From NCBI RefSeq assembly GCF_963678975.1, contig NC_089285.1:9782694-9846693 (forward strand): a DNA stretch of 64,000 nt, written 5' to 3'. This document shows positions 1 through 64,000 of this stretch, one piece after another. Origin of the DNA: Dysidea avara (Eukaryota > Porifera > Demospongiae > Dictyoceratida > Dysideidae). Numbering within the stretch: the first letter of the stretch is position 1; the number at the start of each line of letters is the position of its first letter. The notes under the pieces were generated by a model. The model did no database searches. It was not told the DNA's origin and saw only the letters and a list, made by a program, of their open reading frames with translations. Made by a program: the position numbers and the translations under genes.

Positions 1-2221
1 CAAATAATCAGCTTACTGAAGGGGGAAAGCATTCCAATCAACTTGGCAGACTTCATGTTGGCATACTTTGCACGAGCATTACTGCGGATCTGAAAAATAG
101 ACAATGGTCCTTGTATTCCCTTTTGTTCGAAGGGAATTCCATTCTCCATCTGTAGTGAAGCCTGCAGGAATCATTGTACACATTCATATTGATGGGTAAC
201 GAGCAAATACCTGCAACGTTCATTTTTCTAGCACTCATTTCATGTATGATCTTGTTTGCAAGCTGGCGAACCATTGAGTCTGAGACACCCTTATAAGGTA
301 CACACTGGACAGGTTGTGCATACGGCTTCTTGTCCCTCTCTTCGTTGCTAATCATAAACACTAGCACATGTGTTGCAGGGGTACGTTGATGCCGAGTGAC
401 ACCTTTGACAAACACAGCCAGCTGCACACGAATTTCCTTCAGTTTACTGGGAATATTGTCTTCAATCCACCTGCACTCTCCAGTAAGCTTTGCAGCAAGA
501 ATACCAATAGCTGAATTCAAGCTTCTGCCCTGCTCATTTAACTCGCTGAGCTCTTTAATTTTCCATGCTAGGCTAACCATATCCCTTTGCCTGTTTACGT
601 CTTGTTGCACCTTCTCTGAGTATGAAGTGTTAGCTTGAGACAACTCTAAATAGTACAATGAGTGATAAGGTGCATTCTACAAGTTTCCTCGAACCTGATG
701 TTACAAATTGTAGATCTTTTGATATTTCACTCTTTGCTACTTCAAGGTCTTTTAAGGCACCTTGTTTTCCTCCTTTCAGACCAACCTTTGCAGCAACTTC
801 CAGTCTAGTTCTGTATTACCATCGTTCAGATCTACATCTCCACTTCATTGCAATCTGGCTGATTCCTTCAAGCCTTTACTAAGATCGCACCCATCAGCTT
901 TAAGCCACCACCATAAATTAGGATGAGATTTGGCTGCTTCTTCGATGAGAGTTACCTATTCAATAATATCAAGCAATAATATACAACCATATTTTTATAA
1001 TATTAACTTGAATATCAGATGTAATAGTAATCCCACTTGCACTTCTCAAAGTTCTCTCTGAATTTCCTGGTACATTTACCAGAGCCTAAAATAAAGCAGA
1101 CATAATATTTTAAGCTATGTATTCAGAAAAGTGTACCTCCATCGTGCACCTCTTGTGTGCACTTAACTGCCGGCTTTCCTGACCCTGGACAGAATGTGCC
1201 ACTCCCCAAGTGGGCCCAGAATGCAGTCTAACCCATTTCTAACCGAAATGGCAATACATAGTTTGTTGCCACAAACGATAATCTGCTGGACAGGAAACCT
1301 GCAAAAGTTACTATTTGAATGTACAGACACATATTTACGTATGTACTAACTGACTGCAAATTGTCACAAGAAAAGAAGCTAGCTAAATACTCTATTAACC
1401 CCATAGGCATCCTTTTAACAGGAAACCTAGAGTCGCTGCCATCTGCTCTTAATGTACCCAAACCCTTGGCAAGGTTGTACAGAACATTGCTACGGGAATT
1501 ATGCCTCAGATTAGCCATTGCATTTGCACTGTACTCCAGATAGCCATCAGGCACAGAAACACTGAACTTTGAGGAAACAAAACTTGAAAATAAATTGCGA
1601 GTCCAATGGCAACAGCTTGAAAAGATGTAAAATTGCTGATGGATCTGATGAATCTGTCTGAGTACTAAAGGACTGGGTGGGATGAGATGATGGATGAGAT
1701 GATGGCTGACGTCCAAAATAGGCAACTTCAGCTTCTTTTGGCGTCTTGTATTGCTTCATCAGGCACCCGACCACTTTAGATCGACATGCACTTGCTACAA
1801 CAATACAATTATAGGGAAAAACAAGATACACACCAGACCATACCACTTCTACAAAGAGAGCTTCCTGATCTTTCTTTCACAAACTCCGCAGCTCTGTTCC
1901 AAAAGACTGCCTGCTTATGAGACGGCCATTGCTCACCAGACGGGTGGAACAGTATAAATTCGATGAGAGCCTTCAGTTCATCGTTGGACCACTTTTCTTT
2001 TACATTACCACTTGCATCGTTCATATTTAATCGTATTGGTTCAAGAATACCTCTTGCTGTTCCATTTGATGCCATAGATTCCCGCATAGAAACTCTCTTC
2101 TGCTCACGTGTGGGGTGTGCATGGTTGGTGAGCCTCTCGGATGCTTGGAAACTGCATTTTTAGGCGTATTTTCTTTAGGCTCACTTCTCGCGCAATCCTC
2201 GTCTTCTTCGTGGTCATCCAT
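1..2221 (-). pseudogene. SANT/DDE-like multi-exon gene, left copy, decayed and cut by window edge
   Basis: Diverged paralogue of the plus-strand gene at 59784-63705, collinear exon by exon. The start at 2221 (MDDHEEDED) precedes an RGSPT.HTP patch matching RSSPT.CTP in the other copy. Next comes a SANT/Myb-like domain (KWSNDELKALIEFILFHP, about 1995-1860), an exon with CRSKVVG then KTPKEAE (about 1790-1730), the NVLYNLAKGLGTLR block (about 1480), a VSCPADYR block (about 1290), KADGCD (about 880), the RHQRTPATHVLVFMIS block (about 400-350) and GFTTDGEW (about 150). It is broken: TAG at 1241-1239 after the QTMY.HFG motif, TGA within the KADGCD exon, and frame changes near 1600-1700 and 2090. 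Its C-terminal exons lie beyond the window. Function is inferred only: a transposase-like or domesticated DDE protein. Confidence 0.75.
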
Positions 2222-2539
2222 TCTATTGGTCACGTGTGCTAGAATGGTAATTATTAAAATTTCACGGAATTTCATCACAAAACCATATGGGTTGAAAGGG
2301 GTTTATCGAACAGATGAGTACTTTATCGGATGTTCTTTAAATTGGTATGTTTGTTTCGTGTTTTCAGCTACAAAATAAATATCCTGTATGTTTTAATGCG
2401 CATCACGTGAACGTGACCGGAGTAATTTTCTAGTGTATTTACATGATATGGAAAACCTTTGAAGATCATTTGAGACTTGGCACAAGTGAAAGTGACTGAA
2501 GGAGGCTAAGTTTAGGCTACAAGTTAAAAAGTGTTTTGT

Positions 2540-2930
2540 CTGTAGGAAGTTTTTGGGAAATGTTGTCAACAAAAGGAGTTACTGCAGATCCTACTGAAAT
2601 AGAGAGAGTGGTCAACTGGTCAGTCCCCACAAAGTGCAGCAATATTTAGGCTTAGTGAGATACTATAAAAGATGTATTAGAGATTGTGCACAAATAGCAA
2701 AGCCTCTACATCAGCTGACCGAACATAGTAAAAATTTAGCGTGTTATGTAAACAAGCTTTTGATAGATTAAAGCAGCAACTAACTCCACCAGTGTTGGCT
2801 TTTCCTGATTTTACTGAGGATTTTCAGTTTGGTGTAGTCTTTTCTCAGATATAATGATAGACAAGAGCAAGTTGACGAGTATATAGTGGGTTTACCTGGT
2901 GAAAGGGTTTATTTTGGTTACAGCATCAAT
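2540..2930 (+). mobile_element. Ty3/gypsy-type pol remnant
   Basis: A short stretch reads as the end of a Ty3-type reverse transcriptase and the start of its RNase H. It shows an LGLVRYYKR-like motif, then a KPLHQLTE-like motif and a PPVLAFPDF-like motif. No LTRs or other parts were found beside it. It is an old, broken solo fragment. Confidence 0.7.
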
Positions 2931-3089
2931 TTCTAACTTCGCTGGTGTGCAGGGAAATACTGTAACGTCTATGAGACTAGACCAAAAGGGAAGACACTGA
3001 CATGTGTTCACACTATTAATAAGCAACTACACGCATGTGAGCAATATACAAACCCACAACACATACATACATACAATTATACAGTTACA

Positions 3090-4844
3090 ATAGTTACCAG
3101 TTAATCGCTGACAACTTATCGTACTCACTGGACCCCCTAGGTGCAGCCTTCTCGTTATCATTGAAATGTAAGGTCCACAAGATATCGATGAAACGATCAC
3201 GAACTAAAGCACCAGTTATGACGGGAAACACACCGAAGATGTCACTTTTGAGCCAGTATTGGGTAGCTCGAGGCATTCTCGTTATTCCCATTAAAATGCA
3301 TGCCCCTAAAAAGGCCTTAAGTTCTAGGCATACCAAGTTTTAGCATACTTACCTTTTTGCTCTGCATACAGGTTGGTCTCATACACAATGTGACGAAGAA
3401 GAGAATCGTCAAAAATTTGTTGAAAGAAATCTATAGGCCTAGCTTCAGGAGGTAAGGGTTTTTTTGGTCCCACAGGTTGCGTAAATGGATCCCCAGCCAA
3501 AGTAAAGGTTGATGGCAAAGGTGGATTAGCTGGCTGGTGGGTGGTCTAAAAAGACTGGAAAGATCTATAGAAACGCCCAGAGATGGTGTTTCCCCATTAG
3601 GTCCATTATCATTACTTGCACTATTGTTACCATCGGCTGTCCCTGTCCCATCCTGGACATCAACATCAGCTGTCCCTGCCACGTCCTGGACATCAATGTC
3701 AGCATGCTATTGAAAAAATGAATCAAAAACTGTTCACAAGCACAACTGGAACATACCTCCATGCTCTCAATGTCAACATCAGCATCCTATAAGAGTAAAC
3801 TTATTTACAAGTGCTTACAAAACAATTGGAACATACCAGTTGCTGTATTTCACTACTCATAACACCAGCCTCTAGGGTTTCTTGGCAAACCTAACAAATT
3901 AAGTAGTAGCTATGTACAGTGTACAAACATATTATTCACATACATCGACATTAGCCATCTGTTCCACCTCCCTGTCATTGTCCCCTTCAACGATTCCAGC
4001 CTCTAACTGTAAGGGCTTTACAGTTTTGTCCACAAAATCACTTGGAGGTGGTCCCCAGTCTTGGAAATCAGCCTCATACATCTGTAAAAATAATTGTAAG
4101 ATTAAGAAGGACTGCCATAACACTAATAAAAACATAGTACAAAGGTTTCTTTCACTGGATAGATAAGTACGACACTGTCAAAAAATTGCATTCACTTTGA
4201 ATCACCTTGGGACCAGACGGTAAAGAACATGCGAGAAGAAATAAGAGTTTCCAGCTCTGTTACAACTTGAAACACAATGAAATACCTCGTATCGCTCAAT
4301 GAAATCAAGTGGACAATCTTCAGCACCATTGTTGTCGACTAAATCATCATCAGAATCGTCTCTATCGCCACGGTGACATTCTTCATCCGAATCATTCCAG
4401 TCACTGTCTTCTTCTAACATGCGTGCCAGCTCCAGTGATGTTATCCTAGCCATACTTCGTCCAAATTTAAAAGTTTTGGTAGCACCTGGAAGCCTCCTCG
4501 ATTGCCAAGACAATGGTAAAAATCGCTTATTAATTGGATATTCGCCGTAGATGATACGCTTGTTTAAACACGCACCCTCGAATTGTTACAGTCGAAGACT
4601 TCTTCTAACAATCTCGCCAGTTCCAGCGATGTTATCCCTGCCATACTTCATCACAATGTAACAGTTTTGGTAGCAGTTTGAAGGTTATTTCATTGCCAAG
4701 AGAATGGTGCAAATCGCATATTAATCGGATATTCACCGTAGATGATACGCTTGTTTAAACGCGCACCGTTATTATGGCAATATATTAGCCATTCGATAAT
4801 AAAGGACTTACGCTTTATTTAAAACTTAGGTAGTATTGGGTTAA
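3090..4844 (-). mobile_element. piggyBac-like transposon 1, 5' half only
   Basis: Reads on the minus strand. The outer end at 4841-4844 is TTAA followed inward by CCCAATACTACC, the expected form of a piggyBac end (TTAA target, CCC start). The transposase begins at about 4453 (MARITSLELARMLEEDSDW), a typical acidic N-terminus. It continues through exons at about 4083-3938, 3760-3560, 3520-3370 and 3336-3094. The last parts read RHIVYETNLYAEQ, then LKAFLGACILMGITRMP and LKSDIFGVF, which are characteristic of the piggyBac (DDE_Tnp_1_7) fold before the first catalytic Asp. Everything after about residue 250, including all catalytic Asp residues and the 3' end, is absent. So this is a truncated, inactive copy. 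Confidence 0.8.
4406..4770. repeat. tandem duplication of the piggyBac 1 5' end
   Basis: Two diverged units of about 175 bp lie head to tail at about 4406-4580 and 4597-4770. Both carry the start of the transposase (MARITSLELARML and MAGITSLELARLL on the minus strand) and the shared motif GATGATACGCTTGTTTAAAC. The outer unit reaches a stop soon after its start codon, so only the inner one leads into the gene. Confidence 0.75.
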
Positions 4845-5834
4845 TTAAAAACCTGTCAATAATTACCTGCGCCTTGGTAATTACTGATGTCACCTCAGGT
4901 TTTTAAATCTTCGAGGATGCTTATTACGTGTGCCTAACAATTATTAAGACACAAAGTCAAGAATCATTAATGTTGATTTTGTAATTATGCAACTCCTAAA
5001 TCATGCACAATAATAATCATGAGAAATCCATTATCAAATTCAATTATGCATGCAATTGCTCCATTTTCATTTGTGACATGACCTAAGAAACCACAACATT
5101 GTACAGTACAGCCAAGAAGTCACATGTGACCTAGATAGCTCATGTCACTTAAGTGTGACACAAAGGAATAATAGTTATTGATTGAGTAGAGGAGTACTGA
5201 GAAAAACACTGATAAGTAGATAGTAGATGGATAACTTCGTGTGTCAATTATTTCAATTTTGTATAAAAGAAATGTATAAAGCTACTAAAATTAACCCAAG
5301 CATGTGCAGTTGCTGCACATACTGAAGTTGAGGTTAACTTCAAATTATACAGTATGTCAGATTTGAAGGGATTATAGTCAGAATAATACACTCTTTGGAG
5401 TCATTAGTGTGTACTATCAATTTTAGACCATTTAGGAGAAGTCAAATATCAAAGTGTTGTCAGCCGCTGGGGCTGCGCCCCGACCCCCGCTACCGTAAAC
5501 ACCTACCATGTCAAAGTTGAACCCCCTTTGACAAATCCTGGTTACGGGCCTGAGCTGTTGTGCAATCACTACTGGATCCCTCATGACAATATATTACATC
5601 GCTAAACACTTCCTTGGCCAAATTGAGCAGAATAATTTGCTCAGCATTTTCCACATTTGGCAACACTACTGGTCTTTTCGACCCTTGTAAACGACTAAAA
5701 CTTCTCGCACATTGGACATTGTGAAGCCACGTTGTCGAGTTAATCACGCATGCGTACAACTTATAACTAAGAACGTGACGTTGTAAGCTAGAACGTAACG
5801 TTCTAAACACATAATTTTGAAACAGATGGCATGC
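4845..5834. other. no gene recognised; GC-rich element-like tail at 5460-5560
   Basis: The first 600 bases show no coding signal. At 5463-5498 there is a short GC-rich stretch (GGGGCTGCGCCCCGACCCCC). On the minus strand about 5560-5515 reads ARNQDLSKGVQL, a phrase I associate with the degenerate ends of dispersed repeats in invertebrates. The minus-strand open frame at 5511-5852 has no recognisable domain. Confidence 0.4.
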
Positions 5835-7735
5835 CATAAATCCGATGAACATTCACGGAGTTATGACCGAGTATTTGCATAAAATAAGGTCGAAGGTCTT
5901 TCACGCCTACAGGGTAAACCTCTTGGAGGAATCAGTTGAAAATTTGATGTGTAGATGGAGCAACCATCGTAGGAGTGCCTTTTTGTGGTTTGAAAGGAAT
6001 CGGGATAAAGGCCATGGAGATTAGACACAAAACCCAACCTGTGTCAAAATTACGCGATCGATTTTTATGAATAAAAAAACTATTAATTTTCGTGTCTACC
6101 AGGCAAACCGCTTAGAGCAATGAGCTGAAAATCAGTATGTAGCTGGAATAACCATCATAGAAAGTCCTTGCTGTAGTACAGAAGAATCGGATTGCAAATC
6201 ACTGAGTTATGATTCGAAAGGCAACTATGTGCAGCAAATGCGAGATCGAGATACTCTAATAGAACAGTCACCCTAATAGAGCATTCAGCTGCATTTATAA
6301 TTTACTCAGTTATATTACATTGCAAGTTATTCTGTAGGAATTTCAGCTACAAACAAGTCACCCTATAGTCAGATCAGCTAGAAGCCATCATGTAGAGAGT
6401 TCAGCTCAAATAAATCACCCTGTAGAGAATTCAGCTACCAACAAATTGCCCTGTAGAGAGATCAGCTAGAAGAAGTTACCTTGTAGAGAGTTCAGTTACA
6501 AAGAAACAATCATGCAAAGAGTTTAGCTGCAAACAAGTCACCCAGTAGAAAGTTCTGCTATGAACAGATCACACTGTAGAGAGTTCAGTTAGAAACAAGT
6601 CATCCTGTAGAGATATCAGCTAGAAGAAGTTACCTAGTAGAGAGCTCAGTTACAAAGGAACTGCAAAGAGTTTAGCTGCAAACAAATCACCCAGTAGAAA
6701 GTTCCGCTATGAACAGATCACACTGTAGAGAGTTCAGTTAGAAACAAGTCATCCTGTAGAGAGATCAGCTAGAAGAAGTCACTTTGTAGAGAGTTCAGCT
6801 ACAGTGTGAAGCCACTTTGTAGAGAGTTCAGCTACAGTGTGAAACCACCATGTAAGAGAGTTCAGCTAGGAACAAGTCACCCTGTACTAGGGCTGAGCGA
6901 TAATGCCATTTTAGTATCACGATTGATACTAAAGCCACTATTCACGATACACAAGATACTTACAAATAAGTCAATCATAGCTGGTGCTACATAGCATATT
7001 GCTCAGCATTCCTGCAGGAAGTCCTTATAGGTGATAGCAAACTAGCCACTATCATCCTTGTTTACAGTAACAGTTATTGTAACACATGCTTTGAGGTTGT
7101 AATGGTGTTCACACCTCTCTGCAGGGGAAACCAGATGGGTGGATTTTATCATTTACAAGGATTCTTAGCCAAGTACTGCATAACAAATGGATTTTTAATG
7201 ACAGTAATGTACAGGCATGGTATCACGATAGTTAATAACAAAATATCGCGATATCGATACTTTCAAAATATCGCGATATATCGCTAAAACGGTAGTATCG
7301 CTCAGCCCTACCCTGTACAGAGATCAGCTAGAAACAAGTCATCCTGTAGAGAGTTCAGCTAGAAGAAGTTACACTGTAGAGAGTTCAGCTACAAAGAAAC
7401 TACCATGTAGAGAGTTCAGCTGCAAACAAATCACCCTGTAGAGAATTCAGCTACAAAGAAATTACCCTGTAGAAAGATCAGCTAGAAGAAATTACCTTGT
7501 AGATAGTTCAGCTACAAACAAATCACCCTGTAGAGAGTTCAGCTAGAAACAAGTCACCCTGTAGAGAGATCAGCTAGAAACAAGCCACCCATAGAGAGTT
7601 CAGCTAGAAGAAGTTACATTGTAGAGAGTTCAGCTACAAAGAAACTACCATGTAGAGAGTTCAGCTGCAAACAAATCGCCCTGTAGAGAATTCAGCTACA
7701 AACAAATCACCCTGTAGAAAAATCAGCTGGAGTGA
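5835..7735 (-). mobile_element. composite minisatellite element, copy A
   Basis: Three parts in order. The body (about 5840-6240) is shared with 35790-36560 (inverted) and 38160-38285, for example CACGGAGTTATGACC. A doubled junction motif lies at 6243-6290 (GATACTCTAATAGA and its partner). An array of about 31-bp units follows (6300-7735), whose core is TGTAGAGAGTTCAGCTACA alternating with a few spacer types. A hAT MITE at 6888-7310 splits the array. The outer cap seen in other copies is missing here. Confidence 0.7.
6888..7310. mobile_element. hAT-type MITE with 8-bp target duplication
   Basis: The ends are inverted repeats that match perfectly for 15 bp (TAGGGCTGAGCGATA) and imperfectly to about 27 bp. 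The 8 bases CCCTGTAC stand on both sides (6880-6887 and 7311-7318), as expected for hAT insertion. The interior is rich in ATCG words and has no coding capacity. It landed in the minisatellite array, so it is younger than the array. Confidence 0.93.
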
Positions 7736-7825
7736 AACTTAAAATTCCTTTTACTTGCGCTCATGGCAAATGACAAGTTAAAACAAATTTGCTTACTTCT
7801 ATTGCTTAAGGCATGGTGCAAGAAT

Positions 7826-8083
7826 TACAGATCACAGCAAAAATAGTGTTCCAATACTACCTATTCTAACCCCATCTTTATTCAGTATTGGAAAAACTAT
7901 TATTAAAAACTTGCTATAACGAACCTCAAATCTATAAATGACTCTAATGTTATTCACTAATGAGGGCTGTGATCTGTTTTTGTTTGAGGCAAGGTAGAAT
8001 TTTTGGACTATTGGTTCCAACACCTAAACATAGACAGAATAAATACAGTCAGTATTTGTGTATGAATTATGCTGTGGATGATT
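7826..8083. repeat. dispersed repeat R1, copy 1
   Basis: About 250 bp matching 14150-14398 in the same orientation, with scattered differences. Shared words include AATAGTGTTCCAATACTAC, CTGTGATCTGTTTTTGTTTG and TTCCAACACCTAAACATAGA. No terminal repeats or target duplication were seen, so the family is unknown. Confidence 0.7.
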
Positions 8084-8342
8084 TTATTTGCAAATGAAAT
8101 CATTAATTTCACTACTGGTAATCAACACCTTACACTGCCAGCAAAAAGAAATGGGACTCAAAGAAAGATAACTCCATGATGCATACATTCATGCCATCAA
8201 ATTAATTTTGCGTCTGAGCGTCAATAATTAATTACTGAATAGTAAAGTGGCCATTATGCTTTGTTTTCAGGCATGCTCTGCCCATTACATACACAGCATT
8301 GCAAATGGAGAGGAGTGCCTGTGCAAGTACTACTATAACAGT
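8084..8342. other. no feature recognised
   Basis: AT-rich stretch between a dispersed repeat and a local duplication. No open frame, repeat or signal I can support. Confidence 0.4.
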
Positions 8343-8420
8343 AGTACTTTACATTAGACTATGGCATGCATAGTATGCTTTGAAGTACTTTACATTAGAC
8401 TATCGCATAGTATACTTTGA
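8343..8420. repeat. local tandem duplication, units of 41 and 37 bp
   Basis: The units at 8343-8383 and 8384-8420 both begin AGTACTTTACATTAGACTAT and end with CTTTGA. The second lacks four bases. Confidence 0.85.
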
Positions 8421-8697
8421 AGTTTGGTTGTTAATGAGATATTTAAAATCCGATAGATACCGCGGGTAGGTATCTAAACTGATTAGATATCCGTGAACAA
8501 AACTTTTGTCGTGTGCATCACGTGTTTTGCTGGATTCCAGTCACAACAGCCATCAGAAATCATTGCTAGAGTGTAAAGAAAGCGTCCCTAAAAACCATCC
8601 GATTATAAATTTGGTACAGGTTATTCCAAAATTTGATGACCAAAATCATCCAATTTTGGATGGGTATATAGATTATTCCAAAATTGGATGACAAGAA

Positions 8698-9383
8698 TAG
8701 AGGTGTACCGATATACCGATACATATCGTATCAGTGGCCGATATAGACATTTCTACTATATCGGTGGGAGCCGATATTGCTGCTAAAAACAGATACGATA
8801 CACCGATATACAACTGAACTATCTTGAGGACACTGTCCAGTGATCAAGCCATATTATAAACCCTATTATTTAGCTAACAAGGCGAGAAACAGTAGTTATC
8901 TTCCTTGTCTAAAAGTAGTACGCTACGTGAAGCCATCTAAGTGCGTGGATAATTACTGTTTTGCTGTCACAAAGCTTACCAATCAACAACAAAAAGATGA
9001 ACCAAGAGCACAGCATAAAACAATCAGCCATCTCTACAAGCCATTAAAATGTGGAGTAATCCGGACTAATCTTGGCAGGGGCATGTTTTAAAATATTTGT
9101 GGGTGCCTTATACTCTGAGCTGTCAATAGAGGCCACACCACCATGGGTAACCAAGCATAGCCAATGATCTTAAGACTGTCTTCAGTAGTTTCTTCAGTAG
9201 CTAAAATAAAGTTAAACATGGCATATGTGGTTCCTCAAACATAAATAGCTACACTTAGTTATATCGGTATATCGTATCGGTATCGTATCGGTATCGTATC
9301 GGTATCGTATCGGTTTGAAAATGATTAATCCATATCGTATCGGTATTGGATCGGTTTAGTTTTCTTATATCGGTACACCTCTA
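8698..9383. mobile_element. hAT-type MITE with 8-bp target duplication
   Basis: Inverted ends match for 18 bp (TAGAGGTGTACCGATATA). The target duplication GACAAGAA is at 8690-8697 and 9384-9391. Inside the right end an 11-bp word (TATCGTATCGG) is tandemly repeated at about 9260-9315. The open frame at 8840-9091 resembles nothing I know, so the element is non-autonomous. Confidence 0.93.
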
Positions 9384-9599
9384 GACAAGAACCATCAAAT
9401 TTTGGAACCTTATTGTAGATTTTCGTCACTATATAGGAAAATGAGCTATTTCCATCCAAAATTGGAAGAATATATCACAGAGTGAAAAAACATCCAAAAG
9501 TGGATGAAAATAGGTCCACCATTTTCTTCCATTTTTGGAAGCGAAATATACCTCCAGAATGTTCATTGTTTTGTCAGGGACTCAGCTACTGTTTTGGAG

Positions 9600-9865
9600 A
9601 AAGCTTGCCAATGTAATGGGATTGAAGCGGGAGCATCAGAAGGAATTGTATGATCGAAGTGGAATGGGTACCCTTTTCAAGCAGGGGACTTGGTGTGGCT
9701 CCATTCATCTGTTAACCCACATGTCCCTTCCCGGAAGCTGCATCTTCCCTGGACAGGGCCTTACAAGATAGTGGAAAAATTTCAGATGCTACATAGCTGT
9801 AAAGGAAGGTGTCATCAACTTGTGCATTTCAATTGCTTGAACCCTGTCCTGAGGATAGGTTTAAG
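9600..9865 (+). mobile_element. Ty3/gypsy integrase C-terminal remnant
   Basis: Protein-level similarity to the end of a Ty3-type integrase: VWLHSSVNPHVPSRKLHLPW followed by TGPYKIVEKF, the usual sequence leading to a chromodomain or the element's end. It is a small broken fossil piece with no LTRs nearby. Confidence 0.7.
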
Positions 9866-10014
9866 GAGGCAATGGATCCATCCACAGTACCAAGCTCCTG
9901 GAAAAGTCAATTACTGGTGAATTAAAATTGAATCAAGAACTGTTCGAAAAGCACCTCTGCAATCCACACATACCGAAAGAAATGGTGCCGCGCGCCCTGG
10001 TTATATCGATTATT

Positions 10015-10600
10015 GTCTGAAAAGTGAAGTATCAATTACACTTCGTTGTTGGCTATGTTCAACCTGTTACACAGCAGTATGAATCAAGAACTGTTCTCTG
10101 CTATCAAAATAGCCACTATGACAAATACAAATGTTTTCCATTACGAAGGGAAGCTATCACGTACTATCACCAAATCGACACTTTTTGGATGACTGGGACA
10201 CAAAGGAGGACACTGGTAACTCCATGAAGAATGCATTGTACGTACTGCGGTATGCCAAAAGGCATCTGTCGGGCCGAAGCAATGTCGAACAGTGAAAAAA
10301 TCAAGCCCGTAGTCTTAGCTGTTATCAAGTTACGCTTGTCTGAAGGAATCAGTCAGGTACTTACCTACTCAATCAGTAGAAAATTCTGTTAAATAATTTA
10401 TTTTTAAAATTCCGTAGCAACTTGTTGAAAGCATTTCGGGTCGATCTGGAAGCTTGTTTGTGCTTAGTTCTACCTAACCAATACTGCCTCATCGTCATCG
10501 GGAAATTGAGGCTGTTTTTTGGGTGATAATATTTCATGGGCCACACCTACTTCTTTGTGATCCCTACTATACAGTTACCATCGTACTGTATCATACTGGT
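10015..10600 (+). repeat. dispersed repeat R2, copy 1
   Basis: Matches the reverse complement of 25436-25745 and, more weakly, 24390-24545. Shared words include CTTCGTTGT, GCTATGTTCAACC, GTTGAAAGCATTTCGGG and CCAATACTGCCTCATCGT. About 340 bp near 10085-10425 are absent from the other copy and look inserted or lost. Confidence 0.65.
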
Positions 10601-10752
10601 TTCCAATTAAGTCATTCTGATAAGATTTTACTGTTTCCATGACAAAATTCTACCAATACCAATGTTATACTGGTATTGGTATCAATATCATGAGTATTGT
10701 TATGTAGTGTATTATATCACTCAACTGAGGGTGTTACTGTGTAGCATAGGTA

Positions 10753-12200
10753 CTATTGTATAGTAACCTCTAAAACAGCATGTGGGCCTTGGGGAACACC
10801 ACTAATCCAGTCAGAGGCATTATTTCCAATTAACAACTTTCTGCTTTCTATATACCCATCAAAAAAATTAGTCAACCATAAAAGTAGGTCACCTTGAATC
10901 CCATAGGAGTGCAGTTTGAGCAAATGTCTTTTGTATGGCATTGAGTCAAAAGTCTTGTGAAAATCAAAATACACGACATGTAGAAGACAACCGCACTCAA
11001 GAGATTTGTTCCAGCATTCAATAAGTGAGGGAAGTTTGCTGATTTGGAGTAAAAAAATTATATCAATAAAGTAATTAAACATATGTGACCAAATTTTGGA
11101 AAACCGTTGATATACGCACAATAGTACTTTTGTAATAAAACGCAATTAAAAACTATGGGTAAAAAATGCAAGCTCCAGAAAAAAAATTACACAAGTTTTT
11201 ATTGCCTCACTGGTGGGCGAATTAAGCCTCCAATGGATAAATCCTGGGCACCGTCATGTTCGCCTGTTCATAGGGAATACACAAATTTTTGTTTCACCTT
11301 CCTGTAACAAAAGGATTTCAAAGTTACAGGTATTTGTTTACATTGCGGTGACAAAATAATTTACCAACGATCGTTTTTCAGTGAATTTTCCTTCTTCTTG
11401 AACACAGAAGTATACCTTGGTGGATGCACAAATTCATGGTGAACACAATGAGCAAAGATTCAATTCCGTATGCTGTTTTATCAGTAAGTTATGATGGTTT
11501 ATGTAAGCACTGTGATTATTTTCTCGATAGCTTCTGTACTTATCAATTTATTAGCTTGTCCGGCTGTCTAGTGCTGTATTTCCAACCCTGCTTAACTTAT
11601 GAAACTGAAACTTAGCTAGTCCATTCCTCTGTCTGTAGAAAACAAAAATACATTTTGAAAATTGTGCGTATATTGACGGTTTTCTAAAATTAGGTCACAC
11701 ATGATCCTTGATAATGAATTCCAACACTTTGCCAACAGCATAAATCGGACAGTAGTTGTCTACAAGGTTAAAGTCACTTTCTTATGAATTGGCATCACAT
11801 GACTTCCTTTCAAACCACTAGGTAGTGTAGATATGCTAAGTGACTGGGTAAATGTAAGAGGTAAACACAACTGTTCTGCCATTTCCTTAAGAACCCTAGT
11901 AGGGCAATTATTGGGAAATTTAAATTATGCACCTTCAATATCAGGAATAACGGAGACATGGCTAAGAATAGGAATACTAGTATCCACCTGAAAGAACTGA
12001 TATCCGCATTAACAAAGGCATCGCCTTTTCTTTGTCAGACTGTACCACAGTATCATCAGATGATAAATCACCTATAGTAGATTTCCCAAACAAGAGTTCA
12101 CATACTTCCAAAAGGATTTCAGGTTTGTACGAATGTTTTGAGCAAGTCTTTTCTCAAAATTACTTAATCTCAGCTGCCTAGGAGGTTCCATTTTTGGAAT
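10753..12200 (-). mobile_element. LINE fragment (reverse transcriptase), interrupted
   Basis: The minus strand encodes pieces of a non-LTR reverse transcriptase. From the upstream side these are NNCPTRVLKEMAEQ and LKGSHVMPIHKK (about 11920-11770), then NYCPIYAVGKVLEFIIKDH (about 11755-11705). After an inserted MITE come LIECWNKSLECGC, VYFDFHKTFDSM, HSYGIQGDLLLWLTNFF and SGVPQG (about 11030-10785). These are the fingers and palm motifs of jockey/CR1-like LINEs. The catalytic YADD region and the 3' end are missing. It is a dead copy with several frame changes. Confidence 0.8.
11084..11699. mobile_element. TIR MITE inserted in the LINE fragment
   Basis: Ends are long imperfect inverted repeats starting TGTGACC, with a shared inner word ATATACGCACAA, about 36 bp in all. 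Removing it rejoins the LINE reading (KDH to FNYF). ATG stands on both sides, but the length of the target duplication is not certain, so the superfamily stays open. The interior has only a 63-residue open frame with no known domain. Confidence 0.8.
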
Positions 12201-12360
12201 TGCAACTTCAGCCTAGCTGTAAGTTGAAGACCAAACAAAAAAAAGAAAAAGAAAAGGTCATCATCTACTGACAACAGCTACCCCTCACCATAGATGCCCT
12301 TACCAACTATATATATCTAGATACATAACTTGCTACACTGTTCCTAAAAAAACTACTGTG

Positions 12361-12480
12361 ACTGCTCTATTAGAGTATATCGATTTGACTGCTCTATTAG
12401 AATATCTCAAGTAAGAGAGGCTCTTTCAAAAGGGGGGTTCCATGGAATCCTTGGAACCCCCCTGGATCCGCCCCTGCTAT
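12361..12480 (+). repeat. doubled GACTGCTCTATTAGAG motif next to a GGATCCGCCCCT tail
   Basis: Two tandem copies of the motif GACTGCTCTATTAGA.TAT, also found at 6243-6290, 26228-26285 and 35738-35785. They are followed by a G/C-rich stretch ending GGATCCGCCCCTG, which also occurs at 22130-22143. Confidence 0.65.
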
Positions 12481-12525
12481 CATTGGAAACAACTCAATAA
12501 TGCTGGCTCTACATCTGAGACTCTG

Positions 12526-13020
12526 TCATCTGAGCACAACGAAACAATCTGTTTGTAAACATTGTGGATGTATCACGGAGGAGCGAGCAACCTTCGCAGC
12601 CACCTGAAAGCTCTCCACTTGACTTTATGGACAGCCAGCCTGAGTGATGAAGATGAGGATGGAAAATGCTGGCACCAAGCATTTTGATGCATATGTTGTG
12701 AGCGATTCGTGGCAAGTTTGTAGCAGCGCCGGGGCAGAAGTTATCACTAACTTGGTAGTTGACTAGATCTCTGCCAACAGTTGCCCCATCAGTGTTGTTG
12801 AAGATACAGGTTTGCAACAACTTTTTGCATACTTTGTTTCAAAATTGAGAGCCTCCTTGTCCCCAGAGAATGTTGATGTTATGCTGTTTTTAAGACAGAA
12901 TGTAAAACTGACAAACCTTGGACAAATTACTTAAGTGGCAAAATATACTCCTGAAGGAGTTCTGCCTGAAGAAATTGACGAGGTTGTAGAGTATTCACAT
13001 TCAGAGTCTGAAGGTGTATA
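12526..13020 (+). pseudogene. hAT transposase remnant with BED finger, internally deleted
   Basis: The start encodes a BED-type zinc finger: SVCKHCGC then, in another frame, GGASNLRSHLKALH, the Cys-Cys...His-His pattern. The next part reads GAEVITNLVV and PISVVED.GLQQLFAYF, typical of the region after the BED finger in hAT transposases. It passes straight to SPENVDVMLFLRQN, which resembles the C-terminal dimerisation segment. The whole catalytic RNase H-like middle is therefore missing. At least one frame change and two stop codons break it. No terminal repeats were identified. Confidence 0.75.
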
Positions 13021-13264
13021 AAGTTGTGAACAGTTAATCCTTGGAGGACCAAAGCCCAATATATTGGGCGCAAGTACATAGGCTGGTATAAGCCATCATA
13101 ACTACTTATCAGTACACAGTAGAAATAATTTGTTGATAACACCACTATACTCACGATCACCATGAAATTCCTGACAAAATCACACCAAGTATCGCTTTGT
13201 TTGAAGAGAATCTACACTGCTAGGCCACCAAGAAAATGTAACTCTTCCATTTTATTGTCCACCA

Positions 13265-13878
13265 TTACTCTACACCTGCTACTTTGATCGGCGCATACAG
13301 TTTGATTGTACCATTAACAGGAGTGGTTATGTCATTAATGTAGAGTAAAAATAGTAGTGGGGCTAGTACAGTCCCTTGCAGGACACCTGAAATAACTGAA
13401 GTTGGTCTACTAGATAATCCATCAAGTACTACAGATTGAGATCGATCAGATAGGTAGTTCTTGATCCATGATAAAAGTTACCATTGATTCCATAAGGAGA
13501 TAGTTTGTGACAGAGCTTAGTGTTAGAAACTTTGTCAAACGCTTTAGCAAAATTAAGAAAGATAGCGTCAATGTGTTTTTTATTGTTGAGGCATTGTTGG
13601 AAGTCAGAGATAGCACTAATAAGTCGAGTTCCACATGATGGTCGTGTACAAAACCCATGTTGGTTATCAGTTAATATTTGGTGGTTTTCTAGATGTGAAA
13701 ATATTGACGAGTATACTATGTGTTCAAGAGTCTTGCAGCAGACACTAGTCAGGGAAATTGGCCGGTAGTATTGAAGGGTCTGTTCTTTTTCCTTTTTTGT
13801 GTATAGGTGTGACATTAGCTGATTTCCAGTCAGAAGGCAATTGTGACCCAGTCTGAGAAAACCGGTCTTATCACCCAT
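13265..13878 (-). mobile_element. LINE fragment, reverse transcriptase region
   Basis: The minus strand encodes YYRPISLTSVCCKTLEHIVY, then LTDNQHGF, DAIFLNFAKAFDKVSN and, after a frame change, VLQGTVLAPLLFLLYIND and TIKLYAD. This order is the standard LINE palm. The last motif should be YADD and is interrupted. It probably belongs to the same minus-strand LINE as the pieces at 14526-15153 and 19574-20730. The stretch between 13880 and 14526 does not continue the protein, so a second LINE copy is possible. Confidence 0.8.
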
Positions 13879-13884
13879 GTCAGC

Positions 13885-14149
13885 AGATTCAATTTTTCAC
13901 CCAGGACATAAAGCTACATGAATGAACTATCTAATTCCACAATTAAAATCAGCTAGACTTGAGTGGTCTGGTTTTGCTGGCAGCTTTTCCCAAGCCCTGT
14001 GGTGATCCACACGTGCGGTGTAGTGCCTTAATGGAGCTCTGGTCAGCTTGGGGATGACTGTATTGGGCTGTACAGCTCTGTGGTGTTGAAGAAGCACCTC
14101 TGCTGTCAATTTTATTTTACTTTAGCCAATTTTGAGACCTCAACACAGC
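13885..14149. repeat. possible weak dispersed repeat shared with 33840-33960
   Basis: Short similarity: CCTTAATGGAGCTCTGGTCAG against CCTTGATGGAGTTTTGGCCAG, each followed by CTGGGGATG or a close match and later by CTGTGGTG. Too diverged to define the ends. Confidence 0.3.
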
Positions 14150-14398
14150 AAAAATAGTGTTCCAATACTACGTATTCTAACCCCGTCTTTATTCAGTATT
14201 GGAACAACTATTTTTAAAAACTTATAATGAGACAAAACGAAGATCAAATCTATAAATGACTATAAAGTTTTTCACTATTGGGGGCTGTGATCTGTTTTTG
14301 TTTGAGCCAAGGTAGAATATTTGGACTATTAGTTCCAACACCTAAACATAGACGGAATAAATACAGTCAGTATTTGTGTAAGAATTATGCTGTGCAAT
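14150..14398. repeat. dispersed repeat R1, copy 2
   Basis: Same orientation as the copy at 7826-8083. It lies between two LINE pieces, so it may have inserted into the LINE. Confidence 0.7.
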
Positions 14399-14525
14399 GG
14401 CCCAAGGCTTGGCCTAATTCATCCCTAAGCCTTCTTTTTCATTTTATGAACACCATCTTGCCCGCCTTCCAGGCCCCCTGTCTCCCACCCATTTTGCAGC
14501 TCGCCTGATACAGTTTAAAAATTAT

Positions 14526-15153
14526 CTAAAATGGCAGGAAATTTAGTTGTTGGCTACTTGCACAGTGGATGCTGTGGAAGGTAAGGAATTGGTGTAAGAT
14601 GTGTGAAAATTGGATACACATAGCTTCAACCATTGGCAAGCTACAGCACACTAAATACTTAAAACCGGCATTTCTCGATACTTTTAAATAGGCGGTTTTC
14701 CCATGCTGGGTCACAATTTTACCTGCTTGGAAGATAAATGTAAGCAGTGGGGCCATTTGCTGTGCAGTTTCTTTAAGCAATCATGTTGGTATGTTGTCAG
14801 GACCTGCTGCTTGTAAGGGTCTAAGTTGACTAAAAGGTTGCACACTCCATCTACTTCAACTGATATTTGTGAGATGTTAGGAACTGGCTCATTGCTTAGG
14901 AGTCATTGAAAACAGAGGAAAAGTGGTCATTGAGAATGTTGGCTTTGGAGCAGCTTCCAGTTGACATTAGGAAGGTTTATGTCCCCACCTATCCATATGG
15001 AAGTTGTTGGATTGTTTACTGCAATATCTTCAAGTATTGAAATTAAATCTTGAGTGTAGGTGATGTCTGATGATGGTGGTCTATATATGGAACAAACAAT
15101 AACTCTTTAAACTTGAGAGCACAAGCAATTATTTCACATTCATTTGCATTAGT
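14526..15153 (-). mobile_element. LINE fragment: endonuclease end and linker to RT
   Basis: Reading down the minus strand from 15153: YRPPSSDITYTQD, then SIWIGGDINLPNVNW (about 15010-14945), the catalytic GDxN motif of an APE-type LINE endonuclease. After that come KETAQQMAPLLTFIFQAGK and HGKTAYLK (about 14780-14690), the linker before the RT. The upstream half of the endonuclease is on the far side of the LTR element, at 19574-19806. Confidence 0.8.
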
Positions 15154-15296
15154 TGTAACATAGTGATGTATTCTATGATGATGCATTATAGCAATGATGT
15201 ATGACTGATTACGTAATGATTGATGATGTAACTACACTGTATGACTGTAGTATATGTGTTTAACATTGTTATGATGAATCAGTCGTGATCGTAACA
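15154..15296 (+). repeat. left LTR
   Basis: Starts TGTAACA and ends CGTAACA. Same length as the right LTR and, by eye, the same sequence. Confidence 0.95.
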
Positions 15297-18200
15297 TGGT
15301 GTCAGAAGTGCTGTTGTAAAGATGTCCATTCTTTGCAAGCCACCAGAGCCTTTGTCCTTCACAGGAAATGTCGCACAAAACTGGCGAGAGTTTGCAGAGC
15401 AGCTGCAATGGTTCCTTGCAGGAACTGAATCAACCGAAAAGGGTGACGAAGTCAAAATTGGCATAATGCTGTCTTATGCAGGCAAAGCACGAGAAATTTA
15501 CAAGACGTTGCCGTGGACCTCCGAAGGAGATGCAAACAAATTTGATAAAGTGCTAGAAGCCTTTCAGAACTATTGCTCGCCGCGCAAGAACATTATCTAC
15601 GAGAGATATACATTCTGGAGCCTTCGACAAGAAGAGGGTGAATCCATTGACGCGTACCTAACGCGACTGAAAGTCAAGATAGACACGTGCGAGTACAACA
15701 AAGAAGGCTGGCCTGCAGCTGTGCGACAGGAACTAATTCGCGACAAGTTCGTCTTCGGGCTGACCGATGATTCCCTGAAAGAGAGACTTCTTCGCGAAGC
15801 ATCCTTGACTCTCAGCAAAGCGATAGAGATAGCTCAGCGTTCAGAATCGTCGAAACAGCAAATCAAAGACATGACTCGGTCTTCGCACAGTCCGAATGTA
15901 CACACTATGAAAGGACGGAGTGGCTCAAAAGCTACCTACTGTGGACAATGCGGACAGACACACAAACCGAAAGATTGCCCAGCATATGGACAAAAATGCT
16001 CAATATGCCACAAATTGCACCATTTTGCTAAAGTGTGCCGCAACAAGACGTCCCTACCAAGACACAAATATAGTACAAAACCACAGAGAACCTCATTCAA
16101 AAGTGATCACGACTCAAGAACTGGCACCAAACTGAGACGAAAACTCCATGAAATACAAGAGACTGACCACAGCACACAAAGTGATCTGAACTCAGACAAC
16201 GAGAGTGATTCTTATCAATCATCTGATGAATTTGCTCTAAGCCCACTACAGATTGAAGGTATCAAGAAATCTTCTGCATGGCTCACTGACATTCTAGTCA
16301 ATGGCAATCGTGATAAGCTGACAGTAAAGCTGGACACTGGAGCAGAAGTGAGTGTGTTACCATGGCATTTGTACAATAAGTTACAAATAAAACCCCCACT
16401 CAAAACCACAAGCATGAAGCTGAGTGCCTATGGTGGTACTTCCATTAAACCTACTGGTACATGCAAACTTACCTGTACTGGTAACAGTAAGGTGTGTGAC
16501 GTTAAGTTTTATGTTGCACCAGTAAATGCACAAGCAATACTGGGTCTAACTGATTGTGTACAACTTGGCTTAGTCAAGAGAGTGAATGCCCTGCAATCTG
16601 AGTTGCTGTCTAAGGATGCCATCAGAGACAATTATCCTAGCTGTTTTAGAGGACTTGGCAACCTTGGGAGGTACCACATCACCATGGTAGCTAATTGCAC
16701 ACCTGTTGTCAACCCACCTAGGCGAGTCCCACACTCACTAAAGCAAAGGTTGCATCATGCCCTAGACAAAAATGTGAAGTCAGGTGTTTTGGTAAAGGTT
16801 GACCAACCAACAGACTGGGTCAACAACCTGGTCATAGTAGAAAAGAAGAATGGCTCATTAAGACTTTGCCTTGACCCAAGAGACCTGAACAAAGCAATAA
16901 AGCGTGAGCATTACAAGATCCCAACAATGCAAGAGATTGCTAGTGAGTTTGCAGGCAAAACTGTTTTCTCAACCCTAGACCTAAAAGATGGTTATTGGCA
17001 AGTGCAATTAGATGAGAAAAGCTCACTGCTATGCACCTTCAACACACCATTTGGCAGGTACAGATTCACTAGAATGCCCTTTGGTATTAAATCAGCCAGT
17101 GAAGTGTTTCAAAAAAAGAATGAAGAAGCCTTCTCAGGCATCAATGGAATCCATATTGTGGCTGATGACATAATCATAGCAGCTGTGAATATTGAAGAGC
17201 ATGACCAAATTCTCAAACAAGTCCTTGAGAGAGCCAAAGAGAAAAACATCAAATTTAACTTTGACAAACTTCAATTACGTGTGAGTGAAGTTAGATACCT
17301 AGGAACCATGGTCACCCCAGAAGGGATTAAACCAGACCCAATGAAAGTCAGTGCAATTGTCAAGATGGCTAGTCCCACTGATAAAGCAGGTATCAGACGC
17401 CTACTAGGTATGATCAACTTCTTAGCAGCTCACATCCCAAATGTTTCCACCATCACCCCTAAGAAGCTTGCTTAAATCTGACATACTTTTCACCTGGGGT
17501 CCAGAGCAAGCAAAAGCCCTCACAAACATCAAAGAAGTCCTCTCCACAGCTCCTGTATTAAGCTATTTCGATCCAACCGTCACCAGCACCATACAAGCTG
17601 ATGCAAGTCAACATGGCCTTGGAGCATGTTTACTACAGAAAGGCAAACCTATTGCTTATGCCTCCAGAAGCCTTAATCCTGCAGAGTGTAACTATGCTCA
17701 AATTGAAAAGGAACTGTTGGCCATAGTATTCGCTTGTCAGAAATTCCACCAATACATTTATGGCTTCGAAACCAAAGTACAGAGTGACCACAAGCCACTA
17801 GAATCCATTGTACACAAACCACTGTACAAAGTTTCACCAAGACTTCAGAGAATGCTACTTAAACTCCAAAATTATGACCTATCAATCAGGTATGTAAAAG
17901 GAAAAGACCTGCATATAGCAGACACACTGTCACGAGCATATCTAACCAACCTTGATGACTCAACTCAGAGCAAAGACTTAGAGTTTGCAATACATGCCAT
18001 GATAGAGAATCTTCCTGTATCTGAAGAGAAAAGGTCCCAACTCCAGGTAGCAACAGCTACAGACCACCAGCTACAGCAGTTACTGGCACTGATGAGAAGT
18101 GGATGGCCAGAGGATGTTTCTAGTGTACCCATATCACTTCGTGAGTACTGGAAAATTAGGCACAATCTATGCTGTGCTGAAAACCTCATTTTCATGAACA

Positions 18201-19430
18201 ACCGAATTGTGATACCATCTACCATGAGGCAAGAAATCTTGAAGTGTATCCATGAGGGACACATGGGCATAGAGAAATGCAAAGCTAGAGCTAGAGTATG
18301 TGTGTACTGGCCTGCAATGTATGAAGCCATTGAGAATGAAGTGAGGAAATGCCCAGTATGCAACAAGTACGGCAAGGGAAACCAGAAAGAGCCAATGATA
18401 CCACATGACATTCCGAATCGTCCATGGGAGAAACTTGGTGCTGTTAGTTATTGACTATTTCTCAAAATATCCAGAAGTAGTTCGTATTAACAGTAAGACA
18501 GCTGAAGCAACCATAAACAAGATGAAGCAGATATTCTCCCGACATGGCATTCCCAACACTCTTGTAGCTGATAACATGCCATTTAACAGCAAAGCATTCA
18601 GGCAATTTGCGAAAGAATGGGATTTTTCAGTTGTCACCTCCAGTCCCAACTATGCACAGTCAAATGGTCTTGCAGAAAGAAATGTCCAAACCATAAAGAC
18701 ATTACTGAAAAAGGCTAAAGAGGGGATGAAAGATGAACAATTAGCTTTGTTAGAATTCAGAAACACTCCAATTACTGGACTGCAAGAATCCCTCGCACAG
18801 TTACTAATGAGTCGAAGGCTACGTTCAACTCTTCCAATGACTGTTCCGATGCTACAGCCACATGTTAGTGCAAATACTAAGAGCAAACTTAAACTTAGAC
18901 AAAACACCCAGAAGAAGCACTACGATAAGAGAGCCAAGAACTTACCTACATTGCAGCCTGATGATGTAGTTCGGTACCAAGGCAAACAATCATGGAAGCC
19001 TGCCGTGGTACTCAGTCACCATCCTGCTCCCAGGTCGTACAATATCAAGACTGCTGATGGAACATTGCTGAGACGTAACAGGCGACACTTAAAGAAAACT
19101 ATTGAGAATTCCCCAGATGTAACTACCAATCTGGATGACTCATTTACTATTGAAGACTCAGTCCCAGCAGTCAATAATCAGATGCCACATCCAGAGCAAC
19201 CACTAGCTAGAGTTCCAACATGTAATGAGAAACGTACAAGAAGTGGCCGAATAGTACGACCTCCTGCTAGATTTTGTGATGACTGCTACTGACTGACTTT
19301 ATGTATACATGTAGAGTAAGTTGTTGTGTTTATTTTGACTTAGTTGTAGTTTTGATTTTAAAGTTGATTGTATAGGTTTTGGTTGTATACACCTGTTAGT
19401 TATTTAGCTTTGTATATCTGGAAAGGAGGG

Positions 19431-19573
19431 TGTAACATAGTGATGTATTCTATGATGATGCATTATAGCAATGATGTATGACTGATTACGTAATGATTGA
19501 TGATGTAACTACACTGTATGACTGTAGTATATGTGTTTAACATTGTTATGATGAATCAGTCGTGATCGTAACA
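19431..19573 (+). repeat. right LTR
   Basis: Preceded by the purine run GGAAAGGAGGG and followed by the target duplication TTAGT. Confidence 0.95.
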
Positions 19574-20348
19574 TTAGTTATTTGGTACTCTATTACAGTT
19601 AGGTCTTTCTTGAAGGCTAGTAAAACTCCACCATATCCATCAGATTGATCTTTTTGGAACAAGAAATAGCCAGTTGGGAGGAATTCAGTGGAATTGGTGT
19701 TAGGGGAGAGCCACATTTCTGTGCCAAAAATAACATCAGGTTGATGTTCGTGAATTAGAATAGAGAGCTCTGCTCTTTTAGCTAGCACACTTTGAAAATT
19801 GATCACAAATACTTTTAAAGAGATTGGGTTATTATTTATCAGTGCATGACAGGGATCTAGTCCCTCCTCAGCACTATTATCCCGTTTTTATTCTGTAGTG
19901 ATTTCCGCCCTTGTTCATCTCTGAGCTTAAGACACAATTGTTGGTTGGCTTCTCTCTCAGTGGGAGTTGGATCTGGAGTGATGTAAACTTTGGTAAAAAG
20001 GCTAGATGGATCAGCCTTTCGGAGGTTTGTACAACTTCGCAGAATAAAAATCTTGGACTCTAAAGTGTCTACAGTTATCTTCAACAATCTTGGTTTATTG
20101 GATTTTTTTCCTAATCTAATAGCTTTGGTCACACTAGCCTTTGCCCCGAGAAACTTAAAAATATCAGTAACATACTTAATATCATCTGTCTTACGAACTC
20201 CTTCATTTGTATTGGATTCAACAAGGTTATGAACAATCAAGTTAAGTTGTCTTCTTTCCCTTTCTCTTTCTTCATTAAATGCTGTGGTAACTGTGCTTGC
20301 TATAAGTGCAGGTGGTTTAGGGGCACTGTCATTATGTGTATACGGCAT
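19574..20348 (-). mobile_element. LINE ORF1 and the start of ORF2
   Basis: ORF1 (20348-19857, 163 residues) is rich in charged residues (EERERERRQLN) and has LIVHNLVES, IFKFLGAKASVTKAIRLGKK and RPRLLKI-like patterns, then IFILRSCTNLR. This is the usual RRM-like core of CR1/L2-type ORF1 proteins. ORF2 starts near 19806 with an APE endonuclease: QSVLAKRAELSIL, HEHQPDVIFGTEMWL and GYGGVLLAFK. It is cut at 19574 by the LTR retrotransposon and resumes at 15153. Confidence 0.85.
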
Positions 20349-20730
20349 TTAGACAATTGAAGGGTCAGTTCTTCCTTAAATCTCAAGCAGTTTTGTTTCA
20401 ACCACTGTTATTTTGTTTTCAAGTTGGTTCTGTTTATTAGGTAGACTGTCCTTCAGAATTTGCGCTGCTGGTTTGGCCTTGTTTTCATAAAAAAACTCAA
20501 GGGCCTCATCAAGGTTTGGTGCACTAGTGATGCAAAAATACACAAGATTGATGCTAGATTTATATAGAATATTACCTCATCCATCAATTTGGAGCAACTA
20601 CTGTGCACCCATGACTGACACCACTGGCACTGAATACTAATTCCTTATCACCCTTAATTACAGACTTACACTCAACACATGTGTCACTTCCCTGGTATTG
20701 TTTCTTTGACTGGTTTGCTTCCGTTGAGAC
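20349..20730 (-). mobile_element. LINE ORF1 upstream part with PHD-like finger, frameshifted
   Basis: The minus strand at about 20690-20570 reads TCVECKSVIKGDKELV and, one frame over, QCQWCQSWVHSSCSKLMDE. Together these give the Cys4-His-Cys pattern of the PHD/zinc-finger found at the start of ORF1 in several CR1-like LINEs. A single-base frame change splits it. Confidence 0.65.
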
Positions 20731-21070
20731 TGAGCTAGTCAGTTCTTTTCACTAATGCTATTGAATCGTTTTTGGGATAATGAAGGAGTTTACTAAAGAC
20801 CTAGATAGGTAAGCTTGCTTGTAGAGTGGTTACTCTGTGCAGGGTAGTAGCTTCATGATGAGGGCATGTCCATATTCGAAAATGTGTGGAAACAATTGGT
20901 GAATAAGCTACAACAGCTAGTTTTCACCTTTTCCCAATGTTTTTCAATTCTTACGAAATGCTCTGTCTATTTTCATGGCGAAATCCAAGGTGCACATCCT
21001 AATCAATCCTTACAATCGACGTCTATATAATCACTGCCCAGTTGTAGCCCGGTCTACATTTCGTAAATTA

Positions 21071-21460
21071 CTATAGTATGTTCACGCTGAGCTGAATCCT
21101 CAAAAACATTTAATAACTCACAGATGCAGTTATACATGATCTTGAAATTTGGCTCATTTGTAGTGCTGCTTGGCCTGCTAAAAATATTTCAAAATCTTGT
21201 TGTTCAAATGTTTTACATAATATTTACAGCCAATCAAAATTTTCACAATACATTTCCTATGGGGAAGCCATATAAGTACAGTGTCCATTATAGCCCTTTC
21301 CCGAACTTGTAATGGATCCAAACTGTACGTGTCTGTTGTTGACACCTTTGCTGTTACCAATAATCATCTGGTTGGTTGAAATGTTAAATCTTTTGAGAAA
21401 AAATCAACTTTTAATTTTAGCTGTTTTTCAGGATTCAGCTCAACGTGAACATACTATAGC
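21071..21460. mobile_element. TIR MITE, possibly Tc1/mariner type
   Basis: Inverted ends of about 35 bp begin CTATAGTATGTTCACG and share GAGCTGAATCCT; a few positions differ. TA on both sides would fit a Tc1/mariner target, but the palindromic CTATAG makes the exact edge ambiguous. No transposase inside. Confidence 0.75.
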
Positions 21461-21474
21461 TATTTAAAAAATTA

Positions 21475-21850
21475 AAAATTTCTAAAGGAAGTAGGGTGAA
21501 TATACACGCTACAAAAAGTACGGAAACAAGTTTTAAAATGTTACAGCTGAAATGAGAAATGATCCAGCAGTGAAAAGCAAGGAAACAAGATTAGACAACT
21601 ACTTGCTAAAATGAGACACACTTCAATGCTTTTGGCTAGCATCTTGAAATGAACCATCAAGTTAGCCAAAAGTAGATATTAAAGTGTGTCTCATTTTAGC
21701 AAGTAGTCGTCTAATCTTGTTTCCTTGCTTTTTACTGCTGGATCATTTATCATTTCAGCTATAAAAATTTTAAACTTGTTTCAATACTTTTTGTAGCATG
21801 TATACTCATTATATAGTATATCAACCCCTACCTCCTTTAGAATTTTTTAC
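21475..21850. repeat. foldback element with about 160-bp arms
   Basis: Arms at about 21482-21640 and 21668-21845 are inverted, diverged copies. Shared words include AAAGTGTGTCTCATTTTAGC (read in the right arm), CTAATCTTGTTTCCTTGCTT and CTGCTGGATCATT. A short loop separates them. Confidence 0.85.
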
Positions 21851-22079
21851 ATAGCTAGCTTGTTAACTTTTTGTCTAGCTAGCTAGCTATATTATACTCT
21901 TTTTGTTTTCCACATAGTATAAATATCACTTGAAGCAGCTCTATTACCTTCATATGCAATAAGCGCCTTTAAAAATTATCATTTTGTATTTAAAGCTATT
22001 ACAGCAACTGTTTAAGGCTTCAGCTACATTTCTAATGGCCTAAATGTTGATAATTTTACAGTAAAACATCACTGGAGAG

Positions 22080-22305
22080 TCCACCATTATAAGAGTGGAA
22101 CCCTCGCTTTTAGAAGTCTGGATCCTGAGGTGGATCCGCCCCTCAAAGACATTATTAGCTAGCTACCTCACAAAAAAGCTAAGCTGGTAATTAAGACTAT
22201 ATAAAACGACTATCCAGCATTAATAAATGCTAGGGACAACTCCTTGGGTAATACACCCATTCACCCTCATCTTACACACACGTATTCACACTTTGTTAAA
22301 ATCAC
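22080..22305. other. no gene; GGATCCGCCCCT repeat tail at 22130
   Basis: Holds one copy of the tail sequence also present at 12467-12480. Otherwise featureless. Confidence 0.35.
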
Positions 22306-23194
22306 GTGTTTGGGTTGTGGCGCGCGCCGCAACTATTAAGCACCACAACTATTAATTATCCTTCGACAAGAACAAAGAAACAAATCAATGATAGCATAGT
22401 GCAGCGGACAGAATACAATCGGAACAACAGATTTGTGAATCTGCCGTCATTACCTTGGCTGTCTGATGTTTCTGGAGCTGTACACCTAGCGCTACCGGGT
22501 CTTACAGCAGGCAGGCAAAATGTACATGAATTTAAAACTCACTGTACATTGAAATATTCGGGGGAATCATTTCGGGGGAATCATTTCGGTTTTGGGGAAA
22601 TCATTTCGGTTGCGATCGGCCAATACTGAAGATGGGGCACGTCTTGATGTTGTTGCTAATGGCTTCTGGGAACGCGGGCAGAATGCTTATTTTGATGTTA
22701 AAGTCTTCAATCCTTTTGCTCCTACGCACTGTTCAATTTCTTTATCACAGTGCTACAGGCGTGCGGAGCTAGAGAAGAAGAGAAAATATGAGGAGAGAAT
22801 CCGGGAAGTTGAGCATGGGTCATTTTCGCCATTGATTTTTTCATGTACTGGAGGTATGGGACCTTTGGCCACCGTTGTTTACAAACGAATTGCCACACTA
22901 CTCGCTGAGAAGCATGGACAATCATATAGCAAAACATTGTACTGGTTACGATGTAGGCTGGGATTTTCATTGCTCCGTTCAGCTGTTCAATGTTTAAGAG
23001 GTTCAAGGTCCTCTTACCACCGCTGTGGATCGGGCGAGACAGCTGTCATTGACCTTGCTTATGCAGAAGGCAGGCTGGACTCAGCTTCACCTGACTAACT
23101 TTATATTTGTTTCATGTGCCTGTAAATATGCGTCCTTTATTTTATGCACAAAATATAACAACTACTAACAGCAAAAAAAAAACAAAAAAAAAAC
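22306..23194 (+). mobile_element. LINE-like 3' end with PD-(D/E)XK-like domain
   Basis: The 168-residue frame 22592-23098 carries ARLDVVANGFWERGQNAYFD then VKVFNPFA, a D...DVK pattern typical of restriction-endonuclease-like folds. EKKRKYEERIREVEHGSF, LIFSCTGGMGPLA and FSLLRSAVQCLRGSR follow. I know this block from the ends of retroelement ORFs and unnamed proteins of cnidarians and other invertebrates. The coding region stops at 23098 and two A-runs at 23174-23193 look like a poly(A) end. A GGGGGAATCATTTCGG word is repeated at about 22559-22610, and the upstream frame 22306-22629 may be part of the same element. It is 5'-truncated. Confidence 0.6.
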
Positions 23195-24389
23195 ATTGAA
23201 ATATTTAACTTTTCGCTTCGTTTATGCAAGGTACAGCATCATTATAACAGTACTAATGCATTCCAGGTGGTTTTTCGGGTAAAACTTATTGCAAGGCCGT
23301 TTTTGTGGTCTAACGTAAAAGGGGCGTGGTCATTGTGGTCTTGATCAATAATACACACATCCCACCGGTGAGTTTGTTGTTGTGGTGTAAAATGGTGACC
23401 ATATGCTGCTTCGTTTGGGCTCTAGGCTTGTGACTGTGGTCAGTGAGTGAGTGAGGTAGTAATACGAAATTCGAGTTTTTAAAAAATTCTATATCCGGCT
23501 GCCAGTAAGCATTTTCTTGTTTTTAATGCTACATTTAATATTATTCCGTAAAAGTGATTTTCGTCGTGTAAGAAGTTTCTAAGCTGGTTTTTTTAAAAGG
23601 CGGTATTTTTGGCAGTGCACGTTGTTTTGGGGGGATTCCTACTTTGATAATGTAGCAAGAGAAGGAAATATACAAACTAATCAAACAGTACTACCTTCTC
23701 TTGCTACATTATCATAAAAAATATACTCGTTAATTCGTTCGTTCGTTCATGTAAAGAATATTCGAACACTCATTTTTAATATTTGTTTTGCCCCTACTAT
23801 TCTATGATACAAACCTATCTTTGCTCCATCGTTGAATCATGTGATATCCATCGTTGAATCATGTGATATCAAGTCTTTCAACTTATTATGCACTAGTTCA
23901 GCATGATTCATCATCGAAATCATCTCTCGTATCAGTATCCAGCAGTGGATTTATAGTTCAGCACAGATTTTCTACACAATGCACCTCTTAACTGCTGAAA
24001 TTAAGCAATAAACGTTAGTACGTAATAACATCACTGGTAAGATTTCACCTAATTCTTCACCTCAAAAGTGGGTAGTCTTTTCCCAAAGGATTTCACCTTC
24101 AAATAGCAATCATTTCATTGAGTGTGATTGCATATTCACTCATGGCACAGTCAAAATTACAGAAGACCACTGAAAATTCCAGGGGTGTTCCATTGTCTAA
24201 GTAAATGATCACGTGATATCTGGTCTACAAGACATTTGGGGCTTAAATCAAGGAGATTTAGTGTGCCTTAGGAAATTTTATTGAAAATCGTGATAACAAG
24301 GCTGAAATTGTGTGTCTCACTACCAAATTTTGAGAGTTGAGAGGTCTGTATCATACAGTATGATAGGTCTGTATCATACAGTATGATAG
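23195..24389. other. no gene; small hairpin and short duplications
   Basis: A perfect 21-bp inverted repeat lies at 23645-23665 and 23693-23713 (TGATAATGTAGCAAGAGAAGG), with a 27-base loop. A 22-bp direct duplication is at 23826-23869 (CCATCGTTGAATCATGTG...). The word GGTCTGTATCATACAGTATG is duplicated at about 24345-24390. No coding signal seen. Confidence 0.7.
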
Positions 24390-24545
24390 GACTGTATGGT
24401 AGGACGACAAAGATGTGGGCGTGGTCTACAAAGATAAATCAAGCCAAAATCATCTTTGCAAACCCTTCACGGCCACTTGACAGTATTGGTCAGGTATAAC
24501 CAAGCCCAAACATGCCTTCAGAACAACCAGAAGCATGTTCGATTA
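24390..24545 (-). repeat. dispersed repeat R2, diverged copy
   Basis: Resembles 25436-25620 in the same orientation: GTGGGCGTGGTCTACAAA, CAGTATTGGTCAGGT, AAGCCCAAACATGCCTTCAGA. Confidence 0.55.
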
Positions 24546-25435
24546 GGTGCTACGAAATTTAAAAAATATATATTTTCGCGAATTTTCTACTGCCTCACTG
24601 CCTGCCTGCCTGATGCGTTCAGTCAAGCGTAGCGGAAAATTAGCTACAGTTACAGCCTTACTTCTTTGGCGGAAATGCTTCGAATTTCATGGAGATGAAA
24701 CTTTTAGTATTTTAAATATCCTACAATGTATGCGGTATTGCTTACTGATTTTCCTTTGATCCTTCTTTACCGTGGCCATTGCTCATCAGTAGGGCTTCCA
24801 TAATCATTGTGAATACATGTGTTATCGCACCAAACTTTTAGAATACGTTTGTGATTTGACGTTTGGTTTATACAGGACCTATTGTGCATCGTCGACAAGA
24901 TACACGCGTAAGACATCTTGTTTAGTATTAGTGTGTTTGTTGTTTAGCAGCTAGGTTTAACTGCTTGCATTTCTAAACGCATTTCATTGCGACTAACACA
25001 TTCTTTGCTATTACAGTATTAAAACTTCTTTATGTATCCTTGCATGTGCTTGCTATTGTTTACACAAGTCAGCAAAACCATATACATACTTGATTGGAAT
25101 AGTCAAATAACTTTCCAAAGCTGTTAACACTATTAAGTGTAAAATGCATATACAAAACTTCTAATTCAATGCATGAATAATAATGTATTAAGTACATAAT
25201 CTCATAGAAACCCTGCATATTATGTTTTGTCACAATTCCTTGTCAGTTGTCAGTCGCTCCAACAGCATCGTCCTTATGTGCAACAATTACTTATTGTGTT
25301 CCACCATATTCCCACTACAATGATCAATGTGTACTGTATAGCTAACCTATGACAGGTACAAAGAAAGCATAGCTTATTTGGTGACATCATTGTTAACAAA
25401 GTTATAGCTAACGAATGTGTAAAAGGTAGAGTAGG
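24546..25435. other. no feature recognised
   Basis: AT-rich. The open frame at 24547-24759 has no recognisable domain. Confidence 0.4.
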
Positions 25436-25745
25436 GCTTATCATACTGTACGATAGTAACTGTATAGTAGGGACCACAAAGGAGTAGGCGTGGCCCACAA
25501 AATAATATCACCCAAACATCAGCCTCAATTTTCCCTTACAACGATGAGGCAGTATTGGTGAGGTAAAACTAAACCCAAACAAGCTTTCAGATCAACCCGA
25601 AATGCTTTCAACAAGTTCTTGATTAAAATGCTGTGTAACGGGTTGAACATAGCTGACAACGAAGTGTAATGGTAACTTCACTTTTCACACGATAATTGAT
25701 GTAGCTGGGGTACGCGGTGCCTTTTCAGATGCGATATGCGTGGGG
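25436..25745 (-). repeat. dispersed repeat R2, copy 2
   Basis: Reverse complement matches 10015-10600 over CTTCGTTGTCAGCTATGTTC and the CCAATACTGCCTCATCG region. It gives the clearest view of the family's continuous form, without the extra stretch of the first copy. Confidence 0.65.
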
Positions 25746-25805
25746 TCACTAGCTATAATAAAAAAATTATTTACAAAAAAAGTTAACAAACAAGTAAACG
25801 AAAAA

Positions 25806-26035
25806 ATTCAGAATTTTCAACCAGAGTAGGGACGACAGTACATTGATAAAAAGTACTGAAACAAGTGCATAGGGGTAGTGAACAATACTAAAATACAGTT
25901 AAATAATAAGACGTGTTATATCCCTACTATTATTTAATTGTATTTTAGTATTGTTCACTACCCCTATGCACTTGTTTTAGTACTTTTTATCAATGTACTG
26001 TCGTCCCTACTCTAGTTGAAAATTCCAAATTTTTT
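25806..26035. repeat. near-perfect foldback, arms about 104 bp
   Basis: Arms 25806-25909 and 25930-26035 are inverted copies. In the inner 83 bp I count only two differences (GAGTAGGGACGACAGTACAT start). The loop is about 20 bases. The low divergence suggests recent origin or correction between the arms. Confidence 0.9.
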
Positions 26036-26096
26036 TGTGTATTTGTATACTTGGTTAAATACCATGGCATTTATTACCTATTGATGTGGGATCAAC

Positions 26097-26556
26097 TAGG
26101 GTTCCACCGATACAGAAAAATAACTACCGATCCGATACCGATACCTAGAAGCAAATTTTCACCGATACAGATACCGATACCGATAATTGCTATACAATTT
26201 ACAATCATCTCAAGCTGGCTATGTGTGACTGTTCTAGTAGAATATATTATTGTGCAGTGACTGTTCTATTAGAGTATTTCGATCTTTTTCATGCAAACAT
26301 AGTAAGTAGCAGTTGCTTGATGTTTAGCAAAGCAATTCCTGCACCTTTTATGCTAGAATAATACTCAACACTATTTTCAACTTGTTATACCTCACGTTTT
26401 GCTAGCATAGGATTTATGATGATAGTTATGGTTATGACGATTGGCGCGAGTGGCTATTAATCGGTATCGGAATACCTGAATAACCGATACCGATCGATAC
26501 GAAAAGCCCAATATCGGCTCCGATACGATACCGATCCGATTATCGGTGGAACACTA
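26097..26556. mobile_element. hAT-type MITE with 8-bp target duplication
   Basis: Inverted ends TAGGGTTCCACCGAT and TAGTGTTCCACCGAT. Target duplication GGATCAAC at 26089-26096 and 26557-26564. The interior carries a doubled GACTGTTCT..TAGA motif at 26228-26285, shared with the minisatellite-bearing elements. Confidence 0.93.
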
Positions 26557-26859
26557 GGATCAACCACTACCCAATGCTCAAAGCTACTAATTTTTAATTT
26601 ATCATTGCACCAAGAGAAAAGAAAACTACAGGTGCTGAGCACCACATAACATTAAGTTCATATGAAGAGTATGTAAAACCAGATAGAAATTGCTGCAGGA
26701 GTAAAGATTTATGAATCTGATTTAAAAATTGGGAAAACTTTGCTGAAGAGTAAGTTTCAAAACGTAGCAGGCTTACAGAAAAGCCAAAAATGTTTGTTTG
26801 ATAATAAAGAGTAAATCCTTTGGATTCTTGCGTCAATAGAACTGCAAGATTAAACTAGT

Positions 26860-27296
26860 TAACGTTTATGAGAGCAGTTGTACAGGAGATGATCCAATCA
26901 GCTCCAAGGAAGTTGTGGCTTTATTAGTTAACACACCTGGAAAGCACTTGTGCCAAACGTTTCTGGATGACCACCAGCAAACAGATGGTTCTGACTGTGC
27001 ATTGTTTGTTCTTGCATTTGCTTATACTGAGCAGTACCAGAGAAAATGACATGTCACACTTTTTCCAGCTCATGAGAGCTTCTGCAAAACCATTACTGAA
27101 AACCTTTAGGGATTACTACACTTGTCAACTTCCTGACATTAGGAATGGTCAACTACCTGATATAAGGAATGGTATGGTAAAATGTCATCAGTGCTTGACA
27201 CGTTTTCACTGGTCAAGTATTCAGGCAGATAAAGACACTCTACTCTCCACGTGGTACTGTTCTGCATGCATTAAGGAACATGACGGTACAAACTGA
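26860..27296 (+). pseudogene. Ulp1-like cysteine protease end plus PHD-like finger
   Basis: The first part reads SKEVVALLVNTPGKHL and then QTDGSDCALFVLAFAY (about 26985), the Gln...Asp-Cys motif of the C-terminal half of C48 (Ulp1/SENP-like) peptidases. A frame change follows, then the frame 26967-27296 ends with KCHQC.TRFHW and WYCSAC, a PHD-like metal-binding pattern. This protease plus PHD pair is common in proteins carried by or derived from invertebrate DNA transposons. The catalytic His and Asp segment upstream is missing. A 30-bp coding duplication gives QLPDIRNG twice. No element ends found. Confidence 0.6.
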
Positions 27297-28557
27297 GGAA
27301 CCAATTGTGTGTTCTGTATTTATCTTTTCAGTGCAAAAATGTACAGAGGGGTTGTGCATGTATATATTACAGTGACAAATAACTGATTTGATAATGCACT
27401 GATGGCACAATGGCATCCTGTGCCAGTGCCCAAAAACAAAAGTAAATATAATAAGATCTCATTAGATCAATACCTCTGTCATCTTGACACACCAAATAAT
27501 CCATAAACTAGCTATCTCAGACTAACAACCCAGCCAGTTGAAAGTTCACCTTGAAAGTCCACTGAATTTGAAATAACACACACCTCAGGTTACTATAATT
27601 ATTGTGGATATCAACGTCCTAATAAGATACAACAGAGCAACTCAATTCAGGTACACCTATTTTCCAACAACCTTATTTATTCTAAGCGCAGAGCTATTAA
27701 TTATGAACACCTGTGTACTCTTATATCATCGCCCAATCCTTACATTATAACATTACATTATAACATCCTTACATTATAACATTTACAACATTATAGCAAA
27801 AGAGCCACGATTCATAGAGTACTTCAACGGGCAGTATGCAAATCGGACTGGTACGGTACATTTGTAGTTATGGCAAGGCTTTGTCAGATCCCCACCCGCA
27901 TTGCAATGTCTCACTGCCTAAATTTAGTCAAATTATAACATCATGCAAGTTTTCACTATTATTCAATCATTTAAATGATTAATGATTGCATGGGAGTAAT
28001 AAATTAATTTTCTTGCATAGTTAGGCATAAAGAAAGTACGCTAGGTAGACTAAAGATCCATCTAATGTCAAGGGGAAGCTGCTTTTAGCCCATTCTCTTC
28101 TTAAGATAGTGGGGTAGTGATTACTAGCAGATCAAAATACTGTAATAGAGAAGTTAGTTGACTTTAATAAAACAATCTAAGAACAGTGAGCTGCTTTCCC
28201 ACAACGGTTTTCCTAATCTGATACATAAAACATTAATTAGGGCTGCAGAAAACTAAAGTGGCATGCTGGCACTTTGATCACAAAGACACCGACATTAACA
28301 TATTTTGTGGAAAGATATGGATTAGTTATACATTATGAATCTTATAATTGTTACATGTGCAGTTTCTTTAATAAACTGAAGTAATCCTAAATATTTCACT
28401 CACAAAGTTAAGAGATGTGATGATCTCACTGAAGTACTGATAACAATTGAGACAGATGTATTTTTGAGGATTATTATCTACAGGCGACGCTTCAAAGAAG
28501 CAAGGAGACAAACATAACAGGGGAATGAGGGTAGAGGTTTCAAGATGTAAGTACACA
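27297..28557. other. no gene; short ACATTATAAC repeats
   Basis: A word like CATTATAACA is repeated four times at about 27740-27800. Nothing else supported up to the left end of the P-type element. Confidence 0.45.
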
Positions 28558-28600
28558 CATAGATAATAGACCCACCTGGATATGAAACTAATCACTTGCG
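28558..28600 (+). repeat. left terminal inverted repeat of the P-type element
   Basis: CATAGATAATAGACCCACC onwards, matched by the reverse complement of 33715-33756. Confidence 0.88.
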
Positions 28601-28639
28601 CGCATGAGTTTCTATTGGAATTCAATATCCTATCCTAGT

Positions 28640-29161
28640 TTCGCACGTAAAAAAAGAAGCCGTATGGTTTGTGGCCTAGCCAGCTGATAAACGCTTACAA
28701 GTGCTGCAAGTAGTTTGTTTAGGTGGTTTTGTGGATTGTTCTCTGGTTGAAGCCACTTATCGTAAGTGGGTTTATTATGTTGATATTGTGGTCAGTCATA
28801 TTTGTCAACGCATTGCTCGCTAATGTATTGGTTGAGCTGTAATGTCGTTGCTAAATCTTGCTTTGTTACTCTGTAACGTGTGTTATTATCCCTGTTTTGA
28901 ATGGATTCGGTGTTGTTTGCTGCATGCGTTTGTTCCATGCAATCAATTTTGTCACCACATTCATTTGGTGCCTGTATAACCCAGAGCTTTAAACTCACAT
29001 GATTTAATCTTTGTACATTATACTGTGTTATAAAGCAAATCCCATAGCCACAGTGTATTTTACCACAGATTTATATTATCATGAAATCAGTGTATTGAAA
29101 TGTTGTATTCATCACTAGCTATAGCCCTCACTCTCCCTGCATATCACTTGATGTACCCCTG
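28640..29161 (+). other. P-type element 5' leader, no THAP domain seen
   Basis: About 520 bases between the left end and the first coding exon. I read the frames for the C2CH zinc finger (THAP) that begins many P-type transposases and found none. It may hold the promoter or an untranslated exon. Confidence 0.4.
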
Positions 29162-32100
29162 ATGCCCAGAACACAGAGGAAGCATGGTAAAGGCCCCAGA
29201 AGCAAGGCTCGTATAGGTCGTAGATATAAAAACAACTTGTGGAGCAGAAAACAGACCAGCTTGGATAATGAATTTGGATCAACTAGATTGGAAGATGAAA
29301 GCGGGAAGCCACCAGATAGTAGCAGGGAGCCATCACATGATAACAGGGCTGAGCCACGTGAAGATAACAGGAAGCCACCAGATGATAGCAAGAAACCACC
29401 AGATGATAGGCACCCAATGTTCCTGTAAGTTGTGGCGTAGACATTGTGATATTAATGCTCTTGTTTAGTAATTATTAGTAATTAATAGTGTACAGTCACT
29501 GTTAATTGATGTGTTTTTGTATAGGCAGATGATTGTTCAGAAACAATGCAACTGCAAGCCTCTGTTCCAGGTATTGTCATTAGTGTATATTGTGGTAGAA
29601 ACTATCTAGGAATCTCTTGACTCTTGTGCTCAGTTATTAGCTCTGAATGGACTACCAGAAGGGTGGTTCTTTAGCTATACTCAAGTGGAGTTAAGAATAT
29701 TTGAAACTTTCAGTCAGTGTCATCTCAAACCACTAATCATATTACGGCTTTTGTTAATTAAAGAAGATCTTACCTGGGAAGTTCATGTTGCTGACCATGC
29801 TGTTCCCTATCAATGTGCTATTCTTGACCAATTTCCCTCATCTATGAATAACGAAAGTTTGTTAAGTTTGATTGGTGCTGTTTCCTCTGCTAGTGTTTGT
29901 CAGGGAAATTTTGATGTCAGATATATTGCCATGGCCAGGATTCGGAAAGGAATTTTCACATCACAAGGTGGAGAAGTTGTGGCTTACTTAGATCAATCAT
30001 TTTGCATAACGGTCAACGGAGAACAGCACAGTACAACCATTCGACATGCTAAATGTGAACTGCTAATTGCTGGCGATCTGTGTGCTCCATGTTATGGATT
30101 TCGTAACACACTTCGAGCATTGTTTTCTAAGCTCAGAAACAGGTCAGTTGTTCCATCTGTGTATACCAACACAAGATGTTTAAGAACACCACAAAAGAGT
30201 GCTCGCATAAAATCACTTCAGAAAGCTTTACATATTAAAACCAGGCAGTTAAAGCAGTTGAGAATGAGGCTAGACAGCATACTGGAAAGCAATGGAGTGG
30301 TTGTGGCAGATGATCTCAGATGTGATTTAGAAAAGGTTGTAGACAGCCATCAAGTACCGGAAGAAGATGAATTTAAGCGGGTATTTTGGGAACAGCAGGT
30401 AGGCTGTGTACCTATGAAAAATGTAAAGACTACAACTTTCTATGTTTTAGGTTGCTGCATGGAAAGCAAAGAAGACCGGAGTTCGATGGCACCCTTTATT
30501 CATACGATGGTGTTTAAATATTATGCTAACATCAAGCAAAACATACCAGATAATTCGAGAATCTGGCTTTATTTGTTTGCCATCACAGCGAACTCTTAAA
30601 GACTACACACATTGGACCAAATTGCAACCTGGCTTTAATGCAGACTTGTTCAATCATATGATCCAAGAAGCTAAGGTAGATCAGATGAAGGATTGGGAAA
30701 GGTCTGATCATGGTTACTAATTAAGGTTTTTGTATTTTAATTTGTGTACAGGTACGTTATTTTGGTGTTAGATGAAATGAAGATCCCTGCTGACTTGGTG
30801 TTCAACAAGATGTCTGGGGAGATTACCGGCTTTGTTGATTATGGAGCAGGAACCCTAGAGCACAAGTTTACACAGTTACAGCAACAATGCAAGCAGCAAA
30901 AACTTTCTGACAGAGAAGTAGCAACACATATGCTAACCGTGATGGTCAGGGGGTTAACTTTTCATTTGGATTTACCAATTGCTCATTTTGCAACAACAGG
31001 TGTGATAGTTCAAGTGTAAATTGTAGATGATAATTTTTGTAGGTGCAACAGCAGAGCAGCTCATGGCTGTTGTGTGGAGGGCCATCAGGATGTTGCAGCT
31101 TGCTGGTTTGACAGTTGTTTCTGTGGTTGCAGATGGTGCTTCTAGTAAGCAAAAATTTTTCCGACTGCATAATATTTCAGAATACCAGAAATCTGGTGTT
31201 ACATACAAAGCACCAAATATCAGTCGGAGTGGCCACTTTGTGTATCTCATGCCAGATGCACCACACTTGTTGAAGACAATCTGTAATGCATGGTACAATT
31301 CACAAGTTAAAGGAACCCGGAATTTGATAGTAAGAGTAAATCTGATATATATGTTATTCATGTTAATTTGTATGGCAGAATGATGGACATGAGATACAGT
31401 GGGCACATTTGGTAGAATTGTGTGAGAAAACAGTTGCTGAGACTGGGCTGTACATTGGAAAAAAACTGACTCGTGAACACATACAACTGACATCTTATTC
31501 ACGTATGAATGTGCGACTAGCAGCCCAGGTATGAGATACTATCCCTTGTTTTATGTTCATTATAGTTATTTATGTTTAGGTATTGAGTACTTCAGTTGCC
31601 AATGGTTTCCAGACCCTAAGGACACTGAAGGAACCCTTGATACCATAGCAACAGAGATGTTTTGCAGAATTTTTGACAAGTTTTTTGACATATGCAACAC
31701 GCGCTCTGTAGATGAACATATAATCAAAAAAAAGCCTAATGTCAAACCATTTTATGAAGCTGGTGATGAAAGGCTTGAGGTAGTTCATATATTTTCCTTG
31801 GTCTAGACAATACAATACTTGGTGTTTACATTATAGTGGTTGGAAGGGACCCTGCTTAAGTATTTGGATGACTGGCAGAAATGGGTGGAAGGCAATGAGA
31901 AGATTCCTGCTGGAGTCAAGAAATACTGTTTATTACCAGACCAGACTGTGGAAGGAATAAAGATTTGTGGAAGGTGATGCTAAAAAGCTGTTATTGTTTA
32001 GTTCATTCACTGAGAGAAGTAATCAAGTTTCTATTGGATCAAAATGGAATAGAGTATGTGTTGACAGAGCGCTTTAATCAGGACCTATTTGAAATCTTCT

Positions 32101-32306
32101 TTGGCCAGCAGAGATCCAGGGGTTTCCGCAATGACAACCCATCTATGAAGCAGTGCTTGGAGAATGCCCAGGCACTGGTAGTTCAAAAGTCATTAGCCTG
32201 TGGCGGGAGTAGTAACATTGCCAAGAAAAGAAAGAGCATGGGCTCAGTATCCCCATTGTCCAGACCCTTACCCAAGCGTAAATGCAAACGACTTAATTTT
32301 AATTAA
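29162..32306 (+). pseudogene. P-element/THAP9-type transposase, nine exons
   Basis: Would cut and paste its own element. Exons read by eye: 29162-29424, 29525-29570, 29634-30399, 30451-30700, 30752-30999, 31043-31329, 31379-31528, 31580-31779 and 31837-32306. The first exon is basic, then has Pro-Asp-Asp-rich repeats. Family motifs follow: VAAWKAKKTGVRWHP, SGFICLPSQRTLKDYTHW, then VLVLDEMKI (first Asp, 30771), VVADGASSKQKFF (second Asp, 31132), PDAPHLLKTICNAW, the GTP-binding-like insertion region, LPDQTVEGIKI and FNQDLFEIFFGQQRSRG (catalytic Glu, 32091). The three acidic residues match the D-D-E triad of the family. Two frame changes, near 31610 and 31965, break it. The usual THAP finger is absent. 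The rest is well kept, so decay is recent. Confidence 0.88.
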
Positions 32307-32383
32307 TTACTGTTATTCTGACTTGAAAAGAAATTAAATTTATAACAATGTGACAATGTTTAATTACTAACATAATGATTGTA

Positions 32384-33655
32384 CTAATGTAATTCTTTTC
32401 TTGTTCCTTTTGTACCTTTGATGTTCTTTTTAGTAGCTAATTTGTACTGCTCCACAAGCTGGCTTGCAATGGAGAATCCTCTAATAGTAAACCACTCTTG
32501 AGCAACTTCTCGTAAAAGTGACATCTTTACTTTTCATCAGAAATATCAGTAGCGATTTCCCACAGGAACTTTACATTTCATCACAAACCACCTCACACAT
32601 CACCTTTTCTTTTTGCTCTCCTGCTGCAATAAGCCTATATAGGTGATCATCTCAATGGCGACAAAGCACCTATATGTATCATCAGATACATGCCGCAAGC
32701 CTCCCCTATCATTAGTGCAGGTCCACGTTTTGACATAGTCCAGGTATGAGCTGGTATCCTGAGGGGTGTCCCCAACAGCATCTTGCCCAACCATGGACAA
32801 TAATGCCCCCACAATTTTAACTGCCCTTTCTTCTGTGCTCTGCCGATGTTTCTTGATTAGTTTATAAACAACATATCCTGCGGCATAGTAAATAGCATTT
32901 TCTTCAATCTGCGACAACTGGCATGTTGGCTCTGCCTCAGTGGGTACTAGCTGGTCTTCTGCATTATCAACTTGAAATAATCTGTCCACAATCATCTATG
33001 TATATATAAATGTATTTATGCTCGGTAAGCATAGACATAATATACTCCACATGGATATGAAACTAGGAAGCGCACTCATTCTACACTACTAGACAGCTTT
33101 AGTACGACAATATTATTATAAATTTAAAAGATTAAAACAATGGTTCAAAATACTTGCCAGCAAAGTATATTATTCAGCTACACAGGTGCACATGTAAAGT
33201 TGGCATTTCTTGATATCACACCAAATGAACATACTCAAAGGCCTCTAGCCTAACCAGGTACGGTCAAGAGATGTGACCTGCCTACTGATAAAAAAGTTAC
33301 AGTGTAACCGGCTAACCTGCCACAATATGATGTCGTTCATGCTGCCTTCTTCCTCGGTCCCTAGTCGCTGCAGCACGGTAGGCAACCTCTCTACTTGATA
33401 TAAGTATGCAGCTTGAAACAACTTTTGTTTAACGGTCACCGTCTTCCTCTTCTCCTGTATTTCTTCGCGTATTAACTTGTACATAGCACAAGAATCATTG
33501 TTCTCTTTAACACACAAACCGTCGATTGTCACCAAAATGTTTTTACATCGATCAGACTGAATCTTTAAGTCTTCAGAAAAATAAATATCTCGCAGGACTT
33601 CTTGGAAACAACTAACTGTGCCTTCTGTGACGGATTTTTACCTTTAGCCGCCATA
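32384..33655 (-). pseudogene. second gene of the P-type element; unnamed accessory protein
   Basis: Convergent with the transposase. A possible start is at 33655 (MAAKGKNP), though the frame is lost soon after; the clear reading begins QEVLRDIYFSEDLK. Exon 1 ends at NDIILWQ with a GT donor; exon 2 starts at 32995 (MIVDRLFQV). It then reads ENAIYYAAGYVVYKLIKKH, SYLDYVKTWTCTNDRGGL, KFLWEIATDISDEK and EWFTIRGFSIASQLVEQYK, ending KGTRKELH. The last four blocks align with YALRYASGYIIRAL, DWIKLIDRGGL, DVLFYWNIVSESW and LWITIRKFSAAS in the gene at 40262-41336. Three frame changes lie after about 32600. I recognise the AGYV...RGGL...IRGFS pattern from unnamed invertebrate proteins only. No enzyme motif is evident; a role in transposition is inferred from position. 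Confidence 0.75.
33037..33085 (+). repeat. internal copy of the P-type element end repeat
   Basis: CATAGACATAATATACTCC, then ATGGATATGAAACTAGG, resembles the left terminal repeat in the same orientation. It lies inside the intron of the minus-strand gene. It may be a second transposase binding site or the scar of an older end. Confidence 0.6.
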
Positions 33656-33714
33656 TCTGCATTAACAATAGTGTAGTGGGCGCGCGAGGGGCGCGAAACC
33701 AGCCTATAACCGGG

Positions 33715-33756
33715 GGCGCTTATTAGTTTTATATCCAGGTGGGTATATTATCTATG
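33715..33756 (-). repeat. right terminal inverted repeat of the P-type element
   Basis: Reverse complement begins CATAGATAATATACCCACC and continues TGGATATAAAACTAAT. GTACACA follows directly. Confidence 0.88.
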
Positions 33757-33763
33757 GTACACA

Positions 33764-34456
33764 TTAAAGCCGTGTAATGTTATCAATACTACCCAGTATC
33801 ATGATACCGAGTGGAAATTGTTTGCAATATAATTAGACAGTTGATGATGCTGCCTTGATGGAGTTTTGGCCAGCCTGGGGATGTCACTTGATGATATCAG
33901 CAGCGTCCAAGGAATGGAGCACCAAAGTTTCAGCCTTCTGTGGTGCGTAGTTTAGGAATTATAGCGCTAGACAGTGGGAAGAGCAAGATAATCAATTTGT
34001 ACAGCGACTATACTGAAAATAAACTACAGGCGCTTACATTCGCAGCCATAACTTCCGTTTGGATTAGTCTACAATGTTGCAATTTGGCTTAAAACATTCA
34101 GCATGGATCAGCACATCAACTAAGGTATAGTATTAGCCCTGTAGATACTTGTACATATGAATATAAAGACGGTTTGGTAGAAGAAACGATGACAATATTG
34201 TTTACGTTTACCGCATCGTAAACAAACGCATGTGACGCGCATACCGTTGGAGATGGAGAAACGAAACAAAGAGTTTCAAACTCTCCATGAACAGGCAAAT
34301 AAGATGGTATATAGTTTTAATCGATTTGCGTCTTTTATCTTCGAGTACTGGCCCGTTTAAAACTTGCATAATTTTTTTGTAGCATGCGTAATTTTACGAA
34401 TTATTTTTAAATATACGCATACTTGTGCGAACAAGTCGGGTTTTTGCTGAGACGGT
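33764..34456. other. no gene; weak repeat shared with 14020-14090
   Basis: Holds the CCTTGATGGAGTTTTGGCCAG similarity at about 33850. Nothing else supported. Confidence 0.35.
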
Positions 34457-34490
34457 CACATATATATATATATATATATAATACATATAT
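34457..34490. repeat. (TA)n microsatellite
   Basis: A run of alternating T and A, about 25-30 bases, directly before a minisatellite array. Confidence 0.9.
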
Positions 34491-34499
34491 TGATTACAG

Positions 34500-36562
34500 A
34501 AATCTCCATGGTGGTTTCTTTGTAACTGAACACTCTACAAGGTGACTTCTTCTAATTGCTCTCTCTACAGGGTGAATTGTTTGTAGCTGAACAATCTACA
34601 AGGTAACTTCTTCTAGCTGATTTCTCTACAGGGTGATTTGTTTGTAGCTGAATTCTGTACAGGTGATTTGTTTGCAGCTGAGCTCTTTACAGAATGGTTT
34701 CTTTGTACCTTAACTCTCCACAAGGTAACTTTTCTAGTTGATGTCTCCACAAGGTCACTAGTTTGTAGCTGAACTCTCTACATGGTGGTTTCTTTGTAAC
34801 TGAACTTTCTACAAGGTGACTTCTAGCTGATCTTTCTACAGGGTGATTTTTTTGTAGCTGAACTGTCTACAAGGTAACTTCTTCTAGCTGATCTCTCTAC
34901 AGGGAGATTTGTTTGTAGCTGAACTCTCCACAGGTGATTTGTTTGAAGCTGAACTCTCTAAATGATGGTTTCTTTGTAGCTGAACTCTCTACAAGGTAAC
35001 TTCTTCTAGCTGATCTCTCTACAGGGTGATTTGTATATAGCTGAATTCTGTATAGGTGATTTGTTTGCAGCTGAGCTCTTTACAGAATGGCTTCTTTGTA
35101 GCTGAACTCTCTACAAGGTAACTTTTCTAGCTGATGTCTCTACAAGGTCACTAGTTTGTGGCTGAACTCTCTACATGGTCGTTTCTTTGTAACTGAACTC
35201 TCTACAAGGTGACTTCTTCTAGCTGATCTTTCTACAGGGTGATTTGTTTGAAGCTGAACTCTCTACATGATGGTTTCTTTGTAGCTGAACTCTCTACAAG
35301 GTAACTTCTTCTAGCTGAACTCTCTACAGGGTGATTTGTTTGTAGCGTGATTTCTTTGCAGCTGAACTCTCCACATGATGGTTTCTTTGTAGCTGAACTC
35401 TCTACAAGGTAACTTCTTCTAGCTAAGCTCTCTACAGGGAGATTTGTTTGTAGCTCAACTCTCTACATGATGGTTTCTTTGTAGCTGAACTCTCTGCAAG
35501 GTAACTTTTCTATTGATCTCTCTACAGGGCGATTTGTTTGTAACTGAAATCTCTACATGTGGTTTTTTTGTAGCTGAACTCTACAAGGTGATTTCTTCTA
35601 GTTGAACTATCTCTTTCCATAGTTGCATGAACTCTCTACAAGGTAACTTCTTCTAGCTGATCTCTCTACAGGGTGACTTGTGTGTAGCTGATCTCTATAC
35701 AGGTTTCTTGTTTCTAGCTGATCTCTTGAATTCTCTTCAGGGTGACTGCTCTATTAGGATGACTGCTCTATTAGAGTATCTCGATCTCGCACTTGCTGCA
35801 CCAAGTTGGATTCATGCAGTTACTCCGTGGCTTTAAGTCTGATTCTTCTACACCATCGATGAGCCTTTCTAAGATGATTACTCCATCTGTACAACGATTT
35901 TCAAAGCATTACCCCAAGTGGTTTATCTGGTAGGCGTAGCAAGCAGTCGTTTTTTTATTAGCTAATCTCGATTGCATAATTGTTACACAGTGTTGGTTTT
36001 TTTCGTTGTATCTTCCTGTTTTTTAGCTCGATTTCTTTCAAACCACAAAAGGTTTGAGGTTCAATAGTTAAGCTATTCACCCACCGATTTTCAGCTTCCC
36101 ATATGCAGTTTATCCTGTAGGCGTGACAACATATTGGTGTTATTTTTCGTGAATAATCGCTCATAACTCTTTGCCTGTTTATTGTATTCCAGCCAAAGTT
36201 GGTATTGAGATGCACCTTTATATCCCCCTTCTGTGTGCCAAATTTCAAGGCAATCGGATATGGCATTCGCGTTTTATAGCAGTTTTTGTAAGTGTGCGAC
36301 AAGAGGAAGAAAAATAAGAAAAAAAACGAAAAAACTAAGCCAATTTTTGAAGTTGCATATCTTGGGAACGCGTGAAGCAATTTCACTCAAATTTGGAATG
36401 TGGAGTGCTGAAGTTGGAGGGAGTGCCCACAGCAAAAATTGTCTTGTTTCATCAAGGCAGCACAGAGCCACGGAGGTGCAAAAATTGCGTTTTCTATCTT
36501 CCTGTCAATATACTCACGGGTGTTACACGCTGGCTTCTTGGGCCGCACGATTGATTTTATTC
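34500..36562 (+). mobile_element. composite minisatellite element, copy B
   Basis: Array 34500-35735 of about 31-bp units (core TAGCTGAACTCTCTACA), then the doubled GACTGCTCTATTAG motif at 35738-35785, then the body 35790-36470, then a cap at about 36475-36562 (AATATACTCACGGGTGTTA, CTTCTTGGGCCGCACGA). The same parts occur in the same order in copy A, read inverted. The open frames within (35958-36577) shadow repeat sequence and are not convincing genes. Confidence 0.7.
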
Positions 36563-37812
36563 ATACCTTTTGTATAACAGGATGAAAACTGAAGTCAGTA
36601 GCTATCACGTTGATTCCAGCAATTTAACAATGCAGTATGCAGTAGATGTGCTCTTAACAGCATGCATTACTCCCCTAAAGTTCTATAGTGTGGTAAATTT
36701 AGCAAAAAATCTTCATACTGTATGGGAAGCTCACTATTAGGTCTCCAAGAAACGTGGCGACTTCTTCACCAACTTCTCCTTCACTGTACCTGTCATACAG
36801 TTGTAATCATTCTGCTCCACAACTCTCTGTTTCATGCTTAATAACTGTTTTCCTTCCATGCTGGTATGTTTCCATATACAGGACAATGCACGCAAACTTA
36901 GTCACTGTTCAACACAAAGAAGGTAAGCATCCACGTTTGTAGAGTGTTACTAAAACACTTGCAATGTGCTAAGTTGTAATGAATTAAGACCGCCAGTAAG
37001 ATTTGCTAAACCTATAAAATTCAGATGTGTAGCGAACAGTTAATCCATCTCCGGTAAGGTTACAGACCAACCACAGCAAGTTGCAGGCTACAATAGACTC
37101 TGACTCAGGCAATAATGCAGCTATACGGAAACCAGCCCGTACAGGGATCCATGCATTATATCAGTGGATACAGTAAACAATGACTTAAAATGCATTCAGT
37201 GGAATTTTGACACTTTGGGATCTAGGCCTATAGTTGCTTTAACATAGAGGTTTTTCTTTTTCTGATGTTAAAATGTTGAATGAGATTAGATCTGTTGTGA
37301 CCAAATTCCTTATTATGGAGTTCTTTTATTTTTGTGTCCAGGTAGTTTAAGAGAGGCTACTAAAACATCATGCACTATAAATTTCTGAGGTAAAAAATGG
37401 TCAAAATAGAAGGATTTGCTCAGCAAAACTTCTTACATGGTATGAACTGGACAAAAAAGATATAAGTGTATGATAAAAGTGCTGTTGAGTAGCTTTTCCA
37501 GTAGCTTTTCCAGTAGCTTTTGATCACTACTGTGACAAGTGTATACAAAGCTTTCCTGCTTTGAAGTGCTGTATGGACAGTGAGACCTGTCAATGTGGGA
37601 AATTGAACTGTAAAATAAGGACATAGTTCTGTGAAGACATTCTTTTTGCATGTAAACTGTCCTGAAAAGAAATCAAAGGATGTTTAGGTTTAGTACAGTA
37701 AATTATTGCCATTATTTCAGGAATTACAAAAGAATAGAATATATAGCCTGAAGGTTTAAGATACAGAATTACTAGATAACAACAACCTATATGTATTACA
37801 CCTATATCAAGC
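36563..37812. other. no gene recognised
   Basis: Triplicated CCAGTAGCTTTT at about 37487-37521. The open frames are short and lack known domains. Confidence 0.4.
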
Positions 37813-38285
37813 AAGACACACGGTAGTGTGTCGTGCGGCCCAAGAAGCCGGCTCGCCACACCGTGAGTATATTAACAGGAAGAAAGAAAAAGCAATTTTC
37901 ACACCTTTGTAGCTCTGTGATCTCTTATCCAATTGAAACCAAATTTGCTACAGACTTGCTGGCTAGGCAGGGGAGTCTACATTCCAAATTTGAAGAAAAT
38001 TGTTCTAGCCATTTCCGAGATACGAGCGACCAAAGTTAGGGTTTTTTTTTTCTTCTTCTTTTTGCACACTTTGCAAAATCCGCAATAAAACACGAATGTG
38101 TGCTCCAATTGGGCTGAAATTTGGCACACTTTAAGGGCTGATTAAGGCGAATCTCAGTACCAAGTTTGGTAGACATCCGATGAAAATTCACGGAGTTATG
38201 ACCAATTATTGGCGTAAAATAAGGTTGAAGGTCTGTCATGCCCACAGGGTAAACCGCGTGTAGGAATGAGCTGAAAATTGCTAGT
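37813..38285 (+). mobile_element. composite element, copy C: cap and body without array
   Basis: Starts with a cap bearing a hairpin (ACACACGGTAGTGTGT then CGTGCGGCCCAAGAAGC), then GTGAGTATATTAACAGGAAG, TAGCTCTGTGATC and the body to CACGGAGTTATGACC. It stops abruptly at about 38285, just before the MULE-type gene fragment. Confidence 0.65.
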
Positions 38286-38308
38286 TATGTTTTTATTATA
38301 TTTTGTTT

Positions 38309-40130
38309 AGTGATGCATACAGAATTTATGAGGGACATGATGGTTAAATATGGTAGCAAAATAATATGCATGGATTCAACCCATGGGACAAACATGTACC
38401 AGTTTTTGCTTATTACCATTATGATAATTGATGAACATGGTGAAGGATTGCCAGTGGCTTGGGCAATCAACAATAAGGAAGATACCACTATGCTTGTTAA
38501 ATATTTAACAGCAGTAAAAGGGAAGACTGAAAAGATTACTCCAACTGTTTTTATGTCATATGACGCTGACGCATTTTACAATGCATGGAAATGTGTGTTT
38601 GGAGAAACAAAAAGGCTTTTATGCTTTTTCCATGTCGACCGAGCCTGGAGAAATAAACTTAATGAACTTGTTAAGGATAAACAACACCTGCTTGAAGTGT
38701 ACCACCAACTAAGGACCTTACTCATGGAAAGAGATGAAGCCAAATTTCATGTAATGTTGTAGCAGTTTGTGTCACGAATGAAAGACTGTCATCCATCATT
38801 TTACACTTATTTTTCTGCTACATATGGCCGAAGAGCAAGTATATGGGCCACCTGCTATAGAATTGGTACCATCGCCAATACTAAAAAAGAGGTATTTAAC
38901 CGAAAGCTGAAAGTTGTGTATTTAAATAACAAACAAAGTCGGCGTCTTGATTATTTACTTCATGTTTTGTTAAAATTATCCCGTGATATCATATTTGAAG
39001 CCTTCAGAAAGCAAGAAGTAGGCAAAGTAACTCACAGAAAATGTGAAATCAACCGAAGGCATGCACGGGCAAAAGAAATGGATATAGCTACAGTTAAGGC
39101 TTGCTCTGACACTGCCAATGAGTGGCAGATTCAGTCCTTTAGTGATCGTTATTCTTTCTATTATGTGACTGTGCAAAAGAATGACTGTGATTGTCAGATG
39201 AGGTGTGAACGATGCAATGTCTGTGTACATATGTATTCTTGATGCCACATTGCACTATACAGTGTGCAAGCATGTGCATTTAGTGTGTATGCACCGCAGC
39301 CAAAGCAGTGATGAACTGGATTATCAAGTGTTGCAGCTGCACAGAGACAGTATTAAGCAAGATGATCAGATGTTGCAGCAGTACAGCCAAAGTAGTGATG
39401 AACAGGTGTTGCAGCTGTCCAGTCATAGTAATGAACTGGGTGATCAGATGTTGCAGCTGCACAGACACAGTATTGAGCAAGATGATCAGGTGTTGCAGCA
39501 ACACAGCCAAAGTGGTGATGAACCAGATGATCAGGTGTTGCAGCAACACAGCCATAGTAATGAGCAAGACGATCAGGTCATGCATGGTAATGATGAGCAA
39601 GATGTTGAGATGCTAAAGGAAGGAAAACAGCACAGTGGTCAGTGTGCAGACACACACATGTACTTTTTGAAAATGTTAAAGAAGAGGAAACAAGCACGTG
39701 CAACTGATCTTGATGCAAAGGATCAAAAGAGGATGATGTTAAGTGATGAAACTCTTATTGGAATTCGAATGACTGGTTTGTGCAAAAAAAATTATTCTGC
39801 AATACATTAATTTGATGTTCTTTTCAGTGAATTCATTTGTGGAGTTGGTAGAGTACTTGTTTACTGTTCCTGGTGTTAAAGTCTTCCTTAGCTCTAAAGT
39901 TAATCAAGATGGATTAGAGAAGTACTTTAGCATGGTGAGGCAGAACAGAGGAAGTAATGAAAATCCGACAGTGCACGCAGACACTACGAGTTGCAAATTC
40001 AGTATGTAGAAACGTACACATTAAAGGTGGCAATTGTCACAGGGAAGAGAAGAGAAAGTTAGACCTGGCCCAAGAAATAGAAGAGGGTAAGCTCCTACCA
40101 AAAAGAGCAAGAAGGTCATCCATTCTCTTA
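38309..40130 (+). pseudogene. MULE/SWIM transposase joined to a P-type C-terminal segment
   Basis: A plus-strand gene with its 5' part missing. The first block has CMDSTHGTNMYQF (first Asp, 38372), MSYDADAFYNAW and RLLCFFHVDRAW, a MULE-type DDE core. After a TAG at 38761 come ATYGRRASIWATCYRIG and KNDCDCQMRCERC then DATLHYTVCKHVHLVC, a SWIM zinc finger split by a frame change near 39235. One open frame (39205-39810) carries the finger through 14-residue repeats (39300-39580) to RMMLSDETLIGIRMT. A splice site then leads to VNSFVELVEYLF and SKVNQDGLEKYFSMVRQ. That last block matches the Glu-bearing end of P-type transposases (LPDQTVEGI and FNQDLFEIFFG at 31950-32100). It is either a chimeric transposase or a fusion by nested insertion. 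Confidence 0.7.
39300..39580 (+). repeat. in-frame 42-bp coding minisatellite
   Basis: About seven units encode variants of DDQVLQQHSQSSDE (14 residues). Units alternate QLH and QQH types, and one is shorter. The frame stays open across the array. Confidence 0.85.
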
Positions 40131-40261
40131 TTGTGCTTGTACATCACATTATTTCTATCATGTTATTATGTGTGTAGTGACTGTGCAGTATGCTTGTACA
40201 TCACATAATATACTTAATACGTTGTGGGATATAGCATATACTCAGTTTAAGTAATATTCAA

Positions 40262-41336
40262 CCGTTTTCTAACTCCCTTGGACTTTTGTAGCTGTTTTGA
40301 GCTGGCTTGTTTATGAATTTCGATCCATCCAGAAGCAGCTGAAAACTTTCGTATTGTAATCCAAAGATTTACGATCATACGCAGCATAGTACTTGCAACT
40401 TCCTCCTCCCAAGATTCTGACACAATGTTCCAATAAAAGAGCACATCAGCACTGTTCACCAACCTCTCTGTAATTCATTCTATGACATTGTCATACTCAA
40501 TTCCATGTAACCCTTCTTCAAGCATTGGCAGTAACTCTAGTTCCATTTGGAAAACTGTCATGTACATCATCTCATTGACATGGACCAGGCCACCACGGTC
40601 AATAAGTTTTATCCAGTCACTACTTGAAGATGACTCATCGTCAGAGTCTGGAGTGGTTGTCAGTTCCTCTAAGTGTAATAAGAGAGACTGCTTGAGGAAG
40701 TGAGCAGATGTTTTCAAGCGTTCCTGAGTGCTCTTATGATATAACCTGAGGCATACCTCAAAGCATATTGCTCTTCATAACTTAGGCCATCACTGGTAGT
40801 ACTCGTTCTGTTTTCTACCACAATGAAGTGTTCATGTATGATTTTTTCAGCAACCACGTCTATGACACACTGGTAAAAAAGAGGACTTCCTTTGATTCCT
40901 ATCTTGGTAGATATCATCATCCAGTGATCAGCAAAGGTTTGAGACGTTTGTAACTTTAAAAGCTTCTCCCACATCTGTGCTCTATAGTTGGCTGATGCTG
41001 AACACTGGTAGTACAAGGTTCTGTGAACTTTACCAAATGTTCACAGAACCCGGTACAAGCTGCTTTATTTTGTGGATCATTTATCCAGCCAAGCATTACT
41101 TGAGCTGAGTCATTCATTGCTTTAGCTTGCTCTGAGATTGGCTCTTCTCCAAGTAGATCCTCAACAGCTTGTTGCACCAGAATATCAGGGTCTAAAAACA
41201 ATTGAAACGAAACTAGTAAACTCTGCAGTGTAAATACTCTACATTTAATACCAGACATTACACACACAAATTCTCCACACATGAAATAATGGCGGATAGT
41301 CCGTCCACATAGCAGGAAAAGGCGTGAAACATTCAT
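40262..41336 (-). pseudogene. accessory protein gene, homologue of the P-element second gene
   Basis: Convergent with the gene at 38309-40130, as at 32384-33655. The clear reading starts at an acceptor at about 41191: DPDILVQQAVEDLLGEEP and NDSAQVMLGWIND. After a frame change at a small palindrome (41017-41050) it continues YRAQMWEKLLKLQTSQTF, EEQYALRYASGYIIRAL, DSDDESSSSSDWIKLIDRGG, MYMTVFQMELELL, then NSADVLFYWNIVSESWEEE, LWITIRKFSAASGW and QKSKGVRKRLN. The C-terminal half aligns block by block with the gene in the P-type element. Two or three stops or frame changes break it. Function unknown. Confidence 0.72.
41017..41050. repeat. perfect 12-bp palindrome with 10-base loop
   Basis: GGTTCTGTGAAC and its complement GTTCACAGAACC, at the point where the accessory gene changes frame. 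The extra arm may be what broke the gene. Confidence 0.85.
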
Positions 41337-41640
41337 TTCTTATCCTGCTATTGCATGTATTGCTATGAAAAACTGCCAGTAAAAGTGTGATGCAGGTTTG
41401 TGTGCATTAAATAGAATTGTTACAGTTTATTTAACATACTAGAAGCTGTACTACTCAGCCAAGAAGATGCCATTCTTTTCGAATTCAACACAACGAAGCA
41501 ACTTAGTCCACTGTAACACCACTTGAAACAAAACATATATGGAAGAAAAACAGAAAATAAACGGAGAATTAAGAAGCCTTACAAGAGGAGTGTCCGCAAC
41601 AAATCTATTGCATTTCCAATCCCCTGGTTACTATAATATC
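41337..41640. other. no feature recognised
   Basis: Possible upstream region of the minus-strand accessory gene. No end repeat like that of 28558 was found here. Confidence 0.35.
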
Positions 41641-42390
41641 TATGCCCTAATAGAGCATTCAGCTATACGTATTAAATTTACTCCATTGTAAAATTGTATA
41701 CACTGCAAGTTATTTTGTAGGGAGTTCAGCTACAACAAGTCACTCTGTAGAGAATTCAGCCACTGAGTAGAGAGTTCAGCTACAAAGAAACTACCCAGTA
41801 GAGAGTTCATACACAAGTTAGCTAACCTATTGAGATCAGCTACAAACAAGTTACTTGATACAATGTTCAGCTACAAGTAAGCAGTGTTGGGAGTAACGCG
41901 TTACGTAATATTATTACTTTTGTGGTAACTAAGTAATATAACGAAATACGCTATAAAAATGGGTAATATAACTCAAGTTACTTTACTTACAAATGTAATG
42001 CATTACCTAAGTAATATAGTTACTGTAACAAGTCTAATATTACATAATATTATTACTACAAGTAACGAAGTTACTAATCTCGTTAGCTATCCTCTGAATA
42101 ACGCCTAGTAATGCCTAGCCAAAACGAAGTAACGAAGCCTACTGAATGAAGCTTATTCACCAGCTTCTTACTTATAACCAAGATTTGCACATTGTCCAAC
42201 AATGCAATCATGTCATGTGATAAAGTGGTAGTTTCACACATGACAGCTTAAGGCTGTGGACACAAAGTAATATGTAACTGTAACTAAATAGTTCAGTTGC
42301 AAGTAATATGTAACTAGTTACTTTTACAAAGTAACTTGCCCAACACTGCAAGTAAGTCATTCTATAGAGAGTTCAGCTACAAAAAAACCA
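41641..42390 (-). mobile_element. composite minisatellite element, copy E, short array
   Basis: Starts with the junction CCCTAATAGAGCATTCAGCT and TGCAAGTTATTTTGTAGG, both shared with copy A. Degenerate GTAGAGAGTTCAGCTACA units follow. It is split by the MITE at 41882-42348; the last units are at 42357-42385. Confidence 0.65.
41882..42348. mobile_element. CAGTGTTGGG-type MITE with 8-bp target duplication
   Basis: Ends CAGTGTTGGG and CCCAACACTG. Target duplication CAAGTAAG at 41874-41881 and 42349-42356, a hAT-like length. The interior is built from GTAAC and GTAATAT words. Homologous to 58511-59044. Confidence 0.93.
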
Positions 42391-42414
42391 CATCCTAGTG
42401 GAGGAGGCAACGCA

Positions 42415-42912
42415 AATTTACCTGAATTGTCGTAATTAAAATTTTTGCCATTAACCTACTACCATCACAGCCTGTGTGTATAACATTAATTGCAACAATT
42501 TAATTACTTGCATGGGTGGCCAATTCTACAATGTTTGCTACCAGCATGCCACTAACCCCTTTCATGGAAATAAAAGCCAAGTAGTTATAAAACTCCTAAG
42601 TCAGCCTCTCAAACAGAGTTTTGGTGAGATTCGAGAGCCTTTGCAAATAATGATTGGTTAATTGCGTGGGCAGCTGATAAATATATCTAATCCAAAACAG
42701 CCAAGCTGTAAAAAAAGAGTGCGGCCCTGAGAAAGGCTATGGTGAAAAAAGATGTGAAATCCAAGGTGGCGGCCAAGAAATGGTTGTGATGGTAGGTTAA
42801 TGGTAAAAATTTTAATAACGACAATTCAGGTGAATTTTGTGCCAAGACCAAGCGGCACCAAATTCACCTGAATTGTTGTTATTAAAATTTTTACCATTAA
42901 CCTACCATCACA
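42415..42912. mobile_element. TIR MITE with an added inverted arm
   Basis: About 50-bp inverted ends (ACCTGAATTGTCGTAATTAA at 42419 and its complement at about 42835) bound a 400-bp element. The right end is itself one arm of a near-perfect palindrome: 42786-42843 and 42854-42911 are inverted copies with a 10-base loop. The interior at about 42700-42780 reads as VKKDVKSKVAAKKW in one frame, with no known function. Confidence 0.75.
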
Positions 42913-42954
42913 GCCATTCTGTCATTTTTTCTTTACTACAGGAAGAAGAAAAGA

Positions 42955-44500
42955 TGAAGCAGGATGATTTCTTTGTAGCTGACCTCTCTGCAAGGTGATC
43001 CTTCTAGCTGATCTCTCTACCAGATGACTTGCTTGTAGCTGAACTCTCTACAGGGTGATTTGTTTGTAGCTGAACTCTCTACAAGGTAACTTCTTCTAGC
43101 TGATCTTTCTACAGGGTGATTTGTTTGTCTCTACAGGGCAATTTGTTTGCAGCTGAACTCTCTACATGGTAGTTTCTTTGTAGCTGAACTATCTACAATG
43201 TAACTTCTTCTAGCTGAACTAGCTGAACTCTCTACAGGGTAACTTGTTTCTAGCTGAACTCTCTACAGGGTGATTTGTTTGTAGCTGAACTCTCTACAAG
43301 GTAACTTCTTCTAGCTGATCTTTCTACAGGGTGATTTGTTTGTCTCTACAGGGCAATTTGTTTGCAGCTGAACTCTCTACATGATAGTTTCTTTGTAGCT
43401 GAACTCTCTACAATGTAACTTCTTCTAGCTGAACTCTCTACAGGGTAACTTGTTTCTAGCTGAACTCTCTACAAGGTGATTTGTTTGTAGCTGAACTCTC
43501 TACAAGGTAACTTCTTCTAGCTGATCTTTCTACAGGGTGATTTGTTTGTCTCTACAGGGCAATTTGTTTGCAGCTGAACTCTCTACATGGTAGTTTCTTT
43601 GTAGCTGAACTCTCTACAATGTGACTTCTTCTAGCTGAACTCTCTACAGGGTGACTTGTTTCTAGCTGATCTCTCTACAGTGTAACTTGTTTATAACTGA
43701 ACTCTCTACAGGTTGATTTGTTTATAGCTGAACTCTCTACAATGTCCTTCTTCTAGCTGAACTCTCTACAGGGTGACTTGTTTGTAGTTGAACCCTCTAC
43801 AGGGTGATTTGTTTGTAGCTGAACTCTCTACAATGTAACTTCTTCTAGCTGAACTCTCTACAGGGTAACTGCTGAACTCTCTACAGGGTGATTTGTTTGT
43901 AGCTGAACTCTCTACAAGGTAACTTCTTCTAGATGATCTTTCTACAGGGTGATTTGTTTGTAGCTGAATTCTCTACAGGGCAATTTGTTTGCAGCTGAAC
44001 TCTCTACATGGTAGTTTCTTTGTAGCTGAACTCTCTACAATGTAACTTCTTCTAGCTGAACTCTCTACAGGGTGACTTGTTTCTAGCTGAACTCTCTACA
44101 GGGTGATTTGTTTGTAGCTGAACTCTTTGCATGATTGTTTCTTTGTAACTGAACTCTCTACAATGTGACTTCTTCTAGCTGATCTCTCTACAGGATGACT
44201 TGTTTCTAACTGAACTCTCTATAGTGTGATCTGTTCATAGCGGAACTTTCTACTGGGTTTAAAACGAAATTTTGTTCGCTCGTATCTCGGAAATGGCTGG
44301 ACCGATTTTCTTCAAATTTGGTATGTAGACTCCCTTAACTGGGCGGCACGTCTCTAGCAAATTTGGTTCCAATTGGGTAAGGGATCACAGAGCTACATAG
44401 GTATGAAAATTGCGTTTTCTTTCTTCCTGTTAATATACTCACAGTGTGGCGCGTCAGCTTCTTGGGCCGCACGACACACTATCGTGTGTCTTGATACACA
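42955..44500 (+). mobile_element. composite minisatellite element, copy D, higher-order array
   Basis: The array 42955-44245 has about 31-bp units grouped into a larger repeat of roughly 205-215 bp. The marker variant TGATCTTTCTACAGGG recurs at about 43100, 43315, 43521 and 43932. The body follows directly (CTCGTATCTCGGAAATGGCT), then a cap at about 44400-44500 with GACACACTATCGTGTGTC, a 7-bp stem hairpin. The doubled junction motif of copies A and B is missing here. Confidence 0.75.
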
Positions 44501-44782
44501 GCCTTGCAGCCGCAGCCACACTATTCACAGATAAACAAGCCTAAATAGTTATAAACAGGTACAGCTAATAAATGTTTACCGCTCACCTCTGCATTCATTG
44601 CTTTCTTTTAATACTGTCATGTGTTTATTACTGTCATTAATGATTGATTGTGGGTTTAGGTTATCGGAAAATAATCTCCTTTTCGTAGCTGATATTGATA
44701 CTTACAAAATCACCTTATATCGGCTGTTACCAATTATTCAACAATTATCAGTGCAACACTATTTGTCACCCGAAGTTGCTAT

Positions 44783-45210
44783 TAGGCTTGTGCCAAATAT
44801 GCCGGCATAATTTCAAGTTAGCAAAAGCATCAAGCATTACGCCAGCATAATAGGACAATTTTCAAGATTTTAAATTAAATGCACAATGTGTACGCCAAGA
44901 ATACGGCAAAACACAAACACATTAAGTCTTAATACTGCATTTCATATCAAGAAATTGTGCAATGTTATCATTTTTATTGTTTCTTAGCTGATTATTCATA
45001 CTTAGCGGATAAAAGATCAAGGTACTCCAGTAGAGCAGTCACTTACTCTAATACAGCAGTCAGGAAAGACTGATATACTCTAATAATTCAGCCAACTCCA
45101 GAGCATAATCTTGATTTTGAAAGCATAATTTTGAACATAATAGGCTGGATTTTTGAACACTGCTCAAAAGCATAATAGGGTATTTTCAAAGCATAAATGG
45201 CTCAAGCCTA
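44783..45210. mobile_element. hAT-type MITE with 8-bp target duplication
   Basis: Ends TAGGCTTGTGCCA and TAGGCTTGAGCCA (inverted). Target duplication GTTGCTAT at 44775-44782 and 45211-45218. The interior repeats AGCATAAT words and has a diverged version of the doubled CTCTAATA motif at about 45035-45090. Confidence 0.92.
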
Positions 45211-45218
45211 GTTGCTAT

Positions 45219-45846
45219 CAAAAATCCGCAAACGCTCTTTTTTAATAGCAAAATTGCTACAGTAACTCGTCCAAAATTTTCATGCCTTTTGGGTGAAAAA
45301 TTACAGACTAGTTCTATTTTAAACTTAAGGGTGTAGAATAGCAAGGGGTGTGCCTGTTGCCTAACACACAGATGCTAAAAATTCAGTAATAAGCCACAGA
45401 CTAATTAACGATCATTATATTTTCATCAACATAAAAAGATAACCTGTTTCGCAATGTGACTTGGGAAGCCTTACACAAACTGTACAGAACACCCTTAAGC
45501 CCTGCGCTTACAACTGGTGTTAAATTTTCTTTTTTGTACTCAATTAAAAGTGCACTTTTCACTTTATGACTTATAAACAGTCAATACTGTATTTATGCTA
45601 AATACTTCACCTGCAAAAGTAGTCACGTTCAATTTAAAAAATAAGTACTTCATCATTTTCAAGCATCGAGTGGTGGTCAAATTTGAATAGTTGCTGCATT
45701 GATTTTATGAATTAGGGTAATAAATGCCAAGGTGTTTAACCAATTGAATATGGTACAAGCTTCAAGACTTGTTAAAGAGACACTGTTACTTTGATTTGTG
45801 TTCAGGTTAATTGCTGCAATTGTTTTGTGGCTGCTTCTCAATTTTA
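45219..45846. other. no feature recognised
   Basis: AT-rich; no coding signal before the first HECT exon. Confidence 0.35.
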
Positions 45847-47432
45847 CAGGCAATGGGTGGTAATGGGCATGCAGGCTTTGAGCTTGATAATTGCAAATAT
45901 TTCCATGTCTGGTAAGAGAAACAAAATATGTTATTAATCAAGATTATTTATGGCATTATTACGGGTCAAATAAGATACTGACATGTAACTGTAGCACAAG
46001 TTGCTGTCAGACTTTCCATCCAATATATCAGTCCTGTAGTCACCATAAAATGCTAATAATAATTAAGGCTTCTTTAGGCCCCTATATGATTAGTTTCTTA
46101 TCCAGCCTTTCTAATTATTATGATGCGTGTGGGAGGGTATTACCATTATGCCATTATTTTATAATATTAACACACTGATGTACAGACCTTGTCCAAATTG
46201 TCTTTCTTTCTTACTACAAACATTTCCTTCACCAGCTGATTCTACTTTTCGTGATCGCCAACTGTTTTTCGACAGTCAACTGAAAGCCTGCTTTGATGAA
46301 GTCGATAGAACACGATTGCAACTGGTACTGCAGCAATTTGCTAAGGAAAACAACAGTTCTCCTGGCAATATATAGCGCACTGTAGCGTTCATCAACAAAA
46401 AATTATATCAGTTTGGTATCACGTGTTCTTCTGAGCAGAGTAAATAATGGCTTACCATGCGGTAGCTTAAGAAGAATGCGCGCGGTGGATGAGAAACTAA
46501 TAATCACCAAATAGGGGCATTAGCATAGTCATTGTGGTTTTTCACTTAGCAATTATGCAGAAAATGCAATAATATTGAACAAACGGTATTGCGGTATTTT
46601 TAAAATAGCTGCGGTACTCAGTATTGCATATTATAATATTGTGTACAGGTGATATTATTGAAATATTGCTCAACCCTACTATGTGCTACAGTCACATACC
46701 TCTTTTGTATATACAATACCACTTACAATAGTGTTTAAATTTACCTTTTATTGACAGGTTCTTTCCCTGAAGTCTGATTCTGAATTAAATGATATCATTG
46801 AAGATGGATGCTTTGATGATTGCAGCTTTATGAAGATCCCAACTATGGCCAGTAAGGAGCAGTTTGGAAGAACGATAATACTTCACCACCTGATTTATAC
46901 TTGTTATGCCGAGCTGAGTCAACTGCGAGAGGGACTACTACTGCACACTCTTAATTTTTCCATAGTTATTGAAGATCACCCTTCAATTATAAGGCCTATT
47001 CTTATTGCTGGAAAAATCAACCTTACTGCCGCTCAAGTCCAAGATATATTTCGAATTAAATATCATGAAGAAGGTTCCAACACGAGAAGAAACAGTTATC
47101 ATGTATTTGTTTGATTTTTTGCAGTTATGTGAAGGTAAATTATGCAATGTGGTTTTGCAAATTATACTCATGTTTTCCTGTTTACAGATGATCCCTCAAC
47201 TGCTGGAGTGAATTTGGAGGAATTCCTAATATTTGTGACAGGCGCTAGCGCAATTCCTTTGGTGGGATTGGACACAATACCAATCATTGATTTTACAGAT
47301 AGTGAAAGATTACCTGATGCATCAACGTGCAGTTTGACACTAACTCTCAAGATGAATTTCCAAAATTTTGAAGCTTTTTGTAGGACTATGAAGAGGTCGA
47401 TTTTAGATAGCCATGGATATGGTACAATCTGA
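45847..47432 (+). pseudogene. HECT-type E3 ubiquitin ligase, C-terminal part
   Basis: The last exon (47187-47432) encodes LEEFLIFVTGASAIPLVGLD, then LPDASTCSLTLTL and FCRTMKRSILDSHGYG. This is the HECT C-lobe with the ubiquitin-accepting Cys (codon 47328-47330). The exon from about 46759 encodes the N-lobe/C-lobe join: LREGLLLHTLNF, RPILIAGKINLTAAQV and YHEEGSN, then TREETVIMYLFDFLQ in another frame, so one base is lost or gained near 47078. Possible upstream exons are at about 45850-45900 (AMGGNGHAGFELD) and 46236-46375. The full protein would be far longer. Sequence type resembles the HECT proteins common in sponge and cnidarian genomes, often element-linked. Likely decayed; an assembly error could explain the single frame change. 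Confidence 0.7.
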
Positions 47433-48100
47433 CCTCTGACTTCAACCGTTTTGACCTTGAACGTTTTACTAGGATTATTGTATGATTTTGTTATAGGTTA
47501 GCAACATAGATGCAGTGAGGCCAATTCACTTTGTTTTTTTCTTTCTTGTTACTGTGTTATAAACCATATGGATTAAACAGATAAACTTAAAACAGCTATG
47601 TATATTATATAGTCCGGTCTGTTACATCACATCGCAAAATCGTAACATGGTGGGCCAAAGATTGGTACAGTGACAAATTAATTTTAATGCCAATTTCTGC
47701 AAGTGGCTCTAGCCAGGTACTGGTATAATCTGGCATAGGTAATTTGACAAAATTTGTTAATCATCTTGAATAACACAATTCGCCTCGTGCTGTCTGCTGA
47801 CGGATTGCAAGTTGAGTGGTTTGATCATGGCTGACCCAATGATAGTCTGACATTACAAAATGGGCAGAATATCTTTGGATACCAGATAGGTCTCAATTTG
47901 TAAGTGTAATGTTTAAATATATTATGATCATACAGTAGCTACTATAATTTAAAAACCAATTTGACAAATTCTAGTGATTGTGATGAAGGAACAGTAATTT
48001 TTAAGTGGTAGATATATAGCTATAATACCTGGATATGTTGGCAAAAGTTGAAGGACAACATTGGCTGTACATGTGCTCCAAATGTTACTGGAGGATATAG
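47433..48100. other. no feature recognised
   Basis: No open frame or repeat that I can support. Confidence 0.4.
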
Positions 48101-48104
48101 TACA

Positions 48105-48760
48105 CTCTGCAGCATATCTATCGTGAACCTTTAGTTTATTGGGGGATGGATTTGATGCATATCTTTGGCAAAGCTTTAGTTTTTTGGGGGAATGGGTTTA
48201 ATGCATACCTTTGGCGAAGCTTTCATATCTTTGGTGATGGATTTACTGCATACTTTTGAGGAAGTTTTCGTCTCTTTGGTGATGGGTTTTATTTTTGTGC
48301 ATCATTTGCTTTATTGGTGATGGATCTAGCTTGTATTTTTCACACACATATTTCTTGACTCATGATGGATTGGCATGATATCTATCAAGGACCTTCTGTT
48401 GCTTTTCTGTAGGGTGTTTGGCATAACTTTCTTGCATTTTTCTTTTCCTTGGCAAAAGATTTTCAGTATAAGCTGCTCTACTCTTTTGGCTTATAGGTAC
48501 CCGATTGGTAGAGTAGAAATGTCGCATATGCTCCTTTATTGATGACTTGTGCAGTTGGTAATAGTTTGACTTTCCAACCTTTCGACTTGGTGAAGCCACA
48601 CATTTCATGCGTCTTTGTAGGTTTACACCGTTCCCAAACATCAACCTCTGAATCTTCAACAGGTTCTCTTTCATCTTTTTGCTTTTCTTTGTGCTGTTGT
48701 TGTCATTTCTCTCTTCTCTTCTGGACTTTACTAACCATAATTGTGGTTCACATAAAGTAG
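48105..48760 (-). pseudogene. protein with 19-residue Tyr..Asn-Pro repeats
   Basis: The minus strand has RQLMFGN-like basic sequence, then RKVGKSNYYQLHKSSIKEH, KSRAAYTENLLPRKRKMQES and YAKHPTEKQQKVLDRYHANP. Downstream (48330-48105) about five further units of roughly 57 bp encode YAS.NPSPNKLK-like repeats with stops in between. Basic repeats of the form R.RYAKNPEKKK precede helicase or nuclease domains in some invertebrate transposon proteins (for example Helitron-like). No such domain is present here, so the assignment is a guess. Confidence 0.5.
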
Positions 48761-48985
48761 AAAATGTGCATGTTATTAAACTGTATGTATATGTAAACAT
48801 TCTGTATATGTATACAGAGACAAGAAACAATTTTATCTTAGCATAGTGGAAGTAATTGCACAATGAAATATAGGATACCAATACATCTAATACAGGATAT
48901 AAGAGAATGCTATATATAAGTACAAGAGAAAACACAATAATGTGATCATTATTAAATAGTACAGCAGCATAAATAATAGTTACAC

Positions 48986-49108
48986 GGGCACAATGTGGAG
49001 TCTATGAAATTTATAAACCCGAAGACCCAGGCTGTAGCACACGAGCGAAGCTAGGGTGCTACTAATGGCCTGAGGGTTTATAGATTTCATAGTCTCCACA
49101 TTGTGCCC
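48986..49108. repeat. inverted repeat, 35-bp arms
   Basis: Arms 48986-49020 and 49074-49108 (GGGCACAATGTGGAGTCTAT start) differ at about three positions. The loop is 53 bases. Confidence 0.9.
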
Positions 49109-49424
49109 ATAGAACTGCTTTAGACTCTATTTCACATTACATCAGATTACTTAGCTGTTTCTGCTGTAGGCTTAGCAAAAGTGGCTGGTTTTCTTGCGAT
49201 TATACTAGTGCTATGGCAACTGTGCGTCCTCACGTGACAAAATAATAGTGCTGGTTAAATCACTGCACGTGAACAATGCATAGCGATTGGATAAACCTAG
49301 ATTTTGAGCATGTGTTATATTGTGCCTGAAGGCGTGGAGTATATTAGAAAACAATGTGGAGTATATGCGATTTATTACCCACTCAAAACAGCCTAAATAG
49401 AGTCTAAGTAAAGTAAGCTAAAAA

Positions 49425-49560
49425 TTAAGTATGTAATAAAGTAAATAAGCATATAAATGATCAAGCAAATTAGTGATTAATTGAGTTATTAAGTAAAAAG
49501 TGATTAAGTAACTAACTAACTAGGCAAGCAAGTACTTAAGTAATTAAGGAAGTAACACGC
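49425..49560. repeat. degenerate TAAGTAA-rich tract
   Basis: Many short words such as AAGTAA and TTAAGTA in loose repetition. Confidence 0.6.
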
Positions 49561-49619
49561 ATACACATTTCTAGACGCCCAACTATCTACTCCCACAACA
49601 ACTGAGGTATATTTTTGTA

Positions 49620-49880
49620 ATTTGTGAACAGTAGTACTAAGGTGACTGCTACTGTGTTTGGTGTACTAGGCATGGTGAAATCTAAAGTAGGTGACCACTG
49701 CTGTATGCGGGGCAAGATGTAGTAATCTTGACCAGGTGACTGCCATTGTGTGCGGTATACCTGGTATAGTGTAACTTTGACCAAGTCACCGTCACTGTGT
49801 GCGGTATACCTGGCATAGTGTAACTTTCTGCTGTGTGCTTGCGTGGCATGCCAGGCATAGTGTAACTTTGTGACCAGCTG
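49620..49880. repeat. minisatellite of roughly 55-bp units
   Basis: The words TGTGTGCGGTATACCTGG and ATAGTGTAACTTTG recur about four times with drift. Confidence 0.75.
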
Positions 49881-49956
49881 CCAACCTCTGTAGTCTTTAT
49901 ATAAAAACTCAGGAAGTTTTATTGCTACTGTGTTTATGCAAAGCATTTTATTGCAG

Positions 49957-50014
49957 ATGTACTCAGATCCAACAGCTAATATTGATGCAGTGAGGAAAGT
50001 CAAAACTCACAAGG
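49957..50014 (+). CDS. possible short exon before piggyBac 2
   Basis: Lies between an AG acceptor (TTATTGCAG) and a GT donor (AAG then GTATAT), and encodes MYSDPTANIDAVRKVKTHK. The next candidate exon begins at about 53077 after TTTCAG and is equally basic (RGKRSHKAIKRRKK). If both belong to one gene, piggyBac 2 sits in its intron. Not recognised. Confidence 0.3.
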
Positions 50015-50051
50015 TATATAATTAGCACTAAGTAGCAATACATATTCTTAA

Positions 50052-53000
50052 CCCTTAATACCCCAAGTTTTGCATGCGTCATATTAAAAAAATGTACTAA
50101 TCCGGTATTTTCAGCTCTCCTGATAGCACACTCTACCCAGACAACATTTTTATAGTTTGCCATAGTAATCAGACCTGTGGTATCTATTTATCCAAATTTC
50201 AGAGAAATGCCATGTTATTTCTAATTACAGCAAGCAAGACAACACCAAGGAATTTTTATTTACAACTCGATAATTTTTTTAAAATGGTTCCCATGAAGCT
50301 TTAGCTTTAAAATTTGAGTTACAGTATGAGTAGTCATGTATCTTCAAGTTGAAATAGTAAAAATGACTAAACAAACAAAGATACATACAGAAATTGAAAA
50401 AAAAAACTAAAAACGTGTTTTTCCTGTTATCAGCTACCATTTCATCTTTCTCCTTTTACCACGGCCCTTTGCCTTGAAGCTCCCAGGTGGCCTCAATATG
50501 GGAGTAGTTCTCATAGGCTCTGGGGTAGGTGGTGAAGTTACTGATTGTTCCTCAGATGATTCAGAATCTGTACTGTTTTGTAAAATCGCCTCTCGTTGGT
50601 ACTGAAAATTCCGGTGATGAAACTTGATGAAACAGTCTCTGTTTCGAGTGAAGCACAGTGGCACTTTACAAGCAGCACATGTCCTACTGCACAGCTGTCT
50701 TTTCTGATGGACAGTTTTACAGTATACACAGTTGACTCTTTTTGTACCTTGAATTAGATAATGTTTTACTGTTGTATCTTTTGCAGGTCTCCCACCAGAT
50801 CCAGATCTAGGAACAATGACTTCTGGAGCACAGCAAAGAGCTCGAACCAGATTCTCCCTGAACTGGTAGTGTGACATTTTCGACTGTGGAGCTACAATTT
50901 TGTGTAATATAAATGCATTGACTGTTGCTAAATCAACTAAATGGAAAAAAATTGTTTTCCAGTATTTTTTTGTCTGGCGTACCACCTCATAATATTTTAG
51001 CAACTGATCGGAACGATCCACACCACCCATATATTTATTATAATTGTAGATTCACAGTGGTATAGGTACTTCCTTTTTCTTACGTTCCCCTTTCTCTTTC
51101 CAGTTCTGCTCAACAGTGTTTTCAGAGTGTCCTGGGTGCTCTGTACTTGCAACAACAACACATTTGGTGTCCTTCCACACATTGAAAACAATTTCATCCT
51201 TTCTCATGTAGACACCTGATCCACGCGGCTTTTGGTTATAGTCGGATACAGTTCTTTTAATTTGTTCTAGATACCCTCTCCTATTTGAGGCCATAGTCCA
51301 AGTGCCGTGTACTTCATTTGCATACAAATCTTTCAGGAGTTGAGGAGAAGTATAGAAATTATCCATATAGAGTCTGTAGCCTTGATTCATGTATGGTGTG
51401 TATGGTGATGCCAGTTTCATCACTACATCATAACTTAATCCATGAGTAGACATTGATTCTCCTTCCTTGCCTCGATATACGATGAAGTTGTTAGTATATC
51501 CAGTACAAGCGTCACACAGGCACCATAATTTAAAACCCCATTTTGTGGGTTTATTTTTGATATACTGTTTAAAAGAGAAACGGGCTTTTGATTGAACCAT
51601 CCTTTCATCTATACTTATCTCAGCATCAGGCTAATGTAAACTTGTACATTGTTCACTTATGTGATCAACAAGGGGTTGAACCTACAGAACGGATATTATA
51701 AACACATTATACCATAGCAACAATAAGCCACAATGTAAAACAACAGTTATCTTTCTTCTTTTTCAAATCTGCTTCAGTAGCTTTATCGACAACGTGTAAA
51801 AAAGCTAGTAGAGAATCAAACCTGTTGCGACTCATTACAGATGCTACAAAAGGATCATGACATAGACATTTCTGCCTCCAGGCAAACCTATACTGGGGTA
51901 TTTTCCGATAACCAAAGTGAATGATGATTCCAACCAATTTATAAAAGTCTTCTTTGGTCATGGACTTATAATGCTTGTATGCGTAAGGTTTTTTATCTTT
52001 CATATCTTGAGTGTACTCATCACTACACCGAAAGATTTCTGCAACCATGTCATCAGAAAAGAATAATTCAAATAGACCTCTCTCTGAGGTGTCTGCATTT
52101 GGCGGTAAATAAATACCAGCATCACGATTTGGTGAAAATGCAAACTTGTTTGTACAGCCACTATCATTTACGTCCATTGCATATCATGGTAGTATTTCTT
52201 CTGCTGGTTTCTGTTTCTTCCTTGCAGTACACTTCATAGTATGTTTTGTAGCTTTTCTCTTGGTCTGTTTACCTCTCTTACCTCTCCTGACTAAGTGTTC
52301 ATCGCTTGAAACTTCATCAGAGTGTTCATAGCTTGAATCTTCATCCGAGTGCTCATAACTTGCTTTTCCTTTACCCTTACGTACATCTGCTTTTCCTTTA
52401 CCCTTACGTACATCAGCTTTGTCCTCATCAGAGTGATCTTCATCAGAATGTTCACTTGGATCATCTATGCTTGCATAGTCCATTCCAGCCTCTGGGTTAC
52501 TCAAATCATATTCTGAATCTTCATCAGATTCTGATGAGGATGACACAGACCACTCACTAGCACTCACAATAGCATGTCGTGCTTCACTGGCACTCATACA
52601 CTTGGACAGTAAGCCACTCGAGTTACTAGGAGTTCTTATAATCTCAACTTCCTCCATATTAGTTGCAATACTTGGGAAAGGCAACTGCTCGGGCATGGCC
52701 ACACAATAGCCCTTGTCCTCGCCTTCATCGCTGGACTCGGATTCGTCTGTATTCAGCACTAAGTCACATACTGTTGAAGAAAACAACTGTTTCCGTGGAT
52801 TATAAGATGCCAAAGGGTCCTCATCATCACAGTCCTCTTCGCTATCCATTATTCTTTGCATGTCAACCACCACGGAAGCTTCTAACAACAATAGAGCACC
52901 ACGCCGTAAACAAAGAACTTGTAACTATTTTAAGCTATTAAGTAGGCTATTCTATTTATAGAAAGCTATAAATATCGCTCAATTGCGTAGTTAGTGAATT

Positions 53001-53064
53001 AAAAAAATATTGAAATAATTTGTTCAAAAATGCACATTTTTTCTATAACGTGGGGTATTAAGGG
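50052..53064 (-). mobile_element. piggyBac transposon 2, whole length
   Basis: 3.0 kb bounded by TTAA on both sides (50048-50051 and 53065-53068). The inverted ends CCCTTAATACCCCA match over 14 bp, and over about 18 bp with one mismatch. The transposase fills most of it. Ends and target sites are textbook piggyBac, but three in-frame stops in the gene make it non-autonomous now. Confidence 0.95.
50434..52861 (-). pseudogene. piggyBac transposase 2
   Basis: Start at 52861 (MQRIMDSEEDC) or 52849. The N-terminus is acidic and Ser-rich, with a duplicated ADVRKGKGK unit and SYEHSDE repeats. Then come DDMVAEIFRCSDEY, LVGIIIHFGYRKIPQYRF and SRNRFDSLLAFLHVVDK. An intron of about 60 bases near 51715-51690 follows. 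Catalytic Asp motifs: EISIDERMV, RLYMDNFYTS and MGGVDRSDQLLKYY, as in active piggyBac enzymes. The C-terminus has the Cys-rich domain VYCKTVHQKRQLC and CAACKVPLC. Broken by TGA (52186-52184), TAG (51633-51631) and TGA (51054-51052). All three could arise by single base changes. The otherwise complete reading suggests a young, recently silenced copy. Confidence 0.9.
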
Positions 53065-53076
53065 TTAAGGTTTCAG

Positions 53077-53421
53077 AGAGGAAAGAGATCTCACAAAGCG
53101 ATTAAGAGGAGAAAGAAAATTCACATAATGAGAAGTGCTAAACAACGACAAAATCTACTATTGCCTGTTGGAAGTGAAGAACCAGAACTACCATTAAGTG
53201 AGAGACCAGAGCTACCAGAACCTGTTGGAAGTGAATATGACCAAGGACCAAAGGTACCAGGAAGTGAATTTGATTCCGATGAGCCTTACCCGCAATTACG
53301 TCACAACGCGAAAATAATGCAAAAATGGCAAAAAGTGTGGGGGCCAAGTGGGATACTTGGTATGGAAGGAATAATGTTTCGAGATGTTCCACGTGAAGAA
53401 AGCATGAGAAAAGTCTGGTGA
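53077..53421 (+). CDS. unrecognised coding fragment, basic then acidic repeat
   Basis: RGKRSHKAIKRRKKIHIMRS, then two SEEPELP/SERPELPEP-like units, then YPQLRHNAKIMQKWQKVWGP. Ends at 53421. No domain known to me. The 3' part (from 53281) is one arm of an inverted repeat, so the true end of the gene may be altered. Confidence 0.35.
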   Translation, partial: RGKRSHKAIKRRKKIHIMRSAKQRQNLLLPVGSEEPELPLSERPELPEPVGSEYDQGPKVPGSEFDSDEPYPQLRHNAKIMQKWQKVWGPSGILGMEGIMFRDVPREESMRKVW

Positions 53422-53583
53422 GGCTTATTAACTATCTTACTATGTAGGGGCACACATTTCCGTACTTCTCGAGTAGTCCTACGGTCTGCTTTTGGTTTCT
53501 TCCCAATGGCTCTCTGTACAAAAGGCCCCCACACTTTTTGCCATTTTTGCGTTGTGACGTAATTGCGGATAAGGCTCATAGCA
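53281..53583. repeat. inverted duplication of a coding end
   Basis: GAGCCTTA.CCGCAATTACGTC at 53281 returns inverted at about 53583-53540. Both strands read QKWQKVWGP in their own direction. Arms are about 60 bp with small differences and stay recognisable further in. Confidence 0.8.
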
Positions 53584-53658
53584 AGATGATAGTCGAACCC
53601 CAATAATACTTACTACAAGTTAATAGAGCTACCCCCAGAGCTTGCCTGCAAGTTCACC

Positions 53659-54123
53659 ATGCGTCCTTCTGAATCCTCTCCTCTACCTGTTGGTATTATA
53701 GAGGATGACGCTGAAGATAAATCTGACATTGAATCTGTGTTGCCTGTGGCAAAGAAACTGACATGTAGCAGGGAAAGTAATGATACAGGAATTGTTGGCC
53801 TAAACCACAGTGATAGAGCTCTGTTGCTGGATCCCATTGTGATTCCTATTGAAGAATAAAGTCCCACTATAAATACAGGAAATATTGAGCTGGATTGTAA
53901 ATTTATTCAACATATCAATGCTGCTCGACATGAAAGAAATAAGGCTCTTCATGTTTCCCAGCTATATAGAGATTTAGCTGAAACACTCCAAAAAGAAAAA
54001 AGGAAAGTTAACAATGAATTAGAATCTCGCATAGACAATGTTCAAAATTTTTGGCGAAACCAAATTGTGGAAGGCCAAAGTCGTGCTGGTCGAATATTAA
54101 GAGCTGCTTTATTCAGAAAATAA
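53659..54123 (+). CDS. unrecognised coding fragment with coiled-coil-like end
   Basis: Two open frames: 53659-53856 (PSESSPLPVGIIEDDAEDKS, acidic) and 53860-54123, which reads NIELDCKFIQHINAARHERN, LYRDLAETLQKEKRKVNNEL, ESRIDNVQNFWRNQIVEGQS and RAGRILRAALFRK before its stop. The SR.DNV.FWR...GQSRAGR..R.AL end recalls the C-termini of unnamed invertebrate transposon-linked proteins. A frame change separates the two parts. Confidence 0.4.
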
Positions 54124-54884
54124 AAATACTAGTGGCAACAAAGTTTAATCATACTGTAACATAATCCCTGTGTATCTCATGTTTATTATGACACAATATG
54201 TAATTATCAGTCCTGAATACCTGGCATGGGGCATGTTCTTAAATGTCAAATTATACGTAATTGCTCTATGCTAACTTGTGTATGTCGTTTGCATGTGCTG
54301 CACTTGTTATTGTGAAAAACTACTGTACCACATTCGGAAATATAGAAATATTATCCCAAATTTTAAACTAACTCTCACCATAGTTATAATTATGCAGCGT
54401 AAATAACAAATCATAAACAAAACTTCAAAGCTACTGGCGATGCTACAAATACAAGTTCACGAATATGTCACGGATAAGCCTTTATAGGGACAAAAACACT
54501 CTTATTTCTGCTTCCGATTTTTATTTCCTTTAGAAGTGGTGAATTGCATGGTTCCCTCTGATTACGACGACTATGACTCAGAAATGCAACATACTTGCAC
54601 TTGAGAAATAGAAAGTGAACTACGGGTGAGAACACTGATTTATTCTGAGAGATAACAATACAAACATGAACGTACAAGTTGATACATATGCATAAACAAA
54701 GTGCCTAGTGTGTGAATAACAATGCCACTATACACAAGTAAACAAACCAAAGCTATAATTAATTTGTCTACTGCGTATGCCAATCTATCCCGTTTTGGAT
54801 TAAACTATTTTATGCATTTTATAATTTTATTAATTATTTTGTAATTTATTGATTACTTCCTTTCTGGATGTCACTAAGAAAGCT
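54124..54884. other. no feature recognised
   Basis: AT-rich. A 69-residue minus-strand frame (54677-54468) has no known domain. Confidence 0.4.
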
Positions 54885-54888
54885 TTAA

Positions 54889-55617
54889 GGTTACGGGATA
54901 CTGAGCGACTGTCAAACAAAAAAATTATTAAGTAATTAAGGGGGGCTTGGTGTTGTTGTGTTGTGTATCAGATGGTAACAGGCTTAAATTATTGGGAGAA
55001 TCATAGCATGCTGACTAGACAGGTACAAGAAAACACACGTAACAGTACAAGATAACATAGAAACAACACACTTAGCAACTGGCGCACCTGTAAGCGCATG
55101 CGTAGTTTTACTGACTAATGGCGATATTTTCCTGAAACAAAAATCAGGACTGTCAGTAGTTGTTAACATTTTGTATAAACAGACTACTAGTTTGGCTTCT
55201 TGTCTAGGTCCTGACGGAGCCATTTGTTAGAAATAATGTTTCTAGTGCTTGTGACATCAATTTAAAAATTAATTTTGTGACCAGTGTCTTGCTTTAGGCC
55301 ATATTGTAGTCATATTTCAGCAACTATACACATTATTCACAAATCCTCTTGTCAGTCCCTCACAAGTAATGTTCTTCAAACCTTAGAATTGTTAGTAAGT
55401 TCTCATGGTTCTTCATTGGTCTGATTTTTGGTTCATAGTTTTCACTAATCGGCATGGGGACAACTCATGTTTCCATAACAACATTTGAATTCCATGTCGA
55501 TTAATGAGAGGTTAAGAATGCATAAATATTTGATAACAATGCATTAAGAAAAATTAAACCCCTAATTATGAAAAATGATTGATAGTGCACATGTAGGGTT
55601 TACAGTATCCCGTAACC
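54889..55617. mobile_element. TTAA-flanked MITE (piggyBac or Kolobok type)
   Basis: Inverted ends GGTTACGGGATACTG (15 bp, perfect) with TTAA outside each (54885-54888 and 55618-55621). The ends differ from piggyBac 1 and 2, so another enzyme moved it. The minus frame 55223-54984 (MAPSGPRQEAKLVV) may be a captured or relict exon. Confidence 0.85.
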
Positions 55618-55815
55618 TTAACCAACTACTCTCAGAACAATCTTTGCAACAATGTTACTTTACATTAATCTTCTTGACAAAGCTTTAAAGTATGGTCTTG
55701 GATTTTAATTTGTTTAAGTGGGATGTGCCCTATTCTATTACCATTGTTGCTACCACCAGTGGTCGAATGGTTTTGCAGAACGCATATGTGCCATCAACGT
55801 TTATACAGTGCGCTT

Positions 55816-56310
55816 TCAGCTGGGCAGGGGGGGGTTGAAACAGAGTACTCTGTCATAGACTGAAAATTCCTTAATAATTCTCCACAACATTTTATAAGTG
55901 AACTTAGCATCCTGTGTCATACAGATTGTACCTTCTGGTCTTATTTCAATGCTGGTGGTCTCTTCATGATCAAGTGGACGTTCCCATGAAGGATTTTCGT
56001 CATCATTGAAGTTGCAATTCGTCACACCATCGTCATCCTCAACTTCAGAATTGAAATTCACCCATCCATTCGATACATCTATACCAGTTTCCATGTCGTC
56101 GTGATTTCTTTCAATCATCTCGCTGATACTAACATTTGTATCTCGGTCAATATCCTTCGACAAGCGCCAAACACTGGTAATAGGATCGAAAAATTCTTCT
56201 TGGTGATGATAAAATGTTCTTCTCTAGACATGTGCATTGCAATGATGACAAAACTTTTCTTTAGACAACCGCTCAGCTGTGGGAGGCTCAGCACTACTCT
56301 CCTTCATCTC
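55816..56310 (-). pseudogene. zinc-finger N-terminal exon of a transposon-type protein
   Basis: From about 56310: MKESSAEPPTAERLSKEKF, then CHHCNAHV, a TAG stop (56226-56224), RRTFYHHQEEFFDPITSVW, then acidic sequence (NSEVEDDDGVTNCNFNDDEN) to 55816. A C..C...RT...H...FFD pattern like this opens several unnamed transposase-linked proteins in marine invertebrates. No catalytic domain is visible downstream. Confidence 0.5.
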
Positions 56311-56567
56311 GAATCAATAAGTGCGTGTTATTGAAGCGCTATAATTCAGTTGTGAAGGCGCTTAAGTGCTCCAAAAGGCGGGCTAATGTGCTTTTGCGTG
56401 TGACTGATTAATCAGCGACACGGACATAACTGCTGCAGTTTCTTAGGAGAACCGTACTACTGACCGTATGAGTCGAAACTACCGACAATCCGTATCTCCT
56501 TGCTACACTCCGTATCTTCGTTAAGGTTTTCCTGTGCCAGTGCTGGTTCACTGGGCGGCAATAGCTA

Positions 56568-56753
56568 TGTTTCGTATGGCTGCCGGAAGCTTTGCTTTGT
56601 GTGTGTGGTGAGGCAGCATAGCCAAGTGGTTAAGGTATCGGCCTGGTAATCGAAAGGTCCCAAGTTCGATTCCCAGTTGAGCCACTGTGTTTCGCATGGC
56701 TGCCGGAGGCTTTGCTTTGTGTGTGTGATGAGGCACCATAGCCAAGTGGTTAA
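56568..56753 (+). repeat. tRNA-derived (SINE-like) sequence, partly duplicated
   Basis: The 56612-56683 stretch looks like a tRNA: A-box TAGCCAAGTGG, loop CTGGTAA (anticodon GGT, threonine type) and B-box GTTCGATTCC. The anticodon and acceptor stems do not pair well, so it is not a working tRNA. The flank TGTTTCG.ATGGCTGCCGGA and the A-box half recur at about 56688-56752, giving a tandem partial copy. Confidence 0.6.
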
Positions 56754-56945
56754 AAATTTCGGTAAAAATAATTCAGGTAACGTGGTATGCGTGCCACTTT
56801 AATGGCTTTTAGGTAACAAAGGGTTAACCCTTTGTTACCTAAAAGCCATTAAAGTGGCACGCATACCACGTTACCCCTTTGTTACCTAAAAGCCATTAAA
56901 GTGGCACGCATACCACGTTACCTGAATTATTTTTACCGAAATTTT
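56753..56945. repeat. large perfect palindrome with one arm segment doubled
   Basis: The left arm runs from ATTTCGGTAAAAATAATTC through AAAAGCC..TACCTAAAAG-type words to CCTTTG at about 56822, centred on TTAA. The right arm repeats it inverted, but its inner 48 bp (ACCTAAAAGCCATTAAAGTG...) occur twice in tandem. By eye the arms are identical. Confidence 0.9.
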
Positions 56946-57610
56946 GTATATTACACAGGCGTGAACTCACCGCTGTAACTCTTTAACTAAGAATCCTCCG
57001 TGACTGAAAAGCGGCCTGAATACTGTCCATTAACTGCTCTACAAGGTGAGGTGTTGTTTAAATAATAATTGTAACATCATTGCTAATTTTTTTTTTTGAA
57101 TACGCGTGCATCTTTTGTTCGCGATGGCCACAACTTCGTCATGGAAACAGTCAGCACTGCCAAATTTGGAAGAAATACTCTGGAATGATACATTGACGTA
57201 CAATGACATTTACAGACACATAAAAAATCGTTTGATCAAGTTATGATTTCTACAAAAATGCTATCACATTTGTTTACAAGCTTACATAAAATAAAAAAGA
57301 CAAATCTGTATAATGGCATGATTTCAGCCATCTAACTTTCAAAGTACAACTCTTCCGTGGCTGAAAATCAGCATGAACAGTCTCCGATAGCTGCTCCAGA
57401 ATATGAAATGATAGTGCAAGGGGTATTGTAACACTATCGCTGTCTTTGTTAGAAGATGCGTGCCTTGTTCAGTCGTGGCGACCATAAATCCACTTTCAAT
57501 GAAGCCACCAGTGCCATATTCGGAAGTAACACTTTAAATTACTAGACTGACGCATCGTGACGTTTACAGACTCAGCAAAATTTATTTGATCAAGTAATAA
57601 TTTTAAAAAA
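56946..57610. repeat. diverged tandem dimer, period about 360 bp
   Basis: 56985-57250 and 57345-57610 share CTTCCGTG.CTGAAAA.C, GCTGCTC, a GTGGCGACC/ATGGCCACAA region and AT.TTTGATCAAGT. No open frame of note. Confidence 0.6.
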
Positions 57611-57917
57611 ATGCAGTTGAATTTCAATATGCGTTCATAATAATAATAATAATACTAAAACCAGACCTGGGGCAGACAGAGAGAAAATGTTTAGCCTAGA
57701 TTTAGGAGATGGTGCCCCTCCATCTCTTGGGGAAAACCTCTGTACAAAGAGGAAAAAACCCTTTGCTCTTGGAGCTCTGTTTCTGTTATCCACACACAGA
57801 CACACACTCGTGCAATAAAAAAACAACATGCGTACATACAATAAAAATGTTTTCTCTTCACTTCATACAGTAGCTACCTGAAAGACTCAAATTGTGCAGA
57901 TAAACAATATGGATTAG
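57611..57917. other. no feature recognised
   Basis: A short (AAT)n run at about 57640. The minus frame 57841-57635 looks non-coding. Confidence 0.4.
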
Positions 57918-59668
57918 TTAGTGGGTATGGTGGATCTCAAAACAGGGAACAGGGTACATCCGTTTGTTGCCACACAAACCACAGCCAAACTTAGTTCTCT
58001 TACGACCTGGGACCCGATATTTACACACAACATACTGCCCCTCGCTCGGAAACTCTATAGGATAATGCTGTCTATCAAACACAGCAGGTACTACTTCTGC
58101 ACTACACCTAGGCCTTCCCTTCTTTCCCCTTGAGCTGAAATTTCCTATAAGCTCTAAAGCCAAACTTTTCCTAAATTCTAAGTGGGACCTATACTGTTTC
58201 TTCTGTCGCCCAGTCCTAGCTATTCCTGGGCAATAGTTTGGGCTGACAGACTCAAGAATGTAGGAATTTACAATGGACAAATCAAAAAAAAACCCAGAAC
58301 ATTCGCATGTACCACCTAGATTTTGATCTACGAGAACATGTGTATGACCTACGTAATTGATCAGCCAAGTCTACCCCTCCCATGTTCTGGTTGTAGAGAT
58401 TAACTGACCGTGGACAGCTGAAGTCAGCTTGGCTGCCATCAGCTAGTTTCCGAGACACAGAAGTAATGTCTGTGTGATCACAAATGGTGTCATTAAAACA
58501 TACAGGTTTCCAGTGTTGGGAGTAACACGCTACTTATGTAACGCGTTACGTAATATTATTACTTTTGTGGTAATAAAGTAATATAACGAAATACGCTATA
58601 AAAACAGGTAATATAACTCAAGTTACTTTACTAGCAAATGTAACGCGTTACCTAAGTAATATAGTTACTGTAACGAATCTAATATTACATAAGATTATTA
58701 CTAAAAGTAACGAAGTTACTAATCTCGTGAGTAACCCACTGAGTAACGCCTTGCCACAACGAAGTAATGAAGCCTACTAAGTGAGGCTTATTCACCAGCT
58801 ACTTACTTATATCAAGACTTGCACGTTGTCCAACAACGCAATCATGTCACGTGATAAGGTGGTAGTTTCACACGTGACAGCTTAAGGCTATGAACACAAA
58901 GTAATATAATATGTAATATTATTAGTTACTTTATTTTATGGGTAATATGTAACTGTAACTAAATAGTTCAGCTACAAGTAATATGTAACTAGTTACTTTT
59001 AAAATGTAACTAGTTACTTTTAAAAAGTAACTTGCCCAACACTGCAGGTTTTCTATCCCTCCAAACAAAACAGTGGACTTTATTGTCTATGACTTGTGAG
59101 GTGATGTGCTCTCCCCTTTCCAATGCCTTGACCCAGGCCTTACTATATTTCGGAAAATGTTTCCTATTTGACACCACAGTCCCGATGCAATAGATTTTGA
59201 AATCCAATAGCTCAGCCAAAAGTGTGGGACTGGAAAAGAAATTGTCAAAGTAGAGATGATAGTTTTTACCCCTTAATGGTTCGAACAAATCTTTAACTAC
59301 CCTTGCCCCCAAAATTCTTTTCCGTGGTCTGGCCTACCTTTCCCGTATATACTAGCTTCCATCACACCTACACCACACTTTAAAACCTCGCTTGATTGGC
59401 TTTTTGGGCATGAATTGCTTCAGGGATGACTGACCTTTATAACGATCATGGCTTCATCTATGGAGTTCTCCCTGTGTGGATTGTAAAGGGCCAAAAACTT
59501 GCGTGAGAGGTGATCAGCAATGGGACTAATTTTGTGCAGCTTATTATAATTATCATGTCCCCGTGGAAAAGCCTTGGTATTGTCCAGAGGAGGGCGGAAG
59601 CGACACACGTGAGCCGTATAGATCAGCAGTAAACTTCTAGTAAAGAGTTTCAACGACAAAAATAGCAC
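57918..59668 (-). pseudogene. piggyBac-like transposase 3, split by a MITE
   Basis: From the upstream side: DNTKAFPRGHDNYNKLHKIS, ALYNPHRENSIDEAMIV (first catalytic Asp), then SSLKQFMPKKPIKRGFKVWC, LYFDNFFSSPTLLAELL (second) and DNKVHCFVWRDRKP. A MITE (58511-59044) interrupts here. After it come DFSCPRSVNLYNQN, MGGVDLADQLRRSY (third) and DLSIVNSYILESVSPN. The Cys-rich end VCKYRVPGRKRTKFGCGLC closes it at 57918. Stops and frame changes occur near 59340 and at a T-run at about 58285. The N-terminal 150 or so residues and both element ends are not found. It diverges strongly from piggyBac 2, so it is a separate lineage. Confidence 0.85.
58511..59044. mobile_element. CAGTGTTGGG-type MITE inside piggyBac 3
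   Basis: Ends CAGTGTTGGG and CCCAACACTG. CAGGTTTC and CAGGTTTT flank it, an 8-bp duplication with one difference. Homologous to 41882-42348. It landed after the transposase gene was already there. Confidence 0.9.
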
Positions 59669-59783
59669 TAATTGAGAGATTATTTAATACACAATACTTA
59701 CACGTTGTGATCCCCATCGATCTCCACCTTCTATCCGTGTACACATGGATTAAAAGTAAATGAGATCACGTGGGTAGTAATGA

Positions 59784-62700
59784 ATGGCGGCATCAGATTG
59801 CGCGAGAACCATGGAGGCTAGGAGAAGTCCAAATCTGCAAGTTTCTTCTAGTTTGAAGCGACCCCGAAGTTCTCCCACTTTGTGTACTCCTTATAGAGAA
59901 GAGAAGCGAGTTCCTCTCCGAGAACTAGCCTGCCACGAGGCTGCAAGCGTACCCCGAAGAGTAGCGTTGTTCAGCCAATCGTCAGCATCCATTAATACAA
60001 ATTTGGAGAGCCCTTCCTGTTCCACGACTGCGTCGTTGGTATGTACTATTGCTTTTTTATTTAATAATATTACAGTATTTGTTTTATGTATTCCAGAACA
60101 AATGGTCTGAAGAGGAATTGAAAGCACTAACAGAATTTGTGCTATTCCACACACCAGGGGACAAGTGGCCATCTCACAAACAGTCTGAATTTTGGGGAAA
60201 AGCTAGTAAATTTATACAGCAAAGGGTAGGATCAAACGCTGTTCGCCGAAGTGGTAAGTGCATGTCTTAATTTGTGTGTATGATTTTATACTTGTTTTAT
60301 TATAGCAAATGCTTGTCGTAGTAAAGTTACCGGGTTGCTAGCTAGGAGGTAACATCGCATTGTCAACATTACTGCCAAATATTAAAGTCACTTTTAGGTA
60401 TAAGACACCTAAGGAAGCAGAAGCTTGGTATAACCAGCGTGAAATTTCTTGTGATCAAGATAATGGAGCAGCTACTGTGTCAACAGAATCCTGTGCTCCT
60501 CAAGCCTCTATTGCACAAACTTCTACTACTCAAGCCTCTACTGCACAAACTTCTACTACTCAAGCCTCTACTGCACAAACCTCTACTACTCAAGCCTCTA
60601 CTGCACAAGATGATACACTAACTACACCTGTGTTTGTTGACATGCTCAATCGAATGCCTGCAGTTTCACGATTGCCAGTACTGTCAGAACTTTTTTCTGA
60701 TTGTGTATCTGGCTTGTTTAAGTATGCAGTTCCTAAGGATTTTTTGTGCCTTGCAGCAAGTGCTATGAGTCAATTATCGATTGGCGGTAGGACAAATGTT
60801 TTATATAATCTTGCCAAAGGAATGGGAACATTGAGACCTGATTCGAAGGATTCTAGATTTCCCATCAATCGGATGCCTATGGGCCTCATTGAATATGCAG
60901 CACAGTTTTTTGCTTTTGACAATCTACAGCAAGTAAAAAGGGAATTGTGTCAATGCAATGTTTTTAATTATATTCATGCAGGTATCTTGTCCCATGGATT
61001 ATCGTATTTGGCTACAGACTATGTATTCCAACTTTGGAGAAAAATGGATAAAGTTACATCGTGGACCAATGTGGTGCTTTGCTAATGTAATGCAGAATGT
61101 TGAAGGTGCTTCTAATAAAACAGGACAGCAACAAAAGACTATGGATGTAAGTTACATTTATATAGTCTTGTTAGTGTAAATGGTTTCCGTACATATAGGC
61201 TTTGGTCAATATACCGGCAGTTTCTGAAAGATCCATCAGAACTGACATATCCAAGTGCAAAACTACATTAGATTCGCAAATACAGGTGAACCTTGTTTGC
61301 TTTGAGGATGTGCAGCCATTTCATGTACTGTAGGCAAGCGTTCTTGATGAAGCAGCTGCACATAATCCTGGGGCATGGTGGTGGTTAAAGGCTGACGGAT
61401 GTGATGTCAACAAAGGATTGAAAGAGTCAGCCAAATTGAAGTGGAGTGGTGATGTGGATTTGCCTGATGGATCCCTTCAAATACAGTATGGCAAGTACAA
61501 ACAACGTCTTGAAAGGGCAGGAACAGTTGGTTTACACAAGGAAAGCATGGTACAGGATTTAAATTGTGTCGTGGAAGAAGTTAGCCAAGATTTAAAGTTT
61601 CTGCAATCAGGTGGGTATGACCAACACAATTCATATTATGTTTTGTTTATGTAGAAATTGTCAAATTCAACAATGAATACTCAGAAAAACTTCAATCTCA
61701 TTCGCAAAAGGAAAAGGATCTAATAATTTTGGCCTGGAAGGTTAAAGAACTAACTGAGTTGAATGAAATTGGAAGGGAGCTGTACAGCAATGTTAGTCTT
61801 TTGGCTAATAAAGTTAAAGAAAATGTGCAGACTCAAGAAAACATTCCATCCCAGCTCACTGCAGTTCGTAAAAAGCTGTTTGCTTTTATTAAGGGAGTAA
61901 CTCGTCACCAGCGAACTCCAGCCACCCATGTACTAGTCTTCATGATTAGTAGTGAAGATCGAAGGAAGAAGCCTTATGCTCTCCCTGTTCAGTGTATCCC
62001 ATACAAAGGTTTGACAGATGCTAAGATTCGCCAGCTAGCCAATAGCATCATCAGTGAAATGGTTAAACGGAAAATGAATGTTGCAGGTAAGTAAAACAAA
62101 ATAGATGTATTAGGAATATGTAAATTAAACAGGATTTACCACTGATGGGGAGTGGAATTCACTTCGCTGTAAAGGTAACACCAGGCCCACATCTGTCTTC
62201 CAAATCTGTGCTGATGCAAGAGCAAAGTTTGGCCGTGTTGGAATTAACAAGATGATTAAAATGATAACTCTTACTCGTGCGTACAAAACTAACCTTAATG
62301 TAATTCAGTATTTATGCTGCAAATATAGGTAGCGATGATGGAAGTGTTGCTGCATCCTGCTAAACCCTGCCATTAGCACTGAATTACTTGAGGAGATACG
62401 GGAGTGGTATGATCATGGAGCTACTATTGATGATGTAATTGACAGACTTCGGCTGAAAACAGTGCCTCCTGGTTATGTACCCCATAGCTGGATAGAAGGT
62501 GCAGTAATTAATTACCTGTATTTTGAGTATAGTGATTCAATCTCTAGGAAAAGATGAAACTAGGCTTGAAAAGCTGCGCTCCATTATGGCACAGCTAGAA
62601 TATCAATATAGAATTAACATCTATGAGTCTCAGGGTGTTCCTTTTAAACAGCATTTGTATGTGCCAGAAGTTCACCCGATAACACAAGTCGGATTTTGTG

Positions 62701-63705
62701 AGCGAGAAGATGAAGGCCACATTTTAAAGGTACATTTGGTTTGCTGTTTGCTAAAGTATCCAACTTAACATACAATATTGATGTTTTCAGCGAATTGGAA
62801 ATAGTCTCAGACAAGGTGGACCACCAAGAATCCGTTTGGAGAGGTTTGAAGAGGCACTACACCACCCAACATCTGGGCTCACTTATCCTGCACTGTCTGG
62901 TATCCGCAAGCAAAGTGTTGAGGATGTTGAGCGTTTGTTTGGACAGCCATTGATAGACTGGATGGTGCATAAAGAGTACTGCAATGAGGCAGAGTACCTC
63001 CAACGCATACGTAACTGGAGACGTGCTTGTGACGAGAGAGGCTTAACTGATGATCAAAGGAGCACGTTTAATACAGAACTGTTGAACTATATATTGGATG
63101 ATCTGATGCCATGGCACAATGATAATGGATTGAGAGATTTCAGTTTGCTAGAAGTTAACTGGTACGTTCACTACATTGGCATACACTAAACATTAAAATC
63201 CATTATTACTCAATGCAATGTACCATCATAGGAATACTGGAGGAGTCAGGGGTTTCACAAGGGAAACATTGATAGCACTTGTTGCTAACATTGAATCAAG
63301 GGAGTGGAGGAGGAAGTTCAATAAAGACCAAAACATTGCCGCCGAGCATCCTCGAGCCAGCACTACAGACGATGTGGAATGCTTTTTCAGTGTCCTGCGT
63401 GACACTGTAGGAGCAGATTTCACTTTGAAAGAGGTATGCATACAATTTAACTAACATTGGTTATGGCACATCTCAAACAGATGTACTTTGGCTGGAGGAA
63501 GGTGACCGAGGAGTTTAAGAAGCGAATGGACCCCAACTTACCCTTCTATTACCACACCTCCAAACATAGTCAATTCTATGAAGGGCTGATGCCAGATTTT
63601 AGTGTCAAGCCAAGCAAGATTAAGTGCAAAAAATTGCCTAGGTACAAGCTGCTTGGATCAAATAACAGAGTTTCATTTTCTATACGAGGAGACTCTTCTA
63701 TTTGA
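59784..63705 (+). CDS. SANT-domain, probable DDE transposase-like protein, right copy
   Basis: About 14 exons joined by GT-AG introns. In order: a Ser/Arg-rich start with RSSPTLCTPYREE; a SANT/Myb-like domain KWSEEELKALTEFVLFHTPG to NACRSKVTGLLARRYKTPKE (60097-60430); ten-residue ASTAQTSTTQ repeats; NVLYNLAKGMGTLRPDS; VSCPMDYRIWLQTMY (60982); WWWLKADGCDVNKGLKES (Asp 61394); a helical segment, then RHQRTPATHVLVFMIS; GFTTDGEWNSLR (Asp 62144); TIDDVIDRL; VEDVERLFGQPLIDW; HPRASTTDDVECFFSVLRD (Glu 63377); and FYYHTSKHSQFYEG. The spaced D, D and DD..E with F-F-S..R after the Glu resembles P-type transposases (QDLFEIFFGQQR), so an RNase H-like DDE core is inferred. I know the motifs from unnamed sponge and cnidarian proteins. 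One frame problem near 62350 is the only clear lesion. Whether it is mobile or domesticated is unknown. Confidence 0.7.
60490..60612 (+). repeat. in-frame 30-bp coding repeat
   Basis: About four units encode ASTAQTSTTQ between the SANT-like domain and the next conserved block. The left copy has a short Ser/His/Pro tract instead, so this linker evolves fast. Confidence 0.9.
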
Positions 63706-64000
63706 GCAAAATTTCACAATGTACTTGTTGACCTCCCACCCCCACCTGGTTCATGCAATCCATGCTTACTTGACCATTCTTATGCTTCATCTCGTACATT
63801 ACCATGATTCATTACAATTTTTAAATAAATTATAATAATAGTCAAAAGGTATTATAACTAGCAGCACGACTACGGAGAACTTTTGATGACCATTCACCAC
63901 TTCTTGAAATGCGTATTCCAGCATACCAGCCTAGTTTACTGAAATGAACAGAGTACTTGATGTAGTCAAATGATACGCTGATTATTTTTCCTCCAGAGAT
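63706..64000. other. no feature recognised
   Basis: Downstream of the SANT/DDE-like gene. AATAAATTATAATAATA at about 63822 could serve as its polyadenylation region. No terminal inverted repeat visible before the window ends. Confidence 0.35.

Follow-up and report, generated by a model that had tools for sequence, protein, structure and literature searches.

The window analysed here, a stretch of 64,000 nucleotides from the genome of the sponge Dysidea avara, carries a P-type element at positions 28558-33756. Its left end repeat starts CATAGATAATA at 28558, the inverted counterpart ends at 33756 (33 of 35 bases match), and the sequence GTACACA is present at both flanks. Between these ends two genes lie tail to tail, with convergent stops 77 bp apart: gene 1, on the plus strand, stops in the window copy at 32304-32306, 70 residues past a QDxxE motif; and gene 2, on the minus strand, begins with an ATG at 33654-33652 and ends in a stop at 32386-32384. 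A preliminary description had already claimed the end repeats with their 7-bp duplication, the two convergent genes, and a minus-strand gene with its own intron fully inside the repeats, and the present analysis agrees on each of these points. The GT-AG intron is predicted, being read from the sequence and from the supporting open frames. Compared with other copies, the window copy has frameshifts in gene 1 and in both gene-2 exons. The features, which include a second element, are as follows:

28551-28557, no strand: target-site duplication GTACACA, left
28558-33756: whole P-type element
28558-28592, plus strand: left terminal inverted repeat, matching its right counterpart at 33 of the 35 bp compared
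29099-29428, plus strand: first open frame of gene 1, with low-complexity repeats and without Pfam match
29610-30599, plus strand: frame of the N-terminal half of gene 1, without THAP or other convincing Pfam domain
30741-31383, plus strand: N-terminal part of the gene 1 RNase H domain (PF21787; frames 30741-31019 and 31027-31383, E = 4.6e-14 and 4e-4)
31477-31806, plus strand: GTP-binding insertion domain of gene 1 (PF21788), frame shifted in the window copy
31899-32306, plus strand: last frame of gene 1, C-terminal part of the RNase H domain (PF21789) with the QDxxE motif
32307-32383: gap of 77 bp between the two stop codons
32384-32995, minus strand: gene 2 exon 2, most likely related to the P transposase C-terminal domain, frameshifted in the window copy
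32996-33316, minus strand: predicted gene 2 intron
33030-33073, plus strand: copy of a terminal-repeat motif within the gene-2 intron, also found in related copies
33317-33654, minus strand: gene 2 exon 1, frameshifted in the window copy
33722-33756, minus strand: terminal inverted repeat on the right, 68-102 bp upstream of the ATG of gene 2
33757-33763, no strand: target-site duplication GTACACA, right
39773-41040: a further P-type element, decayed, from a different family and arranged in the same way (one piece of gene 1 at 39773-40006, plus strand; pieces of gene 2 at 40250-41040, minus strand)

Both ends were seen in eight copies of the family in this genome (window, C8, C12, C14, C6, C1, C5, and C91). 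An exact 7-bp duplication, and not the 8-bp one typical of the P superfamily, flanks six of these eight (window, C12, C14, C6, C1, and C5), and no target-site duplication was found for C8 and C91. The long left end occurs at 10 places, nine of which also contain gene-2 sequence; the tenth (L024) is truncated just ahead of it. Five deletion derivatives have lost the gene 1 core and carry a common 7-nt deletion that shifts the gene-2 frame. Since these copies have still spread, gene 2 is dispensable in cis.

Gene 1, a catalytic part that ends early

The P-type RNase H-like catalytic domain was recognised in the window copy itself by PF21787 at the E-value listed above. Its C-terminal part, PF21789, scores E = 9.6e-8 in L037 and, in the window copy, falls slightly short of the cut-off (7.3e-5); the GTP-binding insertion domain (PF21788) passes the cut-off in L039 (1.7e-11) and L017 (6.1e-9), and stays under it in the window copy (2.3e-4). 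A profile of the gene-1 C-terminal part aligns with the Drosophila P transposase structure (6p5a_A 497-552, E = 1.3e-9), placing QDxxE on D528 and E531 of chain A, which PMC7776569 gives as GTP-binding and catalytic residues. In searches of the PDB, a four-sequence profile of the GTP-binding domain did not find 6p5a (chalcone synthases came at E 0.2), and single gene-1 frames gave no useful match.

Gene 1 stops 60-74 residues beyond QDxxE at 12 of the 12 loci measured, a set in which the window, L017, and L019 are copies of one family and from which L041 and L065 were left out. The gene-1 frames of these last two continue through further residues, without a C-terminal-domain match, and gene 1 itself yielded no C-terminal domain. 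Hence, with gene 1 ending early, the single protein including this domain that is known from canonical P and THAP9 was not encountered here. The gene-1 frames scanned gave no THAP match, a scan in which an intron-split domain could be missed, and none of the best 150 of 586 genome candidates for PF05485 fell within C14:9811251-9816449. The HTH DNA-binding domain (PF12017) stayed below the cut-off, at E 0.13 in an L039 frame.

Gene 2, its relatives and its distribution in the genome

Among 177,635 PDB sequences, the best match of the gene-2 profile is 6p5a_B, the C-terminal chain of P transposase (135 aa), with E = 0.0082 using an 8-sequence profile and 0.014 using 23 sequences, and with the identical two collinear segments both times. 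Individually these segments are not significant (E 0.55 and 88; 0.48 and 110), about 147 profile positions lie ahead of the aligned part, and the next PDB match of the gene-2 profile A4 is TASOR, at E 0.051. Neither the within-family profile A1 (no hit) nor single gene-2 frames (no useful match) detected a relative in the PDB. PF12596 (Tnp_P_element_C) matches 9 of 23 gene-2 proteins at E ≤ 1, any other family at most two, and 14 of the 23 have no PF12596 match at this threshold; the seven matches inspected closely stop between positions 93 and 99 of the 107 in the profile. When the 550-Mb genome was scanned with PF12596, 13 weak matches were obtained (E 0.02-0.95, four over the cut-off), of which 12 lie on gene-2 sequence, none of these on a fused transposase, and 11 coincide with gene-2 places among the candidates listed. 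The best one, L069, is a gene 2 facing a gene 1. Among the gene-2 proteins, that of L041 matches PF12596 over 59 positions, beyond a single motif. The gene-2 protein also carries an additional region at its N terminus and ends in a basic tail; folding window exon 2 by itself gave no usable structure prediction (pLDDT 42). The scores are weak singly and consistent together. Thus, gene 2 is most likely related to the P transposase C-terminal domain, which would be encoded here as a separate gene, with an absolute match that is weak (E about 0.01). A known DNA-binding regulator was rejected as a candidate for gene 2, no such Pfam domain having reached the cut-off.

Gene 2 had been proposed to encode a conserved protein of its own, and this is borne out by an alignment of 23 gene-2 proteins in which 6 columns are invariant and 12 nearly so; the gene is common to families at 22-40% protein identity. 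Among the 13 gene-2 pairs used for selection, 6 of which are saturated at silent sites, dN/dS is 0.14, 0.18, and 0.23 in three diverged pairs (silent sites being near saturation for two of these low values) and close to 1 (0.88 and 0.96) for two pairs that are recent. Gene 2 therefore looks to be under constraint. Gene-1 and gene-2 distances are correlated over 12 loci (Mantel r = 0.51, attained in 1 of 5000 permutations). Copies lacking the minus-strand gene had been named as the sign of a chance passenger; in this genome full copies carry gene 2, as do many much-diverged families.

The two-gene layout is widespread. Among the best 150 of 251 places with the catalytic domain, 120 have an opposite-strand gene-2 match within 4 kb downstream and one has a same-strand match, so that 120 of 121 pairs among the matches listed are convergent; the chance expectation for the first gene-2 list was 0.36 pairs. 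The other 29 of these 150 places have no gene 2 among the matches listed, and of nine that were inspected, five do have it, the remaining four (L061, L063, L064, and L067) showing none in about 2 kb. Conversely, 81 of 167 gene-2 places have no catalytic domain within 4 kb among the matches listed. These counts are lower bounds because each genome search covered only its best-scored candidates, namely 150 of 251, 150 of 241, 118 of 367, and 110 of 425. The pair counts used 38 of 119 rows of the 118-of-367 search and 80 of 113 rows of the 110-of-425 search (rows tallied by hand); the rows left out were mainly repeats of places already in, and about nine second-frame rows of the 150-of-241 search were omitted as well. 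The second element of the window was added by hand, as 1 of the 35. No relative was found in scans of viral_contigs and genome_contigs.

A transposase probably split over two genes

The best explanation, which we hold with good confidence from sequence comparison, is a cut-and-paste transposon of the P type in which each of two convergent genes encodes a part of the transposase. Gene 1 would be the catalytic part, an RNase H fold with its GTP-binding insertion and presumably a preceding DNA-binding part too, ending soon past the last catalytic residue, about where the linker to the C-terminal domain would begin. Gene 2 would supply this missing domain from the opposite strand. Most likely the two proteins come together in trans at the end repeats, and the gene 1 protein by itself is inactive or acts as a repressor, in the manner of the 66-kDa product of Drosophila, which has no C-terminal part; transposition would need both proteins. 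The GTP-dependent cut-and-paste activity of the element is itself putative. The preliminary description had offered "a regulator or partner of transposition": the idea of a partner was close, that of a separate regulator fared less well. Indeed, since gene 2 is a probable relative of the C-terminal domain and gene 1 ends near the linker, a missing part of the enzyme is likelier than a separate regulator, and we consider that gene 2 is most likely such a part and not an add-on.

On the other hand, gene 2 could be a self-encoded regulator or repressor descended from the transposase C-terminal domain and acting outside catalysis. Truncated transposase products do serve Drosophila P as repressors, as PMC7776569 reports, and the deletion derivatives retain gene-2 sequence. 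However, in the 66-kDa repressor of the fly it is the C-terminal part that is missing and the DNA-binding N-terminal part that is retained, the opposite of gene 2, and a gene 1 enzyme, in which no C-terminal domain was found, would without gene 2 miss a part which in the fly complex makes contact with DNA (same source). The shifted frame in the five derivatives moreover rules out that gene 2 was retained there as a KP-like repressor. We regard this possibility as improbable. Still less probable is a separate accessory protein (e.g., for nuclear import or DNA targeting) whose likeness to the P C-terminal domain would be limited to one motif. Two-gene Harbinger or Mutator-like elements are models for it, and the weak PDB and Pfam matches centred on one motif, the extra N-terminal region, and the basic tail would suit it; the second collinear segment on 6p5a_B, the 59 positions of L041, the PF12596 matches falling on gene 2 in 12 of 13 cases, never on a fused transposase among those, and the end of gene 1 near the start of the fly linker argue against it. 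Finally, a captured host gene or chance passenger of one family is very unlikely: gene capture occurs in other transposons and the window copy is decayed, but the census contradicts it, gene 2 being shared by families at such low identity, convergent in nearly all listed pairs, and co-divergent with gene 1.

A transposase split over two genes would resemble and differ from several known systems. Neither a RAG2-like partner nor the second protein of MuDR or Harbinger is known as a domain of the catalytic protein. MuDR (mudrA/mudrB, convergent) and Harbinger are two-gene elements of superfamilies other than P. The Drosophila P element with its 87-kDa transposase has, like here, an RNase H fold with GTP-binding insertion (PF21787, PF21788, PF21789) and terminal inverted repeats, in addition to a C-terminal domain to which gene 2 is related (6p5a, chains A and B); its transposase is, however, one protein with a THAP domain, not found here, and makes 8-bp instead of 7-bp duplications (PMC7776569). 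THAP9 and zebrafish Pdre2 share the superfamily, the RNase H with GTP-binding domain, the C-terminal domain and, for Pdre2, repeats beginning CATA, yet carry this last domain within the one protein and have repeats of 13 bp and duplications of 8 bp (PMC10983969). RAG-like transposons such as ProtoRAG also place convergent catalytic and partner genes between end repeats, with duplications, but belong to a different catalytic family (PMC7204232). No description of a two-gene P element was found in the literature searched, which is weak evidence, subscription papers lying mostly outside this search.

P is one of the founding models for transposition in eukaryotes, with an enzyme that is treated as a single protein. 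A naturally split form, kept across many families of one genome, would separate catalysis from the C-terminal domain and make the role of this domain testable, including its action in trans between subunits. Annotation that expects a single P transposase gene would overlook half of such elements. The split form also bears on the control by intron 3 in the fly, whose retention yields the repressor without C-terminal part in place of the active enzyme (PMC7776569); a domain encoded as a separate gene could be the counterpart of this control. As a tentative and rather doubtful extension, the split convergent form could be the older state of P, the one-protein forms found in flies and vertebrates deriving from an inverted gene 2 spliced onto gene 1; supply of the C-terminal domain would then be the original on/off switch and the regulated intron 3 of the fly derived.

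The same-strand exception of the census, L059, has its gene 2 some 80-115 bp further downstream than gene 1, preceded by a sequence that resembles a splice acceptor. An automatic self-comparison of this locus returned no repeat at its threshold; by eye, the gene-2 segment seems to lie between short inverted repeats, and for this reason we take L059 as a local inversion. Its same-strand gene 2 corresponds to the step that a fusion of the two genes would need.

The window element and its family

The element occupies 28558-33756, on contig C14 of the 550.8-Mb genome. Its inverted end repeats match at 33 of 35 bases and GTACACA stands on each flank as a 7-bp duplication, in agreement with the preliminary description. 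The two genes do lie tail to tail, as was then proposed, with the catalytic gene (gene 1) on the plus strand, its partner (gene 2) on the minus strand and 77 bp between their stops. Reading of the sequence also supports the intron claimed for the minus-strand gene, inside the end repeats.

Gene 2 of the window element, as read from the sequence
33317-33654, minus strand, exon 1
32996-33316, minus strand, intron
32384-32995, minus strand, exon 2

Compared with other copies, both window genes are frameshifted. The family is represented, by copies or by fragments, on C8, C12, C14, C6, C1 (two), C5, C15, C91 and C2. Both ends were read in eight copies. Six of these are flanked by an exact 7-bp duplication (the window element; C6, GTTTATC; C1, ATACAAA; C5, GTGTAAT; C14, GATTAAC; C12, GAGGGAC), and none was found at the C8 and C91 copies. 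In one of the full copies, L018, an inversion inside the element spans both gene ends. Five derivatives (L021, L022, L023, L025 and L026) have lost the gene-1 core and have in common a 7-nt deletion in gene 2, whose exon 2 is 96-99% alike among them. They appear to have spread after the breakage of gene 2, a pattern to be expected of proteins that both act in trans.

The gene-2 intron contains a further instance of the end-repeat motif, in the same orientation as the left end, both in the window (33030-33073) and in related copies; this could be a nested end or a site for the transposase inside the element. In one family member this intron is interrupted by about 25 kb (G000:C14:7917272-7942005), and the edges of the insert resemble a short inverted repeat. 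At two places (G000:C14:3620290-3620903 and C7:20848531-20849144), paired matches to the ends are separated by about 614 bp, which leaves no room for either gene; these may be MITE-like derivatives.

Gene 1 and gene 2 compared with P transposase

In the window, gene 1 matches the N-terminal part of the RNase H domain (PF21787, E 4.6e-14). The GTP-binding insertion (PF21788) is matched at E 1.7e-11 in locus L039 and at 2.3e-4, below its cut-off, in the window; the C-terminal RNase H part (PF21789) at 9.6e-8 in L037 and at 7.3e-5, slightly below its cut-off, in the window. No THAP domain was found in the gene-1 frames scanned, a scan that an intron-split domain could escape. A profile of the last part of gene 1 aligns to residues 497-552 of the Drosophila P transposase structure (6p5a chain A, E 1.3e-9), with its last catalytic motif, QDxxE, on D528 and E531, which are respectively GTP-binding and catalytic according to PMC7776569. 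In all 12 loci measured, a set to which one family contributes three copies, the gene-1 stop comes 60-74 residues past QDxxE. Outside this set, gene 1 of L041 and L065 extends for more residues, in L041 via low-complexity repeats toward an Ulp1-type protease frame, and neither extended frame matched the gene-2 profile.

Searches of the PDB with single gene-2 sequences, or with a profile of mostly close relatives (A1), found no P transposase. With profiles of diverged families (A2, 8 sequences; A4, 23 sequences), the top match was 6p5a chain B (whole-chain E 0.0082 and 0.014), a 135-residue piece of Drosophila P transposase deposited separately from chain A (569 residues). Both profiles align over one and the same pair of collinear segments, at the GYVxxKL and GGL motifs, each non-significant by itself (E 0.55 and 88; 0.48 and 110); the A4 runner-up was TASOR (E 0.051). 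Tnp_P_element_C (PF12596) is matched at E<=1 in 9 of the 23 gene-2 proteins, and any other family in at most two. None of the seven matches viewed in detail (E 2.5e-4 to 0.13) reaches the curated cut-off, which one of them misses by half a bit. As a reverse test, which does not depend on our gene-2 alignments, PF12596 was run over the whole genome. It gave 13 matches (E 0.02-0.95, four flagged above cut-off): 11 fall on places already listed by gene-2 queries, the best (C8:18760054, locus L069) is a gene 2 opposite gene 1, and the remaining one is at C9:323208. These tests agree, no single score being decisive, and suggest that gene 2 is related to the P transposase C-terminal domain.

Given the gene-1 stop position and the comparison with the two chains, the split between the genes would fall at about the place of the linker in the fly enzyme. 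The last exon of fly P presumably starts near this boundary. In the fly, retention of intron 3 leads to a 66-kDa protein that lacks the C-terminal part and acts as a repressor of transposition (PMC7776569). Our best reading is that the two proteins would assemble together into the transpososome, gene 2 supplying in trans what the fly enzyme holds in cis. A docking part replacing the linker could lie within the approximately 147 gene-2 profile positions that precede the part aligned to chain B; PF12596 spans about 65 positions ahead of the motif, so part of this stretch need not be new. With convergent transcription, each half could be driven from its own end repeat, and the proximity of the 3' ends could limit the amount of enzyme.

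The domains are like those of Drosophila P, and the element is classed beside it. However, canonical P encodes one protein that includes the C-terminal domain and makes 8-bp duplications, whereas here there are two genes and 7 bp. Since both canonical features are absent, we call it a P-related lineage with two genes. In RAG-like transposons, too, a catalytic gene and its partner converge between end repeats (PMC7204232). No two-gene P element was found in the literature searched, of which coverage was partial.

Gene pairing in the genome and its conservation

We scanned the genome with PF21789 and took the best 150 of 251 scored candidates, all above the family cut-off. Two gene-2 queries had a match within 4 kb of 86 of these places, 85 convergent downstream and one on the same strand, for a chance expectation of 0.36 pairs. 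A third query, together with the second element of the window, gave partners to 35 of the 64 others, all convergent. Among the matches listed, the totals are thus 120 of 150 convergent, one same-strand and 29 without gene 2. Reading nine of these 29 revealed a convergent gene 2 in five (L060, L062, L065, L066 and L068; a fragment only in L066) and none within about 2 kb in L061, L063, L064 and L067. Conversely, 81 of 167 gene-2 places in the first list have no catalytic domain within 4 kb among the matches listed.

In other families a single open frame covers most of gene 2; for 18 of the 23 proteins in the alignment its length is 305-373 aa. Across all 23, six columns are invariant and 12 more nearly so. 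Thirteen gene-2 pairs were tested, silent sites being saturated in six. Diverged pairs have dN/dS of 0.18 (L034/L040, dS 0.42), 0.14 (L045/L037, dS 1.94) and 0.23 (L050/L051, dS 2.28), and four recent pairs (dS 0.03-0.06) 0.27, 0.41, 0.88 and 0.96. Gene-1 and gene-2 distances are correlated over 12 loci (r=0.51, equalled by 1 of 5000 permutations). From these ratios and correlated distances, the genes seem to have been long carried as a pair, some recent copies decaying.

In the only same-strand case among the matches listed (L059, G000:C1:59514500-59516300), gene 2 follows a short way downstream of gene 1, preceded by a splice-acceptor-like sequence, with an apparent short inverted repeat on its flanks; the layout looks like a local inversion. 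In L041 (300-1810; G000:C10:17682500-17685300), the gene-1 frame adjoins the Ulp1-type protease frame (PF02902, E 3.9e-25) with a convergent gene 2 behind, possibly a P-type element carrying a SUMO-protease module. A PPDDSRE-like tandem repeat in the first frame of gene 1 (window 29280-29428; L017:4849-5412) varies in length among copies. The window also holds, at 39773-41040, a decayed P-type element of another family, convergent too, adjoined by an open stretch (about 38300-39240) that resembles a different transposase, as a candidate.
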